A stretch of DNA of 64,000 nt. It comes from Nitrospirota bacterium (GTDB taxonomy: Bacteria; Nitrospirota; Nitrospiria; Nitrospirales; Nitrospiraceae). The notes beneath the pieces were generated by a model. That model searched no databases. It saw nothing but the letters and a program-made list of their open reading frames with translations, and was not told the DNA's origin. A program made the position numbers and the translations under genes. This document shows positions 1 to 64,000 of the stretch, piece by piece. The stretch spans positions 2,552 to 66,551 of the forward strand of contig JACRLR010000010.1 in the NCBI GenBank assembly GCA_016219645.1, read 5' to 3'. The first letter of the stretch is position 1; every line of letters starts with the position of its first letter.

Positions 1-220
1 GGAAGTGGGAAGTGGGGGGGCGGCGGGTTGCCAGGGTCCAAGGGGCAAGGTGCAAGATCCAAGTTGGGGGGAGGAGGGTTGGAAGCGGATTAGGGAAGGT
101 TGAGGTTGAGGCGTGGGAAGTGTTGGAGGTTAGAGGTGTGAGGCGCCAAGTCGGGGGTAGAGGGATATGGGGGTAAGGGGTACAGGCTGAAGGGTGCTGC
201 GCGAGGCAGAATGGCTGAGC
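1..220. repeat. Mixed short-period repeat tract
   Basis: There is no supported gene in the first 265 bases. The + strand is G-rich and almost lacks C. It carries degenerate heptamers such as GGAAGTG, TTGGAGG/TTRGAGG and a GGTGCAA-GATCCAA type run at about 35-65, followed by a GGTTGA hexamer run at about 96-115. It lies downstream of the leftward DUF5615 gene. Confidence 0.75.
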
Positions 221-265
221 CACTGTCAACCCATTCCCGGCGGGACCGTAGTCGACTGGGGGTTA

Positions 266-598
266 TTACAAGTATTCCACATGCCCTTGCATCTCTCCTG
301 GTTCAAGGAGCTGATGGATAAGCATCAGGCCACGAATGATGTCGCCGACAGCGGTTCCCTGAGGGGCGTACACGATTCCCGCGTGGGTGTATCCTGTGGC
401 ATGCAAACGTAAGAAATCGTCATCTTGAGTGAAGAGGACATAGCCACCTGTCTGAGCCCGAGCCAGATGGTCCTCATCCGACGCGCTCCGTAGGCCGGCA
501 TCGAGTACCGTGAGCACCTCGGCGCCACGTTGCCGCAGCCCTTTTACTACAGCCGTAGCTACGTGCTCATCGACGTAAAACTTAATCGGTTTTCTCAT
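266..598 (-). CDS. DUF5615 PIN-like toxin of a DUF433/DUF5615 module
   Basis: 110-aa predicted ribonuclease-like toxin of the DUF5615 family, which has a minimal PIN/Mut7-C-like fold. It opens with the family signature KFYVDEH, continues with the acidic DEDHLARA segment near residue 42, and has the TQDDDF strand end near residue 57; these Asp/Glu positions are expected to bind the metal. The length is normal for the family. Its start overlaps the end of the upstream DUF433 gene by 17 bp, the usual antitoxin-first coupling. Target RNA and biological role are not known from sequence. Confidence 0.85.
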   Translation of the reverse strand: MRKPIKFYVDEHVATAVVKGLRQRGAEVLTVLDAGLRSASDEDHLARAQTGGYVLFTQDDDFLRLHATGYTHAGIVYAPQGTAVGDIIRGLMLIHQLLEPGEMQGHVEYL

Positions 599-908
599 CT
601 CGCAGCGGCTCTTGAAGCTTCAATTGGAGCTTGGAAGGACTGCGCTGCCGCAATGCTTCCACAAAAGCGGCACTTTCTTCGATGGTTTGGTCGATCTCGG
701 CGCGGTGGTCAAAATAGTAGGCGAGTGCGGCGTAGACATCCGCCAGCGTCAAGTCGTATTCATCGGCGATTTCATCTGCCCCCTTGCCGAGCCGCTCATG
801 CCAAATCGCAATAGTCTGAACCGTAATGCGATGTCCGGCGATACGAGGCTTCCCTCCCGCGATGCCTGGTGTAATCTCGATGTGCTGGTCCAGCATTTTG
901 GTTGCCAT
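582..908 (-). CDS. DUF433 antitoxin
   Basis: 108-aa DUF433 protein, the helix-turn-helix antitoxin partner of DUF5615. The family motif is clear: ITPGIAGGKPRIAGHRITVQ, then IADEYDLTLADVYAALAYYF, the DNA-binding-like helices. The ATG at 908 is chosen because GGAGG stands just upstream of it; a longer reading frame to 1043 lacks family similarity. The C-terminus (about residues 80-108) is a charged tail that probably covers the toxin. Expected to repress its own promoter, as is usual for antitoxins (inference). Confidence 0.85.
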   Translation of the reverse strand: MATKMLDQHIEITPGIAGGKPRIAGHRITVQTIAIWHERLGKGADEIADEYDLTLADVYAALAYYFDHRAEIDQTIEESAAFVEALRQRSPSKLQLKLQEPLRDEKTD

Positions 909-1411
909 CTCACTCCTCCATCTGGATTGAAGGGGGTCAGGCATCATTTGTCGGAACGACCCGCTGGGCGCTTTGCGCAAATGGTGCCTGACCTCCTGGC
1001 CCTCCGTATGCGCTACAGTGCCATAGCATCCACATAGCGTCAAGCGCTGTTCCCCCGATTGCGCGAGAGGCGAACGGCGAGCAGAATGAAGGTGGAGGTG
1101 GGCAATTGCATGCGAGGCTGGCGGGACGTGCGAGAAAGGCTCAAGTCGCGAGTGGGGAGGGGGTAGTAGTCAGTGGTCACTTGTAAGTGGACAGTAGTGA
1201 GTAGCGAGTGGGGAAGAGTGTTGGAGGGGTGAAAATTGGTGAGTCGTTAGTGGCGAGTGGCAAGTGGTGAAGATAGGGTGAGGCAATTGGGAAGGTTAAG
1301 GTTGAGGTTGAGGTTGAGCAGGAAGGCGGGGGAGAGAAGAAGAAAAGACATGATGGCGCACGCATGGGCATGCGCGACGATGACGGAATGAGAACAAAGA
1401 GGCGAATTCGG
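909..1411. repeat. Spacer with GTRAGTG heptamers and GGTTRA hexamers
   Basis: 503-bp spacer. Bases 909-1070 hold ordinary sequence, the probable promoter region of the leftward DUF433 gene. From about 1154 to 1218 there is a clean run of seven-base units of the form GTCAGTG, GTAAGTG, GTGAGTA, GCGAGTG; at 1285-1320 there is a GGTTRA hexamer run. Reading frames here are translations of repeats and are not called. Confidence 0.7.
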
Positions 1412-1770
1412 CTACATCACGAGGGTAACGGCCGAGCGGTCGATCTCGACCAGCGTGTGGGCTTGGAGCACAGTCTCATTGGTTGGCAGGTGACGTTCCA
1501 ACAAGACACAGATGCCTTGAGAAGAGATGTTGCCCGTCTTGATCAAGAGCAACTTCCAGGGCCGTCCTTGCAGCACATGCGAATAAAAGAAATCCGAGTC
1601 CTTTGAAACAACCACCCGTTGTTCAAGCACCGAGACCTGATTGATGATGGAATCCTTCGTCTTGTTCCCGGTCGGGAGATCCAGCGTATGCGTCGCGTCG
1701 TGTCGTGTCCATGCTGAACGAGAATGGCACAGAGCCGACGCGGGAGATGCGCATCGACGAGAAATTTCAC
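1412..1770 (-). pseudogene. Frameshifted DUF5615 toxin
   Basis: Begins as a normal DUF5615 protein (KFLVDAHLPRRLC, then a helix ending QHGHDT) but the frame is lost at about 1690-1712. The rest of the family sequence (THTLDLPTGNKTKDS, then VVVSKDSDFFYSH, the conserved acidic strand) continues in another frame to 1412. The shift lies in a CGACACGACGCGACGCATACG run where short direct repeats favour slippage. The intact DUF433 partner lies immediately upstream and overlaps the start by 4 bp. Either a genuine decayed toxin or a sequencing error. Confidence 0.75.
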
Positions 1771-2006
1771 GTCAATGCCAAATGCACGCTCTTGGCCGCC
1801 AGCATTTTTCGCGAAAACTCAAGGCACGCAAGAATATCATCCCGTTCCAGATCGGGAAACTCGGCCAGCACACGTTCCACGGAATCGCCCCCGGCTAGGT
1901 ATTCGAGGATGCTTTCGACGGGATACCGCAAACCACGGATACAGGGCTTCCCATGGCAAATTTCTGGATCAACTGTGATGCGCGTGAGTAAACTGTCGTT
2001 TGACAT
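1767..2006 (-). CDS. DUF433 antitoxin
   Basis: 79-aa DUF433 protein. The signature ITVDPEICHGKPCIRGLRYP is followed by the helix pair VERVLAEFPDLERDDILACL. It overlaps the start of the frameshifted DUF5615 gene by 4 bp (ATGA type), so translation is probably coupled. With the toxin broken it may persist as an orphan antitoxin able to regulate or cross-neutralise one of the other DUF5615 copies in this window (inference). Confidence 0.85.
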   Translation of the reverse strand: MSNDSLLTRITVDPEICHGKPCIRGLRYPVESILEYLAGGDSVERVLAEFPDLERDDILACLEFSRKMLAAKSVHLALT

Positions 2007-2103
2007 GGGGCTATTGTACAGATCCTCGTGGAAGATGCCAAGACGATTTCATGAAGCTTGTAGATCACTGCTGTCCAACACAGGCTTTAACCAGCGAAAA
2101 GAT

Positions 2104-2233
2104 ATGGGGTCATTGTGTGACTTTGCACAGCGCGCCACTGTTACGCGATAGGCCTTGCATCCGCCCATCTCCCCTCGTGCGTAGCCGTCCCAGCTTGTCT
2201 CTCTGGTCTGTCTCGTCTCTCTGGTGTCTCTAG
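2104..2233. repeat. 130-bp segment duplicated at 6868-6997
   Basis: Bases 2104-2233 match 6868-6997 with only a few differences and no gaps. The segment starts at ATGGGGTC, contains TTGCACAGCGCGCCACTG and ends in a period-9 run (GTCTCTCTG units). No reading frame or RNA gene was recognised in it. It lies in the spacer upstream of a DUF433/DUF5615 module in the first copy. Confidence 0.85.
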
Positions 2234-2320
2234 TTAACCGGGTCTCTCAACCGAACAGCCGAGACGGCAGGACGGACAAGATGGACCAGACAGACAAGAC
2301 AGACCAAATAGACCAACGAG
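2190..2320. repeat. Period-9 inverted-repeat tract
   Basis: The left arm is pyrimidine-rich with nine-base units GTCTCTCTG, GTCTGTCTC, GTCTCTCTG. After about 40 bp the right arm carries the complementary purine-rich type (GACGGACAAGATGGACC, then AGACAGACA). The two arms could fold into a long imperfect hairpin. Confidence 0.7.
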
Positions 2321-2389
2321 AGGTATTATGGGGAAAACTTATCTGAATCAGCCGGTTAACACAACTGATTGGAGGTTTGGGGCAAAGAG

Positions 2390-2634
2390 TGTTGGAGGCG
2401 TGAGGTTTGAGGTTGGAGGCAGGAAGAGAGGTTGAGGTCGCGAGTGGCAAGTGGTGAGTAGTAAGTGGTGAGTGGGGGGAGCGGGAGGAACGTTGGAGGG
2501 CGGAGGGGGGAGGTTGGAGGCGGTACCAAGAGAGGTTGAGGTTGAGGGGAGGCGAAGGGGTGCAGGCTGAAGGCCGAAGGTGGGAAAGGCTGAGGGGGAA
2601 GAATGTTGGAGGTGGGAGGTCTGAGGGTGGAGCC
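2390..2634. repeat. Heptamer tract
   Basis: Runs of TTGGAGG/GTGAGGT type units, GTGAGTA-GTAAGTG-GTGAGTG units at about 2440-2480, and GGTTGA hexamers at about 2530. No gene seen. Confidence 0.75.
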
Positions 2635-2713
2635 GGCAGAAAGAAAGAGTGCCTCACCCTCTTCTACGCAGCCGTGTCGATCAGGCTTTCCAAAGGAATC
2701 TGTAACGCCTGAT
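2635..2713 (-). pseudogene. Remnant of the 3' end of a higA-type antitoxin
   Basis: These 79 bp match 4871-4949, the 3' end and downstream flank of the intact higA gene, almost base for base. On the minus strand they still encode the last codons (QIPLESLIDTAA and a TAG stop at 2664-2666). Nothing upstream on that strand continues the antitoxin, so this is a truncated duplicate. Confidence 0.85.
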
Positions 2714-2722
2714 CATATCATC

Positions 2723-2788
2723 AGCCATCTCTACCTTGACGAACATGTCTCTGATTTAATTGCCGATTTGTTACGGCCTCACGGCTGA
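2723..2788 (+). pseudogene. Remnant of a DUF5615 N-terminus
   Basis: The + strand encodes LYLDEHVSDLIADLLRPHG followed by a stop. That is the first strand and helix of a DUF5615 toxin and nothing more. It abuts the higA remnant and overlaps the 3' end of the ParE gene on the other strand. It reads as a fragment left by recombination. Confidence 0.7.
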
Positions 2789-3096
2789 ATAGTGGGTACT
2801 CTCCGGCTTCGCCAATATCCCGGTTTTCTACGCCCATGCGCGACGGCAACAATCCAAACTCTCGCCCCCTTCAAGAGATAAACGAGAATGTAGGGAAAGC
2901 GCCGGACCAAGATTCGCCTGTGAGCCGACCCGTATTTTGTCCATCGTTCCGGCGAGGCAGCGACTAATTGGACCGCCCTTTCTATCTCCTGCTCAAAACT
3001 TTGGCCAAGATGCTTGCCGCACCTTGTATACCATTCCAACGCCGTGGCGTATTCCTCAGAGGCCTCGGGATGGAAAACAACGTCATGGTTTTTCAC
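2779..3096 (-). CDS. RelE/ParE-family toxin
   Basis: 105-aa toxin of the RelE/ParE superfamily. Features seen: VVFHPEASEEYATALEWY (N-terminal strand and helix), a central long helix, RRILVRRFPYILVYLL (paired beta strands) and VWIVAVAHGRRKPGYW at the C-terminus, the usual ParE end. The start overlaps the end of the antitoxin gene by 14 bp. ParE members poison gyrase and RelE members cleave mRNA; the sequence alone does not decide which. Confidence 0.85.
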   Translation of the reverse strand: MKNHDVVFHPEASEEYATALEWYTRCGKHLGQSFEQEIERAVQLVAASPERWTKYGSAHRRILVRRFPYILVYLLKGARVWIVAVAHGRRKPGYWRSRRVPTIQP

Positions 3097-3322
3097 GAAT
3101 TCTCTCAGCAGCCAGCTTTCGTACTGTTGACCAGGGAATAGACTTGGCCTCCCCTCGTTCTATTTCTTTAGTCCGGCGTTCAATCTCTGCAATCCAAGCA
3201 GCCTCCGCTTCGGGATCAGTTTCTCCCTCAAGCCCCGCCAATAGTTCTTCCACGATCTGAATCTTTTCCTTCTCGGGAAGCTCCATTGCAGCATCCAGAA
3301 CTTTCTTTGTGGTTTGTTTCAT
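3083..3322 (-). CDS. Addiction-module antitoxin, short helical type
   Basis: 79-aa protein of the addiction-module antitoxin type that partners ParE/RelE toxins: acidic helix VLDAAMELPEKEKIQIVEEL, then DPEAEAAWIAEIERRTKEIERGE with the conserved W and an ending that suits toxin binding. It stands first in the operon and overlaps the toxin by 14 bp. GGAGG lies close upstream of the ATG at 3322. The family name is by recognition of the pattern; no search was possible. Confidence 0.8.
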   Translation of the reverse strand: MKQTTKKVLDAAMELPEKEKIQIVEELLAGLEGETDPEAEAAWIAEIERRTKEIERGEAKSIPWSTVRKLAAERIREKP

Positions 3323-3399
3323 CAGTTATCACCTCCTCCAGAATAGCGAAAAGTGTATGCCTCTCTATAAAGCAAAGCAAGCCAATGCAGGGGGGAAGC

Positions 3400-3550
3400 G
3401 GTCTGAAGAGAGGTTGAGGTCAAGGTTGAGGTTGAGCAGGGGGAGGAGTTCTGAATTAGGAATGTGGAATGTGGAATTAGGAGTTGGAGGCGGGTTGGGA
3501 AGGTTAAGGCTGAGGTTGAGCAGGGAGGGGGAAGAAGGTTGGGGCTACGG
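3400..3550. repeat. Hexamer and heptamer repeat tract
   Basis: GGTTGAGGTCAAGGTTGAGG hexamers, then AATTAGG-AATGTGG-AATGTGG heptamers at about 3456-3482 and further TTGGAGG and GGTTRA units. No gene in this 281-bp spacer. Confidence 0.75.
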
Positions 3551-3603
3551 AGACGCGGCTCTGTCAGAAACGTGTGCATCCACGCAGCAAGCCGTCCAGG
3601 CTG

Positions 3604-3876
3604 CTACCTTGTGGGTGTTGTGGGACGAGGGGCTGGGGCCCCGTGCAGCATGCCTTCCACGCTGATATCCTCGTCAATATCGGGCCAGCGCACACCCTCC
3701 CCGTCACCAAGAATCTCCCAGTGTTGTCGCTGCTCCCGGGTGGCATCCGCTAAGCGCCATGACCAGACCAATGGCACACTGATCGTCCGTCCGTCTACTA
3801 AGTGCGCGATAACCTCATCGTCGCTGACTTCGATACTCATCACCCGAGGTTCAACGATCTTCGCCGCAGTGCTCAT
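3604..3876 (-). CDS. DUF2442 protein
   Basis: About 90 aa. The core PRVMSIEVSDDEVIAHLVDGRTISVPLVWSWRL, followed by a W-containing helix (HWEILGDGEGVRWPDIDEDISVEGML), is the DUF2442 pattern. The ATG at 3876 has GGAGG 8 bases upstream; an alternative at 3939 is possible. DUF2442 genes commonly sit next to a DUF4160 gene in putative TA pairs; no DUF4160 frame is visible upstream, so this copy looks orphaned. The tail APAPRPTTPTR is low complexity. Confidence 0.75.
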   Translation of the reverse strand: MSTAAKIVEPRVMSIEVSDDEVIAHLVDGRTISVPLVWSWRLADATREQRQHWEILGDGEGVRWPDIDEDISVEGMLHGAPAPRPTTPTR

Positions 3877-3982
3877 GCCATGCCTCCATGATCTGGGTCC
3901 AATGGATACCTCACTGAGCGCTAACCGTTCGGTTTTCACTGCCCGCTCCGTGCACGCTTCATGGTCGTCTCCGAAGGGCTTA

Positions 3983-4180
3983 TCAAGCAGGTGCCTTGAG
4001 TGGCATGTCCCTTGGCGGTTCTCTATGGGCCTTGGCGCTTGACTGTCGCTGCTTCAGCTCATTTGATCGCTCCGCCCAAAACGTCAATTCCTGTTGTACC
4101 GTTAAACGTTCGATTTTCTCCTTCAATTGCTCCGCTCCTCGGTGCTTCATCTCGACACAGTCAAAGGTCTTGGTCTTCAT
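3983..4180 (-). CDS. Small protein downstream of a PIN gene, TA-associated
   Basis: 65 aa, highly charged and helical: MKTKTFDCVEMKHRGAEQL, then VQQELTFWAERSNELKQRQ. This opening is typical of small proteins encoded next to PIN-domain genes. The ATG lies inside the end of the PIN gene (20-bp overlap), so the two are one transcript. It could be the antitoxin or a third component; nothing here decides this. Confidence 0.65.
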   Translation of the reverse strand: MKTKTFDCVEMKHRGAEQLKEKIERLTVQQELTFWAERSNELKQRQSSAKAHREPPRDMPLKAPA

Positions 4181-4634
4181 ATACGATTACCTCCTGGGGC
4201 GAGAATATGGAAATCGGAGCATGTCCCTTAAGAACGTTGATGGCATTATACAGGGGAATCTTGTCGTAATGCACAATGTGCTTAAAGTTCCAACTGACAA
4301 TCATGGTGCATCCTGCGATGGTGGCGATGGCGACGTGTAACGCATCCTCGGCCCACTTCGGCGCAACGACGCCTGCTTCCACATACGCCGATCTCAGGTC
4401 GAGCGCAGATTGATTGATTTCGGCCACTTCCATGAACCCAAGCATGTCGGCGAACAATCGTTGAACATCAGGGGGTGCAGGAGCAATTTCTTCCTGAACG
4501 AGCGCCGAAGTCACCAACGAAAATCTTCCGTCCCGTATTTGTCGGAACAACGTTCTGCTGGTTTCGCGAAACTCTTCGTCAAAAACCCCGCCAAACACGG
4601 ACGTGTCGGCATACACCCGAGGGATTGCCATCAT
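4161..4634 (-). CDS. PIN-domain protein, putative toxin
   Basis: 157-aa PIN-domain protein. The first acidic residue is in YADTSVFGG, a second lies in the LVQEEIA helix, and a third in PKWAEDALHVAIATIAGC. After it, IVSWNFKHI replaces the more usual T-x-D strand, a variant seen in a PIN subgroup. It sits between a 44-aa gene upstream (4-bp overlap) and a 65-aa gene downstream (20-bp overlap). PIN toxins cleave RNA; the target is unknown. ATG at 4634 or 4631 are both possible. Confidence 0.8.
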   Translation of the reverse strand: MMAIPRVYADTSVFGGVFDEEFRETSRTLFRQIRDGRFSLVTSALVQEEIAPAPPDVQRLFADMLGFMEVAEINQSALDLRSAYVEAGVVAPKWAEDALHVAIATIAGCTMIVSWNFKHIVHYDKIPLYNAINVLKGHAPISIFSPQEVIVYEDQDL

Positions 4635-4765
4635 TCCTCCCCGTTTTCTTCTGAAATAAAGACTGTGTCTGGGGCGTCGATGCTCGCCGCCGGCACCTGG
4701 ACACGACCATCACTATCGGTCACAAATCCCATGTGGCCTCTTGCATGGAGGCTGAGAATGAGCAT
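4631..4765 (-). CDS. 44-aa leader protein of the PIN operon, paralogue of 6509-6640
   Basis: ATG at 4763-4765, TGA at 4631-4633; the stop overlaps the ATG of the PIN gene by 4 bp. The product begins MLILSLHARGHMGFVTDSD, continues GRVQVPAASIDAPDTVF and ends ISEENGEE. A paralogue differing at about 12 positions stands at 6509-6640 in front of a different operon. Conservation of frame, start and stop overlap in both copies argues it is translated. It may be the antitoxin of the PIN protein (inference). Confidence 0.65.
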   Translation of the reverse strand: MLILSLHARGHMGFVTDSDGRVQVPAASIDAPDTVFISEENGEE

Positions 4766-4798
4766 TTTTACTCCATCATGAGGTTTCGCACAAGGTTG
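4661..4798. repeat. 138-bp duplication shared with 6536-6673
   Basis: Collinear, gap-free match between 4661-4798 and 6536-6673 with scattered substitutions. It covers most of the 44-aa gene and its upstream region, and ends as the repeat tract starts (CAAGGTTGG). The match stops before the downstream genes, which are unrelated in the two loci. Confidence 0.85.
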
Positions 4799-4899
4799 GA
4801 GGCGGTGGGGAAGGTTAAGGCTGAGGTTGAGGTTGAGCGAGAAGATGTTGGAGGTGGGAGGTTAGAGGTTGGCAGAAAGAAAGAGTGCCTCACCCTCTT

Positions 4900-5262
4900 C
4901 TACGCAGCGGTGCCGATCAGGCTTTCCAAAGGAATCTGTAACGCCTGATGGAGGCGACGGATCATCGGCAACGTCAGCCTCCGTTTCTTCGCCAGCACCT
5001 CTGAGACACGACCACGGCCACCAATGACCGCTTCGAGATCTTTCCGGGTCATCCCAAGTTGGTCCATCCGGAATTTGACTGCTTCAATCGGATCCGGTGG
5101 ACATATCGGGTAATGCTTTGCCTCGTAGGCTTCAACCAGGACGGCCAACACGTCCAACTCATCTCCAGCCTTCGAACCAGGCTTGGCATCCATGAGCTGG
5201 TGAATTCGCCGTAGCGCCCGTTCATAGTCCCGTTCCGACTTAACCGGACGAATATCCATCAT
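4900..5262 (-). CDS. higA: HigA-family antitoxin (XRE type)
   Basis: 120 aa. N-terminal helical part IRPVKSERDYERALRRIHQLMD with ELDVLAVLVEAYEAKHYPI is the COG5499-type antitoxin arm; the C-terminal XRE helix-turn-helix runs from about residue 66 (AVKFRMDQLGMTRKDLEAV) to LHQALQIPLESLIG. The toxin gene lies upstream with 11 bp between, the reversed order (toxin first) typical of higBA. Likely autoregulatory. Its 3' end has a truncated duplicate at 2635-2713. Confidence 0.88.
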   Translation of the reverse strand: MMDIRPVKSERDYERALRRIHQLMDAKPGSKAGDELDVLAVLVEAYEAKHYPICPPDPIEAVKFRMDQLGMTRKDLEAVIGGRGRVSEVLAKKRRLTLPMIRRLHQALQIPLESLIGTAA

Positions 5263-5273
5263 GTTCCACCTCC

Positions 5274-5567
5274 CTATACACGGATAACATCAATCCGGTC
5301 ATACTCCCGGTGCGAGCCGACAAAGCGGACATACACAATACGAAATGGATAATTCAGTTTCGCCACAAGTCGATACTTGTTTCCCCCGATATTGAACACC
5401 ACACGATTATCTCGAAGGAGACTCGCGGAGCTGAATTGCGCTTTCACGGCCGACGGATGAGCCCAGTCGGCTCGGGTGACTTCCTGATGCCATGCTTCCA
5501 ACGGTCCTTTGGCCAGAGGGTGTTGTTCCCAAAATACTCGAAGAGTCCGCTTGGCAATAATCCGCAC
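5274..5567 (-). CDS. higB: HigB-family mRNA interferase toxin
   Basis: About 97 aa from the GTG at 5567 (an ATG at 5591 would add 8 residues). It begins VRIIAKRTLRVFWEQHPLAK, the family opening, and then has WHQEVTRADWAHPSAVKAQF, NRVVFNIGGNKYRLVAKLNY and the C-terminal FVGSHREYDRIDV; this is the RelE-fold HigB type that cuts mRNA at the ribosome. The GTG start fits the family better, although no strong ribosome site precedes either start. Toxin-first operon with higA. Confidence 0.85.
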   Translation of the reverse strand: MRIIAKRTLRVFWEQHPLAKGPLEAWHQEVTRADWAHPSAVKAQFSSASLLRDNRVVFNIGGNKYRLVAKLNYPFRIVYVRFVGSHREYDRIDVIRV

Positions 5568-5692
5568 CGCGAGATGGTAACACGATCCCAATCCGGGAGC
5601 AACGCCCTGCTCTCTCGCTTCTATTCAGGTTGAGGGGGGAAGAGTGTTGGAGGTTGGAGGCGGTTTGAAGAGAGGTTGAGGCGGTCCCCTTT

Positions 5693-6058
5693 TTATTCGA
5701 ATGGTAAGACACGTGCTCTGGCGCGCTGAGGATCAATGGAAATCAGCGCCCCCTCTTCCAGTTGGCGGCGGAATTGATTGATTGCATTGATAAGCACGTT
5801 TCGAAGTCCATCCGGCAGCACGTCCTGTGCGCGCACTTGGATGACACTGGGGCCGACCGCCTGTGTTGCCGCCAGTAATGCAGAGAAATCAAGATCGTGC
5901 GTCACCACCACATATGCATGCTCTCTGGCCCAGGCCATGATGGACTCGTCAGTTGCGCGATGAGTACCGACGGTCGACCAGTGCACGGCTTCCCACCCTT
6001 CCGCGGTTAGCACGTCGATCCAGTCCGGTGAGAGATTCATGTCGATCAGAAACTTCAT
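5693..6058 (-). CDS. DUF5615 PIN-like toxin
   Basis: 121 aa, last gene of a four-gene overlapping operon. Signature: MKFLIDMNLSPDWIDVL, then HRATDESIMAWAREH and VVVTHDLDFSALL, with the acidic positions intact. The ATG at 6058 shares bases with the TGA of the DUF433 gene. The C-terminus ends ARVLPFE just before a hexamer repeat tract. Predicted RNA-cleaving toxin by family. Confidence 0.87.
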   Translation of the reverse strand: MKFLIDMNLSPDWIDVLTAEGWEAVHWSTVGTHRATDESIMAWAREHAYVVVTHDLDFSALLAATQAVGPSVIQVRAQDVLPDGLRNVLINAINQFRRQLEEGALISIDPQRARARVLPFE

Positions 6059-6285
6059 CAGGACACCAGGGGAAGGTCCTTTTCCTCCGATCGCCATGCC
6101 GCGTATGTGAGGGCCTGCAACACATCTTCCCGCTCAATGTAGGGATAGGCTGCCAGCACTTCCTCAAGAGCCTTTCCCGATGCCATCAAGCCCACTATTG
6201 TGCCGACAGTCACCCGCATGCCCCGAATACAGGGCTTCCCTCCCATCACCGCAGAGTCCATTGTGATCCGATCCAACTGTTTCAT
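6058..6285 (-). CDS. DUF433 antitoxin
   Basis: 75 aa from the ATG at 6285, which has GGGGG four bases upstream and overlaps the stop of the preceding gene (ATGA). Core ITMDSAVMGGKPCIRGMRVT followed by VLAAYPYIEREDVLQALTYA, the DUF433 helix-turn-helix. The stop overlaps the toxin start by one base, so dosage of the pair is coupled. Confidence 0.87.
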   Translation of the reverse strand: MKQLDRITMDSAVMGGKPCIRGMRVTVGTIVGLMASGKALEEVLAAYPYIEREDVLQALTYAAWRSEEKDLPLVS

Positions 6286-6512
6286 GGTTTCCCCCACGCC
6301 ATTAGACGGCCAACCTTCTTGAGCCGTTGACGAATACGATTGTACGGAATAGCTCGCTCTGCGCGACGCTCATACCATTTGACCACGTCGATGAGGTCTT
6401 CCTTCAACGCCGGGTCGGCGAAGAGTCGCTGCATAATCACGTCTCGCCCGGATTTCGGCAAGGCCTCAAATGCCGTCATGAACACTTCTGCTGTGGCCAC
6501 TGCTCTTTTCAT
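6282..6512 (-). CDS. Unrecognised 76-aa protein in a four-gene TA operon
   Basis: Starts MKRAVATAEVFMTAFEALPK and goes on RDVIMQRLFADPALKEDLID, a helical pattern like antitoxins that pair with PIN or RelE toxins; then VVKWYERRAERAIPYNRIRQ, strongly basic. It overlaps the 43-aa gene upstream by 4 bp and the DUF433 gene downstream by 4 bp. It could be a leftover antitoxin from another module joined to this one, or a third component. Confidence 0.65.
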   Translation of the reverse strand: MKRAVATAEVFMTAFEALPKSGRDVIMQRLFADPALKEDLIDVVKWYERRAERAIPYNRIRQRLKKVGRLMAWGKP

Positions 6513-6640
6513 AATGGTTCCCTCCGTTGAACGAAGACTGTGTCTGGGGCGTTGATGCTTGCCGCCGGCACCAGCACACGACTATCACTATCGGTCACAC
6601 ATCCCATGTGATCACTTGCATGGAGATTGAGAATGAGCAT
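6509..6640 (-). CDS. 43-aa leader protein of the DUF433/DUF5615 operon, paralogue of 4631-4765
   Basis: ATG at 6638-6640, TGA at 6509-6511. Product starts MLILNLHASDHMGCVTDSD, continues SRVLVPAASINAPDTVF and ends VQRREPL. It is clearly related to the 44-aa protein in front of the PIN gene, and again ends by overlapping the next ATG. Too short for routine gene callers. Function unknown; a small antitoxin or a coupling leader are both possible. Confidence 0.62.
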   Translation of the reverse strand: MLILNLHASDHMGCVTDSDSRVLVPAASINAPDTVFVQRREPL

Positions 6641-6662
6641 TTTTACTCCATCATGAGGTTTC

Positions 6663-6850
6663 GCGCAAGGTTGGGGGCGGTGGGAGGAAAGAGCGCTGGA
6701 GGTTAGAGGTATGAGGTTGGAGGCGGGTTGGGAAGGTTCAGGTTGAGGCTGAGGTTAAGGGGGAGGGAGGGGGAGTGTTGGAGGTTAGAGGCCTGAAGAG
6801 AGGTTGAGGTTAAGGTTGAGCGGGGAAGAGGAATGTTAGAGGCGGTTTGG
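6663..6850. repeat. Heptamer/hexamer tract
   Basis: TTRGAGG and TGAGGTT heptamers alternating with GGTTRA hexamers. The 958-bp spacer 6641-7598 holds only this tract, the duplicated segment 6868-6997, two MITE-like elements and another repeat tract; no gene is supported. Confidence 0.75.
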
Positions 6851-6996
6851 GAAGGAGCTGACAATACATGGGGTCGTTGCTTGACTTTGCACAGCGCGCC
6901 ACTGTTACGCGATAGGCCTTGCACCCGCCCATGTCCCCTCGTGCGTAGCCGTCCCAGCTTGTCTCTCTGGTCTGTCTCGTCTCTCTGGTGTCTCTA

Positions 6997-7122
6997 GCAG
7001 GCTGTTGACAAAGTCCGCCAGCGGCGTTCTCGCGGCGCTCAGAGGCTCAACGTACTGCAGAGAGTACGCTTCGCCTCGTCGCTTGCTGCGGCCTTGCTGG
7101 ACGGCCTTTCTGAACAGCCTGC
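6997..7122. mobile_element. MITE-like element with GCAGGCTGTT ends
   Basis: 126 bp with imperfect terminal inverted repeats of about 26 bp: left GCAGGCTGTTGACAAAG, right CTTTCTGAACAGCCTGC. The centre holds the dyad GTACTGCAGAGAGTAC. It starts exactly where the 130-bp duplicated segment ends (TAG at 6995-6997), while the other copy of that segment at 2233 lacks the element. A single end of the same family appears at about 54910-54927. No coding capacity. Confidence 0.75.
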
Positions 7123-7149
7123 GATGGCTTCTGACGGACAAGGCGGTGA

Positions 7150-7246
7150 CTGGTAAGTAGTGAGTAGCGAGTGGCAAGAGGTGAAAGGCTGAGGGGGAAG
7201 AATGTTGGAGGGTGGAGGTGTGAGGTCGCGAGTGGTAAGTGGTCAG
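7150..7246. repeat. GTRAGTG heptamer tract
   Basis: GTAAGTA-GTGAGTA-GCGAGTG type units, then TTGGAGG units and GCGAGTG-GTAAGTG-GTCAGTA. The next element is inserted in this last run. Confidence 0.75.
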
Positions 7247-7412
7247 TAGTGTCCGGCAGAATCGAAAAGCGTCATTTATGTAGCCGTAACCGGTTGATTT
7301 GCAAAGAAGCAGATTTTCAGTTCGTTTTCAAATCGGAGACACCATGATATCAATGAAACGCCGTGCTGCCATTGGCTTCCCGTGATCGAAGCCCGTTTTC
7401 TACCGGACACTA
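7247..7412. mobile_element. MITE-like element with GTGTCCGG ends
   Basis: 166 bp bounded by TAGTGTCCGGCAGAA on the left and TTCTACCGGACACTA on the right, a 15-bp inverted repeat with one mismatch. It sits inside a GTRAGTG heptamer run that resumes at 7413 (TAGTGG, then TAAGTGG). No reading frame. GTGTCCGG-type ends are found on several transposase-carrying elements, so this may be a non-autonomous derivative. Confidence 0.75.
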
Positions 7413-7560
7413 GTGGTAAGTGGTGAGTGGGGGGAGGCTGGGAGTTCCGAATTAGGAATGAGGAATGTGGAATTATGAATGAGGGGTTGGAGGCGTGGGG
7501 AAATGTTGGAGGGTGGAGGTTAGAGGGTGGAGGCGTATGGGGAAGGTTAAGGGAAAGGAT
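7413..7560. repeat. Heptamer tract of several families
   Basis: GTAAGTG-GTGAGTG units, then AATTAGG-AATGAGG-AATGTGG-AATTATG units at about 7450-7480, then TTGGAGG units leading up to the next DUF433 gene. Confidence 0.75.
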
Positions 7561-7598
7561 TCTTGCTCATCTACAACGATTCGGCTAGACTACATGCG

Positions 7599-7871
7599 AT
7601 GCCACGAGTGCTACATCCTCACATTGTCAGCGATGCCCATCTGTGTGGGGGAAGTCCACGCATTGAGGGATCACGAATTCCCGTGAGGACCATCGCTGTC
7701 TATGTTCTGCACCACGGTACAGCTCCCGAAGCGTTGCTCGGTTACTATCCTCAACTGAGCCTCGCCGCCATCTACGACGCGCTTTCTTATTACTACGATA
7801 ATCGAGAGGAGATCGATGCCGAGATTGCTGCGAATGCCGCCCTCGAACCACCGGCTCCGTCTCTCGCCTAA
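7599..7871 (+). CDS. DUF433 antitoxin
   Basis: 90 aa from the ATG at 7599 (a TTG at 7563 would add 12 residues). HIVSDAHLCGGSPRIEGSRI is the family opening with C-G-G-x-P instead of G-K-P; YYPQLSLAAIYDALSYYYD is the second helix pair, close in form to the 582-908 copy. It lies 34 bp upstream of its toxin, an unusually wide gap for this family. First rightward module in the TA field. Confidence 0.83.
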   Translation: MPRVLHPHIVSDAHLCGGSPRIEGSRIPVRTIAVYVLHHGTAPEALLGYYPQLSLAAIYDALSYYYDNREEIDAEIAANAALEPPAPSLA

Positions 7872-7905
7872 TCCGTTCCTGTAAACTCAGGCCCTTTGCC
7901 AGACA

Positions 7906-8250
7906 ATGCGGCTGTACTTCGACGAAAATGTTCCAGTGCCCCTCGCCACTGCTCTTGCAGAGCATGGGATCGATTGTCTGACAACTCGAGATGCCGGAAA
8001 CCGAGGCCTTTCTGATGAGGAACAGCTCATGTTTGCCACGCAGGAGCAGCGATCTCTGGTGACCTTCAACTGCAAGGACTTCCTGTCCCTTGCGACGCGC
8101 TGGCAAGAAGTCGGTCGTTCGCATACCGGCATGATCCTTTCCAAAGAACTTCCATTACCGGAGTTGATCCGTCGGTTTCGCCACCTTGCGATTCGCTGCC
8201 GCGATCGCAATCTCAGGGACATAATCATCTGGCTGCCGGTCATACGCTAG
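7906..8250 (+). CDS. DUF5615 PIN-like toxin
   Basis: 114 aa. LYFDENVPVPLATALAEHG, then AGNRGLSDEEQLMFATQE and LVTFNCKDFLSL. The third acidic site has Asn in the first position (TFNxxDF rather than TxDxDF), a variant also known in the family. C-terminal helix LPELIRRFRHLAIR. Partner of the DUF433 gene 34 bp upstream. Confidence 0.85.
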   Translation: MRLYFDENVPVPLATALAEHGIDCLTTRDAGNRGLSDEEQLMFATQEQRSLVTFNCKDFLSLATRWQEVGRSHTGMILSKELPLPELIRRFRHLAIRCRDRNLRDIIIWLPVIR

Positions 8251-8264
8251 CCTACAGTGAGGGC

Positions 8265-8456
8265 GAGTGCTGAATTAGGAATGTGGAATGTGGAATTAGA
8301 GAGTGGGACGTAAAGTCTCAAGGTCCAAGTTGCAAGGTCCGAGGTCGTGGATCGGAATCTTATAACTCAGAACCCAGAACTCAGAACTTGCCCCCGTCTC
8401 CCCTGCCCCGCTTGTCGCGCGGGTATCTAGCCTCAACCTTCCCAGCAGCCTCCAGC
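8265..8456. repeat. Heptamer repeats and remnant tract
   Basis: AATTAGG-AATGTGG-AATGTGG units at 8273-8300, AAGGTCC-AAGTTGC-AAGGTCC at about 8318-8345, and ACTCAGA-ACCCAGA-ACTCAGA at 8363-8388: three heptamer families in one 200-bp spacer, none related to the next in sequence. Confidence 0.8.
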
Positions 8457-9134
8457 TCAAACCGTTTTCCGCTGCTGCCAGTTTCTGGCGCCAAGACCAA
8501 TCAGGGCTACTAATCCTGCACCGAAGAGGAGCACAGCTGGCGGCAGCGGAACTGTTGTGAGCGAAGTGATTATACCGGTGACATGCGAGTTTGCCCCGCC
8601 CTCGAAGGTTACGCGGAATGCATTGCCGTGAATAAAGGAACTCACGTCCGGTGCCGTCGCCGGCAAGGAATTGTCGGCAAATATGCTTGTGGGGCCGGTC
8701 AGAGTGAATTCAAATGAGACAGGATCGCGGGGGGTGGTGATGTTCACTGGTCCTCCTCCCGTAATCCCCGACTCCACATGGTAGCTATCAAGTGGCGTAT
8801 TATTACCCACGCTAATTTGATTCGGGGGGTCCGAGCTCTGCGTACTGGAGTAGGTACCAAGGGTGAAATTCAGACCACTGGGCACTGAGATCGCGTCGGG
8901 GTAGTTACCACTGTCACCAGATTCTGAAGTGGTTGATTCAAACGTATAAAACCCATGGAGTGGTGATAAAAAGGTGTAGCGTGAGTCCACCACGTTCGTG
9001 CCAATTTCAACCACCAGTCCATGAAATTCAAAGGTCACCGGCGCAGCCGAGGCTGGAGAGGTGGCAATGCCGACACAAAGAAGGAGACCGACCGTGATTC
9101 CGAGGCTTCGTAGACACCGCCCTAGCGTACTCAT
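8457..9134 (-). CDS. PEP-CTERM sorting-domain protein
   Basis: 225 aa from the ATG at 9134, preceded by AAGGAGG. A signal peptide (about residues 1-31, ending SPASA) leads into a beta-rich, Gly/Ser/Thr-rich body. The C-terminus is a complete sorting signal: VPLPP motif, hydrophobic helix AVLLFGAGLVALIGLG and basic end ARNWQQRK. The exosortase system is expected to cleave here and release or anchor the protein outside the cell. No exosortase gene is in the window. Similar in design to 54054-54806. Confidence 0.85.
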   Translation of the reverse strand: MSTLGRCLRSLGITVGLLLCVGIATSPASAAPVTFEFHGLVVEIGTNVVDSRYTFLSPLHGFYTFESTTSESGDSGNYPDAISVPSGLNFTLGTYSSTQSSDPPNQISVGNNTPLDSYHVESGITGGGPVNITTPRDPVSFEFTLTGPTSIFADNSLPATAPDVSSFIHGNAFRVTFEGGANSHVTGIITSLTTVPLPPAVLLFGAGLVALIGLGARNWQQRKTV

Positions 9135-9196
9135 AGGTCCTCCTTTGCTTACTATCGCTGTCTTAAAGATCGACTCTGCCCCACAAGACGGCACAC

Positions 9197-9225
9197 GTAT
9201 ATCTACTTGTGTGACAAGATGTCAA
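9197..9225 (-). promoter_or_regulatory. Probable sigma-70 promoter of the PEP-CTERM gene
   Basis: On the minus strand TTGACA (9225-9220) is followed after 17 bp by ATATAC (9202-9197). The transcript would start about 60 bases before the ATG at 9134. The -10 match is modest. Confidence 0.5.
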
Positions 9226-9239
9226 CCACGAAATTTAAC

Positions 9240-9530
9240 TAGCGAGTAGGAAGTGGTAAGTGGTGAGTGGGGGGGCAGGAAGAAAGGTTGAGGCGGAGCC
9301 GTTGGAGGTGGGAGGATGGAGGCGTGAAGAAAGGTTGAGGCTGAGGGATGGGAATGTTGGAGGATGGAGGTAGGAAGAAAGGTTGAGGCTGAGGCTGAGG
9401 TTGAGCGGGGAAGTGTTGGAGGATGGAGGCGTGAAGAAAGGTTGAGGTTAAGGTTGAGCGAAAGAGGTCGAGGCTGAAGGCTGATGACTGAAGGGGGAGG
9501 AAAGTTGGAGGTTGGAGGCGGGCAAGGGCA
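9240..9530. repeat. Heptamer and hexamer repeat tract
   Basis: GTAAGTG-GTGAGTG units, then repeated blocks of TTGGAGG-ATGGAGG followed by GAAGAAAGGTTGAGG at about 9300, 9355, 9417, i.e. the same pair of families recurs three to four times with about 60-bp spacing. No gene is supported between 9135 and 9622. Confidence 0.8.
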
Positions 9531-9622
9531 TGGAGGCAGCTTGGTCTTGTGTGATGTTGACCGCGTACTTTTCAAATGCTATCATTCTGCTATCGTTGCG
9601 ATGTCAGAACCAGGAGGCGCAT

Positions 9623-9856
9623 ATGGCACAGGTGCTTGTTCGGCAACTCGACAGCAAGGTAGTCGTTCGTCTGAAGAAGCGGGCGAAGGAGCATGGCCGC
9701 TCCCTGCAATCTGAAGTGAAGACGATTCTGGAAGACGCGGTGCCGGACTACGAGGCAGCCTGGAAACGAATCGAGGGATTTCGCAAGCGATTGAAAAAGT
9801 CACGCGTGGCATTCAGCGATAGCGCTGATCTCATCCGCGAGGACCGCGACCGGTGA
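9623..9856 (+). CDS. FitA/VapB-type ribbon-helix-helix antitoxin
   Basis: 77 aa from the ATG at 9623 with AGGAGG upstream. VLVRQLDSKVVVRLKKRAKEHGRSLQSEV is the Arc-type ribbon-helix-helix (residues 3-35) seen in FitA antitoxins; the C-terminal half (WKRIEGFRKRLKKSRVAFSDSADLIREDR) should wrap the toxin. The stop overlaps the GTG of the PIN gene by 4 bp. Probably represses its own promoter as a dimer. Confidence 0.85.
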   Translation: MAQVLVRQLDSKVVVRLKKRAKEHGRSLQSEVKTILEDAVPDYEAAWKRIEGFRKRLKKSRVAFSDSADLIREDRDR

Positions 9857-10287
9857 GCGGCTATGTTGTAGATGCCAGTGTGGCGATCAAGTGGTTCATT
9901 CCTGAAATCCATTCTGAAGCCGCACTCCAGGCCACGCGATTACGCCAGCTGCTTCATGTTCCAGCCTTCATTACCATGGAACTCGGCAACGTCATCGCCA
10001 AAAAGATTAGACGAGGGGAACTATCCCGGGAGAATGGCAGAACCATTCTCAAAGAGTTGCCACATCTTCCATTTCAGCGACATGCCGATCAACGACTGTT
10101 CCCTGCCGCCTACGACCTGGCGCTGGATACGCAGCAAAGTCTGTACGATTGTCTCTATCTTGCCCTCGCCGAGGCCATCGATGGGCGATTGATCACCGCC
10201 GACCGGAAATTCTACAAGGCATTAACCGGTGGGGTCTTTGATCAGCGATTGGTGTGGGTGGAGGATCTGGCGAGTCGTAAGTGGTGA
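9853..10287 (+). CDS. vapC: VapC-family PIN toxin
   Basis: 144 aa from a GTG that overlaps the antitoxin stop. PIN acidic residues: YVVDASVAIKWF (D7), ITMELGNVI (E), YDCLYLALAE (D) and LITADRKFY (D), the standard VapC order. Predicted Mg-dependent RNase. The last codons (LASRKW) are read from the beginning of a GTAAGTG-GTGAG heptamer run, so the stop codon comes from the repeat. Confidence 0.87.
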   Translation: MSGYVVDASVAIKWFIPEIHSEAALQATRLRQLLHVPAFITMELGNVIAKKIRRGELSRENGRTILKELPHLPFQRHADQRLFPAAYDLALDTQQSLYDCLYLALAEAIDGRLITADRKFYKALTGGVFDQRLVWVEDLASRKW

Positions 10288-10470
10288 GCCGCAAGGTTGG
10301 GGCGATTGGGAAAGGTCAAGGTTGAGGGGCTGAAAATTGGTGAGTAGTAAGTGGTTAGTGGCGAAGAGCGTTGGAGGTTGGAGGCGGGTCGGAAGGTTAA
10401 CAAGGTTGAGGTTAAGGGGGGAAGGGAGGGAGGCAGTCAGGATTTAGGGGATATGGGGGAGGGAAAAGGA
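10288..10470. repeat. Hexamer/heptamer tract
   Basis: GGTCAAGGTTGAGG, GTGAGTA-GTAAGTG-GTTAGTG, TTGGAGG and GGTTRA units between two convergent TA modules. No gene seen. Confidence 0.75.
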
Positions 10471-10481
10471 CGGAGCTTTGG

Positions 10482-10853
10482 CTACTGGTCTTCCACCTTG
10501 AGGCGACGGATTCGAAGTTTATGATCAGTAATGACAATAAAGGCGCGTTTCCAGGATTCGACGGGCTCCGTCTGAAAGGCCGCCTGAACTCGTCTGGCGA
10601 GGGCGTCCCGGCCTGGTGCACGAAGTCGAACCAGCAAAAGTCCATGATGTGTTCCCGGGGCATAGCGGCGGACGTCGGAAAAGTCTAAATCCTGCATGAT
10701 CAGGAAACGCTTGGTAGTCTGGGCAGCCTTCCAGATGTCGCTGTCCGGTCTGCCCGTCAACCCTTCTTGCGGAACCGAGTCAGTATCATGTCCCAGCTCA
10801 GCCAGCAGTCGGACCAACCGGACCGGGAGGTTCTCGTCCAGTTTGATCTTCAT
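10482..10853 (-). CDS. DUF5615 PIN-like toxin
   Basis: 123 aa. KIKLDENLPVRLVRLLAELG, then GRPDSDIWKAAQTTKRFLIM and QDLDFSDVRRYAPGTHHGLL: all acidic positions of the family are present. The start overlaps the DUF433 stop by 4 bp. C-terminus ITDHKLRIRRLKVEDQ is basic and intact. Confidence 0.87.
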   Translation of the reverse strand: MKIKLDENLPVRLVRLLAELGHDTDSVPQEGLTGRPDSDIWKAAQTTKRFLIMQDLDFSDVRRYAPGTHHGLLLVRLRAPGRDALARRVQAAFQTEPVESWKRAFIVITDHKLRIRRLKVEDQ

Positions 10854-11089
10854 GCAATATGGGGGATGCTCGGAAAAGGCAAATCCTCTTCAGCGGAAGA
10901 AGCGGCGAAGGCAATCACCGCACCGACAGCACGCTCCGTCAAGGTGGGAAAATCATCAAGAATATCTTGGATGGTTGCCCCCTCGGCCAGGCTCGCTAGG
11001 ATTGTGCGCACGGTCACCCGTGTGCCCTTGACCACAGGCTCCCCGCCGCAAATTGTGGCATCTCGCACAATATACTCTTCATAGTTCAT
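10850..11089 (-). CDS. DUF433 antitoxin
   Basis: 79 aa. YIVRDATICGGEPVVKGTRVT is the DUF433 opening, then ILASLAEGATIQDILDDFPT and a second helix pair. GGAGG (AGGAAAAG region) precedes the ATG at 11089. Coupled by a 4-bp overlap to the toxin. Confidence 0.87.
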   Translation of the reverse strand: MNYEEYIVRDATICGGEPVVKGTRVTVRTILASLAEGATIQDILDDFPTLTERAVGAVIAFAASSAEEDLPFPSIPHIA

Positions 11090-11394
11090 AACTTTTCCTC
11101 CAATTAGTCGGATGCCTGTTCATTCCTTACATAAGGAACGGTCACAGGGCCCGTTTGGGGCTAACTCTCAGTGCGGGCCGTCCAATTCTAGCATGGTAAC
11201 GCCTGTCTGACACCATAGGATTACTTCAACACTTCCAGAAGAGGTTGGGTCGGCAAGGTTCAAACTCCAAGGTGCAGGGTTCAAGTTGGGGGGGGAAGTT
11301 GGAGGTCTGAGGTTGGAGGCAGGAGGAGAGGTTAAGGTTGAGGCTAAGGTTGAGCAGGGGGAGGAGTTCTGAATTAGGAATGTGGAATGAGGAA
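11090..11394. repeat. Promoter region, then repeat tract
   Basis: 305-bp spacer. 11090-11250 is ordinary sequence upstream of the leftward DUF433 gene. From about 11255 come AAGGTTC/AAACTCC-AAGGTGC type heptamers, TTGGAGG units, GGTTRA hexamers and AATTAGG-AATGTGG-AATGAGG-AATTATG units that run into the 3' end of the Uma2 gene. Confidence 0.7.
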
Positions 11395-11961
11395 TTATGA
11401 ATGAGGGGTTGGAGGGCTGAAAATTGGTGAGTAGTAAGTGGTGAGTGGCAAGTGGGGAGAAGAATGTTGGAGGTTAGTCAGGATAATAGCCTGACCATAT
11501 CGGTCAGCGGTGAATCGGTAGATTTTGACCAGATCGAGTTCCGGGTCGATGATCCAATATTCAGGAACGGCATAATGCGCATAGCGCTGCCGCTTAATCG
11601 TCTCGTCCAGTTTTCGATTCCCTTCGGAAAGGATTTCAACGAGCAGTGCAGGGACGCCACGAATGTTCGCTTCTGTAATGATCGATCTTTGCGCGTGCGT
11701 TACAAAAATCAGATCGGGTTGAACCACATCAAAATCCGAAAGAACGACATCGCACGGAGCGTCGAAAACTTCTCCTAAAGGATGTTGCTGGAGAAAGTTA
11801 TACAGCGCAGCGAACAGTCTTCCCGAAATACGTTGATGTTTGATGTTAGGCGAAGGGGACATGCAATGTTCTCCTTCGATCAACTCATGACGTTTCCCGT
11901 CATCAGGAATGAGTCGGTAGTCTTCATACGTGAGTTTAAGGTGTCCGGTCTCGGTCGTCAT
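11395..11961 (-). CDS. Uma2-family endonuclease-like protein with repeat-encoded tail
   Basis: 188 aa. Uma2/DUF820 family (restriction-endonuclease-like fold): LTYEDYRLIPDDGKRHELIE, then VVQPDLIFV and VEILSEGNRKLDETIKRQRY, ending YWIIDPELDLVKIYRF; the catalytic D-(E-x-K)-like residues are in the PDLIF and VEILS segments. The last about 27 residues (from NLQHSS, with LTTYYSPIF) are a translation of heptamer repeats, not family sequence. A natural end would be near 11475. Function of Uma2 proteins is unknown. Confidence 0.8.
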   Translation of the reverse strand: MTTETGHLKLTYEDYRLIPDDGKRHELIEGEHCMSPSPNIKHQRISGRLFAALYNFLQQHPLGEVFDAPCDVVLSDFDVVQPDLIFVTHAQRSIITEANIRGVPALLVEILSEGNRKLDETIKRQRYAHYAVPEYWIIDPELDLVKIYRFTADRYGQAIILTNLQHSSPHLPLTTYYSPIFSPPTPHS

Positions 11962-12806
11962 ACGTGCCTCACGGGCTGCTCACCATTCGTGCGCATACAG
12001 TAACAAGGATATTGCGAAATCACAAGAAAGAAGAATGAGCCCCCTCCCCGATTTCTGAGGAATCGCGCCCTGTTTCAATCGGGTCTGTCTGGTCTATCTT
12101 GTCTATCTGGTCGTTCTGGTCTATCTAGTCTGTCTTGTCTATCTCGTCTGTCTGGTCTATTTGGTTGAGAGTCGGATAACAAGGGAGACCAGATGAACCA
12201 GATGCGGAAAACTTATCTGATTCTGCTGGTTTCCACAACTAAGTTAGGTATATAGGCTGAAGGGCTCAGAATTGGTGAGTAGTGAGTAGTCAGTGGGAAA
12301 TGGCAAGTTGTAAGTAGTAAGTGGCGAGTGGGGAAGATAGGTTGAGGCTAAGGTTGAGGGGGGACGAATTAGGAATGTGGAATGTGGAATGATGAATGAG
12401 GGGGTGGAGGGCTGAAAATTGGTGAGTAGTCAGTGGTGAGTGGGAAATGGCAAGTTGTAAGTAGTAAGTGGCAAGGGGGGAGAAGAATGTTGGAGGTTTG
12501 AGGGGTGAGGTTGGAGGCTGAAAATTGGTGAGTAGTAAGTGGCGAGTGGCAAGTGGGGAAGATAGGTTGAGGTTGAGGAGAGTGTGCCTAGGGAGATCCT
12601 CTCCAGAGAGTCGCGAGGTTGCCGTCGTTCGGGGTCTGCGCGCTAGTGTGCTACGGGGTGGCCAGTAAGTGCTCCATGCGTTCGACGATGCAGGGGGTGG
12701 CAGTTCTAGTTCGTCTTACTAGCAGTAGCTGATTAGCTTGCGTATATATAATAGGGGCCGTCTGATAGGGAATTGAGTGGACTCCGTGGGACGTCGATCT
12801 CAAAGC
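11962..12806. repeat. 845-bp spacer of period-9 and heptamer repeats
   Basis: 12085-12210 is a period-9 dyad (GTCTATCTG/GTCTGTCTG arm, then ACCAGATGAACCAGATG arm). 12265-12350 is the longest clean GTRAGTG run, about eight units. Similar blocks recur at 12420-12475 and 12520-12560, separated by AATGTGG and TTGGAGG units. 12590-12800 is non-repetitive and includes a TATATAATA stretch at about 12744 that could be a -10 region for the downstream genes. No gene seen. Confidence 0.75.
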
Positions 12807-13043
12807 GTGCCAAGCACTATCTCGCGGAAGCTGCAGACGCTCCCTCCATCAAAACAGCTAGAAGTTTTGGATTTTGTCGACTACCTCGCATCGCGTACGA
12901 AAGCCAATGCGCCAGGAGCCGCTGTCTACGCCTACTCCGCCGCGCTGGTGAGACGTAAACGATTGAAAAAGTTCTCGCTTCAGAAAATTGCAGCGCTCGT
13001 GCATGAAGTCCGCAATGGCACCCATTCGGCGCGCGGTCTTTGA
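12807..13043 (+). CDS. DUF2281-like antitoxin with an atypical C-terminus
   Basis: About 78 aa from GTG 12807 (GTG 12777 also possible). The start, STISRKLQTLPPSKQLEVLD followed by FVDYLASR, is the DUF2281 pattern. After residue about 30 the usual DUF2281 ending is replaced by YAYSAALVRRKRLKKFSLQK and ALVHEVRNGTH, which looks like the end of a different antitoxin. It overlaps the ruined PIN toxin by 29 bp. Probably a fusion of two antitoxin pieces and possibly non-functional. Confidence 0.6.
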   Translation: MPSTISRKLQTLPPSKQLEVLDFVDYLASRTKANAPGAAVYAYSAALVRRKRLKKFSLQKIAALVHEVRNGTHSARGL

Positions 13044-13405
13044 TACCAACTCCTGATTTAGGCCTATCTCTGGCCTGGTACACCGCGACAGGCCCTGGAG
13101 ATGGTGCGCAGCGGGCGCTGTGCGCTCGTTTCGGCCGATGCCGCGATTGAGGAATTCGTCCGCGTGTTGGGCTACCGGAAATGTGGGCTGTCGCCGGAAG
13201 AAATCATCCCCCTCGTCTCTCCCCAACATGACGTGCGTGTCATCACCCAAGACATAGCCGACAACCTCTTTCTCTCAATTGCATTGGAGGGTGGCTGCAC
13301 CGTGATTGTATCCGGCGATCACCACCTGCTCGACCTTCGGCGCGCTATCAGCAGGTCCGGATTGTGTCTGCAGCGACTTTTGTGCGCGCTTTGCAGCCAG
13401 ATTAA
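13015..13405 (+). pseudogene. Ruined PIN-family toxin
   Basis: Starts APIRRAVFDTN, the opening of a COG1569-type PIN toxin, then the frame breaks at about 13048. In the next frame comes LI, a TAG stop, AYLWPGTPRQALEMVRSG, continuing as CALVSADAAIEEFVRVLGY and TVIVSGDHHLLDL, the last acidic site. Near 13340 the frame breaks again and RYQQVRIVSAATFVRALQPD follows to a TAA at 13403-13405. At least two frameshifts and one nonsense codon make decay far more likely than error. Confidence 0.85.
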
Positions 13406-13436
13406 GGGGTGAGGTTAAGGTTGAGGGGCTTGGGGG

Positions 13437-13519
13437 TTCTGAGTTGGAATGCTGAATTAGGAATTTGGGATGATGAATGATAGAGTAGATGTTGGGCAAT
13501 GAAGCGGAAAGATCAAATT
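13437..13519. repeat. Left direct repeat around a three-gene cassette
   Basis: Matches 14528-14610 over about 83 bp with a handful of differences. Built of AATTAGG/AATTTGG/AATGATG heptamers but includes unique-looking sequence (GAGTAGATGTTGG, then AATGAAGCGG), so the match is a true duplication rather than only shared repeat type. Confidence 0.8.
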
Positions 13520-13584
13520 GGGGAAGAACTTATCGGTTGAGGCTATCTGACGAAGAGATGGGCCTTGCGTGAATGGCTCCCGCA

Positions 13585-13779
13585 CTAGGCCGCAACGTGG
13601 CGCTTGATTTTGCGGAGTTCCTGTTCGAGTCGATTCAGACGGGATTGGATCGACTCCTGCTGTGTGATGTTGGTTGTCAGCAGAGTGTTCAAAAGTCGCT
13701 GGTAAGGGATTCCGGCGTTGCGCGATAGTGTCTTCAGTGCCTTGAGACTATCCGAGTCAAGATTGGCTGTAATCGTCAC
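13585..13779 (-). CDS. Small ribbon-helix-helix (CopG-like) protein
   Basis: 64 aa from a GTG at 13779. VTITANLDSDSLKALKTLSR then GIPYQRLLNTLL is a ribbon-helix-helix as in CopG/BrnA-type antitoxins; the rest is a helix rich in Gln, Glu, Arg and Lys (LNRLEQELRKIKRHVAA), likely coiled. No toxin gene adjoins it, so it is an orphan. The frame upstream continues without an ATG, which suggests the N-terminus may have been lost. Confidence 0.65.
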   Translation of the reverse strand: MTITANLDSDSLKALKTLSRNAGIPYQRLLNTLLTTNITQQESIQSRLNRLEQELRKIKRHVAA

Positions 13780-13870
13780 CCGGTTTTTCTTTGAGAGCCG
13801 TACGGATCTTGTTGCCGCGCTTAGGAACTAATGGGATCCGGCATGAGTGGCCAAGTGTCACCAAGATCAA

Positions 13871-14146
13871 TCAATCCTCCGGCATTCGATCTACAATTCG
13901 ATCCCATTCTTTGATGGCAGGCTTTACATGGTGATTCAGGTGTGTAAGAGCGGCATAGAGTCGCCCCTCGTATTCATCCCGGTTTGTGTCGTCCGGCGGA
14001 ATCACTCTCAAGGTGGCTGACAGATTATGGATCTCTTCCACGGCCTCAAGGATATCTTCAAAGTGATGCTCGAGGGTTGGGGTGGAGGGCATTACCAGCG
14101 TCTCCGGTTCAGAAAAGGCTACGCGCGATGTTCGTTTAGTCTTCAT
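13871..14146 (-). CDS. Hypothetical 91-aa protein
   Basis: Not recognised. Acidic and helical: HFEDILEAVEEIHNLSATL, then LYAALTHLNHHVKPAIKEWD. Its ATG lies inside the end of the upstream gene (11-bp overlap), so both belong to one operon. A helical pair of small proteins in a TA field could be an unrecognised module; no motif supports a function. Confidence 0.55.
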   Translation of the reverse strand: MKTKRTSRVAFSEPETLVMPSTPTLEHHFEDILEAVEEIHNLSATLRVIPPDDTNRDEYEGRLYAALTHLNHHVKPAIKEWDRIVDRMPED

Positions 14147-14342
14147 GATGCCTACCTTTCATCAATCGCCGTTCAAGATTCTTGACCGTTCGCTGCCAGG
14201 CTGTAATTTCCGTCTTCCAATGCCCAATCAGTGTGTCGTCCGGAACCGACCGGTTCTGCTCACGAGCGATTTTTCTCAAGTGGATTGCGATCACGCTGCG
14301 CAAACCTGCGATCCTTGTTCGCAGTTTCTTATTACGCCCCAT
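14136..14342 (-). CDS. Hypothetical 68-aa basic protein
   Basis: Not recognised. Starts MGRNKKLRTRIAGLRSVIAI; contains HWKTEITAWQRTVKNLERRL, basic and helical with two conserved-looking Trp. The start at 14342 is chosen over 14387, whose extension is non-descript. First gene of a two-gene operon with 13871-14146. Confidence 0.55.
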   Translation of the reverse strand: MGRNKKLRTRIAGLRSVIAIHLRKIAREQNRSVPDDTLIGHWKTEITAWQRTVKNLERRLMKGRHHED

Positions 14343-14716
14343 GCCTCTCCCAGTATCGGTAACGGTAACCGTACAGCCGCCTACCACAACCTGTCAATTC
14401 TGTGCTCCCTCGCCGATTGGAAGGGCGACAGTCCCCTCCCTCGCGGCTGTCCCTTCCTTTTCGAAGGCCAGAACATACGCGTTCAGGCCTTTCGCTTCAA
14501 CAGCAGACTAGGGGCTGGGGGGCTGGGTTCTGAGTTGGAATGCTGAATTAGGAATTTGGAATGATGAATGATGGAGTAGATGTTGGGGAATGAAGCGGAT
14601 AGATCCAAGTTGCAGGGTTCAAGTTTGAGCTCAGATCTTATAACTCAGAACCCAGAACTCAGAACTTCTGGCCCAAGATAGGGGGACAGGCGGCGCCGAG
14701 GAGGGCGGAACCTGAT
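14343..14716. repeat. Spacer: hairpin, right direct repeat and ACTCAGA heptamers
   Basis: 14426-14458 can fold as GGAAGGGCGACAG / CTGTCCCTTCC. 14528-14610 is the right copy of the direct repeat at 13437-13519. 14636-14668 holds ACTCAGA-ACCCAGA-ACTCAGA heptamers. No gene. Confidence 0.7.
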
Positions 14717-15817
14717 TCAACGGCCTGCCAGTAGGCGCTCGAGATGTTCGACGATTCGGGGAGCGGCTTTGCCGTCCCACATTGGGGGGATTGCGCCCTT
14801 CTTCCACTCCCCTGCCATCAATCGTGCGAGGGGGGGTGGGAGTTTCCGCGGATCGGTGCCGATGAGTTCATTCGTCCCGATCGTGACGGTCTCAGGCCGC
14901 TCGGTGTTGTCTCGCAGGGTGAGGCAGGGTACTCCGAGAACCGTCGTCTCCTCTGTGATGCCGCCGGAATCGGTAATCACCCCTTTGGCATGTTTCACGA
15001 GGTAGTTGAATTCCAGGTAGCCGAGTGGATCGACATAGTTCAGTTGCGGGGTCTTGCTGTCGAGCTCGCGCAGGTTCTTGGCGGTGCGGGGATGGACGGG
15101 AAAGACCACCGGCAAGCCGCCAGTTCCCTGGGCGATGGCATGCAACAGTTGCAGCAATTGCTGCTCCCCGTCCACATTGGCCGGCCGATGGAGTGTGACG
15201 ACAAAGTAATTGTGCGGCGTCAGCTTCAGCTGTTCCCAACAGGCAGGCGGACGCAGGCGCAGGAGCTGCTTGAGCAAGGTGTCGATCATCGTATTGCCGA
15301 CGAAGAAGATGCGATCGTCCGCGACTCCCGAGCGACGAAGTGTGTCGTTGGCTGTTTCGCTGGTGGTGAAAAACCAGTTGGTGATCGAATCGGTCACGAC
15401 CCGGTTGATTTCCTCCGGCATGGTCCAATCACCTGAACGGATGCCGCCCTCCACATGCGCCACCGGTACGCCCAACTTCCGGGCGGCGATGGAACAGGCC
15501 ATGGTCGAGGTGACGTCCCCGACGACCAGGCAGAGATCGCTCTTGTCTTTGAAGAGTACCTTTTCATAGTTCACCATGATGGCGGCAGTCTGTTCGGCAT
15601 GGGAGCCGGAGCCGACTTCCAGGTTGATGTCCGGATCGGGGATGCCGAGTTCCTCGAAGAAACTGCCGGACATGGCGCGGTCGTAATGTTGACCGGTATG
15701 GATCAGGCGAAACCGGAGCGGCCCTCCCCGCTTCTCTGCTGCCTTCAACGCGTCGATGATCGGCGCGATCTTCATGAAATTGGGCCGTGCCCCTGCGATG
15801 AGATCGATTCGTTTCAC
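14717..15817 (-). CDS. wecB: UDP-N-acetylglucosamine 2-epimerase (non-hydrolysing)
   Basis: 366 aa, normal length. Interconverts UDP-GlcNAc and UDP-ManNAc for surface polysaccharide. Motifs: AGARPNFMKIAPI at the N-terminus, HTGQHYD near residue 40, HVEGGIRSGDWTMPEEINR at about 118-136, VTLHRPANVD, and TDSGGITEETTVLGVPCLTL with RDNTERPET near the C-terminus; all substrate and catalytic loops of the WecB family are present. It stands alone, downstream of a period-9 dyad, with fcl and gmd nearby in the same direction. Confidence 0.95.
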   Translation of the reverse strand: MKRIDLIAGARPNFMKIAPIIDALKAAEKRGGPLRFRLIHTGQHYDRAMSGSFFEELGIPDPDINLEVGSGSHAEQTAAIMVNYEKVLFKDKSDLCLVVGDVTSTMACSIAARKLGVPVAHVEGGIRSGDWTMPEEINRVVTDSITNWFFTTSETANDTLRRSGVADDRIFFVGNTMIDTLLKQLLRLRPPACWEQLKLTPHNYFVVTLHRPANVDGEQQLLQLLHAIAQGTGGLPVVFPVHPRTAKNLRELDSKTPQLNYVDPLGYLEFNYLVKHAKGVITDSGGITEETTVLGVPCLTLRDNTERPETVTIGTNELIGTDPRKLPPPLARLMAGEWKKGAIPPMWDGKAAPRIVEHLERLLAGR

Positions 15818-15825
15818 TTTTGTTG

Positions 15826-15935
15826 GCCTCGTTTATTTGGTTTGTTTGGTTTGTTTAGTTGGGAGAACTCTCAACGAGAGGAACCAAATGAACAAAATAA
15901 ACCAAATGAACCAAACAAACCAGAAAGACCTACCA
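15826..15935. repeat. Period-9 dyad upstream of wecB
   Basis: Left arm GTTTATTTG-GTTTGTTTG-GTTTGTTTA (nine-base units), about 30 bp centre, right arm with ACCAAATGA-ACAAAATAA-ACCAAATGA-ACCAAACAA. Long imperfect hairpin in the 5' leader of wecB. The rest of the 307-bp spacer to 16124 holds TTGGAGG/TTRGAGG units and no gene. Confidence 0.75.
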
Positions 15936-16124
15936 GAGGTCTCATGGGGAACTACTTATCGTATTTATTCTTTTTCCACAACTTAAGATAGATTTTTGAC
16001 AGACGGCGGGGCGAGAGCCGTTGGAGGTTTGAGGCTCAAGGGGAAGGGAAGTGTCGGAGGTTAGAGGCAGTTGGGGAAGGAGAGAGCGTTGACAGAGCAC
16101 CACAAAGGCGATATTGTGGTGCCT

Positions 16125-16355
16125 ATGGCTCGTGGAACTAAACGACTGTCCGTGGCGCTCGATCACGCCCTTCTGGCCGAAGCCAGGCGTTTGACGCGCT
16201 CGCGAAGCAAGCGAGCGACCATTGCCAAGGCTCTTGAAGAACTTGTGAAGTTGGAACATCGCAAGGCATTGGCGCACGCTGTAGGCACAGGCGTGTTTGA
16301 AACCACCGAAGCCGAATTCCGCTCTCGCCGCCGTCGCATACATGCCCGCCGTTGA
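16125..16355 (+). CDS. VapB-type antitoxin
   Basis: 76 aa from the ATG at 16125. GTKRLSVALDHALLAEARRL, then SKRATIAKALEELVKLE, is a ribbon-helix-helix of the VapB/COG5450 type; the tail TGVFETTEAEFRSRRRRIHARR should bind the toxin. It overlaps the PIN gene by 14 bp. Confidence 0.83.
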   Translation: MARGTKRLSVALDHALLAEARRLTRSRSKRATIAKALEELVKLEHRKALAHAVGTGVFETTEAEFRSRRRRIHARR

Positions 16356-16758
16356 TCTCGGACCTCGCCTTATCGATACCAGCGTGTGGATCCGGGCAGA
16401 CCGCAAAGCCCATGATGCTGTGAAGCATCGACTCAAGGAATTACTAGTTGCGGGGTTCGTGCATATCTGTTGGCCAATTCGAGCAGAGCTACTCATTGGC
16501 GTAAAAACTCCAGAACGGTGGGCAACCCTCAATGAGCAACTGGGGGCACTTGAACAGGCGCCACTATTGAATGAAGTATGGGAACGAGCAGCCCGTTTAG
16601 GTCATCAGCTTGCTCGAACAGGCCAAAGCGTTCCACTGCCTGATCTCCTAATTGCTGCCACTGCACTGCTGTATCGCCTTCCGCTTTGGAGTGTGGATAG
16701 CGACTTTAGGCGCATCGCTTCTGTCGCTCCGTTGGATCTTGACCTATGGGAAGGTTGA
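16342..16758 (+). CDS. vapC: VapC-family PIN toxin
   Basis: 138 aa from ATG 16342. LIDTSVWIRADRKAHDAV (first Asp), ICWPIRAELLIGV (Glu), VPLPDLLIAATALLY (Asp) and LWSVDSDFRRIA (Asp): a complete VapC active site. Predicted tRNA or rRNA endonuclease by family. Its final codons (LWEG) are followed at once by a GGTTGA hexamer run. Confidence 0.87.
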   Translation: MPAVDLGPRLIDTSVWIRADRKAHDAVKHRLKELLVAGFVHICWPIRAELLIGVKTPERWATLNEQLGALEQAPLLNEVWERAARLGHQLARTGQSVPLPDLLIAATALLYRLPLWSVDSDFRRIASVAPLDLDLWEG

Positions 16759-16855
16759 GGTTGAGGCTGAGGTTAAGGGGGAGACAAGAAGGCTGGAGGT
16801 ATGAGGGTTGAGGTTCGAGGACTGCACTCTTCCCTGCTCAACCTCAACCTGAACC

Positions 16856-17359
16856 TCAACCTCTCTTTCTGGTGCTCAAGGACTCGATTCGCTGGGCGAC
16901 ATCCCGATATTCCGGGGCTTCGCGGCGGAGCCATCGGTAGGCCTCTAGCGCTTCAGGCATGCGCTCGAGGGATTCTAAAGTCCTTCCCAAAAGGTAGAGG
17001 ATCTGGACTTGCTCTTTGGAGGTGGCAGAAGGGACGTGCAGGGCTTTACGAAAGGCTGCGACGGCGTCTTCCAGCTGGCCACTCTTCTTGAGGCACAGAC
17101 CCATTTGGGCCAAACCCTTCAGCGCGAATGCGATATCCTGCGCGGCCTTCTCAAAATGTTCCGCTGCCTGTCTGAACAGACCGACATTCTTGAGCGTCGT
17201 GGCTCGTTCGTAGGATTCATGTGCATCAGGAATCTCGGTCGATGCTGCGGTATTGATGGTCAATTGCGGCGGTTCCGATAGGGGGGCAGGAACCATGACC
17301 CCCTCTCCTGAGGACAAGTCCGTTTCTTGCGTGAGGGACAATGCGTTGGTTTCATTCAT
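16856..17359 (-). CDS. TPR-repeat protein
   Basis: 167 aa. A Thr/Ser/Pro-rich N-terminal 45 residues precede about three tetratricopeptide repeats: HESYERATTLKNVGLFRQAA, GLAQMGLCLKKSGQLEDAVA and LYLLGRTLESLERMPEALEA. TPR units bind partner proteins; no enzymatic domain or signal peptide is visible. The 3' end merges into a hexamer tract on the other strand (16830-16862). Confidence 0.8.
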   Translation of the reverse strand: MNETNALSLTQETDLSSGEGVMVPAPLSEPPQLTINTAASTEIPDAHESYERATTLKNVGLFRQAAEHFEKAAQDIAFALKGLAQMGLCLKKSGQLEDAVAAFRKALHVPSATSKEQVQILYLLGRTLESLERMPEALEAYRWLRREAPEYRDVAQRIESLSTRKRG

Positions 17360-17765
17360 GTTCTTAGTTCCGCTCGGCCATTAAATCATTGGCCTGCCGG
17401 TCGCAAATCTTGGACCATTCACGGTGCTGCTCAAACCCTTTAGGTTTCAAAGTCTTCGCGCATGCGAGCCTTGGGCCACGAGAGGGTAAAATGCGCGTGC
17501 TTGGGCAGGGCTGTGCAAAATTGGTGAGTAGTAAGTGGTCAGTGGCAAGTGGGGAGGAGAATGTTGGAGGTCTGAGGTTGGAGGCGGAATTTGGGAAGGT
17601 TGAGGTTAAGGTTGAGGTTGAGTGGGGAAGGGGGAGCTGTTGGAGGTTAGAGGTTGGAGGCTGGAAGAAAGGTTAAGGCCTGAAGAGAGGTTGAGGTTAA
17701 GGTTGAGGTTAAGTGAAGAAGAGCGTTGGAGGTTCGAGGGTGAAGGCCTGAGGAGGGTGAGGTTC
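17360..17765. repeat. Repeat tract upstream of the TPR gene
   Basis: 17522-17556 GTGAGTA-GTAAGTG-GTCAGTG-GCAAGTG; then TTGGAGG/TCTGAGG units and several GGTTRA hexamer runs to 17765. No gene. Confidence 0.75.
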
Positions 17766-17905
17766 CAGAGCACCACTAGTTAATATAAACTACTATCAAT
17801 CAGTTAGGTTTAATCTAGTAATATATTTATACTTAGTAATTAAAGTTACATACTGTAAATGCAGCCATATTTATTAGTATCATAAACTTAGTGTATTAAA
17901 TCCAA
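17766..17905. other. AT-rich island
   Basis: About 130 bp that are strongly AT-rich in an otherwise GC-rich region, starting CCACTAGTTAATATAAAC and ending GTGTATTAAATCC. It contains repeated TTAGTA/TACTAA words (for example CTAGTAATATATTTATAC and CTTAGTAATTAAAG). No reading frame of note. It could be a promoter or UP region for the leftward TPR gene, a nucleoid-protein binding site, or an inserted fragment. Confidence 0.6.
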
Positions 17906-17968
17906 TCGCGCCTCGCTTTTCCCGCCAGCCTCCTTCTCCGCTCAACCTCAATCTTAACTTTGACCTTT

Positions 17969-19045
<1,077 letters not shown>

Positions 19046-19068
19046 CGAATCAATGAGTTTAGTTCTTT

Positions 19069-19386
19069 CTAGACTTCCTCGATCAACTCCATTGCAGGAA
19101 CGCATTCACTCTGTTTAAAATATGCCACATTCTGTCCATAGATAAGATGATTTTTCGTTTCAGCTAATGAGCCGCGAGACGCGTAATAGAAATTCAGTTT
19201 GTCTTTTGTGTGTTGACGACCATATCCTTCGGCAAGATTGCCGGGAACCGAGAGGGCGGATCGTCTAATCTGTGACGTCAGCCCATAATCTTCCTTCCTC
19301 GGTAGACTCTCGGTCAGTGAAAATACCTCCTGAGCCAATTCCATGGCCTTTTGCCAAACCGGCATATCTTCAAATGATTGATACAC
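19069..19386 (-). CDS. Four-helix-bundle protein (23S rRNA IVS-type family)
   Basis: 105 aa from a GTG at 19386. Core YQSFEDMPVWQKAMELAQEV, then LPRKEDYGLTSQIRRSALSV with PGNLAEGYGR and FYYASRGSLAETKNHLIYG, is the S23/four-helix-bundle family first found in rRNA intervening sequences and often near polysaccharide genes. Function unknown. The open frame continues upstream to 19530 through translated hexamers ([10 protein letters not shown]), which are not considered part of the protein. Confidence 0.8.
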   Translation of the reverse strand: MYQSFEDMPVWQKAMELAQEVFSLTESLPRKEDYGLTSQIRRSALSVPGNLAEGYGRQHTKDKLNFYYASRGSLAETKNHLIYGQNVAYFKQSECVPAMELIEEV

Positions 19387-19399
19387 GCGGTGCTCACCC

Positions 19400-19600
19400 C
19401 TCAATCTGATCGGAAGGTTAAGGTTGAGGTTAAGGTTGAGTGAAGAAAGTACCAAACCTTGTGTCCGGAACCTAAGGTCACTCAACCTCGACCTTAATCT
19501 TACCCTCTCTTTAAGGCCTTCCCCGCTCAACCTTCCCCTTAACCTTCCCCAACTCCCTCCCTGCTCAACCTTAACCTCAACCTCAACCTTTCTTGCGGGT
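19400..19600. repeat. Inverted GGTTRA hexamer tract
   Basis: Purine arm AAGGTTAAGGTTGAGG at 19412-19440, then two pyrimidine arms (ACCTTAATCTTACC and CTCAACCTTAACC types) to 19590. Could pair as a long snap-back. It abuts the gmd stop. Confidence 0.8.
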
Positions 19601-20590
19601 TCCTTCCAGCTTCTCCCGCTCTGCTGCTAGGTCTGCGTCCACCATCATATAGGCGAGTTCCTGGAATCGTACCTTCGGCTCCCATCCCAGATCCCGTTTG
19701 GCTTTGCTCGCATCACCGATCAGGAGGTCTACCTCTGTCGGGCGATAGTACTTCGGATCGAGTTTGACATGTTTCTGCCAGTCCAGTTGAAGCCGACCGA
19801 AGGCCAGTTCCAGGAACTCCCGCACTGTGTGCGTCTCTCCAGTTGCAATCACATAATCTTCCGGCCTGGGGGCTTGCAGCATCATCCACATGGCTTCGAT
19901 GTAGTCACCGGCAAAGCCCCAGTCGCGTTTGGCATCGAGGTTTCCCAGGAACAGATCCTGTTGGACACCCAGCTTGATGCGGGCTGCGGCTTTCGTGATC
20001 TTGCGCGTCACGAAGGTTTCGCCGCGCCGGGGCGATTCATGGTTGAAGAGAATGCCGTTGCAGGCGAAGAGGTCGTAGGCTTCCCGATAATTGACCGTGA
20101 TCCAGTAGGAATAGACCTTGGCTGCTCCATAGGGGCTGCGGGGATAAAATGGCGTGGTCTCACGCTGCGGGATCTCTTGCACCTTGCCGAACATCTCGCT
20201 GGACGATGCCTGATAAAACTTCGGCTTCAAGCCTGACTCCCGGATGGCTTCCAGAAGCCGGATGGTTCCGAGTCCGGTAATCTCGCCGGTATACTCGGGA
20301 ATATCGAAACTCACCCGCACGTGGCTCTGTGCTCCCAGGTTGTAAATTTCATCAGGCTGGATGGTCCGGATGATGCGGTTCAGTGAACTCGCGTCGTTGA
20401 GGTCGCCATATACCAGGTTGAGCCGGCGATGCGGCACATGCGGATCTTCATAAATGGGATCGATCCGTCCCGTATTGAACGAACTCGACCGGCGAATAAT
20501 GCCGTAGACCTCATAGCCCTTCCCGAGGAGAAACTCCGCCAGATAGGATCCATCCTGCCCTGTAATGCCGCTGATCAGCGCTTTTTTCAC
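19583..20590 (-). CDS. gmd: GDP-mannose 4,6-dehydratase
   Basis: 335 aa. [19 protein letters not shown] (NADP loop), [49 protein letters not shown] (Y-x-x-x-K) and the arginine-rich [13 protein letters not shown] loop that binds NADP in this family. Produces GDP-4-keto-6-deoxymannose, the substrate of Fcl. The last codons ([11 protein letters not shown]) run into hexamer repeats on the opposite strand. ATG at 20590. Confidence 0.96.
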
Positions 20591-20939
20591 AAGAACCCCT
20601 CTCGATACTGTGTTGGAAGTGGCTGAAGTATGTCTCGATTACGCGCGGTTGTCTAGCTCCTTTTGGGAAGGTTAAGGTTGAGGCTAAGGTTGAGCGGGGA
20701 GGCGGGAAGAGCGGTTAAGGTTGAGCGGGGAGGAAGACGAGAAGGGATGTTGAGGCAATTGTCCGAACTTTACCATAAGCCTTGACCTCAACCTTCCGGC
20801 TCGCTTTCTCAACCTTAACCTTAGCCTCAACCTTCTGATATCCTTCTCCCCCTCTTTAGTTGCACTTGCGCCTGACATTCGGCACACACTAGAATGCCCT
20901 GCCTGATGAGAGGAGTGTTCGACGTTGGGCTCGAAGATT
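20591..20939. repeat. Divergent spacer with inverted hexamers
   Basis: 349 bp between gmd and gspC, which point away from each other, so promoters for both must lie here. 20665-20740 has GGTTAAGG-type runs and 20783-20835 the complementary CAACCTTAACCTTAGCC run. No gene. Confidence 0.7.
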
Positions 20940-21806
20940 ATGGATGTGCGTCGAGGGGTTATACTCGCCTATATCATTTGCGGCACGTTTCTCGTGGCCC
21001 ACATCATCAACGCAGTGATTGCGGAGGCCTTGTCTGTACCGGGTGGGCTGGTACGCCTCTCCCCTGCTCCCCACAGCGAGGCTGAGGTCAAGGTCTCAGT
21101 TCCTGCGATGGTTGAGCAGATTCGGACAAGCGGAATCTTTCCCCTTCCAGCCGATCCCCTCAATGTGAACAGCGATGGAGTCGATGCGCCCCCACCCCGT
21201 GCGCCGCTGAATCTGGCGTCGAAATTCACGCTCCTGGGCGTCGTGGTCGGCGATCGTGGAGGGGTCGCTGTCATTGTTGAAGAAATTCCGAGTAAACGCC
21301 AGCTATTTTTCCGGTTGCATGATCAGATCCCGGACGTCGGTGAGATCAGCGAAATACGCAAGGATGGGATGCTCGTTCGTCAGGGCGCCCAAGAAGAGTT
21401 CCTTGCGCTTGCCGCCTCCCTGATCGAAAAACCTCCGGCTCCGCCGGCCATACCGGAAAAAGCCGCAGTTCCCCCGCCGAAGAGTCCACTGCGTACCGTG
21501 CTTGATCGGAGAGAAGTCGACCAAGCGATGGGCGATATGTCGAAGTTGTTGACCCAGGCGAGGGCCGTGCCTTTTCTGGTGAATGGCGCAATAACCGGCT
21601 TCCGCTTGGACTACATCGCGCCCTCCAGCTTTTATGAAAAAATCGGTTTGAAGTATGGAGATGTCCTCCAGCAGGTCAATGGAGTAGAGATTCGCGACCC
21701 GGGGACGATGCTCTCCCTTTTCCAGCAGCTTCGAAGCGAGAAGACCGTAAAACTTGACATCCTGCGGAACAACCAGCGAACCGCGATGACGTTCGACATA
21801 CGGTGA
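20940..21806 (+). CDS. gspC: Type II secretion protein GspC
   Basis: 288 aa from ATG 20940. One N-terminal membrane helix (VILAYIICGTFLVAHIINAV), then the HR domain (APLNLASKFTLLGVVVGD) and a C-terminal PDZ domain (AITGFRLDYIAPSSFYEKIGL then GDVLQQVNGVEIRDPGTML). GspC links the inner-membrane platform to the outer-membrane secretin. It opens an eleven-gene gsp cluster, but the gspD secretin that usually follows is absent here. Confidence 0.9.
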   Translation: MDVRRGVILAYIICGTFLVAHIINAVIAEALSVPGGLVRLSPAPHSEAEVKVSVPAMVEQIRTSGIFPLPADPLNVNSDGVDAPPPRAPLNLASKFTLLGVVVGDRGGVAVIVEEIPSKRQLFFRLHDQIPDVGEISEIRKDGMLVRQGAQEEFLALAASLIEKPPAPPAIPEKAAVPPPKSPLRTVLDRREVDQAMGDMSKLLTQARAVPFLVNGAITGFRLDYIAPSSFYEKIGLKYGDVLQQVNGVEIRDPGTMLSLFQQLRSEKTVKLDILRNNQRTAMTFDIR

Positions 21807-21811
21807 GGCGT

Positions 21812-21960
21812 ACCGGAAGGTTGAGGTTGAGGTTAAGGTTAAGTGGGTCTTTTCCGATCCTTGACCGAATGTGAGTCCCTCTTCTCGCCTCCCTGCTCAA
21901 CCTTAACCTTCCGATTCCCCTCCCCCTGAACCTTAACCTTAACCTCAACCTTAACCTTTT
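21812..21960. repeat. Hexamer dyad between gspC and gspE
   Basis: Purine arm GAAGGTTGAGGTTGAGG at 21819-21842, pyrimidine arms at 21893-21915 and 21922-21958 (CCTTAACCTTAACCTC). Potential hairpin in the mRNA. 21961-22092 is ordinary sequence. Confidence 0.8.
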
Positions 21961-22092
21961 CCCGGATGGGCTTCGTGCCTTGTCATGGGATCGGGTAGAG
22001 AGTATTCTTCTAGGGTTGTGGGCCTGGATCTTGCTCCACGGGGAATCGACTTTCCAAGGGAATGATTTTTGTAGGATTTTAGGTATTCGACC

Positions 22093-23820
22093 ATGAGCGA
22101 GGAACATTCCGGTCGGCCCCTGCTCGGTGCGATCCTTGAGAACAAATTCGGCTTGACCGAAGCCAAATTGATTGAGGCGATCAATATTCAAGAGATCAAG
22201 GGGGGACGTCTCGGTGAGATCTTGATCCGGCTCAGGGCGATTACCGAAGATCAGCTCCTCCAGGCCCTGGCCATTCAGTTCGAGCTGACCTGGCTCCCGG
22301 ATCTTGATGTGATCCAGGTCGATCACGAATGGGTCAAGAAGGTTCCGATCCATTTCGCCCGCCGCTATCACGTGCTGCCACTCAAGACAGAGGACGGTTG
22401 CGTGCTCGTCGCGACGATCGATCCTATGGAAACAGCCGCGCTGGACGACCTCCGGCTGTTGCTCGGACTTCCGATCAAACCGGTGCTCACGAGCAGCCTC
22501 TCGCTCTTCGCCTGCCTGAATCGCGTCTACGACGAAGCAGTGAGCCCTGCCGGGGCCGAGCAGGTGATGGAGGATATGGCGGCGAATGAGAGCCTGGACC
22601 AAATTGCTCATGAGTTGGATGAACCCCAAGACCTCCTCGACGCTACCGACGAAGCCCCCATCATCCGGTTGGTCAACTCGGTGCTCTTCCAAGCGGTGAG
22701 GCAGCGGGCAAGCGACATTCACTTCGAATCGTTCGAACGAGGGTTGGTTGTTCGGTATCGCATCGATGGCGTGCTCTATCCGGTTCTCACTCCCCCCAAA
22801 CACCTGCAGGCCAGTATTATCGCGCGGTTGAAGATTATGGCGAGTCTCAATATCGCCGAGAAACGATTGCCGCAGGATGGCCGCTTTCGAATCAGGACGG
22901 CGGGGAAGGACGTGGACCTGCGTGTCTCGGTGCTGCCGACCTCACATGGCGAACGGGTGGTCCTGCGTCTGTTGGAGAAAGAGAACCGTTTGCTGAATCT
23001 GTCGGAGATGGGTTTTTCGCAGGAACGGTTGGGGATCATCCAGCAACTGATACAGTTATCGCATGGCATCATCCTTGTCACCGGGCCCACCGGGAGCGGG
23101 AAGACGACGACGCTCTATGCGGCCTTGACGCACATCAATGCGCCGGACAAGAACATCATTACCGTCGAAGACCCGGTGGAATATCAGTTGGTGGGCGTGG
23201 GCCAGATGCAGGTCAATCCCAAGATCAACCTGACGTTTGCGGCAGGACTGCGGTCGATTCTCAGGCAAGATCCCGATGTCATCATGATCGGCGAAATCCG
23301 CGATCGTGAAACCGCGGAAATCGCTATTCATGCTTCGCTCACGGGACATTTGGTCTTTTCCACACTCCATACCAACGATGCGGCGAGCGCGGCCACCAGA
23401 TTGATCGACATGGGTATCGAACCGTTTCTGGTCGCCTCTTCAGTTGTGGCAGTCCTCGCACAACGATTGCTGCGGCAGCTCTGTTCGGACTGCAAGCAAC
23501 CCTATCACCCGGACGACGAAGAACTGGTCAAGCTGGGTATTGTTCCGCCCAGGGTGCGCCCCACCTTCTATCGGGGAGTCGGGTGCCCGGCCTGTTCGCA
23601 AACCGGCTATCGAGGACGAACCGGTATTTTTGAACTTCTCGTGTTAGACGATGAGATTCGCCGCCTGATCGGCAGTAAGGCGGACGCGACGTCGATCCGT
23701 CAAGCGGCGATGGCGAAGGGGATGGTGACATTGAAAGACGAAGGGGCGGAGAAGGTCTTTCACGGAGTGACAACCACCGAGGAGTTGATGCGGATTACGC
23801 AGCAGGAAGTGGAAATCTAG
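22093..23820 (+). CDS. gspE: Type II secretion ATPase GspE
   Basis: 575 aa. N-terminal MshEN-type domain (about 1-160: GAILENKFGLTEAKLIEAIN), then the secretion ATPase core: Walker A GPTGSGKTTTLYA at about 335, Asp box ITVEDPVEYQ, Walker B DPDVIMIGEIRD and the His box STLHTNDA. A C-terminal zinc site is complete (CSDCKQPY and GCPACSQTGYRGRTG). Hexameric cytoplasmic ATPase that drives pseudopilus assembly. Confidence 0.97.
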   Translation: MSEEHSGRPLLGAILENKFGLTEAKLIEAINIQEIKGGRLGEILIRLRAITEDQLLQALAIQFELTWLPDLDVIQVDHEWVKKVPIHFARRYHVLPLKTEDGCVLVATIDPMETAALDDLRLLLGLPIKPVLTSSLSLFACLNRVYDEAVSPAGAEQVMEDMAANESLDQIAHELDEPQDLLDATDEAPIIRLVNSVLFQAVRQRASDIHFESFERGLVVRYRIDGVLYPVLTPPKHLQASIIARLKIMASLNIAEKRLPQDGRFRIRTAGKDVDLRVSVLPTSHGERVVLRLLEKENRLLNLSEMGFSQERLGIIQQLIQLSHGIILVTGPTGSGKTTTLYAALTHINAPDKNIITVEDPVEYQLVGVGQMQVNPKINLTFAAGLRSILRQDPDVIMIGEIRDRETAEIAIHASLTGHLVFSTLHTNDAASAATRLIDMGIEPFLVASSVVAVLAQRLLRQLCSDCKQPYHPDDEELVKLGIVPPRVRPTFYRGVGCPACSQTGYRGRTGIFELLVLDDEIRRLIGSKADATSIRQAAMAKGMVTLKDEGAEKVFHGVTTTEELMRITQQEVEI

Positions 23821-23821
23821 G

Positions 23822-23915
23822 AGGAAAGGTTAAGGTTAAGGTTGAGGTTAAGCTTGAGATGAAGAGATGAATTTCCTCAAAATCTTTGCTCAACCTTAAC
23901 CTCAACCTCAACCTT
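23822..23915. repeat. Hexamer dyad between gspE and gspF
   Basis: Purine arm AAGGTTAAGGTTAAGG at 23825-23855 and pyrimidine arm CTCAACCTTAACCTC at 23890-23916 around a 35-bp centre. The two arms are near-perfect complements and fill most of the spacer. Confidence 0.85.
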
Positions 23916-23937
23916 CTCAGTACCGTCTGCTAAACAT

Positions 23938-25176
23938 ATGCCTGTCTACCACTATAAAGGGTATCGGAACGACGGCGGGGCGGCGACCGGCATCATCGAT
24001 GCCGAAAGTCCGAAGATTGCGCGCGTCAAATTGCGGAAGGTCGGCGTGTTTCCCACCGACATGGTGGAGCAGGGCTCTGCCGCGGCCGGTTCGACAGCGA
24101 GAATTTCCGGCAGACCCTCTGCCGGGATCGGCCGCTCCCCTGCCCTGAGTACGAACGACGTGGCGATGATGACCAGACAGTTGGCAACCTTGCTGGTCGC
24201 AGGTCTGCCGCTGGTCGATGCGATCGGGGTCATGGTGGATCAAACCGAGAAGAAGTCCGTAAAGAGTCTGATGGCTGATATCCGTGAAAAAATCCGTGGC
24301 GGTGCGTCCTATAGTTCCGTGCTGGAGACCTATCCGCGCGAGTTCTCCCAGATCTATGTGCATATGGTCCGGGCCGGCGAAGCCAGCGGGGCGTTGGATC
24401 AGATCTTATTCCGCCTCGCGGAGTTTCTGGAAAAGCAGTTGGCCCTCAAACACAAAGTAACCAACGCCGTGCTCTATCCCGCGCTGATGATGATCGTCGG
24501 GGTCTCGGTGCTGTTTTTTCTGATGACCTTTGTCGTCCCGAAAATCACCGCGGTTTTTATAAGTTTGAAGCAGGCCCTTCCCTGGCCTACCGTCGTGCTG
24601 ATGAGCGTCAGCCATTTTCTTGCAGACTATTGGGCGGTGATCCTCGCGGGGGTGGGGCTGATCGTATGGGCGGTGCGGCGGGCCATGAAGACGGAGGCCG
24701 GCCAGCTCACAGCCGACCGATGGCTGTTGAAGGTTCCGCTCATCGGCGAGGTCAGCCGGATGGTCGCGATCTCGCGCCTCGCGAGCACGCTCGCCACCAT
24801 GTTGGCGAGCGGTGTGCAGTTGTTGGATGCGATGGATGTCGCAAAACGCGTGATGAACAATCGAGTGCTGGAACAAGCGGTGGAGGGAGCCAGACAGAAT
24901 ATTCGCGAAGGAGAAACGATTGCCGAACCGTTGAAGCGCAGTGGAGAATTCCCCGCCCTGGTGACCCACATGATTGCGGTCGGTGAGAAGAGCGGTGAGA
25001 TGGAGGAGATGTTGCGCCGGATCGGAAACATTTTCGATGGAGAAGTGGACCGGGTCATTACGCGGTTCACATCCCTGTTGGAACCGATCATGATTCTGGT
25101 GATGGGAGTCCTGGTGTTTTTTATCGTGGTGGCCATTCTGCTGCCGATCTTTGAGATGGGGCAGATGGTTGGGTGA
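23938..25176 (+). CDS. gspF: Type II secretion inner-membrane platform protein GspF
   Basis: 412 aa, normal length. Two T2SSF domains (about 75-195 and 275-400) with three membrane helices: ALMMIVGVSVLFFLMTFVVP, VILAGVGLIVWAV and ILVMGVLVFFIVVAILLPIF. The N-terminal MPVYHYKGYRNDGG is typical of the family. Core of the platform that couples GspE to the pseudopilus. Confidence 0.96.
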   Translation: MPVYHYKGYRNDGGAATGIIDAESPKIARVKLRKVGVFPTDMVEQGSAAAGSTARISGRPSAGIGRSPALSTNDVAMMTRQLATLLVAGLPLVDAIGVMVDQTEKKSVKSLMADIREKIRGGASYSSVLETYPREFSQIYVHMVRAGEASGALDQILFRLAEFLEKQLALKHKVTNAVLYPALMMIVGVSVLFFLMTFVVPKITAVFISLKQALPWPTVVLMSVSHFLADYWAVILAGVGLIVWAVRRAMKTEAGQLTADRWLLKVPLIGEVSRMVAISRLASTLATMLASGVQLLDAMDVAKRVMNNRVLEQAVEGARQNIREGETIAEPLKRSGEFPALVTHMIAVGEKSGEMEEMLRRIGNIFDGEVDRVITRFTSLLEPIMILVMGVLVFFIVVAILLPIFEMGQMVG

Positions 25177-25197
25177 TGGGAGTGGCGGAGACCAGGT

Positions 25198-25262
25198 GCC
25201 CTTCTTGCTCGCGGAACGCGCACGATAGGAATGTGCTCGTTCGACGCGCGCAGTAAAGGGCA
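25198..25262. repeat. Palindromic repeat, copy 1 of 3
   Basis: Contains CGCGGAACGCGCACGAT then GAATGTGCTCGTTCGACGCG. The arms GAACGCGCAC and GTGCTCGTTC form an imperfect hairpin. Near-identical copies lie at 27252-27318 and 63627-63690. Confidence 0.85.
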
Positions 25263-25299
25263 ACCTTGGCCTCCGCCCCTCCCCTCCTAATGAGCGGTG

Positions 25300-25530
25300 G
25301 AGGGGGAAGAGTGTTGGAGGTTAGAGGTTGGAGGCAAAAAGAGAGGTTGAGGCTGAGGTTACGGGGGAGAGACGAAGCCTTGAGGTTGGAGGCGGGAAGA
25401 AGGAAGAATGTCGGAGTGGTGAGGTTTGAGGCGAATGGTTTGAGGTCTGCATTTTCCGGAACGCCTCCAACCTCTAACTTCCAACCTCAAACATTCTTCC
25501 TCGCTTAACCTTAGCCTCAACCTTAACCCT
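25300..25530. repeat. Inverted heptamer/hexamer tract between gspF and gspG
   Basis: Purine arm with TTGGAGG-TTAGAGG-TTGGAGG and GGTTGAGG, then the complementary arm (CCTCCAACCTCTAAC and CTTAACCTTAGCC) up to 25530. With the palindromic repeat it fills the 374-bp spacer. No gene. Confidence 0.8.
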
Positions 25531-25550
25531 ATGCTAACTGGAGGTGTTCG

Positions 25551-26102
25551 ATGAGCGATAGAGAGCTGGTTGAGAATGCGCAGTTGCTTTTGGATAAGGA
25601 GCGCAGGTTTCTGAATTCCCACCACTCACCACTCACCACTCACTACTTACGCAATGTTCGTGGATTTACGTTCATCGAGATTATGGTCGTGGTGGCCATT
25701 CTCGCGATCCTTGCCGCCCTGGTCATCCCTCGCATCATGGGGCGAACAGACGATGCCAAGCGGACAGCGGCTAAAGTTCAAATCCGGAATATCGAAGGGG
25801 CCTTGCAGCTCTACAAGCTGGATAACGGTGTCTATCCTTCGACTGAACAGGGGTTGAAAGCCCTCGTCGAAAAACCTTCTGTCGGAGTGATCCCGAAGAA
25901 GTGGAAGCTCGGAGGATATCTGCCGAAACTTCCGGAGGATCCTTGGCAGAATCCGTATAAGTATGTGAGCCCCAGTCAGAAACGCACCCCTGCTGGCACG
26001 CCTCTCGGGGAGTACGAAATCATGTCTCTGGGAACCGATGGCGAAGTCGGCGGCGAAGGAATCAATGCCGATATCACGAACTTAAATCTGGATAAAGACT
26101 AG
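25551..26102 (+). CDS. gspG: Major pseudopilin GspG with a repeat-encoded leader
   Basis: 183 aa. Prepilin cleavage site G|FTFIEIMVVVAILAILAALV with Glu at +5, then the GspG body (YKLDNGVYPSTEQGLKALVE, PEDPWQNPYKY) with the calcium-site region near the end. GGAGG precedes the ATG at 25551. The leader is about 37 residues instead of the usual 6-10, and residues 23-33 (SHHSPLTTHYL) are read from a heptamer run of CACTCAC type. PilD-type peptidase should still cut at VRG|F. Confidence 0.93.
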   Translation: MSDRELVENAQLLLDKERRFLNSHHSPLTTHYLRNVRGFTFIEIMVVVAILAILAALVIPRIMGRTDDAKRTAAKVQIRNIEGALQLYKLDNGVYPSTEQGLKALVEKPSVGVIPKKWKLGGYLPKLPEDPWQNPYKYVSPSQKRTPAGTPLGEYEIMSLGTDGEVGGEGINADITNLNLDKD

Positions 26103-26240
26103 CTAATGAACGTGAGGCGTAAGGCGTGAGGGGTGAGGCGCGCGAGGACCGGGGGTCCGAAGTTCGAGGTTCTTGGAACTTCGTTTCACGCCTTACGCCT
26201 CACGCCTCACGCCTCACCCCTTACCCCTTACGAGCTTCGG
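26103..26240. repeat. ACGCCTC heptamer dyad across the gspG/gspH junction
   Basis: Purine arm GTGAGGCGTAAGGCGTGAGG at 26110-26137, pyrimidine arm ACGCCTTACGCCTCACGCC and onward at 26188-26233. The second arm lies inside the gspH reading frame. The arms are close complements and could sequester the gspH start. Confidence 0.85.
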
Positions 26241-26779
26241 CAGGTTTCACCATCATCGAAATCATCATTGTGCTCTTTTTGCTCGTCGGGTTGCTGGGCA
26301 TCGTTCTGCCCCGCATTTCACTGGAGGAGACTCTTGGCTCAGTCGGCCGGAAAATGGTCGGGAATGTGCGGTCGCTTCAACACCTGGCCATGTCGACTCA
26401 GAAGACGGTCCACCTCTATGTCGACATCGATCGCGGCATCTATTGGTCGATGATTCTGGAGGGGAACCAGGAAAAAGTTCCGGGCGACCCTGCCTGGCTC
26501 ACACCCTTGACACTCCCGGACACGATTCGCATTTCCGATATCCTCGTCAGCCAGGGAAAAAAGGAATCCGGCCGGGTCGATGTCTTTTTCTATCCCACTG
26601 GACGAATCGATACGGCGACGATGCATTTGAGAAATGATCGCAATGAAATTCTGGCCATTGCCATCGAGCCTGTCACAGGAGCGATCCGCATGAGTGATGA
26701 ACGGATCGAGCCCCCCAAATTCCTCGTCATTCCCGACCGTGTGAGGGCCTTGCTCAAGACGCCGGCGCCTGGTGTGTAA
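26126..26779 (+). CDS. gspH: Pseudopilin GspH with a repeat-encoded leader
   Basis: 217 aa from a GTG at 26126 (start uncertain). Prepilin site G|FTIIEIIIVLFLLVGLLGIV with Glu at +5; the body fits minor pseudopilin GspH. The 46-residue stretch before the cleavage site is a translation of ACGCCTC/CGTGAGG heptamers (VSRLTPHASRLTPYPLR), so the leader has been replaced or extended by repeat DNA. No unambiguous ribosome site is seen. Confidence 0.85.
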   Translation: MRGEAREDRGSEVRGSWNFVSRLTPHASRLTPYPLRASAGFTIIEIIIVLFLLVGLLGIVLPRISLEETLGSVGRKMVGNVRSLQHLAMSTQKTVHLYVDIDRGIYWSMILEGNQEKVPGDPAWLTPLTLPDTIRISDILVSQGKKESGRVDVFFYPTGRIDTATMHLRNDRNEILAIAIEPVTGAIRMSDERIEPPKFLVIPDRVRALLKTPAPGV

Positions 26780-26825
26780 TCCCGTCAACGCATAGAATGC
26801 TGTGTCACCTCGAGCGGTGTTTCCT

Positions 26826-27230
26826 ATGGACAATGAACGCGGCTTTACATTAATGGAAGTCTTGATCGCGCTCTCCATTCTTGCGCTGGCGTTGCCGATC
26901 CTGTTGGGACTTCGCAATTTTGACCTTGACCTCCATGCAAGAGCCAAGGAACTCACGACTGCCACGATCCTCGCGCAGGAAAAGTTGGCCGAGACGGAAC
27001 TGGGCGCGGTCCTTCCTGTCGGAGAAACACGTGGCGAGTTTCTGCCGACGCCGCTGGGATCGCTACCGACAGCCGCGATCACCAACCGCCCTGCGAATTA
27101 TCGATGGAAGCGCATTGTCTCCCCCACGCCGTTGCAGATGGTGCGGGAAGTGAAGGTTCAAGTCATTTGGCCGAGAGGTGCAACGGAAGAGATGGTCGAG
27201 GTGAGTACCTATGTCTTCTCAACGAACTAG
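26826..27230 (+). CDS. gspI: Minor pseudopilin GspI
   Basis: 134 aa from ATG 26826 with a canonical six-residue leader: MDNERG|FTLMEVLIALSILALALPIL, Glu at +5. The body (ILAQEKLAETELGAVLP, then MVREVKVQVIW) is typical. Minor pseudopilin of the tip complex with GspJ and GspK. Its normal leader contrasts with those of gspG, gspH and gspJ. Confidence 0.93.
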   Translation: MDNERGFTLMEVLIALSILALALPILLGLRNFDLDLHARAKELTTATILAQEKLAETELGAVLPVGETRGEFLPTPLGSLPTAAITNRPANYRWKRIVSPTPLQMVREVKVQVIWPRGATEEMVEVSTYVFSTN

Positions 27231-27251
27231 CAGGAAGAGGGCAGCCTGGTC

Positions 27252-27318
27252 GTCCTCCTGCTCGCGGAACGCGCACGATCAGAATGTGCTCGTTCGACGC
27301 GCGCAATCGAGGATCGAC
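27252..27318. repeat. Palindromic repeat, copy 2 of 3
   Basis: CTCGCGGAACGCGCACGATC then AGAATGTGCTCGTTCGACGC. Same hairpin as at 25198-25262, here between gspI and gspJ. It is followed by TTGGAGG/GTGGAGG heptamers and GGTTGA hexamers to 27480. Confidence 0.85.
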
Positions 27319-27481
27319 CAGGCCACCCTTGAAGGGTAATAGCGTTGGAGGTCTGAGGGTGGAGGGTGGAGGCGGCCTGAAGAAAGGCTGAGGTTGAGGT
27401 TGAGTGGTGGGGAAGGAGAAGTGCGGTTGGAGGCGATTTGGGAAGGGAAATGGGAAGGTTGAGGTTGAGGCTCAGGTTGAA

Positions 27482-28123
27482 ATGAAGAAAGTCAGATCTT
27501 TGCTCAACCTTGACCTTAACCTCAGCCTGCACTCTCAGGGCGGGTTCACCCTGATCGAGGTTCTCCTGGCGGTCTCTCTGGTCGCCTTGATGGCGACCTT
27601 GGTTTTCGGGTCGCTCTATGTCACCACGAGCGCCATCGATGTGGCGCGAGCGAATTCCGCCAATGAACAGATTGTCCGCAGCACCATGCGTGTCATGATC
27701 GATGAATTGTCGGTCGCCAAGGAATCCCCTGCAGGCCGTTGGATGGGAGTCAACGGCCTGTTCGACGGTCAGCCTGCCGACTCTGTCGCGTTTCTCACGG
27801 TGGGCCAGTTTCGAGGGTCTGACTCGGCGAAGGACAGCGAACTGGTTCGTATCGTCTACACCAGAGAAGGCGACCTCCTGCTTCGATTCGTGCGCAAGAA
27901 TCTCTACGGTCTCACGGATGAATCTATCGAGCGGGTGGAGTTGGCCCGCAAGGTCAAAGGATTCAATGTGCGCTATTACGACGGCAAGGCCAATCTGTGG
28001 GTGGATGAGTGGAATGGCGCTGTGCGCGGCGTCCCTAAAGCGCTGTTGCTTGAGCTGATGCTGCAACAAGAGAACGAGGAGCTTCAGACCATACGCCAGT
28101 GGGTGACGGTGGGGGCGCCATGA
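27482..28123 (+). CDS. gspJ: Minor pseudopilin GspJ with a repeat-encoded leader
   Basis: 213 aa from ATG 27482 (a GTG at 27404 is also in frame). Leader MKKVRSLLNLDLNLSLHSQG, then G|FTLIEVLLAVSLVALMATLV with Glu at +5. The LLNLDLNLSL part of the leader is a reading of CTCAACCTTGACCTTAACC hexamers, so it is about twice the usual length. Body as in GspJ (IVRSTMRVMIDELSVAKE). The stop overlaps gspN by 4 bp. Confidence 0.9.
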   Translation: MKKVRSLLNLDLNLSLHSQGGFTLIEVLLAVSLVALMATLVFGSLYVTTSAIDVARANSANEQIVRSTMRVMIDELSVAKESPAGRWMGVNGLFDGQPADSVAFLTVGQFRGSDSAKDSELVRIVYTREGDLLLRFVRKNLYGLTDESIERVELARKVKGFNVRYYDGKANLWVDEWNGAVRGVPKALLLELMLQQENEELQTIRQWVTVGAP

Positions 28124-29025
28124 TAAGCTGGCCGCTTGCCCTGCCTGAAACCCTGAAAGTGAAGGGTCCCCTCGCCTGGGGGATGGTATCGCTGGCCTGT
28201 TTTATCGTATTTCTATTCCTGACCTTTCCCTATGGCCCGCTGCAGAGCCGCCTGCTGGCTGAACTCAACCGGTCCAGTGGGTGGGAGATTCGAGCCTCCG
28301 ATTGGTCGATGGGTTTTCCTGTCGCCATTGAATGGCATGATGTCGTCCTTACGGGACCGACGACGGTCGGGGCGATTTCACTTGAAGCCTTCCGGACAAC
28401 GGTGGGAGTGGTACAGGCATTCTTGGGACGACTGGTGTTAGACTACGCCGTCCAGCTTCCCGGTGCGGGACAATCAGGATCTGGAAGAGCCACCGGGTCT
28501 CTGATATCGGATTCGTGGTCGTTACAGGGTTCTGTTGCGGTCAATGGCCACCTCCAGCAGATTGATCTTGCGACGGTCCTGAAGCCCTATGTGACCAGGG
28601 GCCTGGTTCAGGGAGATTTTTCGCATCGCTGGGACAGCGCCCAAGGCGGCAACGCTGCCCTCAAGGGGGAAGGAACCGTGAAGCTTGAAATCAAGGATCT
28701 CGAAGTCGAACGGATCCCTGCCGGCGCCACCTCGATTCCCGCTCTTACGTTTGGCCGTATCCAGGCTACCGTGGCCTGCCGCGATGCAGCCTGTGATGTG
28801 ACGGAATTGAAGGGGGACGGAGTCGATGGATCGTTTACGGCTCAGGGACGTCTGATGCTGCGGCAACCGCTGCAACAGAGCCTCCTGGATCTGACGGTTA
28901 CCGTGGTTCCCGGCGCCGGGTTTGCCCAAAAGGCAGCGAGCCTCTCATTGCCCCCGTTCCAGCCAGGAAATCCTGTGACGTTCAAGCTGGTGGGACCGAT
29001 TATGAGTGCGAGAGTGGCGCTCTAA
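28120..29025 (+). CDS. gspN: Type II secretion protein GspN
   Basis: 301 aa from ATG 28120 overlapping the gspJ stop. One N-terminal membrane helix (GMVSLACFIVFLFLTF), then an AsmA-like extracytoplasmic body: LQSRLLAELNRSSGWEIRAS, VAIEWHDVVL and a series of beta strands ending FKLVGPIMSARVAL. GspN is an accessory inner-membrane component found in a subset of systems. Fits by position and fold pattern rather than strong motifs. Confidence 0.8.
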   Translation: MISWPLALPETLKVKGPLAWGMVSLACFIVFLFLTFPYGPLQSRLLAELNRSSGWEIRASDWSMGFPVAIEWHDVVLTGPTTVGAISLEAFRTTVGVVQAFLGRLVLDYAVQLPGAGQSGSGRATGSLISDSWSLQGSVAVNGHLQQIDLATVLKPYVTRGLVQGDFSHRWDSAQGGNAALKGEGTVKLEIKDLEVERIPAGATSIPALTFGRIQATVACRDAACDVTELKGDGVDGSFTAQGRLMLRQPLQQSLLDLTVTVVPGAGFAQKAASLSLPPFQPGNPVTFKLVGPIMSARVAL

Positions 29026-29029
29026 GATG

Positions 29030-29145
29030 GTTTGTTTGGTTTATTTGGTTTGTCTGGTTGGTTTGGTTGAAGAAGACCGGTCCATGAACAAAAAAGTCTT
29101 ATCAACTAAACAAACCAAATAAACCAAACAAACCAGATAAACGAG
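29030..29145. repeat. Period-9 dyad between gspN and gspL
   Basis: Left arm GTTTGTTTG-GTTTATTTG-GTTTGTCTG, right arm ACTAAACAA-ACCAAATAA-ACCAAACAA. Near-complementary arms around about 40 bp fill the 127-bp spacer. Confidence 0.85.
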
Positions 29146-29152
29146 GAGTCGG

Positions 29153-30733
29153 ATGTCGATAACTGCTGAATGTGTCGGGCTCGATATCGGACAAACGGCC
29201 ATGAAGGCTGTCCGGTTTCGCCGGCGTCTGACAGGGCGTGAATCGGTGGAATACTTCCACCAGTCCGTTCCCTATGGGCGTCGGGAACAGACGGATCCGG
29301 CGCATCGAGCAGCCATGCTCCGAACTTTCCTCTGGCAGCATGGTTTATATAGTAGTGGGGATATTGTCACCGCACTCCCCTGCCAGGATGTGTTTGTCAG
29401 GACCCTCTCTTTCCCCTTTCGCGATGCCACCAAGTTGGCCCAGGTTGTCCCATTTGAAATGGAAAATCTGATTCCCATGCCTTTGGAGGACGTCACGGTC
29501 GGCAGTCTGTTGCTGCCGGCACGTGAAGCGCCAGAAGGCGCAGACAAAACCAAGGGCGCTGAAGTCCTTGTCACGGCTGCGCCTAAAGAAAAACTTGCGG
29601 AGCATCTGCGGTTCATGGCTTCCGCTGATCTGAGCCCCTCTGCGATCACCATTGACGGCATGGCTCTGTTTTCTGTCAGCCAATTTCTGAAAGAGGAAGG
29701 GGCCCAGGTTCCCGGCGATATGGCCATCATCGATGTCGGCGCCTCGAAGACCACCCTCTGCCTGGTGCAAGAAGGTCGTCCCGTGCTGTTGCGGACCGTG
29801 CTGTGGGGCGGCAATCATCTGACCCATGCGCTCGCCGTCCGCTATGCCTGCAACTTCGCTGAAGCGGAACGGCGGAAGCGCACCATTGCCGTACAGGAGG
29901 TCGATACCTGGCTCGATCCGGTCATCAAAGAGTTACGCGTCTCCCTCCATGCCTATGAAGGAACCATCCATCAACGGTTGACTCACTGTTGGGTATCGGG
30001 CGGCGGCTCTAAACTGCGGGAGCTGAGCGGGTATATGGCGCAACAACTCGGTCTACTCCCGGTCGGACCGCGCCAAGGTTTCGGGTCGAACTGTCCCAAG
30101 GCATTTTCCATCGCGTTCGGATTGGCCATCCATCCGAATATCGTCCGGCCCCGCTGGAAGCCGAGGCGGGCGGGATCAAGTCTCGCCCTGGACTTCAAAA
30201 CCGGTGTCGACATCGAACCGGGGGCGGGAACGATCACCAAGCAGGACCGCCGATTGGCTCTGTGGGGAGGGATCGTGCTGGCTCTTCTGGCGTTGACGGA
30301 TCTTTCCCTTCGCGTCATCCTGAAAGATTCGACGGTCAAGAATCTCAAGCGAGAGATTCAGGCGCAATATGAGCAGACATTCGGTCCGGGCGCCTCGCCG
30401 GGGGAAGAGGTGGATCAAGCCAGATATCGAGTATCACAGGTGGAGAAGGGACTCTCAGTCGTCGACGGCACGAGATACAACGTTCTTGCCGGCCTTGCGG
30501 AATTGTCGAAGCAGGTGCCGCGGGGCGTCCCGTTAAAAATACGAGAGCTGACCATCGACGGGACGAGTATCCATCTGGAGGGGGAAACGACGACCTTCGA
30601 TGCGGTCGAAAAGATCAAGCAGGCCTTCGAGGCAGATGACACCTTCCAGGACGTGTCCATCAGTGATACCCGCGTCGGAGCCCAGCCGAACCAGGTCGTG
30701 TTCCGGCTCACCTATACGGTGCAACGGCCATGA
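29153..30733 (+). CDS. gspL: Type II secretion protein GspL (PilM/PilN-like fusion)
   Basis: 526 aa. N-terminal actin-like PilM-type domain (VGLDIGQTAMKAVRF, IIDVGASKTTLCLV near residue 190, WVSGGGSKLREL), then one membrane helix (WGGIVLALLALTDLSLRVIL at about 365) and a PilN-like ferredoxin-fold end (IRELTIDGTSIHLEGETTTF). GspL recruits GspE to the membrane. AGGAG precedes the ATG. Longer than classical GspL because both pilM- and pilN-like parts are complete. Confidence 0.9.
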   Translation: MSITAECVGLDIGQTAMKAVRFRRRLTGRESVEYFHQSVPYGRREQTDPAHRAAMLRTFLWQHGLYSSGDIVTALPCQDVFVRTLSFPFRDATKLAQVVPFEMENLIPMPLEDVTVGSLLLPAREAPEGADKTKGAEVLVTAAPKEKLAEHLRFMASADLSPSAITIDGMALFSVSQFLKEEGAQVPGDMAIIDVGASKTTLCLVQEGRPVLLRTVLWGGNHLTHALAVRYACNFAEAERRKRTIAVQEVDTWLDPVIKELRVSLHAYEGTIHQRLTHCWVSGGGSKLRELSGYMAQQLGLLPVGPRQGFGSNCPKAFSIAFGLAIHPNIVRPRWKPRRAGSSLALDFKTGVDIEPGAGTITKQDRRLALWGGIVLALLALTDLSLRVILKDSTVKNLKREIQAQYEQTFGPGASPGEEVDQARYRVSQVEKGLSVVDGTRYNVLAGLAELSKQVPRGVPLKIRELTIDGTSIHLEGETTTFDAVEKIKQAFEADDTFQDVSISDTRVGAQPNQVVFRLTYTVQRP

Positions 30734-31278
30734 TACAGATGCTGAAAGAACGATGGCAGCAGTTCTCACAACGCGAACGCATCATCGTGGCTGCGGGCGG
30801 CGCCATCGTCGCAGCAGCGCTGATCTTCCTGCTGATCATTGACCCCCTCATGGAAACGATCGACAAACTCGATCGACAGGCGCGACGAAAAGCGAAAGAC
30901 AGCCAGGAACTGGCGCTCATCGCACAGGAATACGTGGTCAAGCAATCCCGTATCGCCAAACTCGAAGAGCGCATGCCGGTCCCCCCGGCCCAGTTTTCGC
31001 TGCTGGCCTTCATGGAGGAAGCGACCACGACGGCCCAGATCCGCGATCGCATCGTCGGCATGCAGCCACAGGCCCCTGTCGTCGTCCAGGGCTATCAGGA
31101 GACTTCGGTCGATCTTCGACTTGATGGAGTGTCGCTGCCCCAACTTCTGGCGCTGCTGGTGGCTATTGAAAGGGCCCCTTACGACGTTCAGGTGCATCAT
31201 CTGCAGATGAAACCGAAATACGATAATCCGGTCAATCTCGACGCTACGCTGAGAATCGTGACCTATGCCAAGGTCTGA
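30730..31278 (+). CDS. gspM: Type II secretion protein GspM
   Basis: 182 aa. Short cytoplasmic start (QQFSQRERIIV), membrane helix (AAGGAIVAAALIFLLIIDPL), periplasmic coiled coil (IDKLDRQARRKAKDSQEL) and ferredoxin-like end (LLALLVAIERAPYDVQVHHL). GspM pairs with GspL. Overlaps gspL by 4 bp and gspK by 14 bp. Confidence 0.9.
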   Translation: MIQMLKERWQQFSQRERIIVAAGGAIVAAALIFLLIIDPLMETIDKLDRQARRKAKDSQELALIAQEYVVKQSRIAKLEERMPVPPAQFSLLAFMEEATTTAQIRDRIVGMQPQAPVVVQGYQETSVDLRLDGVSLPQLLALLVAIERAPYDVQVHHLQMKPKYDNPVNLDATLRIVTYAKV

Positions 31279-32212
31279 TGAACGGGGTATTGCCCTTCTG
31301 CTCACCCTCCTGGTGCTGACCATTCTGGTCGCGCTGATTCTCGAGTTTGATGCAGAGGCGAGGCGGGAATACCGGGACGCCGCTGCCTTCCGCGACAATT
31401 TCAAAGCCACGGTCCTCGCCCGTGCGTCGGTGCAGGCAGCCCGTGGCGTGTTACAACAAGATCTGCTGAAGGACAAGCAGGCGAACCAGTTCTTCGACGC
31501 CCCGACCGACATCTGGGCCCTTCCCATCGCAAATTACACCATCGGCGACGGCCTGCTGAACGCGAAGATCGAAGATGAACAAGGCAAACTGAACCTGAAC
31601 GACCTGGCAGTCAATGACACAGCCGATGCTAAGGCGAAAAAAGTGCTCCGGTTCAAGCGGCTGTTCGAGCTCCTGCAAATTAATCCGGATCTGGTCGACG
31701 CCATAGTCGATTGGGTGGATAAGGATGACGCACAGGAACCTTCCGGCGCAGAGAGTCTTCACTACCAGGCGCTCCGCCCTCCCTACAGGGCGGCGAATGC
31801 CCCATTAGAATCGCTCTTAGAATTACGCCTGATCAAGGGAATGACTCCGGCGATCCTCGATAAACTGTCGAAGGTCGTGACGGTCTATCCGATACAAGGA
31901 GGCGAGACCCCGATCAATATCAACACCGCCGACCCCTTCGTGATTCAAGCCCTCAACAGTGGCATTACACCGAGCATGGCTGCAGCCATCGTTCAGGCCC
32001 GCCCTTTCAAGCAGGATAAGGTCGAATTGGATCGTGTGAGTAGCTTTGAAGAGATCGGGAAACAAATCCGGCCGCTCTACGACATCAAGAGCAGAGTGTT
32101 CCTGGCCCGCATGACCGTGCGTGTCAACGAAGTAACCAGGAATGCCACAGTGGTGCTCGAACGCGATCCCAACAAGGGAACAAGCTCGGTGTTGTACTAC
32201 AGGGTGCTCTGA
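31265..32212 (+). CDS. gspK: Pseudopilin GspK
   Basis: 315 aa. Prepilin site ERG|IALLLTLLVLTILVALILEF without Glu at +5, as is normal for GspK, which caps the pseudopilus. A long insertion domain follows: KLNLNDLAVND, DAIVDWVDKDD (acidic, calcium-binding in relatives) and TPININTADPFVIQALNSGI, helix-hairpin-helix-like. Last gene of the gsp cluster. Confidence 0.93.
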   Translation: MPRSDERGIALLLTLLVLTILVALILEFDAEARREYRDAAAFRDNFKATVLARASVQAARGVLQQDLLKDKQANQFFDAPTDIWALPIANYTIGDGLLNAKIEDEQGKLNLNDLAVNDTADAKAKKVLRFKRLFELLQINPDLVDAIVDWVDKDDAQEPSGAESLHYQALRPPYRAANAPLESLLELRLIKGMTPAILDKLSKVVTVYPIQGGETPININTADPFVIQALNSGITPSMAAAIVQARPFKQDKVELDRVSSFEEIGKQIRPLYDIKSRVFLARMTVRVNEVTRNATVVLERDPNKGTSSVLYYRVL

Positions 32213-32223
32213 AGAAGGTTGTA

Positions 32224-32255
32224 AATCGGTTTATTTGGTTCATTTGGTTGCCCTA
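32224..32255. repeat. Single period-9 arm after gspK
   Basis: GTTTATTTG-GTTCATTTG-GTTGCCC type units without an obvious opposite arm. Confidence 0.6.
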
Positions 32256-32297
32256 GTGACGTCCCTCCGGGCCTACGCCCTCTGCAAGCAGACCCCA

Positions 32298-32345
32298 CTG
32301 TAATCAGTTTACAGACTGTTAATAATTTAACGCACCGTTAACACT
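32298..32345 (+). promoter_or_regulatory. Possible Pho-box region upstream of the Slp/porin genes
   Basis: CTGTAATCAGTTTACAG is an inverted repeat, followed by CTGTTAATAATTTAACG and CCGTTAACA. The CTGTWA and TTAAC words resemble PhoB half-sites and recur upstream of pstS. The spacing is not canonical, so this is tentative. Confidence 0.4.
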
Positions 32346-32465
32346 CCGGTATCAGGCCCATAACATTCCAGACCTATATTCCCACTGTGTCCTGGTCTGC
32401 GGATCTAATCCGTGGCTGGTTCGAACTGAGTCAATCATTGTCTTCAATAATATGGAGTTAGCCCA

Positions 32466-33032
32466 ATGAAACGTACTTATTCCATCACCCTCACGGGTTT
32501 TCTGTGCGCTGTGCTATCCGGGTGCGCTCCTAACGCGCCGTTTCCGCCGGAAGTCATGGAGAAGGTCTCTCCGACCTTTCAGTTTGAGGCGTGGCGTGAC
32601 GCTGGTCCTACGAACGAGTCGGGAAAATCCGATGCCGGGATCAAAGTCATGCTGGGAGGCCGGATTGTCCAAGCTACCAAGAACGGCAAGGGCATGGTGA
32701 TTGTCGCGGAGCAACTTCCGATCGTCAACAATCCCGTGTATGGCCCCACGGAAGATGTCAAGAGAACCGGCGACCATGAATTCGCATTTCTCTATGAGGG
32801 AGGGCTTGAACCGCTGGATTTGATGAAAGGCAACCGGTTCATTGTTGTGGGAACGACTACGAGCAGACGGCCGGTCCTGTTGAACGGAATACCCAAAACC
32901 GAGCCCTTCATCATCGCGGACTGTATCCATATATGGCAGACAGGCGGAGCCGAAATCGCCGAATTTAAAGAAGATGCCGGTGGAGGCTATTCACCCCTTC
33001 CGGAAAAGACCCATTGCGTCACGAAGAAGTAA
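32466..33032 (+). CDS. Slp-family outer-membrane lipoprotein
   Basis: 188 aa. Lipoprotein signal peptide ending FLCAVLSGC, then FPPEVMEKVSPTFQFEAW and VMLGGRIVQATKNGKGMVIV with VVGTTTSRRPVLLNG, the Slp family pattern. Slp proteins are starvation- or stress-induced outer-membrane lipoproteins in E. coli; the role here is unknown. It precedes the porin gene by 36 bp and probably shares its transcript, suggesting phosphate control (inference). Confidence 0.8.
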   Translation: MKRTYSITLTGFLCAVLSGCAPNAPFPPEVMEKVSPTFQFEAWRDAGPTNESGKSDAGIKVMLGGRIVQATKNGKGMVIVAEQLPIVNNPVYGPTEDVKRTGDHEFAFLYEGGLEPLDLMKGNRFIVVGTTTSRRPVLLNGIPKTEPFIIADCIHIWQTGGAEIAEFKEDAGGGYSPLPEKTHCVTKK

Positions 33033-33068
33033 ATGGACGAGGAAGAACGTCATGATGGAGGTATTCGA

Positions 33069-34562
33069 ATGACACGACTGTGGTTCGTCACTATCGCTTG
33101 TGTGATCAGCCTTGGGTTGATTGCCCAGGCCGAACTTGCTCACGCAGCCCTTGAGGATCTTCTCTATGAGAAGGGACAGATCACCAAAGAAGAATGGCTC
33201 AAACTCCAGGCCGACCGTGAGAAAGCAGGACCGGGAGTACAAGGGGCACAGGCGCCTAGTTCCGCCACGCTAGGACCAGATCCCGTCACAAATCTCGATT
33301 CGCGGCTAGGCATGATCGAGGAGTGGAAAGCCAAGATCGAACGGCTTCCATCGCTAAGCGGCAAGTTTAACATCGGATTGAACGCCCTGCAGTTTCTCTA
33401 CACGCACCAGGACGCCCATGTCGCCGAAGGCAAAAGCCAAGACAACCTCTCAGTCCGACGGTCCGAGGTGCTCATGTACGGAAAAATCAATGAATACATC
33501 CCGAAATGGCACACCCTGTTGGAAATGCAGAGTAATAACCTGAGCACCAGTACACCGGGCTGTTCGGCGGGCGCAAACTGTAGCACAGCCGCACCAGGGT
33601 CTGCGGCTGCAAGCACGATGTTTCGTGAAGCCTATATCGATTTCAGACCGATGCCCAGCATCGCTCCCAACCTCAACGTCATCCGGATGGGTGTGTTCCG
33701 TATGCCTTTCGGCATTTTCACCGAACAATCCGGTGGTCTCCGTGATGTCATCAGTTCACCTTACCTCAACTCGGTCGGCAGCGGCACCGTCCAGCGTAAC
33801 GGATCCGGGAATAGCACCGTCGGTACGATCGACTTCATTCAAGAACGCGACTATTTCGTCGATGTCAGAGGCACCCTCTTCCACAAGTTGGACTACGTGG
33901 TCGGGATCATGAACAACAATAACTACCAGGCGAACGCCACGGGAGCGAACGGCCCCAAAGTCGGCTACGGGCGGGTGCGGTTTCTAGTCACGGACATTTC
34001 GTTTATCAGTTTTACGATGATGGCGGGAGAAAGCAATAATACCAACACCGAAATCAACGGGCGTGGGAAGGGCGAGTTTGACCGGTACGGGATCGATGCC
34101 CGCTATACCTCTCGTTACCTTCCTGGATTGATGGTGCAGGGCGAGTGGTGGCAAGGCCATGACGGAGCCAACCAGACGACTGTCGGCACCCCGGCTCAAG
34201 GAGCCTGTTTAAACGTGGTGCAGTGCGGCGGAAACGGATCCCCCGGTGTTCAACGGCGGACATGGTATGTCCTCGGGAAGTATTTTATTTCTGATGGGCC
34301 TCTCCAGAATTTTGAGCCGGTGGTGATGTATGAACAGTTCGACCCCAGCACCTCGATGAGCAACGATCTGTATACGCGCACCATCGTGGGGTTCAACTAC
34401 TACTTCGAGAATCTCCCACCCAAGATCCAAAGTAAGATCTCGATCAATTACGAGTTTCGTCACCACCAGGGGATAGGCCCGGGTAATACGAACTACAATA
34501 GCGAGACTGATGCCTTCGCGCAAAACGTCTTTTTGGCGCAATTCCAGGTCCGGTACCAATAA
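33069..34562 (+). CDS. Phosphate-selective porin, OprO/OprP type
   Basis: 497 aa from ATG 33069. Signal peptide ending AELAHA, then LLYEKGQITKEEWLKLQAD, the short N-terminal motif common in OprP-like porins, a brief helical linker and a beta barrel of repeated amphipathic strands ending NVFLAQFQVRYQ, suited to the BAM machinery. Expected to let phosphate or polyphosphate into the periplasm. Sits beside pst genes, which supports this. Confidence 0.85.
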   Translation: MTRLWFVTIACVISLGLIAQAELAHAALEDLLYEKGQITKEEWLKLQADREKAGPGVQGAQAPSSATLGPDPVTNLDSRLGMIEEWKAKIERLPSLSGKFNIGLNALQFLYTHQDAHVAEGKSQDNLSVRRSEVLMYGKINEYIPKWHTLLEMQSNNLSTSTPGCSAGANCSTAAPGSAAASTMFREAYIDFRPMPSIAPNLNVIRMGVFRMPFGIFTEQSGGLRDVISSPYLNSVGSGTVQRNGSGNSTVGTIDFIQERDYFVDVRGTLFHKLDYVVGIMNNNNYQANATGANGPKVGYGRVRFLVTDISFISFTMMAGESNNTNTEINGRGKGEFDRYGIDARYTSRYLPGLMVQGEWWQGHDGANQTTVGTPAQGACLNVVQCGGNGSPGVQRRTWYVLGKYFISDGPLQNFEPVVMYEQFDPSTSMSNDLYTRTIVGFNYYFENLPPKIQSKISINYEFRHHQGIGPGNTNYNSETDAFAQNVFLAQFQVRYQ

Positions 34563-34693
34563 CGAGGTGTGAATCGGCCAAGACTGAAGAGGAAAATGGA
34601 GGCCTGAGAGGTGGCAGGCAACATTAGAGGTGATTATAATGTATTATCTTCGGTCACATGTAGTAAGGACCGCACCTCTGACCATTCCCTTGT

Positions 34694-35086
34694 ATGAGAG
34701 AAGACCATTATCCGCGAAAAGACAGATTGCGATTGCATTGTTCTGAACCCCAGGATGTTGCTTCGGGGAAGCAACTCGTCATACTGGTTCTGTTGTTACT
34801 GACTCTCGCAAACTGTGCACCGACCGCTGAGCTGGTCAATGAAACAGCATCGGGAGGGACAGTGCTCTACACCTATGTGGAGGAACAGGATGTGCTGACC
34901 TCGCCGGAGCGAAGAGATGCGCTTCGCCTCCTTTCTGAAAAATGCCCGGCCGGTTACCGTATATCTCGTGAAGGGGAAGTGCCGAGAGTCGACCAAGCGG
35001 TTGATCGAGCCTGGATGGGGCAGCTATCCCGGGATGGACAGGTGTCCCGGGACAGGCGCTGGGCGATCCTATTCACGTGTAAATAG
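34694..35086 (+). CDS. Small putative lipoprotein
   Basis: 130 aa. N-terminal basic stretch, hydrophobic segment LVILVLLLLTLANC (lipobox L-A-N-C) near residue 41, then EQDVLTSPERRDALRLLSEK and CPAGYRISREG. Domain not recognised. The signal peptide is preceded by about 28 extra residues, so the real start may be further downstream. GTG starts are possible. Confidence 0.6.
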   Translation: MREDHYPRKDRLRLHCSEPQDVASGKQLVILVLLLLTLANCAPTAELVNETASGGTVLYTYVEEQDVLTSPERRDALRLLSEKCPAGYRISREGEVPRVDQAVDRAWMGQLSRDGQVSRDRRWAILFTCK

Positions 35087-35153
35087 GCCCTGCCCTTCCG
35101 ACATTGAAACGCGACTCACCAACTATGCCCCTGGTCTCACAAAGGTAACAAGT

Positions 35154-36164
35154 ATGCGACGGCCTGCCCATACACCTCTTGCTTGTGCCATCTCGTGGCT
35201 TACGAAGCAAGCTGGTCTTGTACAGAGCGAATGTTCCAAGGTTGGACTCCTGTTCGGCATACCGTGCCTGCTGTTGCTGACAGCTTGCGGGGCAACCAGC
35301 CAGGAGCGTCTGCTCTATCAGGCGTCGGGCATTCAAGTCGGTATCGTGACTGACTTATCAACAAATGAACATGCCACGCCCCCGGTCAAGAACAAGCACC
35401 CGGTCGCTCTCACTCCGCAAGAGATTCGCTCGCTTCTCGGGGCGCTTGAAGTCTCCGGGTGGAGTGGGGCTATCGTCGGGTTGTTCAGTGCCCCTCAGCC
35501 AAAGGCGCTGTTCACCTGGGCAGAACTTGTCGAGTTGACTCAGCCTCTTGTCGCAGCGTTCCATGAGGTCACCCCGCGAGAACGGGTCTTCTTTTCACTC
35601 CAAAATCCAACTGCGCCCTATGATACCGACCGGACGTCCGGGAGCTTATTTTTTCGAGACGATTACCTGCATGTGGTGCTCACGGATCACTACGGTTTTT
35701 TACAGGCTGACCCGGGAGGGGGGGAGGCGCGAGATCCGCGCGATACCAAAGGCATGAAATTATGGGTAGTCGCACCAGCCCAGGCCGCCACGGTCCCTGA
35801 ACAAAAGGAGCCGTACTGGAATGCGTTTGAAAAGATCCATATCTCGCTCAACCCACGAGAAGTTCTGGCAGGCCAGAGGCTGCCACAAGCGGGAGAGGGC
35901 TCCTCTCCCACCCCGGTGACAATGCCTGCAGGAGGACAGCCGGCATTAAAAAGCGACAGCCCGACAACAAACACGACAGAGTCCGTGAAGGACCTTCGTC
36001 TGCAAATCCGGGAACTCAACAAGGCCAATCTCGACCTGAGATCGCAACTGAAAGAACAATCAGTCATCATGGAGAAGCTCCAAGCCGAATTCGAGGAGCT
36101 GCGCAACGAGAAGAAAACGGGAACTCCCAAGCCATCTGCAGCGCCGAAGCCTTCTCGTAAATGA
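35154..36164 (+). CDS. Putative lipoprotein with C-terminal coiled coil
   Basis: 336 aa from ATG 35154. A signal region with lipobox LLLLTACG near residue 43, then a globular part (LTPQEIRSLLGALEVSGWSG, ERVFFSLQNPTAPYDTD) and a coiled coil DLRLQIRELNKANLDLRSQL running to EFEELRNEKKTG. C-terminal tail Pro/Ser/Lys. Not assigned to a family. Sits between the porin and pstS on the same strand. Confidence 0.65.
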   Translation: MRRPAHTPLACAISWLTKQAGLVQSECSKVGLLFGIPCLLLLTACGATSQERLLYQASGIQVGIVTDLSTNEHATPPVKNKHPVALTPQEIRSLLGALEVSGWSGAIVGLFSAPQPKALFTWAELVELTQPLVAAFHEVTPRERVFFSLQNPTAPYDTDRTSGSLFFRDDYLHVVLTDHYGFLQADPGGGEARDPRDTKGMKLWVVAPAQAATVPEQKEPYWNAFEKIHISLNPREVLAGQRLPQAGEGSSPTPVTMPAGGQPALKSDSPTTNTTESVKDLRLQIRELNKANLDLRSQLKEQSVIMEKLQAEFEELRNEKKTGTPKPSAAPKPSRK

Positions 36165-36187
36165 ATCTTCCGGTAAAATTAACCGTC

Positions 36188-36205
36188 CTGTAATACCCCT
36201 GTCAT
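36188..36205 (+). promoter_or_regulatory. Pho box upstream of pstS
   Basis: CTGTAAT-ACCC-CTGTCAT: two CTGTNAT half-sites 11 bp apart, the PhoB consensus layout. It lies about 155 bp before the pstS ATG. A second cluster of CTGTAAC/CTGTTAAC words lies at 36290-36330, nearer the start. Confidence 0.7.
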
Positions 36206-36360
36206 CCCGCCTTAATCGATTCGGCATATCCTTGGGCGTTCTTTCGCACTTGGAACCATGAAAGAGCTGAAATTCGTGGAGAGTTAACACGTCTGTAACA
36301 TCAATGTTACGTGCTGTTAACGCACAGTAATCATCCTTCTGGATAATGAAAGGAGTGTCA

Positions 36361-37356
36361 ATGAAACAATCAACTGTGTGGCCGGGTCTTTGGTGTTGCC
36401 TCGTCCTTCTCTGCGCCCTCGTTTTTCCGGTCCCGTCGGCATTCGCTGATGAGGCAATTACGCTCGACCCAGCCTTGAAAGCCTACGTCAAAGTCAGCGG
36501 AGTATCCGGCAATGTCAACAGTATCGGCTCGGATACGCTTAACAATCTCATGACGCTCTGGGCTGAAGGGTTTCGCAAGCAATATCCCAACGTGAAGATT
36601 CAGATCGAAGGCAAGGGCTCGAGCACGGCGCCTCCGGCCTTAATCGAAGGTACGGCGCAGCTTGGACCGATGTCCCGCGCGATGAAAAACACCGAGATCG
36701 ATGCGTTCGAAAGAAAATTCAGATACAAACCCACGGCCTTCCCGGTCGCCATTGACGCTCTGGCTGTCTATGTCAACAAGGACAACTCTGTCAAGGGACT
36801 CACGATGGCACAAGTCGATGCAATTTTTTCCAAGAGTCGCCGCTGGGGTCACAATGAGAACATTCAGGTGTGGAAACAGGCAGGTTCGGCTGACGGCTTG
36901 GGCGACAGCCCCATCAGTATCTATGGACGGAACTCGGCGTCCGGCACCTATGGGTTTTTCAAGGAGCATGCCCTCAAGAACGGAGATTTTAAGGATGAAG
37001 TCAAGGAACAGCCAGGGTCAGCCTCCGTGGTCCAAAGTGTGAGCGAAGACCAAGCCGGCATCGGGTACAGCGGCATCGGGTACCTCACATCAAACGTGCG
37101 CGCCGTTCCCCTGGCGGAGAAAGATGGCATGCCCTATAAAGAGGCGTCCCAACAAAACGCAGACGAGGGGTCCTATCCGCTCTGGCGCCATCTCTATCTC
37201 TATATCAACAAGGTGCCTGATAAACCGCTGGATCCGATCGTCAAAGAATTCATCAAGTTTATCTATAGTAAAGAAGGTCAAAAAGTTGTGATCAAAGACG
37301 GGTTTTTCCCGCTGAAGGCCGAGATGATCGAAAAGGAAATCAAGCGGCTTGACTAG
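36361..37356 (+). CDS. pstS: Phosphate-binding protein PstS
   Basis: 331 aa from ATG 36361 with AAAGGAG upstream. Signal peptide ending PSAFA, then the PBP-like core: SIGSDTLNNLMTLWAEGF, EGKGSSTAPPALIEGTAQLG (phosphate-binding loop), FPVAIDALAVYVNKDN and YGRNSASGTYGFFKEH. Captures phosphate in the periplasm for PstCAB. First gene of the pst operon. Its stop overlaps the presumed pstC start by 8 bp. Confidence 0.93.
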   Translation: MKQSTVWPGLWCCLVLLCALVFPVPSAFADEAITLDPALKAYVKVSGVSGNVNSIGSDTLNNLMTLWAEGFRKQYPNVKIQIEGKGSSTAPPALIEGTAQLGPMSRAMKNTEIDAFERKFRYKPTAFPVAIDALAVYVNKDNSVKGLTMAQVDAIFSKSRRWGHNENIQVWKQAGSADGLGDSPISIYGRNSASGTYGFFKEHALKNGDFKDEVKEQPGSASVVQSVSEDQAGIGYSGIGYLTSNVRAVPLAEKDGMPYKEASQQNADEGSYPLWRHLYLYINKVPDKPLDPIVKEFIKFIYSKEGQKVVIKDGFFPLKAEMIEKEIKRLD

Positions 37357-39634
37357 CGAATCCCAGTCCGCCCCGGGCGCTTCTCCTACTGCGGGGGTGT
37401 ATGGGCATACACCCCCGCACAGCATCGCACAACCTTCACACAGTCTGACGTGGCGCCGCATCTTCGACCGGCTGGCGCAAGCCGTCATCACCATGGGCGG
37501 GATCGGCGTCATTCTGAGCATTATCGGTATTTTTGTATTTTTGGTGAAAGAAGTGACTCCCTTGTTTTTCGCTGCGCAAGGGGATCAGACCGGTCAGGTT
37601 GCAGGGGCTCCTCCAGTAGAAACACTGCCTCAATCCAGTCTGGTCGGAATGGATGAGCATCAGGAGTTGATCTATCAACTCATTGGAGGGTCCGACCGCC
37701 AGATTCGCTTCTTTGATGCACGTTCCGGTACGCCCCTCCCCTATGACCTGCCCTCTGAGCTAGCCAAGATTCACATTACCTCCATTGCGCGTGCAGTCGG
37801 GACCGGTGATCGGTTTGCCTTCGGCACGGATGATGGCAGACTCATTCCCGTGATGCTCGAATTCACAGCCGGATTTGGAGAAACACGCCGGATCGTTCCT
37901 ACGATTACCCTCGGCTCTCCGGTTCAATTGACGCCCGCCACAGAGCACATTATCCGGTTGGCCTATCAGCCGACGGAGCGAGGGACCCTTACGGCTGCCC
38001 TGACGGATCGGGGAAGCCTGTGGTACAGCGCCTCGCCATTCGACCATGCTCCAGTTGCATTGACCAGCCACGGCTCTGAGCCTGTGACGGCCTTAATCTT
38101 TGACAGCCGTGGCGAAACACTCGTGGTTGGGACAGCCGGCGGGAACCTTTATTCGTACGATGTGCGGGAGGGCGGCCAGCCAAGTTTAGCGGAGACCCTA
38201 TCCGTCGCTCCGTCCGGCGCTTCAGTCACAGCCCTGTCCTACTTGATTGGAGATCGTTCCCTGGTCATCGGCAACAGCGCCGGAGGCGTCTCAGTCTGGA
38301 TGCCGGTGCGTCAGGATCAAGAAAGTGCCATCACGCGTATTCGCCCGATTCATCACTTCGATACCCATCCTGCTTCTGTCACCGGAATCTCTCCGTCGCT
38401 TCGCGACAAGGGATTTATCACCGGCGATGCGCAGGGAAACCTGTTTGTCCACTACTCCACCTCCGCACAGACCCTGCTGAAGCTGTCAGGGAATGATCGG
38501 GCGATTCGCACCCTGACTTTTTCTCCCAAAGCCGATGGAGCCGTGGCCCTCACAGACCGGGGGGGATTGATCACCTACACGATCCATAATCCCCATCCTG
38601 AAACGACAATCGCAACTCTCTTCACGCCGGTCTGGTATGAAGGGTACGAGAGACCGGAACATGTGTGGCAATCTTCCAGCGGCGCCGACGACTTCGAAGC
38701 GAAGTTCGGCTTTCTTCCCCTGATCTATGGCACGCTGAAAGGGACTTTCTATGCCATGCTCGTCGCGGTGCCGCTGGCCCTCTTGGGCGCGATCTATACC
38801 GCGATGTTCATGCACCCCGATCTTCGAGCCAAGATCAAACCGACCATCGAGATTATGGCGGCGCTCCCGACCGTCATCCTGGGTTTCCTGGCCGGCTTGT
38901 GGCTGGCGCCATTGCTCGAACGGATATTTCCGGCCTTGATTGCCATGATAGTGGTTGTGCCGGCAAGCGTCGCCATCACAGCGACGCTTTGGCAATATCT
39001 CCCGGCGACAATTATTCGCCGCCTGCGTCCCGGGATGGAATCGTTCATCCTGATTCCAGTCATCATCGGCATAGTTTGGATCTGTCTAGGATTCAATCAG
39101 CCGATCGAGTCGTTTCTGTTCGGAACTGATTATAAAACCTGGTTCACCACCCATTGGGGGCTGCGATACGACCAGCGAAATGCTCTTGTCGTGGGGTTTG
39201 CGATGGGTTTCGCCATCGTGCCTATTATCTTCAGTATTTCTGAAGAAGCCCTGTCGAACGTCCCACGACATTTGATCGCCGGGTCTCTTGCGCTCGGGGC
39301 CACCCGCTGGCAGACCCTCGTGAAGCTCGTGCTGATCTCGGCAAGTCCGGGAATTTTTTCTGCGATCATGATCGGCTTCGGCCGGGCCATCGGGGAAACC
39401 ATGATCGTTCTCATGGCAACGGGGAACACCCCCATCATGGACTGGAGCCTCTTCAACGGCTTCCGCACCTTATCGGCCAATATTGCCGTGGAAATTCCGG
39501 AAGCCCCTTATGGAGGCACGCTCTATCGCCTCCTATTCCTTGCAGCTGTGCTCTTATTTGTCTTTACGTTTCTGATCAATACGGTTGCGGAACTCGTCAG
39601 GCAACGGTTGCGGACAAAATATAGTCAATACTGA
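37349..39634 (+). CDS. pstC: Phosphate permease PstC with large extracytoplasmic domain
   Basis: 761 aa from a TTG at 37349; an internal GTG at 37397 is also possible. One N-terminal helix (VILSIIGIFVFLVKEVTPLF), then about 380 residues resembling a WD/beta-propeller (GGSDRQIRFFDARS, VGTAGGNLYSYDVREG), then the permease half with the binding-protein-dependent transport motif (EEALSNVPRHLIAGSLALGA). Known PstC of this long type occur in pseudomonads. Overlaps pstA by one base. Confidence 0.92.
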   Translation: MTSESQSAPGASPTAGVYGHTPPHSIAQPSHSLTWRRIFDRLAQAVITMGGIGVILSIIGIFVFLVKEVTPLFFAAQGDQTGQVAGAPPVETLPQSSLVGMDEHQELIYQLIGGSDRQIRFFDARSGTPLPYDLPSELAKIHITSIARAVGTGDRFAFGTDDGRLIPVMLEFTAGFGETRRIVPTITLGSPVQLTPATEHIIRLAYQPTERGTLTAALTDRGSLWYSASPFDHAPVALTSHGSEPVTALIFDSRGETLVVGTAGGNLYSYDVREGGQPSLAETLSVAPSGASVTALSYLIGDRSLVIGNSAGGVSVWMPVRQDQESAITRIRPIHHFDTHPASVTGISPSLRDKGFITGDAQGNLFVHYSTSAQTLLKLSGNDRAIRTLTFSPKADGAVALTDRGGLITYTIHNPHPETTIATLFTPVWYEGYERPEHVWQSSSGADDFEAKFGFLPLIYGTLKGTFYAMLVAVPLALLGAIYTAMFMHPDLRAKIKPTIEIMAALPTVILGFLAGLWLAPLLERIFPALIAMIVVVPASVAITATLWQYLPATIIRRLRPGMESFILIPVIIGIVWICLGFNQPIESFLFGTDYKTWFTTHWGLRYDQRNALVVGFAMGFAIVPIIFSISEEALSNVPRHLIAGSLALGATRWQTLVKLVLISASPGIFSAIMIGFGRAIGETMIVLMATGNTPIMDWSLFNGFRTLSANIAVEIPEAPYGGTLYRLLFLAAVLLFVFTFLINTVAELVRQRLRTKYSQY
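37391..37418. promoter_or_regulatory. Perfect palindrome at the pstS/pstC joint
   Basis: GCGGGGGTGTATG, two bases, CATACACCCCCGC: a perfect 13-bp stem with a 2-base loop, 35 bp after the pstS stop. No T run follows, so it is not a typical terminator; it may protect the pstS mRNA 3' end or limit pstC translation. Confidence 0.8.
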
Positions 39635-41262
39635 TGCGTACCCTCTTCAAAAGATTTTTCGCCTCAGGCAGTGTCTTCATCTGGGGATGCGCCGCCGGCG
39701 TCTCTGTCTCCCTGCTCATGGTCTTCGGGCTGTTGCTGCTCATCATCATCAACGGACTGGGATACTTCTGGACTTCGAACGTCGTCGATCTCACCTTAAA
39801 GGGCGGCCAGCATGTCATGGGCCAACTGGCTGGGCGGGAAGTCATCCCTCGCTCGGTCACACCGAACCACCCGGAAGGGAAAGGCCGCCTCAGGGTGAAG
39901 ATCGGAAATCGTGATTTATACGGGCTCGATTTCAAATGGGTCAATGACGAGCAGATCGTCTCACAGGCCTATCCGGCAGATGCCGTCTTATTAGAACGGC
40001 GCGAATGGGGCAACATGTATGCCCGGATCAAGGCTATCTATAAAGGAGAAACGCTTCAGACAGAAGGAAATGAAGAGGCGTGGGTCGCGTTAGCCCCGCT
40101 GCTCAGCACCACGAACGATCTCCATACACAGATCTCACGGATTGAAACCATTGATATTGGGGCTATTAACGCAGAGATCGAGCAGGGGCGGTTGAAGATT
40201 CGAGCCTTCGAAATGGGAAGGGAACAAAGGCCGATCAATAACCTCAAAGCAGAAGTCGCTGCAGCTGAATCTCGTTACCAGGCAAAAACCATGGAGCTGG
40301 AGGCGTTGCGCACCCAATTCGACGAATACTCTGTCGTCATGGTGGATGCGAACGGACAAGAGAAACAGATCCCGCTTGGACAGATCATTCGCGCCCTGCG
40401 GCCGAACGAGATGGGCCTCTTCCAGAAAAGCTGGATCTACCTCACGAATGCGTGGTCTGTCCTCAGTACCGAGCCTAGAGAATCCAATACTGAAGGCGGC
40501 ATTTTTCCCGCCATTTTCGGAACCGTGATGATGGTCATCATCATGAGCTTCGTCGTGGCCCCCTTCGGCGTGCTTGCTGCGCTCTATCTGCGGGAATATG
40601 CCAAACAAGGCACCCTGGTTCGTCTTGTACGAATCGCCGTCAACAACCTTGCCGGTGTGCCGTCGATTGTATTCGGTGTATTCGGATTGGGCTTTTTCAT
40701 CTATGCCATAGGTGGAACCCTCGACCAGCTCTTCTTTCCTGAGCGGCTTCCGACTCCCACCTTCGGCACCGGCGGCATTCTCTGGGCGTCATTGACGTTG
40801 GCCTTATTGACGGTGCCGGTGGTCATCGTCGCCACAGAAGAGGGGTTAGCCGCTGTGCCCAGAGAGTTTCGTGAAGGATCGTTGGCTCTTGGCGCAACGA
40901 AGTTGGAAACCATGCTCAAAGTCGTGATACCCTCTGCCCTGCCCGGCATTCTGACCGGATTGATTTTGGCGATGGCCCGCGCAGCCGGTGAGGTTGCGCC
41001 GCTGATGCTGACAGGGGTCGTGAAGCTCGCCCCCTCGCTGCCCCTGGACGGTTCCTGGCCGTTCTTCCACTTGGACCGGAAGTTTATGCATTTGGGATTT
41101 CATATTTACGACGTGGGCTTTCAATCTCCCAATGTAGAAGCAGCGAAGCCGATGGTTTACATCACAACCCTGGTGTTGATCACTGTCGTCGTTCTGTTAA
41201 ATTTTACCGCAATAGTCCTCCGTAACCACCTCCGCAAGAAATATGCGGGTTCCGTGTTATAG
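39634..41262 (+). CDS. pstA: Phosphate permease PstA with large insertion
   Basis: 542 aa. N-terminal helix (VSLLMVFGLLLLIIINGLGY), about 240-residue extracytoplasmic insert with a coiled coil (VAAAESRYQAKTMELEALRT), then the permease core with EEGLAAVPREFREGSLALGA, the coupling-helix motif that contacts PstB. Start ATG shares a base with the pstC stop. Long PstA normally accompanies long PstC. Confidence 0.93.
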   Translation: MRTLFKRFFASGSVFIWGCAAGVSVSLLMVFGLLLLIIINGLGYFWTSNVVDLTLKGGQHVMGQLAGREVIPRSVTPNHPEGKGRLRVKIGNRDLYGLDFKWVNDEQIVSQAYPADAVLLERREWGNMYARIKAIYKGETLQTEGNEEAWVALAPLLSTTNDLHTQISRIETIDIGAINAEIEQGRLKIRAFEMGREQRPINNLKAEVAAAESRYQAKTMELEALRTQFDEYSVVMVDANGQEKQIPLGQIIRALRPNEMGLFQKSWIYLTNAWSVLSTEPRESNTEGGIFPAIFGTVMMVIIMSFVVAPFGVLAALYLREYAKQGTLVRLVRIAVNNLAGVPSIVFGVFGLGFFIYAIGGTLDQLFFPERLPTPTFGTGGILWASLTLALLTVPVVIVATEEGLAAVPREFREGSLALGATKLETMLKVVIPSALPGILTGLILAMARAAGEVAPLMLTGVVKLAPSLPLDGSWPFFHLDRKFMHLGFHIYDVGFQSPNVEAAKPMVYITTLVLITVVVLLNFTAIVLRNHLRKKYAGSVL

Positions 41263-41271
41263 AGGAACTGT

Positions 41272-42141
41272 ATGTATCCTGCTTTACCTGTGGCACAAGA
41301 ACCGGCCCCATCACAACCTCTCAGCCCGCAGAGGCCTCCTGTGCAGGACGCCCATATTGAATCACCCGACAACCGTTCAAGCGCTTCTGCTGTGAAACTC
41401 ACGTTGCAGAAGGTCAACTTCTTTTACGGGGCCAGCCAGGCTCTGTTCAACATCGATATCGAGATCATGAAGAATCAGGTCACGTCGTTTATCGGGCCAT
41501 CCGGCTGTGGGAAATCGACCCTGCTCCGCTGCCTTAACCGGCTGAACGACTTGATTGAGGGCGCCAGGGTGGAAGGCGCCATGCTGCTTGACGGTGTGGA
41601 TATCAATGGTCCTGATGTGGATATCACCGACCTGAGAAAACGTGTCGGCATGGTCTTTCAGAAATCGAATCCCTTCCCGAAATCCATCTATGAAAATGTC
41701 GCCTACGGGCCGCGCCTTCATGGAATCCGAAATCGCGGTCAGTTGGATCAAATTGTCGAAGAAGGGCTCAAAGGCGCGGGGCTGTGGGAAGAGGTGAAAG
41801 ATCGTCTCCACACGAGCGCGTTCGGTCTCTCGGGAGGGCAACAACAGCGACTCTGCATCGCCCGAGCGCTTGCCGTGAAACCGGATGTCTTGCTGATGGA
41901 CGAACCCTGCTCGGCCCTGGACCCCGTGGCCACAGCGAGAATTGAAGAATTACTCTTTTCCTTGAAACAAGAATTGACGGTCATTATAGTCACCCACAAT
42001 ATGCAGCAGGCAGCGCGGGTGTCCGATTGGACGGCGTTCATGTACCTGGGTGAAATGGTGGAGTTCGGGCTCACCAAGCAGCTCTTTACCAACCCCTCTA
42101 AGAAACAGACCGACGACTACATTACCGGGAGATTTGGATAA
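41272..42141 (+). CDS. pstB: Phosphate ABC transporter ATPase PstB
   Basis: 289 aa. Walker [22 protein letters not shown]-loop [20 protein letters not shown], signature [15 protein letters not shown], Walker [14 protein letters not shown] and the H-loop [12 protein letters not shown]; all intact. The first 35 residues are an extension rich in Pro and Gln. Drives PstCA. Confidence 0.97.
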
Positions 42142-42146
42142 CCACT

Positions 42147-42839
42147 ATGTCTCAGCGCCACTTTGATGAAGAACTCGCTGATTTGAAGAGCAAGCTCCTG
42201 CGAATGGCCGGCCTCGCGGAAGACCAGATCGACAAGGCGCTTACCGCACTGGTCACACGCGACTCAGCCCTGGCCCGCGAAGTGATTGAGCGGGACCATC
42301 AGGTCAACACGTTGGACGTGGAAATCGATGAAGAATGTATCCGGTTGCTGGCGCTCCATCAGCCTGCCGCGCGAGACCTGCGGTTGGTGACAACGGCGAT
42401 GAAAATTTCCACAGAACTCGAGCGAATCAGTGACCTGGCGGAAAATATCTCCGAGCGGGCGATTGAACTGAATGAAGAACCGCAGCTCAAACCCTACATC
42501 GATATCCCGATGATGGGAAAAATGGCGCGCGCGATGGTGAAGGAAAGCATCGACGGGTTTGTCAAGGATGATTCCACGATCGCCCGGAAGGTACTCGGAA
42601 ACGACGATTTTGTCGATGATCTGATGGAGCAGATATTCCGCGAGCTGCTTTCATTCATGATCGAAGACACCCGGACGATTACACGCGCCATTCGGCTGAG
42701 CTTTATTGCTAAATATCTCGAACGGATCGCCGACCATGCCACCAATATCGCCGAACTGGTCGTCTATCTCGTGGAAGGCAAGATCATCCGCCACACCGTC
42801 CCGCCAGGATCTTTAGAACACAATCCCGCACGGCAGTAA
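42147..42839 (+). CDS. phoU: Phosphate signalling protein PhoU
   Basis: 230 aa. Two PhoU three-helix repeats: FDEELADLKSKLLRMAGLAE with CIRLLALHQPAARDLRLV, and a second repeat with LERIADHATNIAELVVYLVE, including the E/D-x-x-D-H metal-site residues. Negative regulator linking Pst to the PhoR/PhoB system. Last gene of the pst operon, 5 bp after pstB. Confidence 0.96.
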   Translation: MSQRHFDEELADLKSKLLRMAGLAEDQIDKALTALVTRDSALAREVIERDHQVNTLDVEIDEECIRLLALHQPAARDLRLVTTAMKISTELERISDLAENISERAIELNEEPQLKPYIDIPMMGKMARAMVKESIDGFVKDDSTIARKVLGNDDFVDDLMEQIFRELLSFMIEDTRTITRAIRLSFIAKYLERIADHATNIAELVVYLVEGKIIRHTVPPGSLEHNPARQ

Positions 42840-42847
42840 GCCCCCGA

Positions 42848-42945
42848 TCCGGTTCATCTGGTTTGTTTGGTTCATCTGGTTTATTTGGTGCTTCGAACGA
42901 AATAAACCAAACAAACCAAATGAACTAAAGAAACCAGAGAGACCG
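42848..42945. repeat. Period-9 dyad between phoU and the psiE pair
   Basis: Left arm GTTCATCTG-GTTTGTTTG-GTTCATCTG-GTTTATTTG, right arm AAATAAACC-AAACAAACC-AAATGAACT. Lies between convergent genes and could act as a bidirectional terminator. Confidence 0.85.
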
Positions 42946-42946
42946 T

Positions 42947-43213
42947 CTATGCCAGAAAATGAGGAGAGAAGAGCATGTACTCAAACCCGTGGCGGCGGAG
43001 GACGACTTTGTTACAGCGGGTCAGTCGATCGACGCAGTGGAAGACCTGATTCCAGGTGTACTGCGGGATCAGACAGACGAGCGTATCCAGGCTGATGACG
43101 GCTTGCTCATTGAGATGATCGAGAATAGTCGCGGTGAGAAGATCGATATGAAAAGACCCCCTCTGCTGAGGATGAACATCTGGATCCGATTCCAGAAGAG
43201 AACTCATAGGCAT
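42947..43213 (-). CDS. Small winged-helix-like protein
   Basis: 88 aa. TATILDHLNEQAVISLDTLV, then YTWNQVFHCVDRLTRCNKVV and LRRHGFEYMLFSPH: a pattern like a winged helix with a C-terminal wing hairpin. It follows psiE by 12 bp on the same strand. Possibly a small regulator; no family could be confirmed. Confidence 0.6.
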   Translation of the reverse strand: MPMSSLLESDPDVHPQQRGSFHIDLLTATILDHLNEQAVISLDTLVCLIPQYTWNQVFHCVDRLTRCNKVVLRRHGFEYMLFSPHFLA

Positions 43214-43225
43214 AGGTACCTCTGG

Positions 43226-43732
43226 TTAAGATGAGGGGATTGAAAGCCCCTGTTGCTCGGCCTGTTGGGTTGACGGCGGCGGTGCCGGGCTGTATCGGAT
43301 GGCGATGATACGCATGACACCCAACGTGAGTATGATGCCTCCCAGGATTGCGAATTGATGCCACTCCCCGCTCGTGAACCATCGTGAGATGACTTCCGTC
43401 AACATGACGACAAGGACAGTATCGATGATAAAGGTGACCCGGACGCGCCCGTCTGAACAGTATGTGAGTGTGGTCTTCAACACTTCGACGACGGCCAGCA
43501 GGGTCAGGGTGTCGACCAAGACTTGGCGAAGCGCAACTTCCACGCCTGTGGACAGAAGAAGGCGAAGGTCGAGAAACGTCTTTACGACGCCGCCTGCCAG
43601 ACCTAGGAGAATCGTCAAGGTGAGGAAACTCAGAATGATTCGCGTGCCTGCCTCCCAGACACACATGATGTCATAGGTCATGAGAGTGGCAATAAATCGC
43701 TTGGACCAGTTGTTCGACAGAATATGTTCCAT
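43226..43732 (-). CDS. psiE: PsiE-family membrane protein
   Basis: 168 aa with four membrane helices (IILSFLTLTILLGLAGGVV, VLVDTLTLLAVVEVL, VTFIIDTVLVVMLTEVI, FAILGGIILTLGVMRIIAI). Pattern and length match the phosphate-starvation-inducible PsiE family. Next to phoU, so phosphate control is plausible; no clean Pho box was found in its 470-bp upstream spacer. Function unknown. Confidence 0.82.
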   Translation of the reverse strand: MEHILSNNWSKRFIATLMTYDIMCVWEAGTRIILSFLTLTILLGLAGGVVKTFLDLRLLLSTGVEVALRQVLVDTLTLLAVVEVLKTTLTYCSDGRVRVTFIIDTVLVVMLTEVISRWFTSGEWHQFAILGGIILTLGVMRIIAIRYSPAPPPSTQQAEQQGLSIPSS

Positions 43733-44203
43733 GAACTGACCTAGAGTGCCCCACCTCCTCTGCTTGACCTGCTGCTAGCCTAACCGGAACAGGTTCCAGT
43801 CATGTGAATTTCCCGTAAACAATGTGTAAATTGTGCACTGAGCGAAGCGATAGGCCGCTCCTGATATGGTCTGATTCTACAGATTATTCAGATGAACACG
43901 AAGACAGGCGATTTTACAATGAAACATAATGTAATAGTTTTACAATAGCTTACACATCTGTCTTAATTCATTACATGAGTATTGCAATCACGCAATTGCT
44001 GTATCGACGGCGCGTCTGCTACTTTCCTGGCTCCATCACTTGATTAAGAGGCGCCTGTGGCCGCCATCGATCGCCTCATGCTGGAAGCAAAGCAAACGAT
44101 CCTGGATGAACATCATCGACATTTTCAAACCCTATTAGCCTCAACCGTAACCTTCCAATATCAACGGCGGACTTTATCAATAGCCTGTTGATAGGGGTTC
44201 TCA
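43733..44203. promoter_or_regulatory. Divergent spacer psiE / CHAD gene
   Basis: 471 bp. The middle (43910-43985) is AT-rich with ACAATGAAACATAATG and TTACAATAGCTTACACATC words that may hold promoters for both directions. A frame of about 35 codons at 44079-44185 was noted but has no support. Short hexamer trace at 44140. Confidence 0.4.
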
Positions 44204-45688
44204 ATGAATCAATCTGACAGCCCTATTCCTCTTCACCATCGCTCCGGCGCCGTATCCTCGAAGATCGAGCGGGAAATCAAGTTGTCCATCGATTCCGGAT
44301 TCCGGCTGCCCACCCTCCCCGGCACCCATCTCCCGCGCCATTTCGTGACCTCGACCTACTACGACACCTCCGGGTACGATCTCGCCCGGGCGGGCATTAC
44401 ACTTCGCTATCGAATCGAACGCGGGAAACAGGCCTGGCAACTGAAACTCCCTCTGATAAAGGACCGGCAGGAGATTGAGATCGTCGATCGCCAGCAGAAT
44501 CCGCCGGCGATCCTCCAGGATCTACTGTTTCTCCATATCGAGCAGCAGCAACTTGTGCCGGTCTCGACGCTGCGGGTCTGGCGCACAGGGGTTCGCGTGC
44601 GCTCAAACCATACCCCTGTCGCAGATGTCACGCTCGATCACGTATCGGTACTCAAGGACGGAGCAGTCGTTCAGCGCTTTCGGGAACTTGAAATCGAACA
44701 GGTCAATGGGAAGAACAGCACTCTGTCTGACCTCGAACAGCAACTTCGCCGAGCGGGAGCCACAGATCATGATGGACGCCCCAAACTCTTTCGCGCCCTC
44801 GATTTACCCGCACCTGATCGTGGGCCGCCGCCGGCACCGGATGCGCCGGTAGCGGAGCATGTGAAATGGACCCTCGCACGGCATGTCCGATGGCTGCTCG
44901 CCCATGATCCGGGCGCCAGGTTCGGCAGGGAGCCCGAAAGCCTGCATCAAATGCGTGTAGCGACGAGACAATTGCGTGCGGTCCTGCGCGCGGCCAGGCC
45001 CTTGCTCGGCCCTGACTGGTCCGACTCGCTCCAAAACGAATTACGCTGGCTCGGTCAACTGTTAGGACATGCACGCGACCTCGACGTGCAACTCGCCTAC
45101 TTTCGCGAGGAATCAGCCGCAATGGATGCACGGGACCGTCGACCACTGGCGCAATTCATCGCCCACCTGGAAACCGAACGAAACCACGCCCATGGAATCC
45201 TGCTGAACGAGTTGAAGAGCGCGCGATATCTGAACCTCATCAGGAGGCTTCAGCAGACGGCGCAAGATCTGGTCGTCATTGAAGCCACCATCGCCCTGAA
45301 GGACCTCGCAAAGAGTTCGTTCAAAAAGCTCCGGAAATCGATTCTGCGCCTGGCGGCAGCGCCAAGCGATGTAGCTCTCCATAAGATTCGCATCAAGACG
45401 AAACGGGCTCGCTATGCAGCCGAACTCGCGGAGACAACGGTCGGAAAGGCTGCCACTCGCTTTATCAAGCGAGCCTGCACCCTGCAAGACATCTTAGGTA
45501 TGCACCAGGATGCCATTCAAGCCGAAGCGCATGTCCGAGCCTTCCTCAAACAATCAACGAATGTGCGGGCGGCCTTTGTCGCCGGACGTATGGTCGAACG
45601 TCAACGTGAACGGCGTAAAGAGGCTAGAAAGAACATGCGACATATTTGGAATAGATTGTTGAAACGGGGCGAAAAGGCCTGGGGGTAG
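44204..45688 (+). CDS. CYTH-CHAD domain protein
   Basis: 494 aa. CYTH domain at about 18-205 with the E-x-E-x-K start (KIEREIKLSID), then a CHAD domain at about 225-480 with conserved His and basic helices (SLHQMRVATRQLRAVLRAAR, LGQLLGHARDLDVQLAYF, HKIRIKTKRARYAAELAE). CYTH enzymes hydrolyse triphosphates, and CHAD binds polyphosphate granules. Its place beside pst and psiE suggests inorganic polyphosphate metabolism. Confidence 0.9.
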   Translation: MNQSDSPIPLHHRSGAVSSKIEREIKLSIDSGFRLPTLPGTHLPRHFVTSTYYDTSGYDLARAGITLRYRIERGKQAWQLKLPLIKDRQEIEIVDRQQNPPAILQDLLFLHIEQQQLVPVSTLRVWRTGVRVRSNHTPVADVTLDHVSVLKDGAVVQRFRELEIEQVNGKNSTLSDLEQQLRRAGATDHDGRPKLFRALDLPAPDRGPPPAPDAPVAEHVKWTLARHVRWLLAHDPGARFGREPESLHQMRVATRQLRAVLRAARPLLGPDWSDSLQNELRWLGQLLGHARDLDVQLAYFREESAAMDARDRRPLAQFIAHLETERNHAHGILLNELKSARYLNLIRRLQQTAQDLVVIEATIALKDLAKSSFKKLRKSILRLAAAPSDVALHKIRIKTKRARYAAELAETTVGKAATRFIKRACTLQDILGMHQDAIQAEAHVRAFLKQSTNVRAAFVAGRMVERQRERRKEARKNMRHIWNRLLKRGEKAWG

Positions 45689-45689
45689 A

Positions 45690-45765
45690 GGTTGGAGACG
45701 GCAGGCGTTCTGGATTATGAATTACAAATGAGGAATGAGGAATTATGGATTAGGGGAAGGAGGGT
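45690..45765. repeat. Degenerate heptamers downstream of the CHAD gene
   Basis: TTGGAGA, then GGATTATGAATTACAAATGAGG-AATGAGG-AATTATG type units. Confidence 0.6.
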
Positions 45766-45784
45766 CAGTTCTGCACCGGTTTGC

Positions 45785-45813
45785 TTGACAGCTCCATACG
45801 CAGTTGTTAGGTT
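45785..45813 (+). promoter_or_regulatory. Promoter of tRNA-Thr
   Basis: TTGACA at 45785-45790, 17-bp spacer, TAGGTT at 45808-45813, about 40 bp ahead of the tRNA. Confidence 0.6.
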
Positions 45814-45849
45814 TTCGGGCGGGGCGTAGGATCATCGAGCGCTCTCATC

Positions 45850-47124
45850 TCATTCAGGCTGGCGTAGCTCAATGGCAGAGCAGCGGTTTTGTAAACCGCA
45901 GGTTGGAGGTTCAATTCCTCTCGCCAGCTCCATAACTTCCGCTGACAATTCAACCTCTTTGCGACTTACAGCACTGCTGCTCTCCCCTCGTAATTCAGCC
46001 AGTGTAACCGCGAGTGTAACCGTCTGCTGCTCGAAGTAGGCCGACAAGGACCGCGCGGCCTGTTCCAGGTCTTTCTCGTTCACGATGTTGTACCGGTCGA
46101 ACACGCTCCGGGTCTTGTGGCCTGAAATCGCCATCGCAACCTTTTCGGGCACACCGGCCCGCACCATGTTCCGCACGGCGGTCCGTCTGAAATCGTGAGG
46201 GATCTTGCCCTGCCAGATCTTGCGGCCCTTCGTCGCATCCTTCACCATTTGGCCGACTCCAACTGCCTGACAGGCCTTTCTCCAGGAATGCTTCAAGCTC
46301 TGTAGCCGAATCCCACCTCGATGACAGATCCACGGGCACGCTGGCCACTTCATGTCACAACGGCCTTTCCACGTATGGAGAACCCGATAGAGGTCTCCGG
46401 TAAGGTACAGCACTCGCGGAGTATTGGTCTTGGTGTCTTGAGCTTGAAGGAATAGCTTCCCTTCCGTCCAGTTCACCTGCCGCCATTGCAGTGAACAGAC
46501 TTCGCCCATTCTCATGCCACTGTAGTAGGCCAGGCTCGCTGCGACTTGAGCATAATCGGGTAACGCACCTCGGAGAGCGAGGAAGTCTTCGTGCTCGAAG
46601 AAGCCTGATCGAATGTTGTGCTCTTTCAATTGGGGAATATGTGGTACACGAGCCACCAATTGGGGTGTCTGTTGGAAGCCGAGGCGAAACATCCGCTTCA
46701 GGCACCCCAGTTCTCGATTAATGGTGCCATTCGCCGCTCCCTGATGTTGACGCTTCACGATGTACGCCTTGATTCGCTCCGTCGTGATACTGGTCGCGCG
46801 CATCTTTCTGAAAAATACCTTCAAATGATTCATGTACTCATCAATACGCCGGGCCGTCTTTCGTTTGTTGATTTGGTAATCTTGTTTCACGAGCGCGGCG
46901 AGGTCCTCGAACCGGATACGCTCAATCTTTGGTCCCCGATATAGCCCCGTGGCAACCTCTCCTTCTTTCTCCTTCAGCAGTCTCTTGGCCTCCACCTGAT
47001 CGAGAGTCCTTGTGCTTTCCTGAATCGGCCTCCCGTCAACGAAGTACTGTATCCAATGAGGACCGGTCTCGACCAAGAGTCCCGTTGTCGGATCTCGCTT
47101 CTTCCTGCGGTAAATCATGCCCAT
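45850..47124 (-). CDS. int: Tyrosine-type integrase of the tRNA-Thr element
   Basis: 424 aa from ATG 47124 (GGGAGG upstream). N-terminal arm-binding part (RIRFEDLAALVKQDYQINK), core-binding region, then the catalytic domain: AYYSGMRMGEVCSLQWRQVN (Arg), then HDFRRTAVRNMVRAGVP (H-x-x-R), SGHKTRSVFDRYN (His and the nucleophile Tyr). The last about 25 residues (ELARGIEPPTCGLQNRC) are read antisense through the tRNA gene, as in many tRNA-inserted elements. Catalyses insertion and excision at the 45-bp att repeat. Confidence 0.93.
   Translation of the reverse strand: MGMIYRRKKRDPTTGLLVETGPHWIQYFVDGRPIQESTRTLDQVEAKRLLKEKEGEVATGLYRGPKIERIRFEDLAALVKQDYQINKRKTARRIDEYMNHLKVFFRKMRATSITTERIKAYIVKRQHQGAANGTINRELGCLKRMFRLGFQQTPQLVARVPHIPQLKEHNIRSGFFEHEDFLALRGALPDYAQVAASLAYYSGMRMGEVCSLQWRQVNWTEGKLFLQAQDTKTNTPRVLYLTGDLYRVLHTWKGRCDMKWPACPWICHRGGIRLQSLKHSWRKACQAVGVGQMVKDATKGRKIWQGKIPHDFRRTAVRNMVRAGVPEKVAMAISGHKTRSVFDRYNIVNEKDLEQAARSLSAYFEQQTVTLAVTLAELRGESSSAVSRKEVELSAEVMELARGIEPPTCGLQNRCSAIELRQPE
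45858..45932 (+). tRNA. tRNA-Thr (anticodon TGT), also the element's attachment site
   Basis: Acceptor GCTGGCG pairs with CGCCAGC; D arm AGCTCAATGGCAGAGC; anticodon arm GCGGT-TTTGTAA-ACCGC with TGT; T arm GGAGG-TTCAATT-CCTCT; discriminator T and encoded CCA at 45930-45932. Reads ACA/ACG-type Thr codons. Its 3' 45 bp are repeated at 51794-51838. Confidence 0.95.
45888..45932 (+). other. attL, 45-bp direct repeat in the tRNA
   Basis: Starts TTTGTAAACCGCAGGTTGG and ends CGCCAGCTCCA. Identical to 51794-51838. It covers the anticodon loop to the CCA end. Confidence 0.9.
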
Positions 47125-47402
47125 CCGTGGCCTCCCGTTTGTATTTCTCAATAAACAAATCCATGTCCAGCAGGTCGATCATCACGCGCCGCCAATTATC
47201 TGCAGGGCTTACATTCTGCTACGCCGTTCAGCTCACCGAGTGACCACACGAACACCCTGCAGGCATGGGTCATTACCGCCGCCGGTGGTCCCGTCGCCTT
47301 CATCGACGTGATGCTGGCAGCGAGGGGAGGCATCATGGTGAAGGAGCAAAAATCCAATACAGAAGCGAGAGACTCAAGGCCGCATCGACTCGCAACAGGA
47401 TG

Positions 47403-47591
47403 TCAGATGTCGTCAGGTCGACGACTCTGAGAAGTTGCTGATCTCTGGCGATTAAGATTAAGAGGATCGGAAATCTTGGATCCTATTCGTCGCGCCTCCT
47501 CAATTCTATTTAGTCGCTGAACATACGCATTCAACGCCATTAGCCCGAGGATAACGGCCGCCGCCACAATGGCCCACACTATATCTCCCAA
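47403..47591 (-). CDS. Small single-span membrane protein
   Basis: 62 aa from a TTG (GTG 47579 is an alternative). One membrane helix, IVWAIVAAAVILGLMALNAY, then a basic tail VQRLNRIEEARRIGSKISD. Unrecognised. Its 3' end contains a GTCGTC/GACGAC hairpin that is also at the 3' end of 48425-48745. Confidence 0.5.
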   Translation of the reverse strand: MGDIVWAIVAAAVILGLMALNAYVQRLNRIEEARRIGSKISDPLNLNRQRSATSQSRRPDDI

Positions 47592-47778
47592 TACCTAATC
47601 CCTATCCTCCATCAGAGCAGCTCCTTGTTGAGTGAGTTTTTCGACATACTACCTTCCAGACAATACTTTATTTCAATTAAATAAATGCATGCCTCATGGC
47701 TTTCAAGCACGAAATCTGCCCCAAGAACAGAGATACAAATTCCGTCTTGTTCGTTGGTGGGGCTCCATGACCTGTGAT

Positions 47779-48162
47779 TTAGCTCAGATTTCTCATGGCC
47801 CAAAGGCCGAAAAACATGGCCGCGACTGAGAGACCAACCGAAAGAACAACATAAAGTGCAGATACTGAATATTGGCCACGCTCCAGTAACAGAACGATAT
47901 CCTGCGAGAAAGTGGAGAAGGTGGTATAGCCTCCGCAAATTCCTGCTGTGAGAAAGAGCCTCCAATGCTGTGACGCGTCACCTTGAAAGGCCCAATATCC
48001 AGCCAGAAGTCCTATAACTAAGGAGCCGGTGACATTGATCGTGAGAATGCCAAGAGGAAACTTATTGCCAGGAAAATATGGGATAAGCTCATTGACCCCG
48101 TGGCGGATTGCCCCCCCGATACCGGAACCCAAAAAGACAATGAGGTACGGGAAGAATCTCAT
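47779..48162 (-). CDS. crcB: Fluoride ion channel CrcB/Fluc
   Basis: 127 aa, normal length, four membrane helices. Hallmarks: GSGIGGAIRHGVNELIP, GILTINVTGSLVIGLLAG (the N of the pore) and GICGGYTTFSTFSQDIVLLL (the FSTF phenylalanine box). Exports fluoride from the cytoplasm as a dual-topology dimer. AAGGA stands 7 bases before the ATG. No crcB-type fluoride riboswitch is evident in the 100 bases upstream. Confidence 0.94.
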   Translation of the reverse strand: MRFFPYLIVFLGSGIGGAIRHGVNELIPYFPGNKFPLGILTINVTGSLVIGLLAGYWAFQGDASQHWRLFLTAGICGGYTTFSTFSQDIVLLLERGQYSVSALYVVLSVGLSVAAMFFGLWAMRNLS

Positions 48163-48424
48163 TTAGGTATCCTTGTCTCTTTCAGGCTGTTATTTCCGAC
48201 TACCTGAATTGCCACTCATGTCGTAACTTTAGTAAGCGTGGATGCCGTTAGATCGATGCTGCGCACGTCGAAATGCCCAGGATCTTGCGCTCCAATCGCA
48301 CGAATGACCTAAGCTGGCCCAGAATATCCTGGACATTGTTGTAGGGCTCGGCGGGGGGAGTCCCCGCCGAGCATCGCTAGCCTCCAGAACGTCAAGCGTC
48401 GTCAGATCCGACGACGCTGAGAAG
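48163..48424. terminator. Spacer with strong hairpins
   Basis: GCTCGGCGGGG (48346-48356), 5-base loop, CCCCGCCGAGC (48362-48372) is a perfect 11-bp stem. CGTCGTC-AGATC-CGACGACG follows at 48401-48420 and resembles ATGTCGTCAGGTCGACGACT at 47404-47426. They lie at the 3' side of leftward genes and may be terminators without a long T run. Confidence 0.6.
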
Positions 48425-48745
48425 CTACTTGCTCATCTCCTCCATCTTCATGTCCTTGTGAGCCTCCATCATCTTCCCGTCCAGCATTACCGTTTGGCCC
48501 TCCTGCAGCTGCATTTCTGTCCCGTCCTTCGTTTTCATCTTGCCGTTCATCATGATCTTCGTACCGTTGGACAAGGTTGTCTCGCGATCCATCGGAGCAA
48601 CCTCCCTCCCATCATGTATCATTATCAGCTTGCCATTCTTCATCATGATGCCATCCTTCTCGGCCGCCACAACGGGGGAGCCAAGGAATGACACGGACAA
48701 GAAGAGCCCTACAACTGCTAGTGTGACGGTTTGGTACTTCATCAT
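48425..48745 (-). CDS. Periplasmic DUF6799-like protein
   Basis: 106 aa. Signal peptide MKYQTVTLAVVGLFLSVSFL ending VVAA, then a Met- and Lys-rich repeat body: DGIMMKNGKLIMIHDGREVA and NGTKIMMNGKMKTKDGTEMQ, about 22-residue units each with a G-x-x-(M/L) strand. The Met density hints at metal binding, but this is speculative. The family name is by pattern only. Confidence 0.65.
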   Translation of the reverse strand: MMKYQTVTLAVVGLFLSVSFLGSPVVAAEKDGIMMKNGKLIMIHDGREVAPMDRETTLSNGTKIMMNGKMKTKDGTEMQLQEGQTVMLDGKMMEAHKDMKMEEMSK

Positions 48746-48752
48746 GGCTTAA

Positions 48753-49238
48753 CTAATCCTCCATTGAGTAATATTCAATGATGCGAATGAACTGCGCCTG
48801 ACAACATGGGCACTGGAGTGGTAAGGAGGAGCGCCTGGTCCTGTACCGCTCCGTGAACGGTTTAGGATCGTTGTCGCGTAAGAAGTGTAACGCGAGTAAC
48901 GAAACGGCGAGCCAGGCGATGAGAAAGAAATGAACGGGGCCAGCGGGCGTCCAGAGCGCCAAGGCTGTCCCAAAGGCATCGGTGACGCCCGATAAAGAGG
49001 CCAGCGATACAAAGAAAATGATCGTTGTGGCGGATGAGTCGGCCAGAAGATTAATCGAGACTGAGATAGGAAATGTAAGAGGAGCGACAAGCTCTGCTGT
49101 GAACCCATAATAACTCCTACCAGTTGGCTTGGTAGGAGTTATCAGTCCTGCGTTCATGCGAACGGCAGGACGGTTCTGGTCAACCCCATGACCATTGTTT
49201 ATGGTGCGATGTATATAGAAAGCGATCGGGAGAGTCAA
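48753..49238 (-). CDS. Hypothetical membrane protein
   Basis: Up to 161 aa; a start at 49157 (MNAGLITPTKPTG) is also possible. Two or three hydrophobic stretches (TTIIFFVSLASLSGV, VHFFLIAWLAVSLLALHFL), then LQCPCCQAQFIRIIEYY. The ribosome site of the next gene lies in its last codons with a 7-bp gap, which favours a real operon. The 13-bp-stem hairpin at 49110-49142 falls inside the frame. Not recognised. Confidence 0.4.
   Translation of the reverse strand: MTLPIAFYIHRTINNGHGVDQNRPAVRMNAGLITPTKPTGRSYYGFTAELVAPLTFPISVSINLLADSSATTIIFFVSLASLSGVTDAFGTALALWTPAGPVHFFLIAWLAVSLLALHFLRDNDPKPFTERYRTRRSSLPLQCPCCQAQFIRIIEYYSMED
49110..49142. other. Perfect hairpin ATAACTCCTACCA
   Basis: ATAACTCCTACCA (49110-49122), 7-base loop, TGGTAGGAGTTAT (49130-49142). 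A perfect 13-bp stem. It may be a regulatory structure for the leftward genes 48753-48425 or a small repeat inserted in the frame. Confidence 0.65.
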
Positions 49239-49267
49239 GGCCCTGATCAGTCACGTTAGAAGACTTC

Positions 49268-49549
49268 CTATGCGGCGACATAACGCTTGATCCTGAGTTT
49301 CTTGGCATGGCTGCGGGTCTGTGCCACATCGTACGCAAGCTGCATCCGAAGAAGGTGGTCCATGTCAGGGCCGAACGCTTTCTCAATGCGGAGGGCCATT
49401 TCAGGGGAGAGAGACGCCTTGCCGGCGAGAAGATCCGACAGGGTCGCGCGGCGAACTTTGAGAATGTCTGCGGCTTTGGATACGCTCAAGCCCAGAGCGT
49501 CGATGATCTCGGTTCTGATAAGGTCGCCCGGATGGGGCGGGTTCTTCAT
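49268..49549 (-). CDS. higA: HigA-family antitoxin (XRE type)
   Basis: 93 aa from ATG 49549. NPPHPGDLIRTEIIDALGLS, then VSKAADILKVRRATLSDLLA and SLSPEMALRIEKAFGPDMD: the VapI/HigA helix-turn-helix with its A-x-x-L-x-V core. Follows higB by 20 bp. Expected to bind the palindrome at 49884-49904 and repress the operon. Confidence 0.9.
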   Translation of the reverse strand: MKNPPHPGDLIRTEIIDALGLSVSKAADILKVRRATLSDLLAGKASLSPEMALRIEKAFGPDMDHLLRMQLAYDVAQTRSHAKKLRIKRYVAA

Positions 49550-49569
49550 GGTCATTGTACCGTCTCCTT

Positions 49570-49860
49570 TCAGTGGTAGTCGATTAAATCAATGTCGCTG
49601 GCGGTGTGTGTTGGTTCGTGATAGCGGAACACAATGCGCCAGTTTCCAGTCACGGTTACACTCCAATAGCCCTTCATGTCACCTTTCAACGGGTGCAGCT
49701 TCCAGCCCGGAAAGCGGCCCACCTGTTCAAGGGTGAGGGCGGTCTCAAGGGCTAAGAGAACCTTCCTCACCTTATCGAGATGTGATGCTAAGACGCCTTT
49801 CGCATTACCCTCTGTGTAGAGCTGCAGGAGCCCTTTATGGCGAAATCTGATAAGGCGCAT
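49570..49860 (-). CDS. higB: HigB-family RelE-type toxin
   Basis: 96 aa. MRLIRFRHKGLLQLYTEGN, then VGRFPGWKLHPLKGDMKGYW and SVTVTGNWRIVFRYH ending DIDLIDYH: standard RelE/HigB with the G-x-W-S-V and W-R-I-x-F strands and C-terminal His. A ribosome-dependent mRNase by family. Confidence 0.9.
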   Translation of the reverse strand: MRLIRFRHKGLLQLYTEGNAKGVLASHLDKVRKVLLALETALTLEQVGRFPGWKLHPLKGDMKGYWSVTVTGNWRIVFRYHEPTHTASDIDLIDYH

Positions 49861-49883
49861 ATAGCTCCCTTCATCATTCCAGT

Positions 49884-49904
49884 ATGTACGGTATAGCCGT
49901 ACAT
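49884..49904. promoter_or_regulatory. Palindromic operator of higBA
   Basis: ATGTACGG-TATAG-CCGTACAT, 8-bp perfect arms with a 5-bp centre, 24 bp before the higB ATG. A further TGTACAGTACA lies at 49919-49929. Good candidate for HigA binding. Confidence 0.75.
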
Positions 49905-49951
49905 GTCAAGAGACTGTTTGTACAGTACAGGATGGTTGGCGCCCACTTCCT

Positions 49952-50953
49952 TCACATCGACGAATTTGACTCCTGCGCCGGAGTTTGCGGCGGGCTTGCT
50001 GTGTTTCTGCTCCAGTGACAAGCCGGGTCTTCGAAGCCTGATATCCATCCAAACGTTCCTGCCCCTCCGATCCAGTGCCTGACCGTGCAGTAGTCTCCAA
50101 CCCGACGTAACGTGTCGTTGAACATGAGGAAGAAGAGTTTCGATTCCGCTTCTCTCGCGTGGCGCGTCAGGACAATCTGAAAGCGCTCTGTCGGCACGGC
50201 GATCCCTAACGAGCAAAAGTACCGGTGCTCCTCAAACTCCCGTGGCTGACTGTCGATATCTTTGCTGATGTACTTGGAAAGATACCGGGCCAGTTTGACC
50301 GGGGAGGTTCCAGGCCGTGGCCCCCTCACGTTCACCTGACCCTGTGCTTTTCCGACAATCTTGTACCAACAACGGCGCAGGAGGCGAATATCCTGGAAAC
50401 CACGGACAGCTAAATGCGGATGGATCGCCCCGCGCTTCTGGCATTCCAACACCGCCACGTAGGGCATCGAGTAGCCACTACGCGAAAGCATGCGCCGTAA
50501 GCGTTCCAGGTCGGTCAAGACTCTCTCACGGTCTTCGACATTGTCGCGGTAGGTCAGTGTGACCAGATGGTCTGCTCTGATCGAGAGACATTTCCGCCTG
50601 ATCTCGCCGGTCGCCCTGGCTCGTGCTCGTTTTTCGTTCTGTTCTTTGTTTAATGACTTGCCCTTGAGCCCTCGCTTGCCCGGATGCGGATCAACCTTTC
50701 CCCACGGACTCTCAATCCACTGCTTCCCAAAGTCATGAATCTTGACTGACCACGTTGACCCGCCCGATGACTGTGTGTGTGTGTGTGTGTGTGTGTGGGA
50801 TTCCGTGTGATCGACGAGAAATGTCTTTCTGACAAGTTTAGGGGCTGCCGGGGGACCGGCAGCCGCGCGCCGGTGGCTCTCGCCATCCGGCGCATCGGTT
50901 GGCCGCTGCCCGTCTTCCTTCGCCACTTGATAATCAAGGCTTTGACTGGACAC
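49952..50953 (-). CDS. HUH-type replication initiator-like protein
   Basis: 333 aa from GTG 50953. The central part has VTLTYRDNVEDRERVLTDLE, then VAVLECQKRGAIHPHLAVRG, whose H-P-H is the metal-binding HUH site, and LARYLSKYISKDI, which supplies the Y-x-x-x-(K/Y) nucleophile region. This is the layout of rolling-circle Rep and inovirus Gp2-like proteins. An N-terminal HTHTHTHT run is encoded by a (GT)n microsatellite at 50775-50798. It probably nicks DNA for replication or transfer of the element. Confidence 0.78.
   Translation of the reverse strand: MSSQSLDYQVAKEDGQRPTDAPDGESHRRAAAGPPAAPKLVRKTFLVDHTESHTHTHTHTQSSGGSTWSVKIHDFGKQWIESPWGKVDPHPGKRGLKGKSLNKEQNEKRARARATGEIRRKCLSIRADHLVTLTYRDNVEDRERVLTDLERLRRMLSRSGYSMPYVAVLECQKRGAIHPHLAVRGFQDIRLLRRCWYKIVGKAQGQVNVRGPRPGTSPVKLARYLSKYISKDIDSQPREFEEHRYFCSLGIAVPTERFQIVLTRHAREAESKLFFLMFNDTLRRVGDYCTVRHWIGGAGTFGWISGFEDPACHWSRNTASPPQTPAQESNSSM
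50775..50798. repeat. GT dinucleotide microsatellite
   Basis: About 12 GT units on the + strand within the Rep gene; they encode alternating His-Thr. Copy-number change by odd units would shift the frame, so this could switch Rep on and off by slippage. Confidence 0.85.
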
Positions 50954-51014
50954 TCCATACCTCGTCGATTTACACTTGCGTCTGAGTCACCACCCTGTTG
51001 AAGGAACTAAAACG

Positions 51015-51236
51015 ATGGACGAACGTATCGTAGTTGATCCCAACATCTGCAGCGGAAAGCCGACCATTCGAGGCACTCGGATCATGGTGAAGAACATCCT
51101 TGGCATGGTCGCGGGCGGCTACACCAGAGCGCAGATTCTGGATGCCTACCCCGAGATGACTCCTGACGACGTGACTGGAGCCCTTGAATACGCGAGTCAC
51201 GTGGTTGATGAGGAGAAAGTCATTCCGCGTGCGTGA
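51015..51236 (+). CDS. DUF433 antitoxin (element-borne)
   Basis: 73 aa from ATG 51015 with AAGGA upstream. IVVDPNICSGKPTIRGTRIM, then ILGMVAGGYTRAQILDAYPE and DDVTGALEYASHVVDEEKV: textbook DUF433. Its stop overlaps the toxin start by 8 bp. The only such pair inside the mobile element, and a likely route by which the family spread. Confidence 0.9.
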   Translation: MDERIVVDPNICSGKPTIRGTRIMVKNILGMVAGGYTRAQILDAYPEMTPDDVTGALEYASHVVDEEKVIPRA

Positions 51237-51609
51237 CCGTCTGATCGTTCTGCTTGACCAGAACGTTCCGCGCGCGGTTGCTTCTTGGCTTCGCAGCGTG
51301 AGACCTGCCTGGATGGTCCACCACACTAGCGACATCGGATTGTCCGGCCAGAGCGATGAAGCCGTCTTCTCCTGGGCCATCCAGCACAACGCGCTCATCA
51401 TTACTTTTGATGAGGACTTCGCCGATGGCCGGTCGTTTCCAGCCAGGCAGCACCACGGGATTGTCAGACTTCGCGTGTGGCCCACAACAACGGAAGAGAC
51501 CCAACAGGCTCTTGACCGCCTGTTTCGTGAAGTATCCGATGACGAGCTGAACGGTGCATTAGTCATTGTTGGTCCCTCCCGCATTCGGGTTAGGTTACGA
51601 CCGACATAA
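51229..51609 (+). CDS. DUF5615 PIN-like toxin (element-borne)
   Basis: 126 aa from GTG 51229. LIVLLDQNVPRAVASWL, then SGQSDEAVFSWAIQHN and IITFDEDFADGRSF, all acidic sites intact, with the C-terminal helix TQQALDRLFREVSDDEL. Ends 185 bp before attR. Confidence 0.9.
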   Translation: MRDRLIVLLDQNVPRAVASWLRSVRPAWMVHHTSDIGLSGQSDEAVFSWAIQHNALIITFDEDFADGRSFPARQHHGIVRLRVWPTTTEETQQALDRLFREVSDDELNGALVIVGPSRIRVRLRPT

Positions 51610-52068
51610 CAGGCGCGCCCCCGTTAATGCGAGGCGCGCAGTGTAACCGAAAGTGTAACCATACTCGTGCTAACTGCCCTCTCCACACGCAAACGCGCGC
51701 AACTCGGCTGATTCACCTAACCTGGCCATTCCATTGGTGATTCTGTTGGTTCTGGTGAGGGTGAAGAAGGGGGAGACAGTGGGTCTGTCGCTATTTGTAA
51801 ACCGCAGGTTGGAGGTTCAATTCCTCTCGCCAGCTCCAGAATTGAACCTCCGACCTAGGGGTTTCGAAGGGGATGTGTCCCCTTCGTGGGAAGTGTGCAA
51901 GGGGGCCAGCCCCTTCGCAGGAGCCGCGAGGCAAGTTTCAGAGCCGACCCGGCAACGGTTGGATGGTTCAATTCCTCTCGCCAGCTCCACAACTCCTGCG
52001 GTTAGCATGCGCTGGGGGACCTCAGCACACACCGCTTTCCGATCGGAGTGCGGTTCCATGGGAGTGGG
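51610..52068. other. Right end of the element and a second att-like copy
   Basis: attR 51794-51838 (45 bp, identical to attL). CGAAGGGGA-TGTG-TCCCCTTCG hairpin at 51865-51886. A second partial copy, TTGGATGGTTCAATTCCTCT and on to CCAGCTCCA, at 51959-51989 repeats the tRNA 3' end with one extra base. No gene in this 460-bp stretch. Confidence 0.8.
51794..51838 (+). other. attR, 45-bp direct repeat
   Basis: Identical to 45888-45932. It carries only the 3' part of the tRNA, so the functional tRNA is the left copy. Confidence 0.9.
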
Positions 52069-52560
52069 ATGATGGGAGGGCTCTTCACCGTGCTCGCGGT
52101 CATTGCAGCCGGCGCGGCCTCGGTCTATTTCGTCACTTCATCGGTGGCGGCACAACTCATTCGCAAAAGGAGCGTGACAACCATCTTGAACGATGTGAAA
52201 ACCCGACAACGTTCAGCGCCTCAAACCCCACTCCACGAGATCTATTATTCTCTTGCCGAAGAAAGGGCCCAAAAGAATACCTGGCTCACGGATTTCAATT
52301 ATTTGAACGTGTTACGGGAGGCAGGCTGTTTCAATCCGGGAACGGCTCCACCACCTGAGGAATTCGCTCAGTTTATAGCGGGGATTGAAGAGAATATTCG
52401 ACAAGGTCACGGCGACGATACAATCTCACGGCGATACGGACTCAGTGTTTCCATGAACTTCGTGAAACAGGGCGGACAGAACGTGTGCGTGAGAGGGAAA
52501 TTGGCCAGCTTCACGCCATGGGTCTGTCGATACGTCCGCGGTGTGACCCAGTGCTCATGA
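52069..52560 (+). CDS. Hypothetical protein with N-terminal membrane helix
   Basis: 163 aa. Helix GLFTVLAVIAAGAASVYFV, then a soluble part (VTTILNDVKTRQRSAPQTPL, YSLAEERAQKNTWLTDFNYL, PPPEEFAQFIAGIEENI). Unrecognised. Its last 154 bp lie antisense to the Cys-motif gene 52407-52700, so the C-terminal residues after about 113 may not be under selection. Confidence 0.5.
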   Translation: MMGGLFTVLAVIAAGAASVYFVTSSVAAQLIRKRSVTTILNDVKTRQRSAPQTPLHEIYYSLAEERAQKNTWLTDFNYLNVLREAGCFNPGTAPPPEEFAQFIAGIEENIRQGHGDDTISRRYGLSVSMNFVKQGGQNVCVRGKLASFTPWVCRYVRGVTQCS

Positions 52561-52700
52561 TCAGAGGAAGATCCGGTCTCATCTCGGATCTTCCTGCAGA
52601 GACAACAGACAGGCAGCAAGGTCGGAGGGATGAACGACTCTCTCATGAGAGCGATCGGCGCCTCATGAGTGATCTGAGCGACAGGTCCTTTACTAGCCAT
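52407..52700 (-). CDS. Small Cys-x-x-Cys protein related to PAS/receiver-associated zinc tails
   Basis: 97 aa from ATG 52700, which has a strong GAAGGAGG 6-9 bases upstream. LLPVCCLCRKIRDETGSSSD, then W, Y, LTHTFCPPCFTKFM: the C-x-x-C-K-x-I-R-D...H-x-x-C-P-x-C pattern seen as a tail on PAS and response-regulator proteins (usual form ICxxCKxIRD ... FSHGICPxC). Here it is free-standing. Probably a zinc-binding module. Overlaps the end of 52069-52560 in antisense. Confidence 0.65.
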   Translation of the reverse strand: MASKGPVAQITHEAPIALMRESFIPPTLLPVCCLCRKIRDETGSSSDHEHWVTPRTYRQTHGVKLANFPLTHTFCPPCFTKFMETLSPYRREIVSSP

Positions 52701-52985
52701 ACAGCACCTCCTTCTTTCACCCGCCAGATAAGGGCAAGCAACGCGGCGATGTGTTGAGCCTGATAAAGGGTCCGTATATATCAGTATGCTAAAGCCCGTA
52801 TGGCCGTTCGTGCAAATGAAATGCGAAATCCGCAGTTTCACTCCCCACCTGTTAGCGATGGTGTTGGTGGGTGATCTGCAGCCGCGCGCCGTGTGAGTGG
52901 CGAAAGGGAAAATACCGGCTATATTGTATGTGTGACTGTAGCGCTCAGGTCTACGATGCTGTCGGCACTATTGAAAGGTAGGTAC

Positions 52986-53498
52986 ATGATGCGACGTGCT
53001 CTCTTCGCGGTGATCTTGGTCCTCACGTATGCAACAGGCGCAGCGGCAGATTCTTTTGAAGATGCCCTCTCTGCTCTTCAACGTGGAGACTCCGCTCTAG
53101 CGGCTCAACTCTTCCGCCCCCTCGCTGAGCAAGGCAACCCACAGGCACAAGTCAAACTCGGCTGGATATATGAGAAGGGACAGGGTGTCAAACAGAGCGA
53201 TCAGGAAGCCGTGAAGTGGTACCGCAAGGCGGCAGGGCAGGGCAACGCAGAGGGACAGGTCTTTTTGGGAGGGATGTATTTCAAAGCAGTTCCTCAGGAT
53301 AATGTGCGCGCCTATCTGTGGTTCGATCTCGCTGTCCAGGAATATCTACGACAAGGCGGAAAGAATCTGGAGACAGAACAACGGCGAGATACGATAGGTG
53401 CGCAGCTCACTTCCGCACAGATTGCAGCGATCCAGCGACTCGCGCGACAGTGTCGAGTGTCCAACTATACAAACTGTGAGTCGCTCGCAGCCTACTAA
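52986..53498 (+). CDS. Secreted Sel1-repeat protein
   Basis: 170 aa from ATG 52986 (AGGTAGGT upstream). Signal peptide ending ATGAAA, then Sel1-type TPR units: SALAAQLFRPLAEQGNPQAQ, VKLGWIYEKGQGVKQSDQEA, GNAEGQVFLGGMYF. A scaffold for protein interactions in the periplasm. C-terminal part with two Cys (QCRVSNYTNCESL). Confidence 0.85.
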   Translation: MMRRALFAVILVLTYATGAAADSFEDALSALQRGDSALAAQLFRPLAEQGNPQAQVKLGWIYEKGQGVKQSDQEAVKWYRKAAGQGNAEGQVFLGGMYFKAVPQDNVRAYLWFDLAVQEYLRQGGKNLETEQRRDTIGAQLTSAQIAAIQRLARQCRVSNYTNCESLAAY

Positions 53499-53575
53499 CA
53501 CCTAGGCTGGCCTGGACCGTCACGCGGTTGGCTCCTACACAGGCCGTCGCATAGCCCCAGCATAGAGCCCGCATC

Positions 53576-53768
53576 TAGCCCGCATTATTCATGACTCTTC
53601 TGCTACAATCGCCGATCTGCTGTTGCGACAAGCCTGCGGCCGGCGGGCTCGCCCCTCAGACCTTCGACGTACTGCACGAGTACGCCTCAGATCCTCCGGG
53701 CTCCGCGCGCCGGTCTCACGACGCGGCTTGGCGATTTCGCCACGAACAGTCATGAATACTGCGGGCTA
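53576..53768. mobile_element. MITE-like element with TAGCCCGCA ends
   Basis: 193 bp. Left TAGCCCGCATTATTCATGAC, right GTCATGAATACTGCGGGCTA: about 38-bp imperfect inverted ends. The centre has ACGTACTGCACGAGTACGCC, close to the centre of the 6997-7122 element, although the ends differ. No coding capacity. The rest of the 555-bp spacer 53499-54053 shows no gene. Confidence 0.8.
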
Positions 53769-54053
53769 AGAAACCAGCATCCGCACATTGGCTCATTTAT
53801 CTTCCCCCTTCGTCTCGCCCTATGCCGGTGGTCTTCATGTCATACCGGTTCGTCCAGGTTTAGTGCCAATGTTGCCTGTTACATTACTGAACAGTCTTAC
53901 AAAATTACGCACATATTTCACGCACGATCGATATATTTCAATTAATATTCAATGACATATGGGTGGCCTGCGATGGTCTCGCTCTTGCTTTACGAGCAGG
54001 CTGTCCGTTCATGCCTGTTAGTGCGCGTTTATTAAGCTGGAGGAGAAGAACAA

Positions 54054-54806
54054 TTGTCGAGGAAAGGCTTTTTCTTACCCAAGATTGCGCTACATTTGCT
54101 TCTGCGAGGTCCCGAACCAACGCGGCGAGCCCGTCTCTCCTTTCTGAAGGTGGCTTTCACGGCAGGCATGCTTCTCTGGGCATGCATCGCGGTCACTCCG
54201 GCCACTGCTGTGACCGTTCAGTATTCCTTCACCGGAACAGTGAATCAAGTGTCTCCCCAACTATCATCAACATTTATCACGAATCCAAGCCCAACGGCTA
54301 TGTCAGGGCTCATGACAGTGAATACGACGGACACGAATACTGCCAGTGCCATCCTCGGCAGCTACACCATCACAAATTTCAGCCTGAATATTGGAGGCTA
54401 TACCGCGACAATGGGGACTTCCGGTAATGTCGTGATTAGAAACGGGCCACCAGGGACCGATTGGTTCAATGTGACCGTGAATGCGCCTAATGGACCGGTA
54501 GTGAATGGCTTGGCCCCGAGAATATTCGAGATTCAGCTTCGTGGTCCTAACAGTATATTCACCAGTGACGCACTGCCGCCATCCTCTCCGAGCATGACTT
54601 CTTTTACTAATCGCAATCTGTGGCGTCTGGTATTTGGGACGGGAACTACGAGAACCGTTTCGGGGGTCATGACCGCCGTGACACCTGTGCCATTGCCACC
54701 CACGGCGATCTTGTTCGGCGCGGCGCTGGTGGCGCTAGTTGGTCTCGGGGCCGGGAATTGGAAACAGAGAAGCGCAGGATCGCGTGGACAAAGTGTTGGA
54801 GGTTAG
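54054..54806 (+). CDS. PEP-CTERM sorting-domain protein
   Basis: 250 aa from a TTG with GGAGGAG upstream. Long basic n-region, then signal helix VAFTAGMLLWACIAVTPATA, a beta-rich Asn/Thr/Ser-rich body and the sorting tail VPLPPTAILFGAALVALVGL, then GAGNWKQRS. The last residues and the TAG stop are supplied by a TTGGAGG-TTAGAGG repeat. Same class as 8457-9134. Confidence 0.82.
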   Translation: MSRKGFFLPKIALHLLLRGPEPTRRARLSFLKVAFTAGMLLWACIAVTPATAVTVQYSFTGTVNQVSPQLSSTFITNPSPTAMSGLMTVNTTDTNTASAILGSYTITNFSLNIGGYTATMGTSGNVVIRNGPPGTDWFNVTVNAPNGPVVNGLAPRIFEIQLRGPNSIFTSDALPPSSPSMTSFTNRNLWRLVFGTGTTRTVSGVMTAVTPVPLPPTAILFGAALVALVGLGAGNWKQRSAGSRGQSVGG

Positions 54807-54927
54807 AGGTTTGAGGGTGGATGTTAAAGGCGATCGGGGAAGGTCGAACTCAACCTTAACCTTCTTGAATTCTGACCGGCCTCCAACTTCTAACCTCCAA
54901 CCTCAAACATTTCTGAACAGCCTGCGA
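54785..54927. repeat. Heptamer dyad and a solo MITE end
   Basis: TTGGAGG-TTAGAGG-TTTGAGG arm at 54796-54818, hexamer arm at 54850-54865, CCTCCAACTTCTAACCTCC arm at 54880-54902, then TTCTGAACAGCCTGCGATGG, the right end of the 6997-7122 element family. Confidence 0.75.
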
Positions 54928-54934
54928 TGGTGAG

Positions 54935-56278
54935 CTAAAAGGCCTGGGCCAGGCTCAGCTGGACCATGTGCCGTTCGATCAAGAAGTCCTGCCCTCCGAA
55001 CGACTGATCATTATGCGAGTAACTGTAGGTCAGGCCTAAAAAGGTCTGGGGCGTGACCCGATAGTTCAGCCCCCCAGTGCCGCCCCACGCCGTATAGGAG
55101 AACCCCGTGCTCCCCGCCCCGATCTGGTCGCCCCACCCCACGTTGACGCCGGCCACCCCGAAGAGTTCCGGCAGCGGGGTCTGCTGCACCAGGTTCAGCG
55201 ACACCACCTGGGTGCGCAGCGTGGCGCTCTGGAATTGATACGACGGCGTCACCCCGATGTTATAGGCGGCCGTCAGCGTGGTCGTCCGGTCATTCCAGAG
55301 CAGGGCCACATTCCCCACCGGCGCCACCGTGGTTGCCGACGACGCCCCCGTCGTGAGGCTCGGATCGACCGCCAGGGCTCCGGCCGCCGTCGTCAGGGTG
55401 ACATTGGGCGTAAAGCGGCGCACCCACCCGAGAGTTCCCCCATTGGTGCGGAAGCTGCCCAGCGACCCATAGGAATAGTCCGCCCCCACGAAGTTCACAC
55501 TCACCGTATCATGCCGCGACAGGTCCAGCGCGAGCCCGGCCGTGTACGTCTGGTAATCCGTATCCAGCAGCCGCCCCGGTTGCTGCGCTTCGGAATTCCC
55601 AAATTTAATAAACCCGTTCGTGTAGGCTCCGGTCAGGTTGAGCACCGCCGTGAGCGGCGCCGTGAGATTGACATTGAACATATTGGTTTGCGTATTGACT
55701 CGGCCCAGTTGATACCCCCGTACAAATGGATTGGCCCCTTCCCCCGACAAGTCCCCTGTCAGGAAGGCTGGCGGCTGCGGGGTATAGCTATAGGTATTGG
55801 AGGCGCGTACGTGCGCCCCCTCCCACACCCGATTCGCCAACCGGCTCACATCCAGCAGCCCGCCCACCCGGGTGCCGACATAACTGAGATCCGGATTCTT
55901 GGCGTAATATTCCCCCACCGCACTGGCCATCGCCTCCACCGTCCCGAGGCTCCCAGCATAGACCCCACGGACCTGCGGGATCGTGGTCGTCACCCAATCC
56001 TCCTTGCTCAGGCCCGGCGTACTCCGCCCATTGGGCGTAAAGAGCACATTGCTGTCGTACCGTTGCCCCACTAAAATCGAGGGGATCACGCGAAACCCCT
56101 CCGTCACCTGTACCCCCGCCCCCGGCTCGGTCGCGCCGCCAAAGGCGGTCCCGGGAATCTGCCCTACCCCGCCTCCTAGGCCACCCCCGGCGCCTCCAAT
56201 CATTTGCGCCTGGCTGACGGCCACCACCCCGAGCACACTCACCAGGACTATTCCTGCTAGAAACTTAAGAAATTGCAT
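54935..56278 (-). CDS. Outer-membrane beta-barrel protein
   Basis: 447 aa from ATG 56278 (GAGGAACAGG upstream). Signal peptide ending AVSQAQ, Gly-rich stretch (IGGAGGGLGGGVGQIP), then VIPSILVGQRYDSNVLFTP and about 16-18 amphipathic strands ending MVQLSLAQAF with a C-terminal Phe. The YDSNVLFTP opening is that of barrels associated with exosortase/polysaccharide loci (TIGR03016-like). The two PEP-CTERM genes in the window fit this, but no exosortase is present. Confidence 0.8.
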   Translation of the reverse strand: MQFLKFLAGIVLVSVLGVVAVSQAQMIGGAGGGLGGGVGQIPGTAFGGATEPGAGVQVTEGFRVIPSILVGQRYDSNVLFTPNGRSTPGLSKEDWVTTTIPQVRGVYAGSLGTVEAMASAVGEYYAKNPDLSYVGTRVGGLLDVSRLANRVWEGAHVRASNTYSYTPQPPAFLTGDLSGEGANPFVRGYQLGRVNTQTNMFNVNLTAPLTAVLNLTGAYTNGFIKFGNSEAQQPGRLLDTDYQTYTAGLALDLSRHDTVSVNFVGADYSYGSLGSFRTNGGTLGWVRRFTPNVTLTTAAGALAVDPSLTTGASSATTVAPVGNVALLWNDRTTTLTAAYNIGVTPSYQFQSATLRTQVVSLNLVQQTPLPELFGVAGVNVGWGDQIGAGSTGFSYTAWGGTGGLNYRVTPQTFLGLTYSYSHNDQSFGGQDFLIERHMVQLSLAQAF

Positions 56279-56394
56279 CCTGTTCCTCACCTATGGCAGC
56301 ACGATGACATTGTCGGAACCTCGCCGAAGACATCACCAAGCTAACTACTTACTTCGGGGTTGTCACGTTACTTGTGTATTTTTGCGGAGGGGTA

Positions 56395-56465
56395 CGTGTT
56401 GGAGGTTAGAGGTTTGAGGCCTGCAGTTTCCGGAACGCCTCCAGCCTCTAACCTCCAACGCTCTG
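56395..56465. repeat. TTGGAGG heptamer dyad
   Basis: GTTGGAGG-TTAGAGG-TTTGAGG followed by CCTCCAGCCTCTAACCTCC: perfect arm complement around about 25 bp, upstream of the leftward barrel gene. Confidence 0.8.
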
Positions 56466-56534
56466 CTCGTTCACGTCTATCAAGATCGAGGTGGACCCTG
56501 TTATATTGATGTAACACCCAATTCGAGGTTTCCG

Positions 56535-56837
56535 ATGGATATGCTGATGATCGTGTTTCGGACTTCACTACAAGAACGTGTACACGAGTTATTGAAGGAG
56601 TGCGGGGTCAAGGCCTATACCGAACTTCCCAAAGCAGCCGGGATAGGGCTATCAGGAACGACTGAGGGGCAATGGTTCTCCGCAGGGGAGAACAGCGTGA
56701 TTCTTGTCTCGCTGGAATCAGCTCAACGTGACAAGGTTGGCAACGCGGTCAAGGCCTGGTGTGCAGAGGCTCAGCACTCAGGTTGGGACAAACCAGCCAT
56801 TAGAATGTTCTTTTGGCCCTGCACACAGCTCATATAG
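56535..56837 (+). CDS. P-II-like small protein
   Basis: 100 aa. MLMIVFRTSLQERVHELLKE with CGVKAYTELPKAAGIGLSGT, then NSVILVSLESAQRDKVGNAV and a final FFWPCTQLI: a ferredoxin-like fold similar to PG0541-type P-II-like proteins (DUF3240 group). Such proteins sense ligands and often sit beside transporters; none adjoins here. GAGG precedes the start. Confidence 0.65.
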   Translation: MDMLMIVFRTSLQERVHELLKECGVKAYTELPKAAGIGLSGTTEGQWFSAGENSVILVSLESAQRDKVGNAVKAWCAEAQHSGWDKPAIRMFFWPCTQLI

Positions 56838-56915
56838 GGGAAGGTTAAGGCTGAGGCTAAGGTTGAGCAAACAAGAACCTGTCGACGCTTAACCTTAACC
56901 TCAACCTAAGCCTTC
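56835..56915. repeat. Hexamer dyad
   Basis: AAGGTTAAGGCTGAGGCTAA at 56841-56866 and CTTAACCTTAACCTCAACC at 56888-56908, between two rightward genes. Confidence 0.8.
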
Positions 56916-56931
56916 TTGATTCGAGGCTCGC

Positions 56932-57261
56932 ATGGCACGACGCACCCAGGCTCAGCTGCAACAGTCCTACCGTGAACAGGCCCTCAAGATATTCCCTTGG
57001 ATCTGCGCGCATTGCGGGCGTGAATTTGAAGGTAAGAAGCTGAGCCAACTCACAGTCCATCACAAAGACCATAACCACGACAACAATCCACCAGACGGGA
57101 GCAACTGGGAATTGCTCTGTCTCTACTGCCACGACAATGAGCACCAGAGGAATCAGTTGCCTGATCCTTCCGGTGAGGCCCTGATGGGCCGACATCAAGA
57201 CCGACCTTCAACCTTTTCTCCCTTTGCCCATCTGGCAGACTTCATGAAACGGAAGACCTAG
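56932..57261 (+). CDS. HNH nuclease, YajD-like
   Basis: 109 aa. CAHCGREFEGKKLSQLTVHH (zinc Cys pair and the first His of HNH), KDHNHDNNPPDGSNWELLCL and YCHDNEHQ. Complete small HNH endonuclease fold of the YajD type. Substrate unknown. The stop is 11 bp before yaeQ. Confidence 0.85.
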   Translation: MARRTQAQLQQSYREQALKIFPWICAHCGREFEGKKLSQLTVHHKDHNHDNNPPDGSNWELLCLYCHDNEHQRNQLPDPSGEALMGRHQDRPSTFSPFAHLADFMKRKT

Positions 57262-57272
57262 CGATCCCCTTC

Positions 57273-57833
57273 ATGGCTTCAAACGCCACCATTTGCAAAG
57301 CGACGGTGCAGATTTCCCACATGGATCGCCAGTATTATGCTGATCATGTTCTGACCCTGGCGCGCCATCCATCTGAAACTGAAGAGCGCCTGATGGTGCG
57401 GCTGCTGGCCTTTGTGCTGCATGCTGGTGAAGGCTTGTCGTTCGGTCGCGGACTGAGTACGGAAGAGGAACCAGCTCTTTGGCAGAAGGATTTGATGGGC
57501 GCGATCGTATATTGGATTGAAGTAGGGCAACCGGATGAGAAAACCATTCGCCGTGCCTGCGGGCGTGCCGATCAGGTCTCCATCTATACCTATGGAGGGC
57601 GTGGCGCCGACCAGTGGTGGGAGAAAAACATGGCCGCTTTGGGGCGATTGAAAAATCTCGCCGTGTTGAACCTGCCCCTGGACGGAAGCCGCGCCTTGGC
57701 CGCACTCGCGCAGCCCAGCATGCAGTTGCAATGCACGATTCAAGAGGGACAGATTTGGATGACGGATGGAGCAAACACTGTGCACATTGAATTGACGGTA
57801 TTGAAACAGGCTTCGGCCCTACTTGGGGAGTAA
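57273..57833 (+). CDS. yaeQ: YaeQ family protein
   Basis: 186 aa, normal length. MASNATICKATVQISHMDRQ, then YADHVLTLARHPSETEERLM, the conserved family opening, and ALWQKDLMGAIVYWIEVGQP with GQIWMTDGANTVHIEL near the end. PD-(D/E)xK-like fold; function unresolved. Probably shares a transcript with the HNH gene. Confidence 0.93.
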   Translation: MASNATICKATVQISHMDRQYYADHVLTLARHPSETEERLMVRLLAFVLHAGEGLSFGRGLSTEEEPALWQKDLMGAIVYWIEVGQPDEKTIRRACGRADQVSIYTYGGRGADQWWEKNMAALGRLKNLAVLNLPLDGSRALAALAQPSMQLQCTIQEGQIWMTDGANTVHIELTVLKQASALLGE

Positions 57834-57966
57834 TGCATGCATGTCGCGCCTTTCTCGCTTGTCCCGCGCTCCGCTCATTGACTTCCTCCTCTGCCCGCGG
57901 TAGTGGTTGTACCATTATTCGGACAGTGCATACTCACACGTCGTCCATCACTGAGAGGCTAGCATC

Positions 57967-58143
57967 ATGAAGAATGTGGAGATGACCGTCGTAGGGACCC
58001 TGTTGACGATCAAGGTAGATTTGTCCAAAGAGTTCGGACCCTCCGCCTCAGGCAAGACCATCATCATTGCCTCCACGGAGGGAAATGTGACTATTCCCGA
58101 TCGCACGGAAAAAGTAGGGTTGAACGTCTATAGGAAGAAGTGA
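57967..58143 (+). CDS. Small conserved-looking protein, 58 aa
   Basis: ATG 57967 to TGA 58141-58143. MKNVEMTVVGTLLTIKVDLS, then KEFGPSASGKTIIIASTEGN and a K-V-G-L-N-V-Y-R-K-K end. A compact beta-rich protein; the GKTIIIASTEG stretch is well formed. It has an ordinary start and clean codon use. Function unknown. Confidence 0.7.
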   Translation: MKNVEMTVVGTLLTIKVDLSKEFGPSASGKTIIIASTEGNVTIPDRTEKVGLNVYRKK

Positions 58144-58208
58144 TCGGGGCAGGACAACTTTGTCCGACCACATGACTTCACGAACGTCTAGGGCGTATAC
58201 TGGAGCGT

Positions 58209-58502
58209 GTGGGCAATCTAGCTAAGTTCGATGTCGTCCGGCTATACCTGCGTCAGCAGTTCCCTCAGCACCACATCTCCGATATTCAAGACGGAACCCA
58301 TCGCGCGCAGGTATTCCGTATCGATGGGCCCCAAGGTCATCCACTCCATTATGCCGTCATTGGGCTCGACTTTCTCCTCGATCAAACGGCTGAAAGTCTT
58401 CAAGAGGTTCTCCTGTCATCCTGCCTGGGAGACAGGCTGAGGAGTGCCGGCGCTTCACCTGTTATGATCTCAAAGACAGGGCTGAGCTTGAAGGCTACAT
58501 AG
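58209..58502 (+). CDS. Hypothetical 97-aa protein
   Basis: From a GTG. FDVVRLYLRQQFPQHHISDI, then RAQVFRIDGPQGHPLHYAVI and LDQTAESLQEVLLSS. Looks like a small alpha/beta domain; not assigned. Lies between two very short genes. Confidence 0.55.
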   Translation: MGNLAKFDVVRLYLRQQFPQHHISDIQDGTHRAQVFRIDGPQGHPLHYAVIGLDFLLDQTAESLQEVLLSSCLGDRLRSAGASPVMISKTGLSLKAT

Positions 58503-58510
58503 CCCCAACG

Positions 58511-58609
58511 CTAGCCCATCTTCTTGGCAATCTTATCAGCTCGCTTTTCCTTCGCGGTCTTGGCTGGTTTCTTCTTGTCCGATTTCTTCTGTGCCATACC
58601 CTTCGCCAT
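58511..58609 (-). CDS. Very small basic protein, 32 aa
   Basis: ATG 58607-58609, TAG 58511-58513. MAKGMAQKKSDKKKPAKTAK and EKRADKIAKKMG. More than a third Lys/Arg. GGAGA lies 7 bases upstream. Tiny Lys-rich proteins of this form recur in environmental bacteria; it may bind nucleic acid. Function unknown. Confidence 0.55.
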   Translation of the reverse strand: MAKGMAQKKSDKKKPAKTAKEKRADKIAKKMG

Positions 58610-58791
58610 CGCGCGTCTCCTCTGGTTATGCTGATGAGTGATATTGATAGCGCCGCAATCACGGCCCCCACTTCATACCCTAATTACACATGAATTGGAA
58701 TAGGGCATGTGGTTGCTTTCCCGATTCATTTAGCGTAGGAACACTCTCCTAATCCTGGAGAGTCGGTTTCCGAAACGGAAGGACGATGCCT

Positions 58792-60819
58792 ATGCGACTA
58801 GCAGCCACAACGGTCTGTGCACTCACGTTAGCCGGTTGCGCGTCCTCCCTTCCCTACTCCATTGCTATTGGCGATCCAAGTGAGAATACAGGCCGAGCCG
58901 GCCGAGAACAATGTGTCCTGCGACTCGACGATGTTGTCGCAACGGTCGTTGAGAAGAACCGGTCCCTCAAGTGGACGATCAAAACTCTCCAGGTAGAATT
59001 TGAGACAGCCCTTCACAAGAGCACGCAAGGATTGGATCATTGCACGGACAGCAAAGGTCGCCCTGTCCAAGTCAAAGACGCTCCTCCCATCGAAGCGGTT
59101 TCGAAGAAATGGTTGACCACTTATGCCCTGGATGCGACCGATCCAGATCATGGTCTGGACCGTTTCCGGGAATATGTACGATCCGCGCAACTCGTGGAGG
59201 ATCTGGCAAGCGAGCAACTCCTGCCGGATGAAGATGCGCGCGACACCTACCACTTGGTCGAGACTATCCGGGCGCGGCAATCACAGTGGTGCGGAAGCCT
59301 CTCTGACCCAAGCCAAATTCAGCAGACCCGGGCAGGCATGGAGAGCGGCGAAACGGATGCCTCGCCGGGGTCCTCCTGCCTCAAGGCGCGATCCCTCTAC
59401 CGCATTGTAGTCACCCCCGCGGATTTGTATGAGCAACTTCTCTTTGACATTATGCAAGTGGAGGCGAAAGGCACGCAGCGGAGCCAACGCTATTTTGTCC
59501 TCAGCTATGAACTGCCCTGGGACGCGGAGCGGACGCTTGTCCGCTATGGAGTGACGTTTTATTTCAAGCAAACCGCACCAGAGAACGGAGGGCGGGCATC
59601 CGACAACCCATCGCCGGTTCAACTGATCGGCTACGACCTGAGCTATGCCAATGAGGCAAGCCCCAAGCCATTCGTAGAACTTACGGCAGATGAGCCTGCC
59701 AAACGTTCGGAAGAGAAGCCCTCACCATGGCAAGAAAACCTCTGGCACGTTACCGGATACCCCTTCTCTCTCGTGATCGGTCTGAAAAATGCAGCGTTTG
59801 AGGTGGTTAAAGTTCCCTTCAGCTTCATCGCCGGGCTCGCGTTTGGAAGGGACGCGTACAACTATCCCCTACAGAACCTCCAAACAGCCTATAACGCACT
59901 CTATGTCGAAGCCACCACCCTTCCCCGCGGGGGAGCCGAATGGGGGCTCTATCGGCTTCTGATCGAGACGCCGCTGGTGGGACAACTCTTCCAATATAAT
60001 TTCGCATTCGACCGATCAGAGAATGACCTCCCCTCGCCTACGGTCCGCCGAAAGCTGTTCTTATCGCGGGGTATTTATGGCGGGAATAAATGGGGCCAAG
60101 ACACAGGGCTCTGGGCCCTCTTTGCTAAGCAGAGCTATCCCACGTACGACATTTACAGCCCACCCTATCGGCATGGCACGGTCATCGATGTCGTCTGGTC
60201 GATGTTCAATCTGTCGCATGGCCCGGCTTATAGCGAAGCCCGGTATGTTATTGATCAGGCGAGCCGTGAAGACCGCCTGTATCTGGCAGGGCACAGCGGC
60301 GGTGTGCAACGCAGCGCTACCGCCTCGCAGATTCTCACACACCATAACTACCGTGTCGTCAAAGTCGTCGGCATTGCGGGACCAAGCATTGGACAGGCTC
60401 TTGTCGATCCTCGATACCCGGAAGCCTTCAAGGTCTACCTCAATACCAGATCAGGAGCCAACCAGGATGTCGTCTCAAAAGTTGGGGGGGTAGCCGGTGC
60501 CTTCTCGACGCTCCTCGACTACACTGTCATCGTTCCACTGAAGTACACGATCGGAAGCTTCGGAGGCCTGGTAACAGGGGACCGCGAAGCCGCCTACCGG
60601 ATCGCCGATCGATTTGGCTTCTCAAATGCCACGGTCGTGGAGGTGGATCGAAAGCCTTCGAGCCGGCATCATACGCCGATGCGTTTATCGTTCACCGATC
60701 GCCTGGTCTTTGACGCTTATATTCGCAACGAGTTTTCCACCGCATTCAATGAGAATCTCGAACGACCGGATGACCCTCATTCCACGGATCGCCCTCACGC
60801 GTTCCCCTGGGAACGGTAA
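58792..60819 (+). CDS. Large lipoprotein with alpha/beta-hydrolase-like end
   Basis: 675 aa from ATG 58792 (58786 also possible). Lipobox LAGC at about residue 16. N-terminal 330 residues unrecognised (VVATVVEKNRSLKWTIKTLQ helix, then beta strands). From about 350 a segment FSLVIGLKNAAFEVVKVPFS may touch the membrane. The C-terminal part has YLAGHSGGVQRSATASQIL, a G-x-S-x-G nucleophile elbow, and YRVVKVVGIAGPSIGQ. A lipase or esterase activity is possible; the Asp and His were not placed with certainty. Confidence 0.7.
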   Translation: MRLAATTVCALTLAGCASSLPYSIAIGDPSENTGRAGREQCVLRLDDVVATVVEKNRSLKWTIKTLQVEFETALHKSTQGLDHCTDSKGRPVQVKDAPPIEAVSKKWLTTYALDATDPDHGLDRFREYVRSAQLVEDLASEQLLPDEDARDTYHLVETIRARQSQWCGSLSDPSQIQQTRAGMESGETDASPGSSCLKARSLYRIVVTPADLYEQLLFDIMQVEAKGTQRSQRYFVLSYELPWDAERTLVRYGVTFYFKQTAPENGGRASDNPSPVQLIGYDLSYANEASPKPFVELTADEPAKRSEEKPSPWQENLWHVTGYPFSLVIGLKNAAFEVVKVPFSFIAGLAFGRDAYNYPLQNLQTAYNALYVEATTLPRGGAEWGLYRLLIETPLVGQLFQYNFAFDRSENDLPSPTVRRKLFLSRGIYGGNKWGQDTGLWALFAKQSYPTYDIYSPPYRHGTVIDVVWSMFNLSHGPAYSEARYVIDQASREDRLYLAGHSGGVQRSATASQILTHHNYRVVKVVGIAGPSIGQALVDPRYPEAFKVYLNTRSGANQDVVSKVGGVAGAFSTLLDYTVIVPLKYTIGSFGGLVTGDREAAYRIADRFGFSNATVVEVDRKPSSRHHTPMRLSFTDRLVFDAYIRNEFSTAFNENLERPDDPHSTDRPHAFPWER

Positions 60820-60858
60820 GAATAGGGCCACGCCAACCAGGGCAGGCAGTAGACTGTT

Positions 60859-62115
60859 TCAGTCTTTCCGTTTATGGATGCTGTTCACAATCTCCTGATA
60901 GTAAACCTCTAGCATGCCTCTGCGGGCCGGTTCGACGATCACCAGCTGGCGTTGATCAAAAGTATTGGCGCAATAGAGATAGACCCCTTCCTCTGCCTGC
61001 CCGAGTTCGACGTGCAACTGGCGGCCATCTGGCTCCTGCCGAGTGCTCTCGTTGAGCAGATGCCTGTTTTGCAACTGTTCCCATACACGCTGCGCAGAGG
61101 GCCAATGGTTTTCATAGAGCGGCACGTCTGGATCGGTCGACTCGGACAGCTGCTTCGTGCGATCGAATAGGGTACCCTCATCCGGCTCGGGCGATTCATT
61201 CCATTGCACCTCATGCGATTGCCCTACCCCCAATAGGAAGAAGGGTCCGTCGTCGGCAATTTCTTCGACCAGAGAGTATCGAATCAATTCCGGCTGTTCG
61301 CTCAGGCCGAGCCCTCGTGCAGCTAAAGCACGTTGGAACGGGACTCGCCTTGCCAATTGACGGGTCTTCTCGCAGACGATCATGCCTCCCTGTGCGCAGA
61401 GCAGGGCGCAGAGACGATCGAGCCTGCCGCCGATCCCGGTTCGCCGCTCAAAGTCTGCTTGCTGCTGTCCCTCGCCGGCGCGTTCGAACGTCTTCCAGCT
61501 TCGACTGGGAATGCCGGGATCATGCTCTGCTTGTAGGAGCGCATGTGTGGCAAGAATCAGATCAAAGGAGCGAGTGGGGGCCCGGTGATCGAGATCGAGA
61601 CATTCGAATTGCACGTTCATCAGATTGAGCGCCTTAGCCTGTTGCTGCGCTCGCGCAATCGAGGCAGGCGAGCGATCGATCCCGACAACAGTCTTGTCTG
61701 GGTACCGCCTCGCGTAGAATGTTGTGAGAATGCCCACCCCGCAGCCGACGTCCAGTATGGAGTCAGCATCACCGACGCGATCCGCGACCCGTGGACCGAC
61801 AGCCAAGTAATACCCGTACTGTTGGCTATATAGGACCGGCAAGATACGGGGATCGGCTGTGGCGTCGTAAAACGCCACTTCGTCGACAACGGCTCCCCTA
61901 CGCTTTTGCTCGATCAGTCGATGTAATGTGGCCAGTTCCACGGGCGGGAGGATCTGCCGCTGCCACTGAAAGTAGGCCTCGTCCGACGTAAACTGCCGGA
62001 GACCCCACCAGGCAAGATGGGCTTCTAGTGCGTGAAGCGTCGTTCGTATCTCGTATCTCGTCTCTCGTATCACGAGACACACGTCCCTCTCGACCACATA
62101 CGCTTCACGATTCAC
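60859..62115 (-). CDS. SAM-dependent methyltransferase
   Basis: 418 aa as drawn. Class I Rossmann core: SILDVGCGVGILTTFYARRY (motif I), TVVGIDRSPASIARAQQQAK (motif II) and SFDLILATHALLQAE. C-terminal 190 residues are a separate domain (EIADDGPFFLLGVGQSHEVQ). The first 33 residues (for example VVERDVCLVIRETRYEIRTT) are read from CGTATCT and TTCACGA heptamers, so the true start is probably downstream, near HLAWWGLRQF. Confidence 0.8.
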   Translation of the reverse strand: MNREAYVVERDVCLVIRETRYEIRTTLHALEAHLAWWGLRQFTSDEAYFQWQRQILPPVELATLHRLIEQKRRGAVVDEVAFYDATADPRILPVLYSQQYGYYLAVGPRVADRVGDADSILDVGCGVGILTTFYARRYPDKTVVGIDRSPASIARAQQQAKALNLMNVQFECLDLDHRAPTRSFDLILATHALLQAEHDPGIPSRSWKTFERAGEGQQQADFERRTGIGGRLDRLCALLCAQGGMIVCEKTRQLARRVPFQRALAARGLGLSEQPELIRYSLVEEIADDGPFFLLGVGQSHEVQWNESPEPDEGTLFDRTKQLSESTDPDVPLYENHWPSAQRVWEQLQNRHLLNESTRQEPDGRQLHVELGQAEEGVYLYCANTFDQRQLVIVEPARRGMLEVYYQEIVNSIHKRKD

Positions 62116-62125
62116 GCTTCACGAG
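62028..62125. repeat. CGTATCT and TTCACGA heptamers
   Basis: CGTATCT-CGTATCT-CGTCTCT-CGTATCA at 62046-62072 and ATTCACG-CTTCACG-AGTTACG at 62109-62127, between proA-like and methyltransferase genes and inside the latter's N-terminal frame. Confidence 0.8.
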
Positions 62126-63490
62126 TTACGGCCTCTTGAGCATGATCGCATCAAAATACGTCTCCGGCACCGGATGCGGGTACCGGAGTTGACCCGATCC
62201 AAAGGCGACATACTTTTCGCAGGTCAATTGCTCAAGGCCAATCGGACCCTTGGCATGGAGACGAGAGCCGCTGAGCCCGACATCGGCGCCCATACCGTAA
62301 CTGTCGCCGGCATTGAGGCGGGACGACGCATTCACGAGCACGGCGCCGGCATCCACTTCGCGTGTGAACCGCATGGCCGCATCATAGTTTGTCGTGGCAA
62401 TGACGGCGGTAAGACAGGGTCCTTGCGCCACAATGTGTGCCAAAGCATCATCCATATTCGCGACCATTTTCACTGCCAACAGGGGCCCCTGAAATTGCGT
62501 ATGCCAATCCTCCTCCTTTGCCGGAATGATCGAGGCATGCCCGGTCATAGCCATTTGCCCCATGAGAGCCATAGTTTTGGGACAGGCCCGTACCTCGATT
62601 TTAAACTCTGCGAGCATACGGTTGATCAACGGAGGCAAGAACTGCCGCCCGATCACCTGTTGCACGAGCAGCTGGTCGAGGGAATTCGAGGCCCCAACCT
62701 CCTGCGCTTTGGAATTGATTGCGATATTTTGAGCCATCGGCATATCGGTGTCGGCATCGACATACATGGTCGTAAGCCCTCCATCCGTGCAGAGCACCGG
62801 TATCTTCGTCTGTTCGATGACTGCCTTCCGGAGAGCGGCTCCTCCTCGAGGAATAATGGCATCGAGACTCTTGCCGGCCCGGATGAGCTCGACCGCTACG
62901 TCTTTATCCGGACGTTCGATAATCACCCATGCGCCTGCCGGTATCCCATTTTGTTCCGCTGCTTCCTGCAGGCCGGTCGCAATCGTCTGTTGCGTCAAGC
63001 CCCATTCAGGCGCGCCACGAAAAACACAGAGGTTACCCGACTTGAAACAGAGTGCGATCGACTCCACGGTAATGAGCGGGCTCAGTTCTGATACGACACC
63101 GATCACACCGATCGGGACGCGGACACGGCTGACTTGCAATCCGTCGAGCCGTTCCCATCGTGAAGTGACTTCGCACACCGGATCCGGCAGGCCTGCGATC
63201 ATACGGAGGCGATCGACCATCTGCTTGATATCATCTGCTGTCATGCGAAGGCGGGCCACGGCGGCTTTCATCCGGTCCTTCATGACGTCGGTTTCGAAGG
63301 ACTTTCCAACCGCATCCACATCCTTGTCATTTGCCGATAGGATCTTCTCCTCGTCAGCCGCTAATCGGTCCGCCATGGCCCGCAGGGCTTTTTCCTTTAC
63401 AGGACCAGAGAGAAGTCTCAGATCTCGCGCGGTTTTCCTGCAATCCTTCAAGAGTTTATCAAGGTAGAGCTTAGCTGGAACTTCAGGCAT
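62126..63490 (-). CDS. ProA-like protein lacking the catalytic cysteine
   Basis: 454 aa, aldehyde-dehydrogenase fold of the gamma-glutamyl phosphate reductase family (VPIGVIGVVSELSPLITVES, ALCFKSGNLCVFRG, VLVNASSRLNAGDSYGMGAD). ProA normally has a Cys in a V-C-N-A motif; here the aligned position is Ser268 in VGASNSLDQLLV, and the G-x-C-H loop before it reads LCTDGGLTTMYVD. So the protein is probably not a standard ProA despite the clear family fold. It is about 35 residues longer than usual. Confidence 0.85.
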   Translation of the reverse strand: MPEVPAKLYLDKLLKDCRKTARDLRLLSGPVKEKALRAMADRLAADEEKILSANDKDVDAVGKSFETDVMKDRMKAAVARLRMTADDIKQMVDRLRMIAGLPDPVCEVTSRWERLDGLQVSRVRVPIGVIGVVSELSPLITVESIALCFKSGNLCVFRGAPEWGLTQQTIATGLQEAAEQNGIPAGAWVIIERPDKDVAVELIRAGKSLDAIIPRGGAALRKAVIEQTKIPVLCTDGGLTTMYVDADTDMPMAQNIAINSKAQEVGASNSLDQLLVQQVIGRQFLPPLINRMLAEFKIEVRACPKTMALMGQMAMTGHASIIPAKEEDWHTQFQGPLLAVKMVANMDDALAHIVAQGPCLTAVIATTNYDAAMRFTREVDAGAVLVNASSRLNAGDSYGMGADVGLSGSRLHAKGPIGLEQLTCEKYVAFGSGQLRYPHPVPETYFDAIMLKRP

Positions 63491-63894
63491 TATATCCTCA
63501 CGAAGTATGTGCCATGGCGCAAAGTATGTTATCCCTGTTTGACGTCATCAAACATGTGGCGGCGACTATAGCACGCGGTTTTTTCACACGCAAAGCTGGG
63601 AGAGACGGAACAATACCCGTGTCGGCCTTTTGCTCCCGGAACGCGCACGATCGGAATGTGCTCGTTCGACGGCCGCAGTCAGACCGAACACGCGTACTGT
63701 TCCAGGTAAGGACAAACGAGCTTGGGGGAGTTGTTTACTTTGTTTGAGGGATGGTCCGGATGAGTCCCCCACTGCGCGCGTCCAACGAGGGCTTTCTGAA
63801 GCCGCGCGTTGCGCGAGCACGGGGGGCTCACCGGACCGTCCCTCCCCGTGCTAGAATGCGCCGCCACAATCTTGCGGCGTCCCAAAGGACCACT
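63491..63894. repeat. Spacer with palindromic repeat copy 3 and a large hairpin element
   Basis: 63627-63690 carries CGGAACGCGCACGATCGG then AATGTGCTCGTTCGACGG, the hairpin also at 25198 and 27252. 63747-63846 runs GGGATGGTCCGGATGAGTCC ... GGCTCACCGGACCGTCCC, an about 100-bp near-palindrome. No gene. Confidence 0.75.
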
Positions 63895-64000
63895 ATGATC
63901 GACCTGCGAAGCGATACGGTCACGAAACCGACAGACGCGATGCGAGAGGCCATGGCACGCGCAGATGTGGGAGACGATGTCTACGGAGAAGATCCCACTG
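63895..64000 (+). CDS. ltaE: L-threonine aldolase, N-terminal fragment
   Basis: 35 codons up to the window edge: [20 protein letters not shown], then [15 protein letters not shown], the invariant opening of low-specificity threonine aldolase (PLP enzyme cleaving threonine to glycine and acetaldehyde). It continues beyond 64000. Confidence 0.92.

Follow-up and report, generated by a model that had tools for sequence, protein, structure and literature searches.

Background

The G-rich heptamers (GGGNATC) of Xanthomonas and Nostoc are found after stop codons on the sense strand and before start codons on the antisense strand (PMC4692102). The repeats that we describe here from Nitrospira resemble them in having 7-nt units, usually in few copies, that lie mostly in the intergenic space between aligned genes, and the G-first order of the Nitrospira hairpins agrees with that placement. 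They differ in comprising many families (units of 6, 7 and 9 nt), in commonly being paired within one gap as the arms of long hairpins, and in having arms that enter the coding sequence of leader peptides. The TAACTGA repeats of Beggiatoaceae are also heptamers located just 5' of start codons, and the rare copies that fall in ORFs are mostly terminal in the encoded protein (PMC4679880); they consist of one fixed unit in direct repeats, whereas the Nitrospira units are variable, form inverted pairs and recur genus-wide at one gene position. Compared by description, Rickettsia palindromic elements are likewise dispersed palindromes inserted in frame in genes (reviewed in PMC10969869), but these are families of ~150 bp fused into unrelated products, whereas in Nitrospira it is mainly the arms of tandem-unit hairpins that are found, within a peptide for which cleavage is predicted. 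Tandem DNA repeats that are translated in ORFs and turn over fast are known from the amino-acid tandem repeats of Borgs (PMC9879509), which are perfect and kept in the protein, unlike the imperfect, short and predictably discarded repeats of Nitrospira.

The leader of a prepilin remains in the cytoplasm, varies in length, has Gly or Ala as its last residue and is cut off by prepilin peptidase (PMC10191384). Type IVb pilins and Streptococcus sanguinis provide leaders that, like those reported here, exceed the usual 6-10 residues and end in Gly/Ala, and a repeat-derived leader is not described in the part of that source devoted to long leaders (PMC10191384). Repeats at ORF ends, in-frame palindromes and long prepilin leaders are each known separately (PMC4679880, PMC10969869 and PMC10191384, respectively). 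In the library searched, we found neither any description of these Nitrospira repeats nor a report of repeats combined recurrently with disposable leaders, one family replacing another at a single position throughout a genus.

Here we analyse the pseudopilin genes of a type II secretion system (T2SS) operon in Nitrospira. A preliminary description of the locus had claimed that the prepilin leaders of gspG, gspH and gspJ owe their unusual length to three families of translated repeats, "tolerated or used" exactly up to the peptidase site, while gspI keeps a normal leader. In our judgement it is quite probable that disposable prepilin leaders tolerate the intrusion of intergenic repeat hairpins, subject to selection for reading frame.

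Methods

The window, the whole stretch of DNA that was analysed, comprises 64,000 nt (C10:2552-66551) of a 3.65-Mb Nitrospira genome (G000). Repeats were surveyed in 1.06 Mb of the same genome, with genes called by a simple caller of our own. The comparison set consisted of 80 Nitrospira loci and further genomes, covering about 80 related species that are mostly represented by metagenome assemblies, one genome per species. Because the scan misassigned the gspG start in some of them (L105, L135, L156, L161, L162, L169 and G033), frame at gspG was counted for starts with a strong Shine-Dalgarno (SD) sequence only. Owing to a strict motif filter, gspI was recovered from only 29 species and gspJ from only 28.

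Results and discussion

Identity of the pseudopilin genes

The operon is ordered gspE, gspF, gspG, gspH, gspI, gspJ, gspN, a gene for a PilM/PilN-type protein and gspK. GspG, the major pseudopilin, matched TIGR01710 with 162 bits (cut-off 88.85) in addition to the Pfam T2SSG and N_methyl families. The minor pseudopilins GspI and GspJ exceeded the gathering thresholds of Pfam T2SSI (25.6 bits against 25) and T2SSJ (39.6 bits against 28), respectively, and scored under the cut-offs of the NCBIfam gspI and gspJ models. GspH had no match in Pfam or NCBIfam. Its gene is placed between gspG and gspI and encodes the motif GFTIIE, and its AlphaFold model (pLDDT 84.5) has V. cholerae EpsH (2qv8, 4dq9) as top PDB matches. 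The gene names first given therefore stand, although we call this protein GspH-like from predicted fold and operon position rather than from a sequence model. All have Gly or Ala at position -1, Phe at +1, Glu at +5 and a hydrophobic helix, and the genome contains one prepilin peptidase gene (Peptidase_A24 at C18:326848). In one clade of relatives (L113, L114, L119, L123, L125, L132 and L157) the cleavage position of GspG is Ala rather than Gly (AFTFIE).

Repeat arrays in the leaders of the window

Positions of the genes, arrays and hairpins are collected in Table 1. In-frame arrays of 7-, 7- and 6-nt units precede the cleavage sites of gspG, gspH and gspJ, as first described, and each exceeded dinucleotide-model shuffles (P ~0.002, the floor of 500 shuffles); the array-free leader of gspI was confirmed as well. 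The arrays do not extend exactly up to the peptidase site but end 4-7 codons ahead of the cleaved bond.

Table 1. Features of the gspF-gspJ region, in window coordinates (a slash marks the predicted cleavage site)
Feature	Position	Strand	Remarks
REP-like palindromic element, copy 1	25192..25259	+	gspF-gspG gap; 84% identical to 27245-27312
Nested G-first hairpin arms	25313..25523	.	6-7 nt units; fill the gspF-gspG gap
Arm pairs of the gspF-gspG gap	25313-25335/25463-25485, 25401-25431/25471-25501, 25344-25372/25495-25523		
gspG SD (GGAGG) and ATG (25551)	25540..25553	+	5' of the repeat; genus-conserved
gspG prepilin leader	25551..25664	+	38 residues, ending with the Gly at the cleavage site
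C-rich heptamer array, CACTCAC type	25618..25652	+	5 units; inside the gspG leader
gspH-type conserved ATG (26106)	26106..26129	+	6 nt from the gspG stop; out of frame
G-rich heptamer 5' arm (GTGAGGC)	26112..26140	+	gspG-gspH hairpin
gspH	26126..26779	+	Sole standard in-frame start GTG 26126, within the 5' arm; mature protein encoded from 26246
C-rich heptamer 3' arm (ACGCCTC)	26186..26232	+	In gspH leader frame
gspI	26826..27230	+	Normal six-residue, repeat-free leader; site MDNERG/FTLME
Former gspJ start	27211..27339	+	ATG overlapping the gspI end; frame runs into the REP-like element and stops
REP-like palindromic element, copy 2	27245..27312	+	gspI-gspJ gap
Hexamer hairpin (GAGGTT/AACCTC)	27385..27533	+	RNA fold z = -4.9
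gspJ	27482..28123	+	ATG 27482 in the hairpin loop

The leader of gspG reads MSDRELVENAQLLLDKERRFLNSHHSPLTTHYLRNVRG/FTFIE, in which the repeat accounts for about 12 of the 38 residues and the first ~23 are unique sequence. Counted from GTG 26126, the gspH leader would have 40 residues and end in SRLTPHASRLTPYPLRASAG/FTIIE, with its array encoding SRLTPHASRLTPYPLR. The 21 residues of the gspJ leader are MKKVRSLLNLDLNLSLHSQGG/FTLIE, of which LNLDLNLSL is specified by the 3' arm of the hexamer hairpin (~27503-27528). Both the gspH and gspJ arrays are 3' arms of inverted repeats, and the predicted RNA hairpin at the gspG-gspH junction has a free energy of -74 kcal/mol (z = -6.1); the gspG array of the window has only a weak upstream pairing partner.

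Where gspH begins in the window is less evident. The conserved ATG 26106 lies out of frame, opening only seven codons (MNVRRKA*), the TGA of which overlaps GTG 26126 of the GTGAGGC array. This GTG is a candidate start of gspH in this genome.

A genome-wide system of intergenic hairpins

The arrays are not specific to leaders but are the arms of hairpins found in intergenic gaps genome-wide. In the 1.06-Mb sample, arrays of 6-9 nt units occurred at 21.8 per 10 kb of intergenic DNA and at 1.0 per 10 kb of gene bodies, with 2.4 in the first and 2.9 in the last 40 codons, compared with 0.2-0.4 per 10 kb in an order-3 Markov control. The same sample held 134 strong inverted repeats (none in a Markov-1 control). 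Among the 55 with periodic arms, 39 had 9-nt, eight 7-nt and six 6-nt units, and the G-rich (G/T-rich) arm came first in 44 and last in one of the 45 clear cases. Such hairpins, exemplified in the window by 26112-26232, 29028-29142 and 42851-42936, often fill the space from a stop codon to the next start. A preference of hairpin orientation for convergent or divergent gaps was considered and rejected, as the counts track gap length. Nor does freedom from stops explain in general why A/C-rich arms are read: this rule holds for heptamers only, and among 9-mers the G/T-rich arms are more open.

Arrays were found at the ends of several other proteins, encoding for example MNQTNKMNQINQ at one N-terminus and VKREA at one C-terminus. 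The leaders thus exemplify a broader spread of intergenic repeats into genes. Pseudopilin leaders do not generally attract repeats: of five pilin-type genes in the 1.06-Mb sample, the three that bear arrays all belong to this operon, and arrays were absent from two further prepilins on C7.

Several other features of the repeat complement were recorded. Unrelated proteins end in the first GTGAAGC or GTGAGGC units of an array, which provides the TGA stop (VKREA, GEREA; for example C18:9756-9787, C16:69385-69412 and, with a sample offset of 90000, C40:163937-163955). The GAGGTT hexamers cluster strongly in C10:541-30021 and C20:1297-61537, in contrast to heptamers and 9-mers, which occur throughout the genome. 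Two inverted repeats about 4.9 kb apart on C10 (L090:18097-18193 and L091:3014-3110) share identical 17-nt arms (GGAACGGTACCCGTGTC) and have 63-nt loops. A 60-nt probe from the REP-like element had 43 matches genome-wide; a single Y1-type transposase gene was found (C20:51681-52004). A second dispersed element, ~126 bp long with ends CAGGATGCTGAAAAAGTCCG and TTTTTGAGCCTCCTGC, had 59 matches in 1.06 Mb, of which three lay inside called genes; in L107 it is also present downstream of the gspG stop.

Reading frame and leader length across Nitrospira

The comparison with related Nitrospira that had been suggested revealed gspG and gspH leaders that are hypervariable and keep frame. The motif GGAGG-N6-ATG is conserved upstream of the gspG array, and strong-SD starts were in frame with the cleavage site in 47 of 48 species, over distances of 54-177 nt. 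At gspH, 55 of 57 species have an open, in-frame ATG within ~20 nt of the gspG stop, with 29 distinct leader lengths that range from 11 to 111 residues (MVTGHRSLESAG, of 12 residues, is among the shortest). On a tree of gspF and gspG proteins these lengths require at least 30 changes for gspG and at least 36 for gspH. As random indels keep frame in one third of cases, this conservation is strong evidence for ribosomes reading through the repeats. The dN/dS of the gspG leader is 0.56 before its last 20 codons and 0.40 within them, compared with 0.012 over codons 1-50 of the mature part. These values indicate translation of the leader under weak constraint.

Translation of the repeats nearly as far as the peptidase site has good support, at least for gspG and, in most relatives, for gspH, from SD and ATG, frame and dN/dS. 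The opposing reading, in which translation begins at non-standard codons (ATT, CTG and the like) immediately ahead of the cleavage site, upstream frames are accidental and the arrays are untranslated, draws on the gspH of the window and the gspJ of L102, which lack a conventional in-frame ATG. We regard it as highly improbable, given the SD and ATG conserved upstream, a leader dN/dS below 1 and a frame that dozens of changes in length have left intact. As a general account, such starts, which the preliminary description had set against its own reading, can be dismissed for gspG, where the frame is conserved together with the SD and ATG.

The claim that the extra length of the leaders is repeat DNA is wrong for gspG. 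An array is present in each of the three leaders, but repeat-free relatives also have gspG leaders of ~35-38 residues. Repeats are thus rejected as what lengthened the gspG leader; they inserted into leaders that had this size beforehand.

Turnover of repeats and frame accidents

Significant repeats (P <= 0.01) were present in 40 of 85 gspG leaders, 46 of 75 gspH leaders or junctions, two of 28 gspJ and none of 29 gspI. Their family, number and presence vary among close species. The gspG leader of the cultivated N. moscoviensis contains a CATCACG/CATCACC array. At the gspG-gspH junction, the 7-mer of the window is replaced by the 9-mers GCGAGACAG in G030/L101, the 9-mers GGTTTATTT in G023/L102 and another 7-mer in G018/L103. 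The tree neighbours L121 and L127 differ in this respect: a whole translated hairpin forms part of one gspH leader (38 residues) and has been lost in frame from the other, which is left with 12 residues. Both hairpin arms lie inside the prepilin leader frame in some species, and in three (L107, L115 and L175) the ~126-bp dispersed element is read in frame as gspH leader; that insert lies ahead of the predicted cleavage site and hence outside the predicted mature protein. In relatives, gspJ begins with a short leader at the ATG at the gspI end, whereas in the clade of the window inserted DNA has cut off this old start. The gspJ of L102 has no in-frame ATG, GTG or TTG after the gspI stop, and a heptamer array lies beside it.

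In G017, gspG carries an exact 7-nt insertion of one heptamer relative to four close relatives, which puts the conserved SD and ATG out of frame and leaves no standard start in frame; the gspH ATG of L160 is out of frame and adjoins a heptamer array. With a single genome per species, mostly from metagenomes, these frameshifts may be assembly errors. Such accidents show the cost side of heptamers. They would also be expected of contingency control, in which gain or loss of a heptamer shifts the pseudopilin frame and turns T2SS on or off in subpopulations: 7 nt is not a multiple of three, unit number alters frame in G017, and both the window and L160 have out-of-frame gspH ATGs beside heptamer arrays. 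Phase variation is nonetheless unlikely. The in-frame state prevails in 47 of 48 (gspG) and 55 of 57 (gspH) species, and the arrays are short, with 3-6 imperfect units, for which low slippage is therefore predicted. Moreover, 6- and 9-mer arrays, whose unit number cannot shift the frame, occupy the same sites, and a single assembly per species is a snapshot from which switching cannot be read. We would give a similarly low probability to a specific heptamer switch for type II secretion, in which GTGA in the G-rich arm may allow low-level restart and populations would be mixed.

A different possibility is that the repeat-encoded leader, or the mRNA hairpin at the start, modulates translation or the proportion of major to minor pseudopilins. 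The RNA hairpins are strong (z = -6.1 and -4.9), with the gspJ start in the loop of one and the gspH start in an arm of the other, and in a minority of species (for example L122, L128 and L109) the gspG array pairs with a G-rich array just 5' of the SD (overall P = 0.009 by permutation). A leader dN/dS below 1 may reflect a function of the leader and is a counterpoint to pure tolerance. The mean own rank in the pairing test was, however, 0.53, with such pairing lacking in most species, and we rejected the idea that the gspG array always pairs around the start with an upstream arm. About half of the gspG leaders are array-free, arrays are replaced or deleted freely, and the same hairpins stand at unrelated genes. 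Such a function is rather unlikely in our view. Of the two alternatives first offered for the repeats, "tolerated" fits better than "used", given families that turn over beside a mature start that scarcely changes.

Proposed mechanism

Our preferred reading remains tolerance by disposable leaders. Tandem-unit hairpins of 6, 7 or 9 nt, with the G/T-rich arm 5' and the A/C-rich arm 3', occupy intergenic gaps throughout this genome. Where a hairpin comes to lie partly or wholly past the start codon, as at the gspF-gspG, gspG-gspH and gspI-gspJ gaps, its 3' arm would be translated into the leader. This leader would stay in the cytoplasm and then be removed by prepilin peptidase, and its length and sequence would therefore be nearly free, given frame, Gly/Ala at the cut and the helix. 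The leader may thus serve as a sink for repeats, with gains, losses and replacements filtered by selection for frame. The arrays, their intergenic character across the genome, their turnover, the conserved upstream starts and the kept frame are shown by sequence and comparison; we infer synthesis of the protein from those starts and complete removal of the leader.

Conclusions

Hairpins of tandem units with a fixed G-first order make up a repeat system of Nitrospira that seems not to have been described before. The gspG of G017 is a concrete locus bearing on phase variation of secretion in nitrifiers. For class III signal peptides, the pseudopilins of one genus indicate almost no limit on leader length, from 12 to more than 100 residues, under a strict frame. 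The operon provides a comparative case of non-coding repeat DNA turned protein-coding, apparently cost-free because the encoded peptide is removed.
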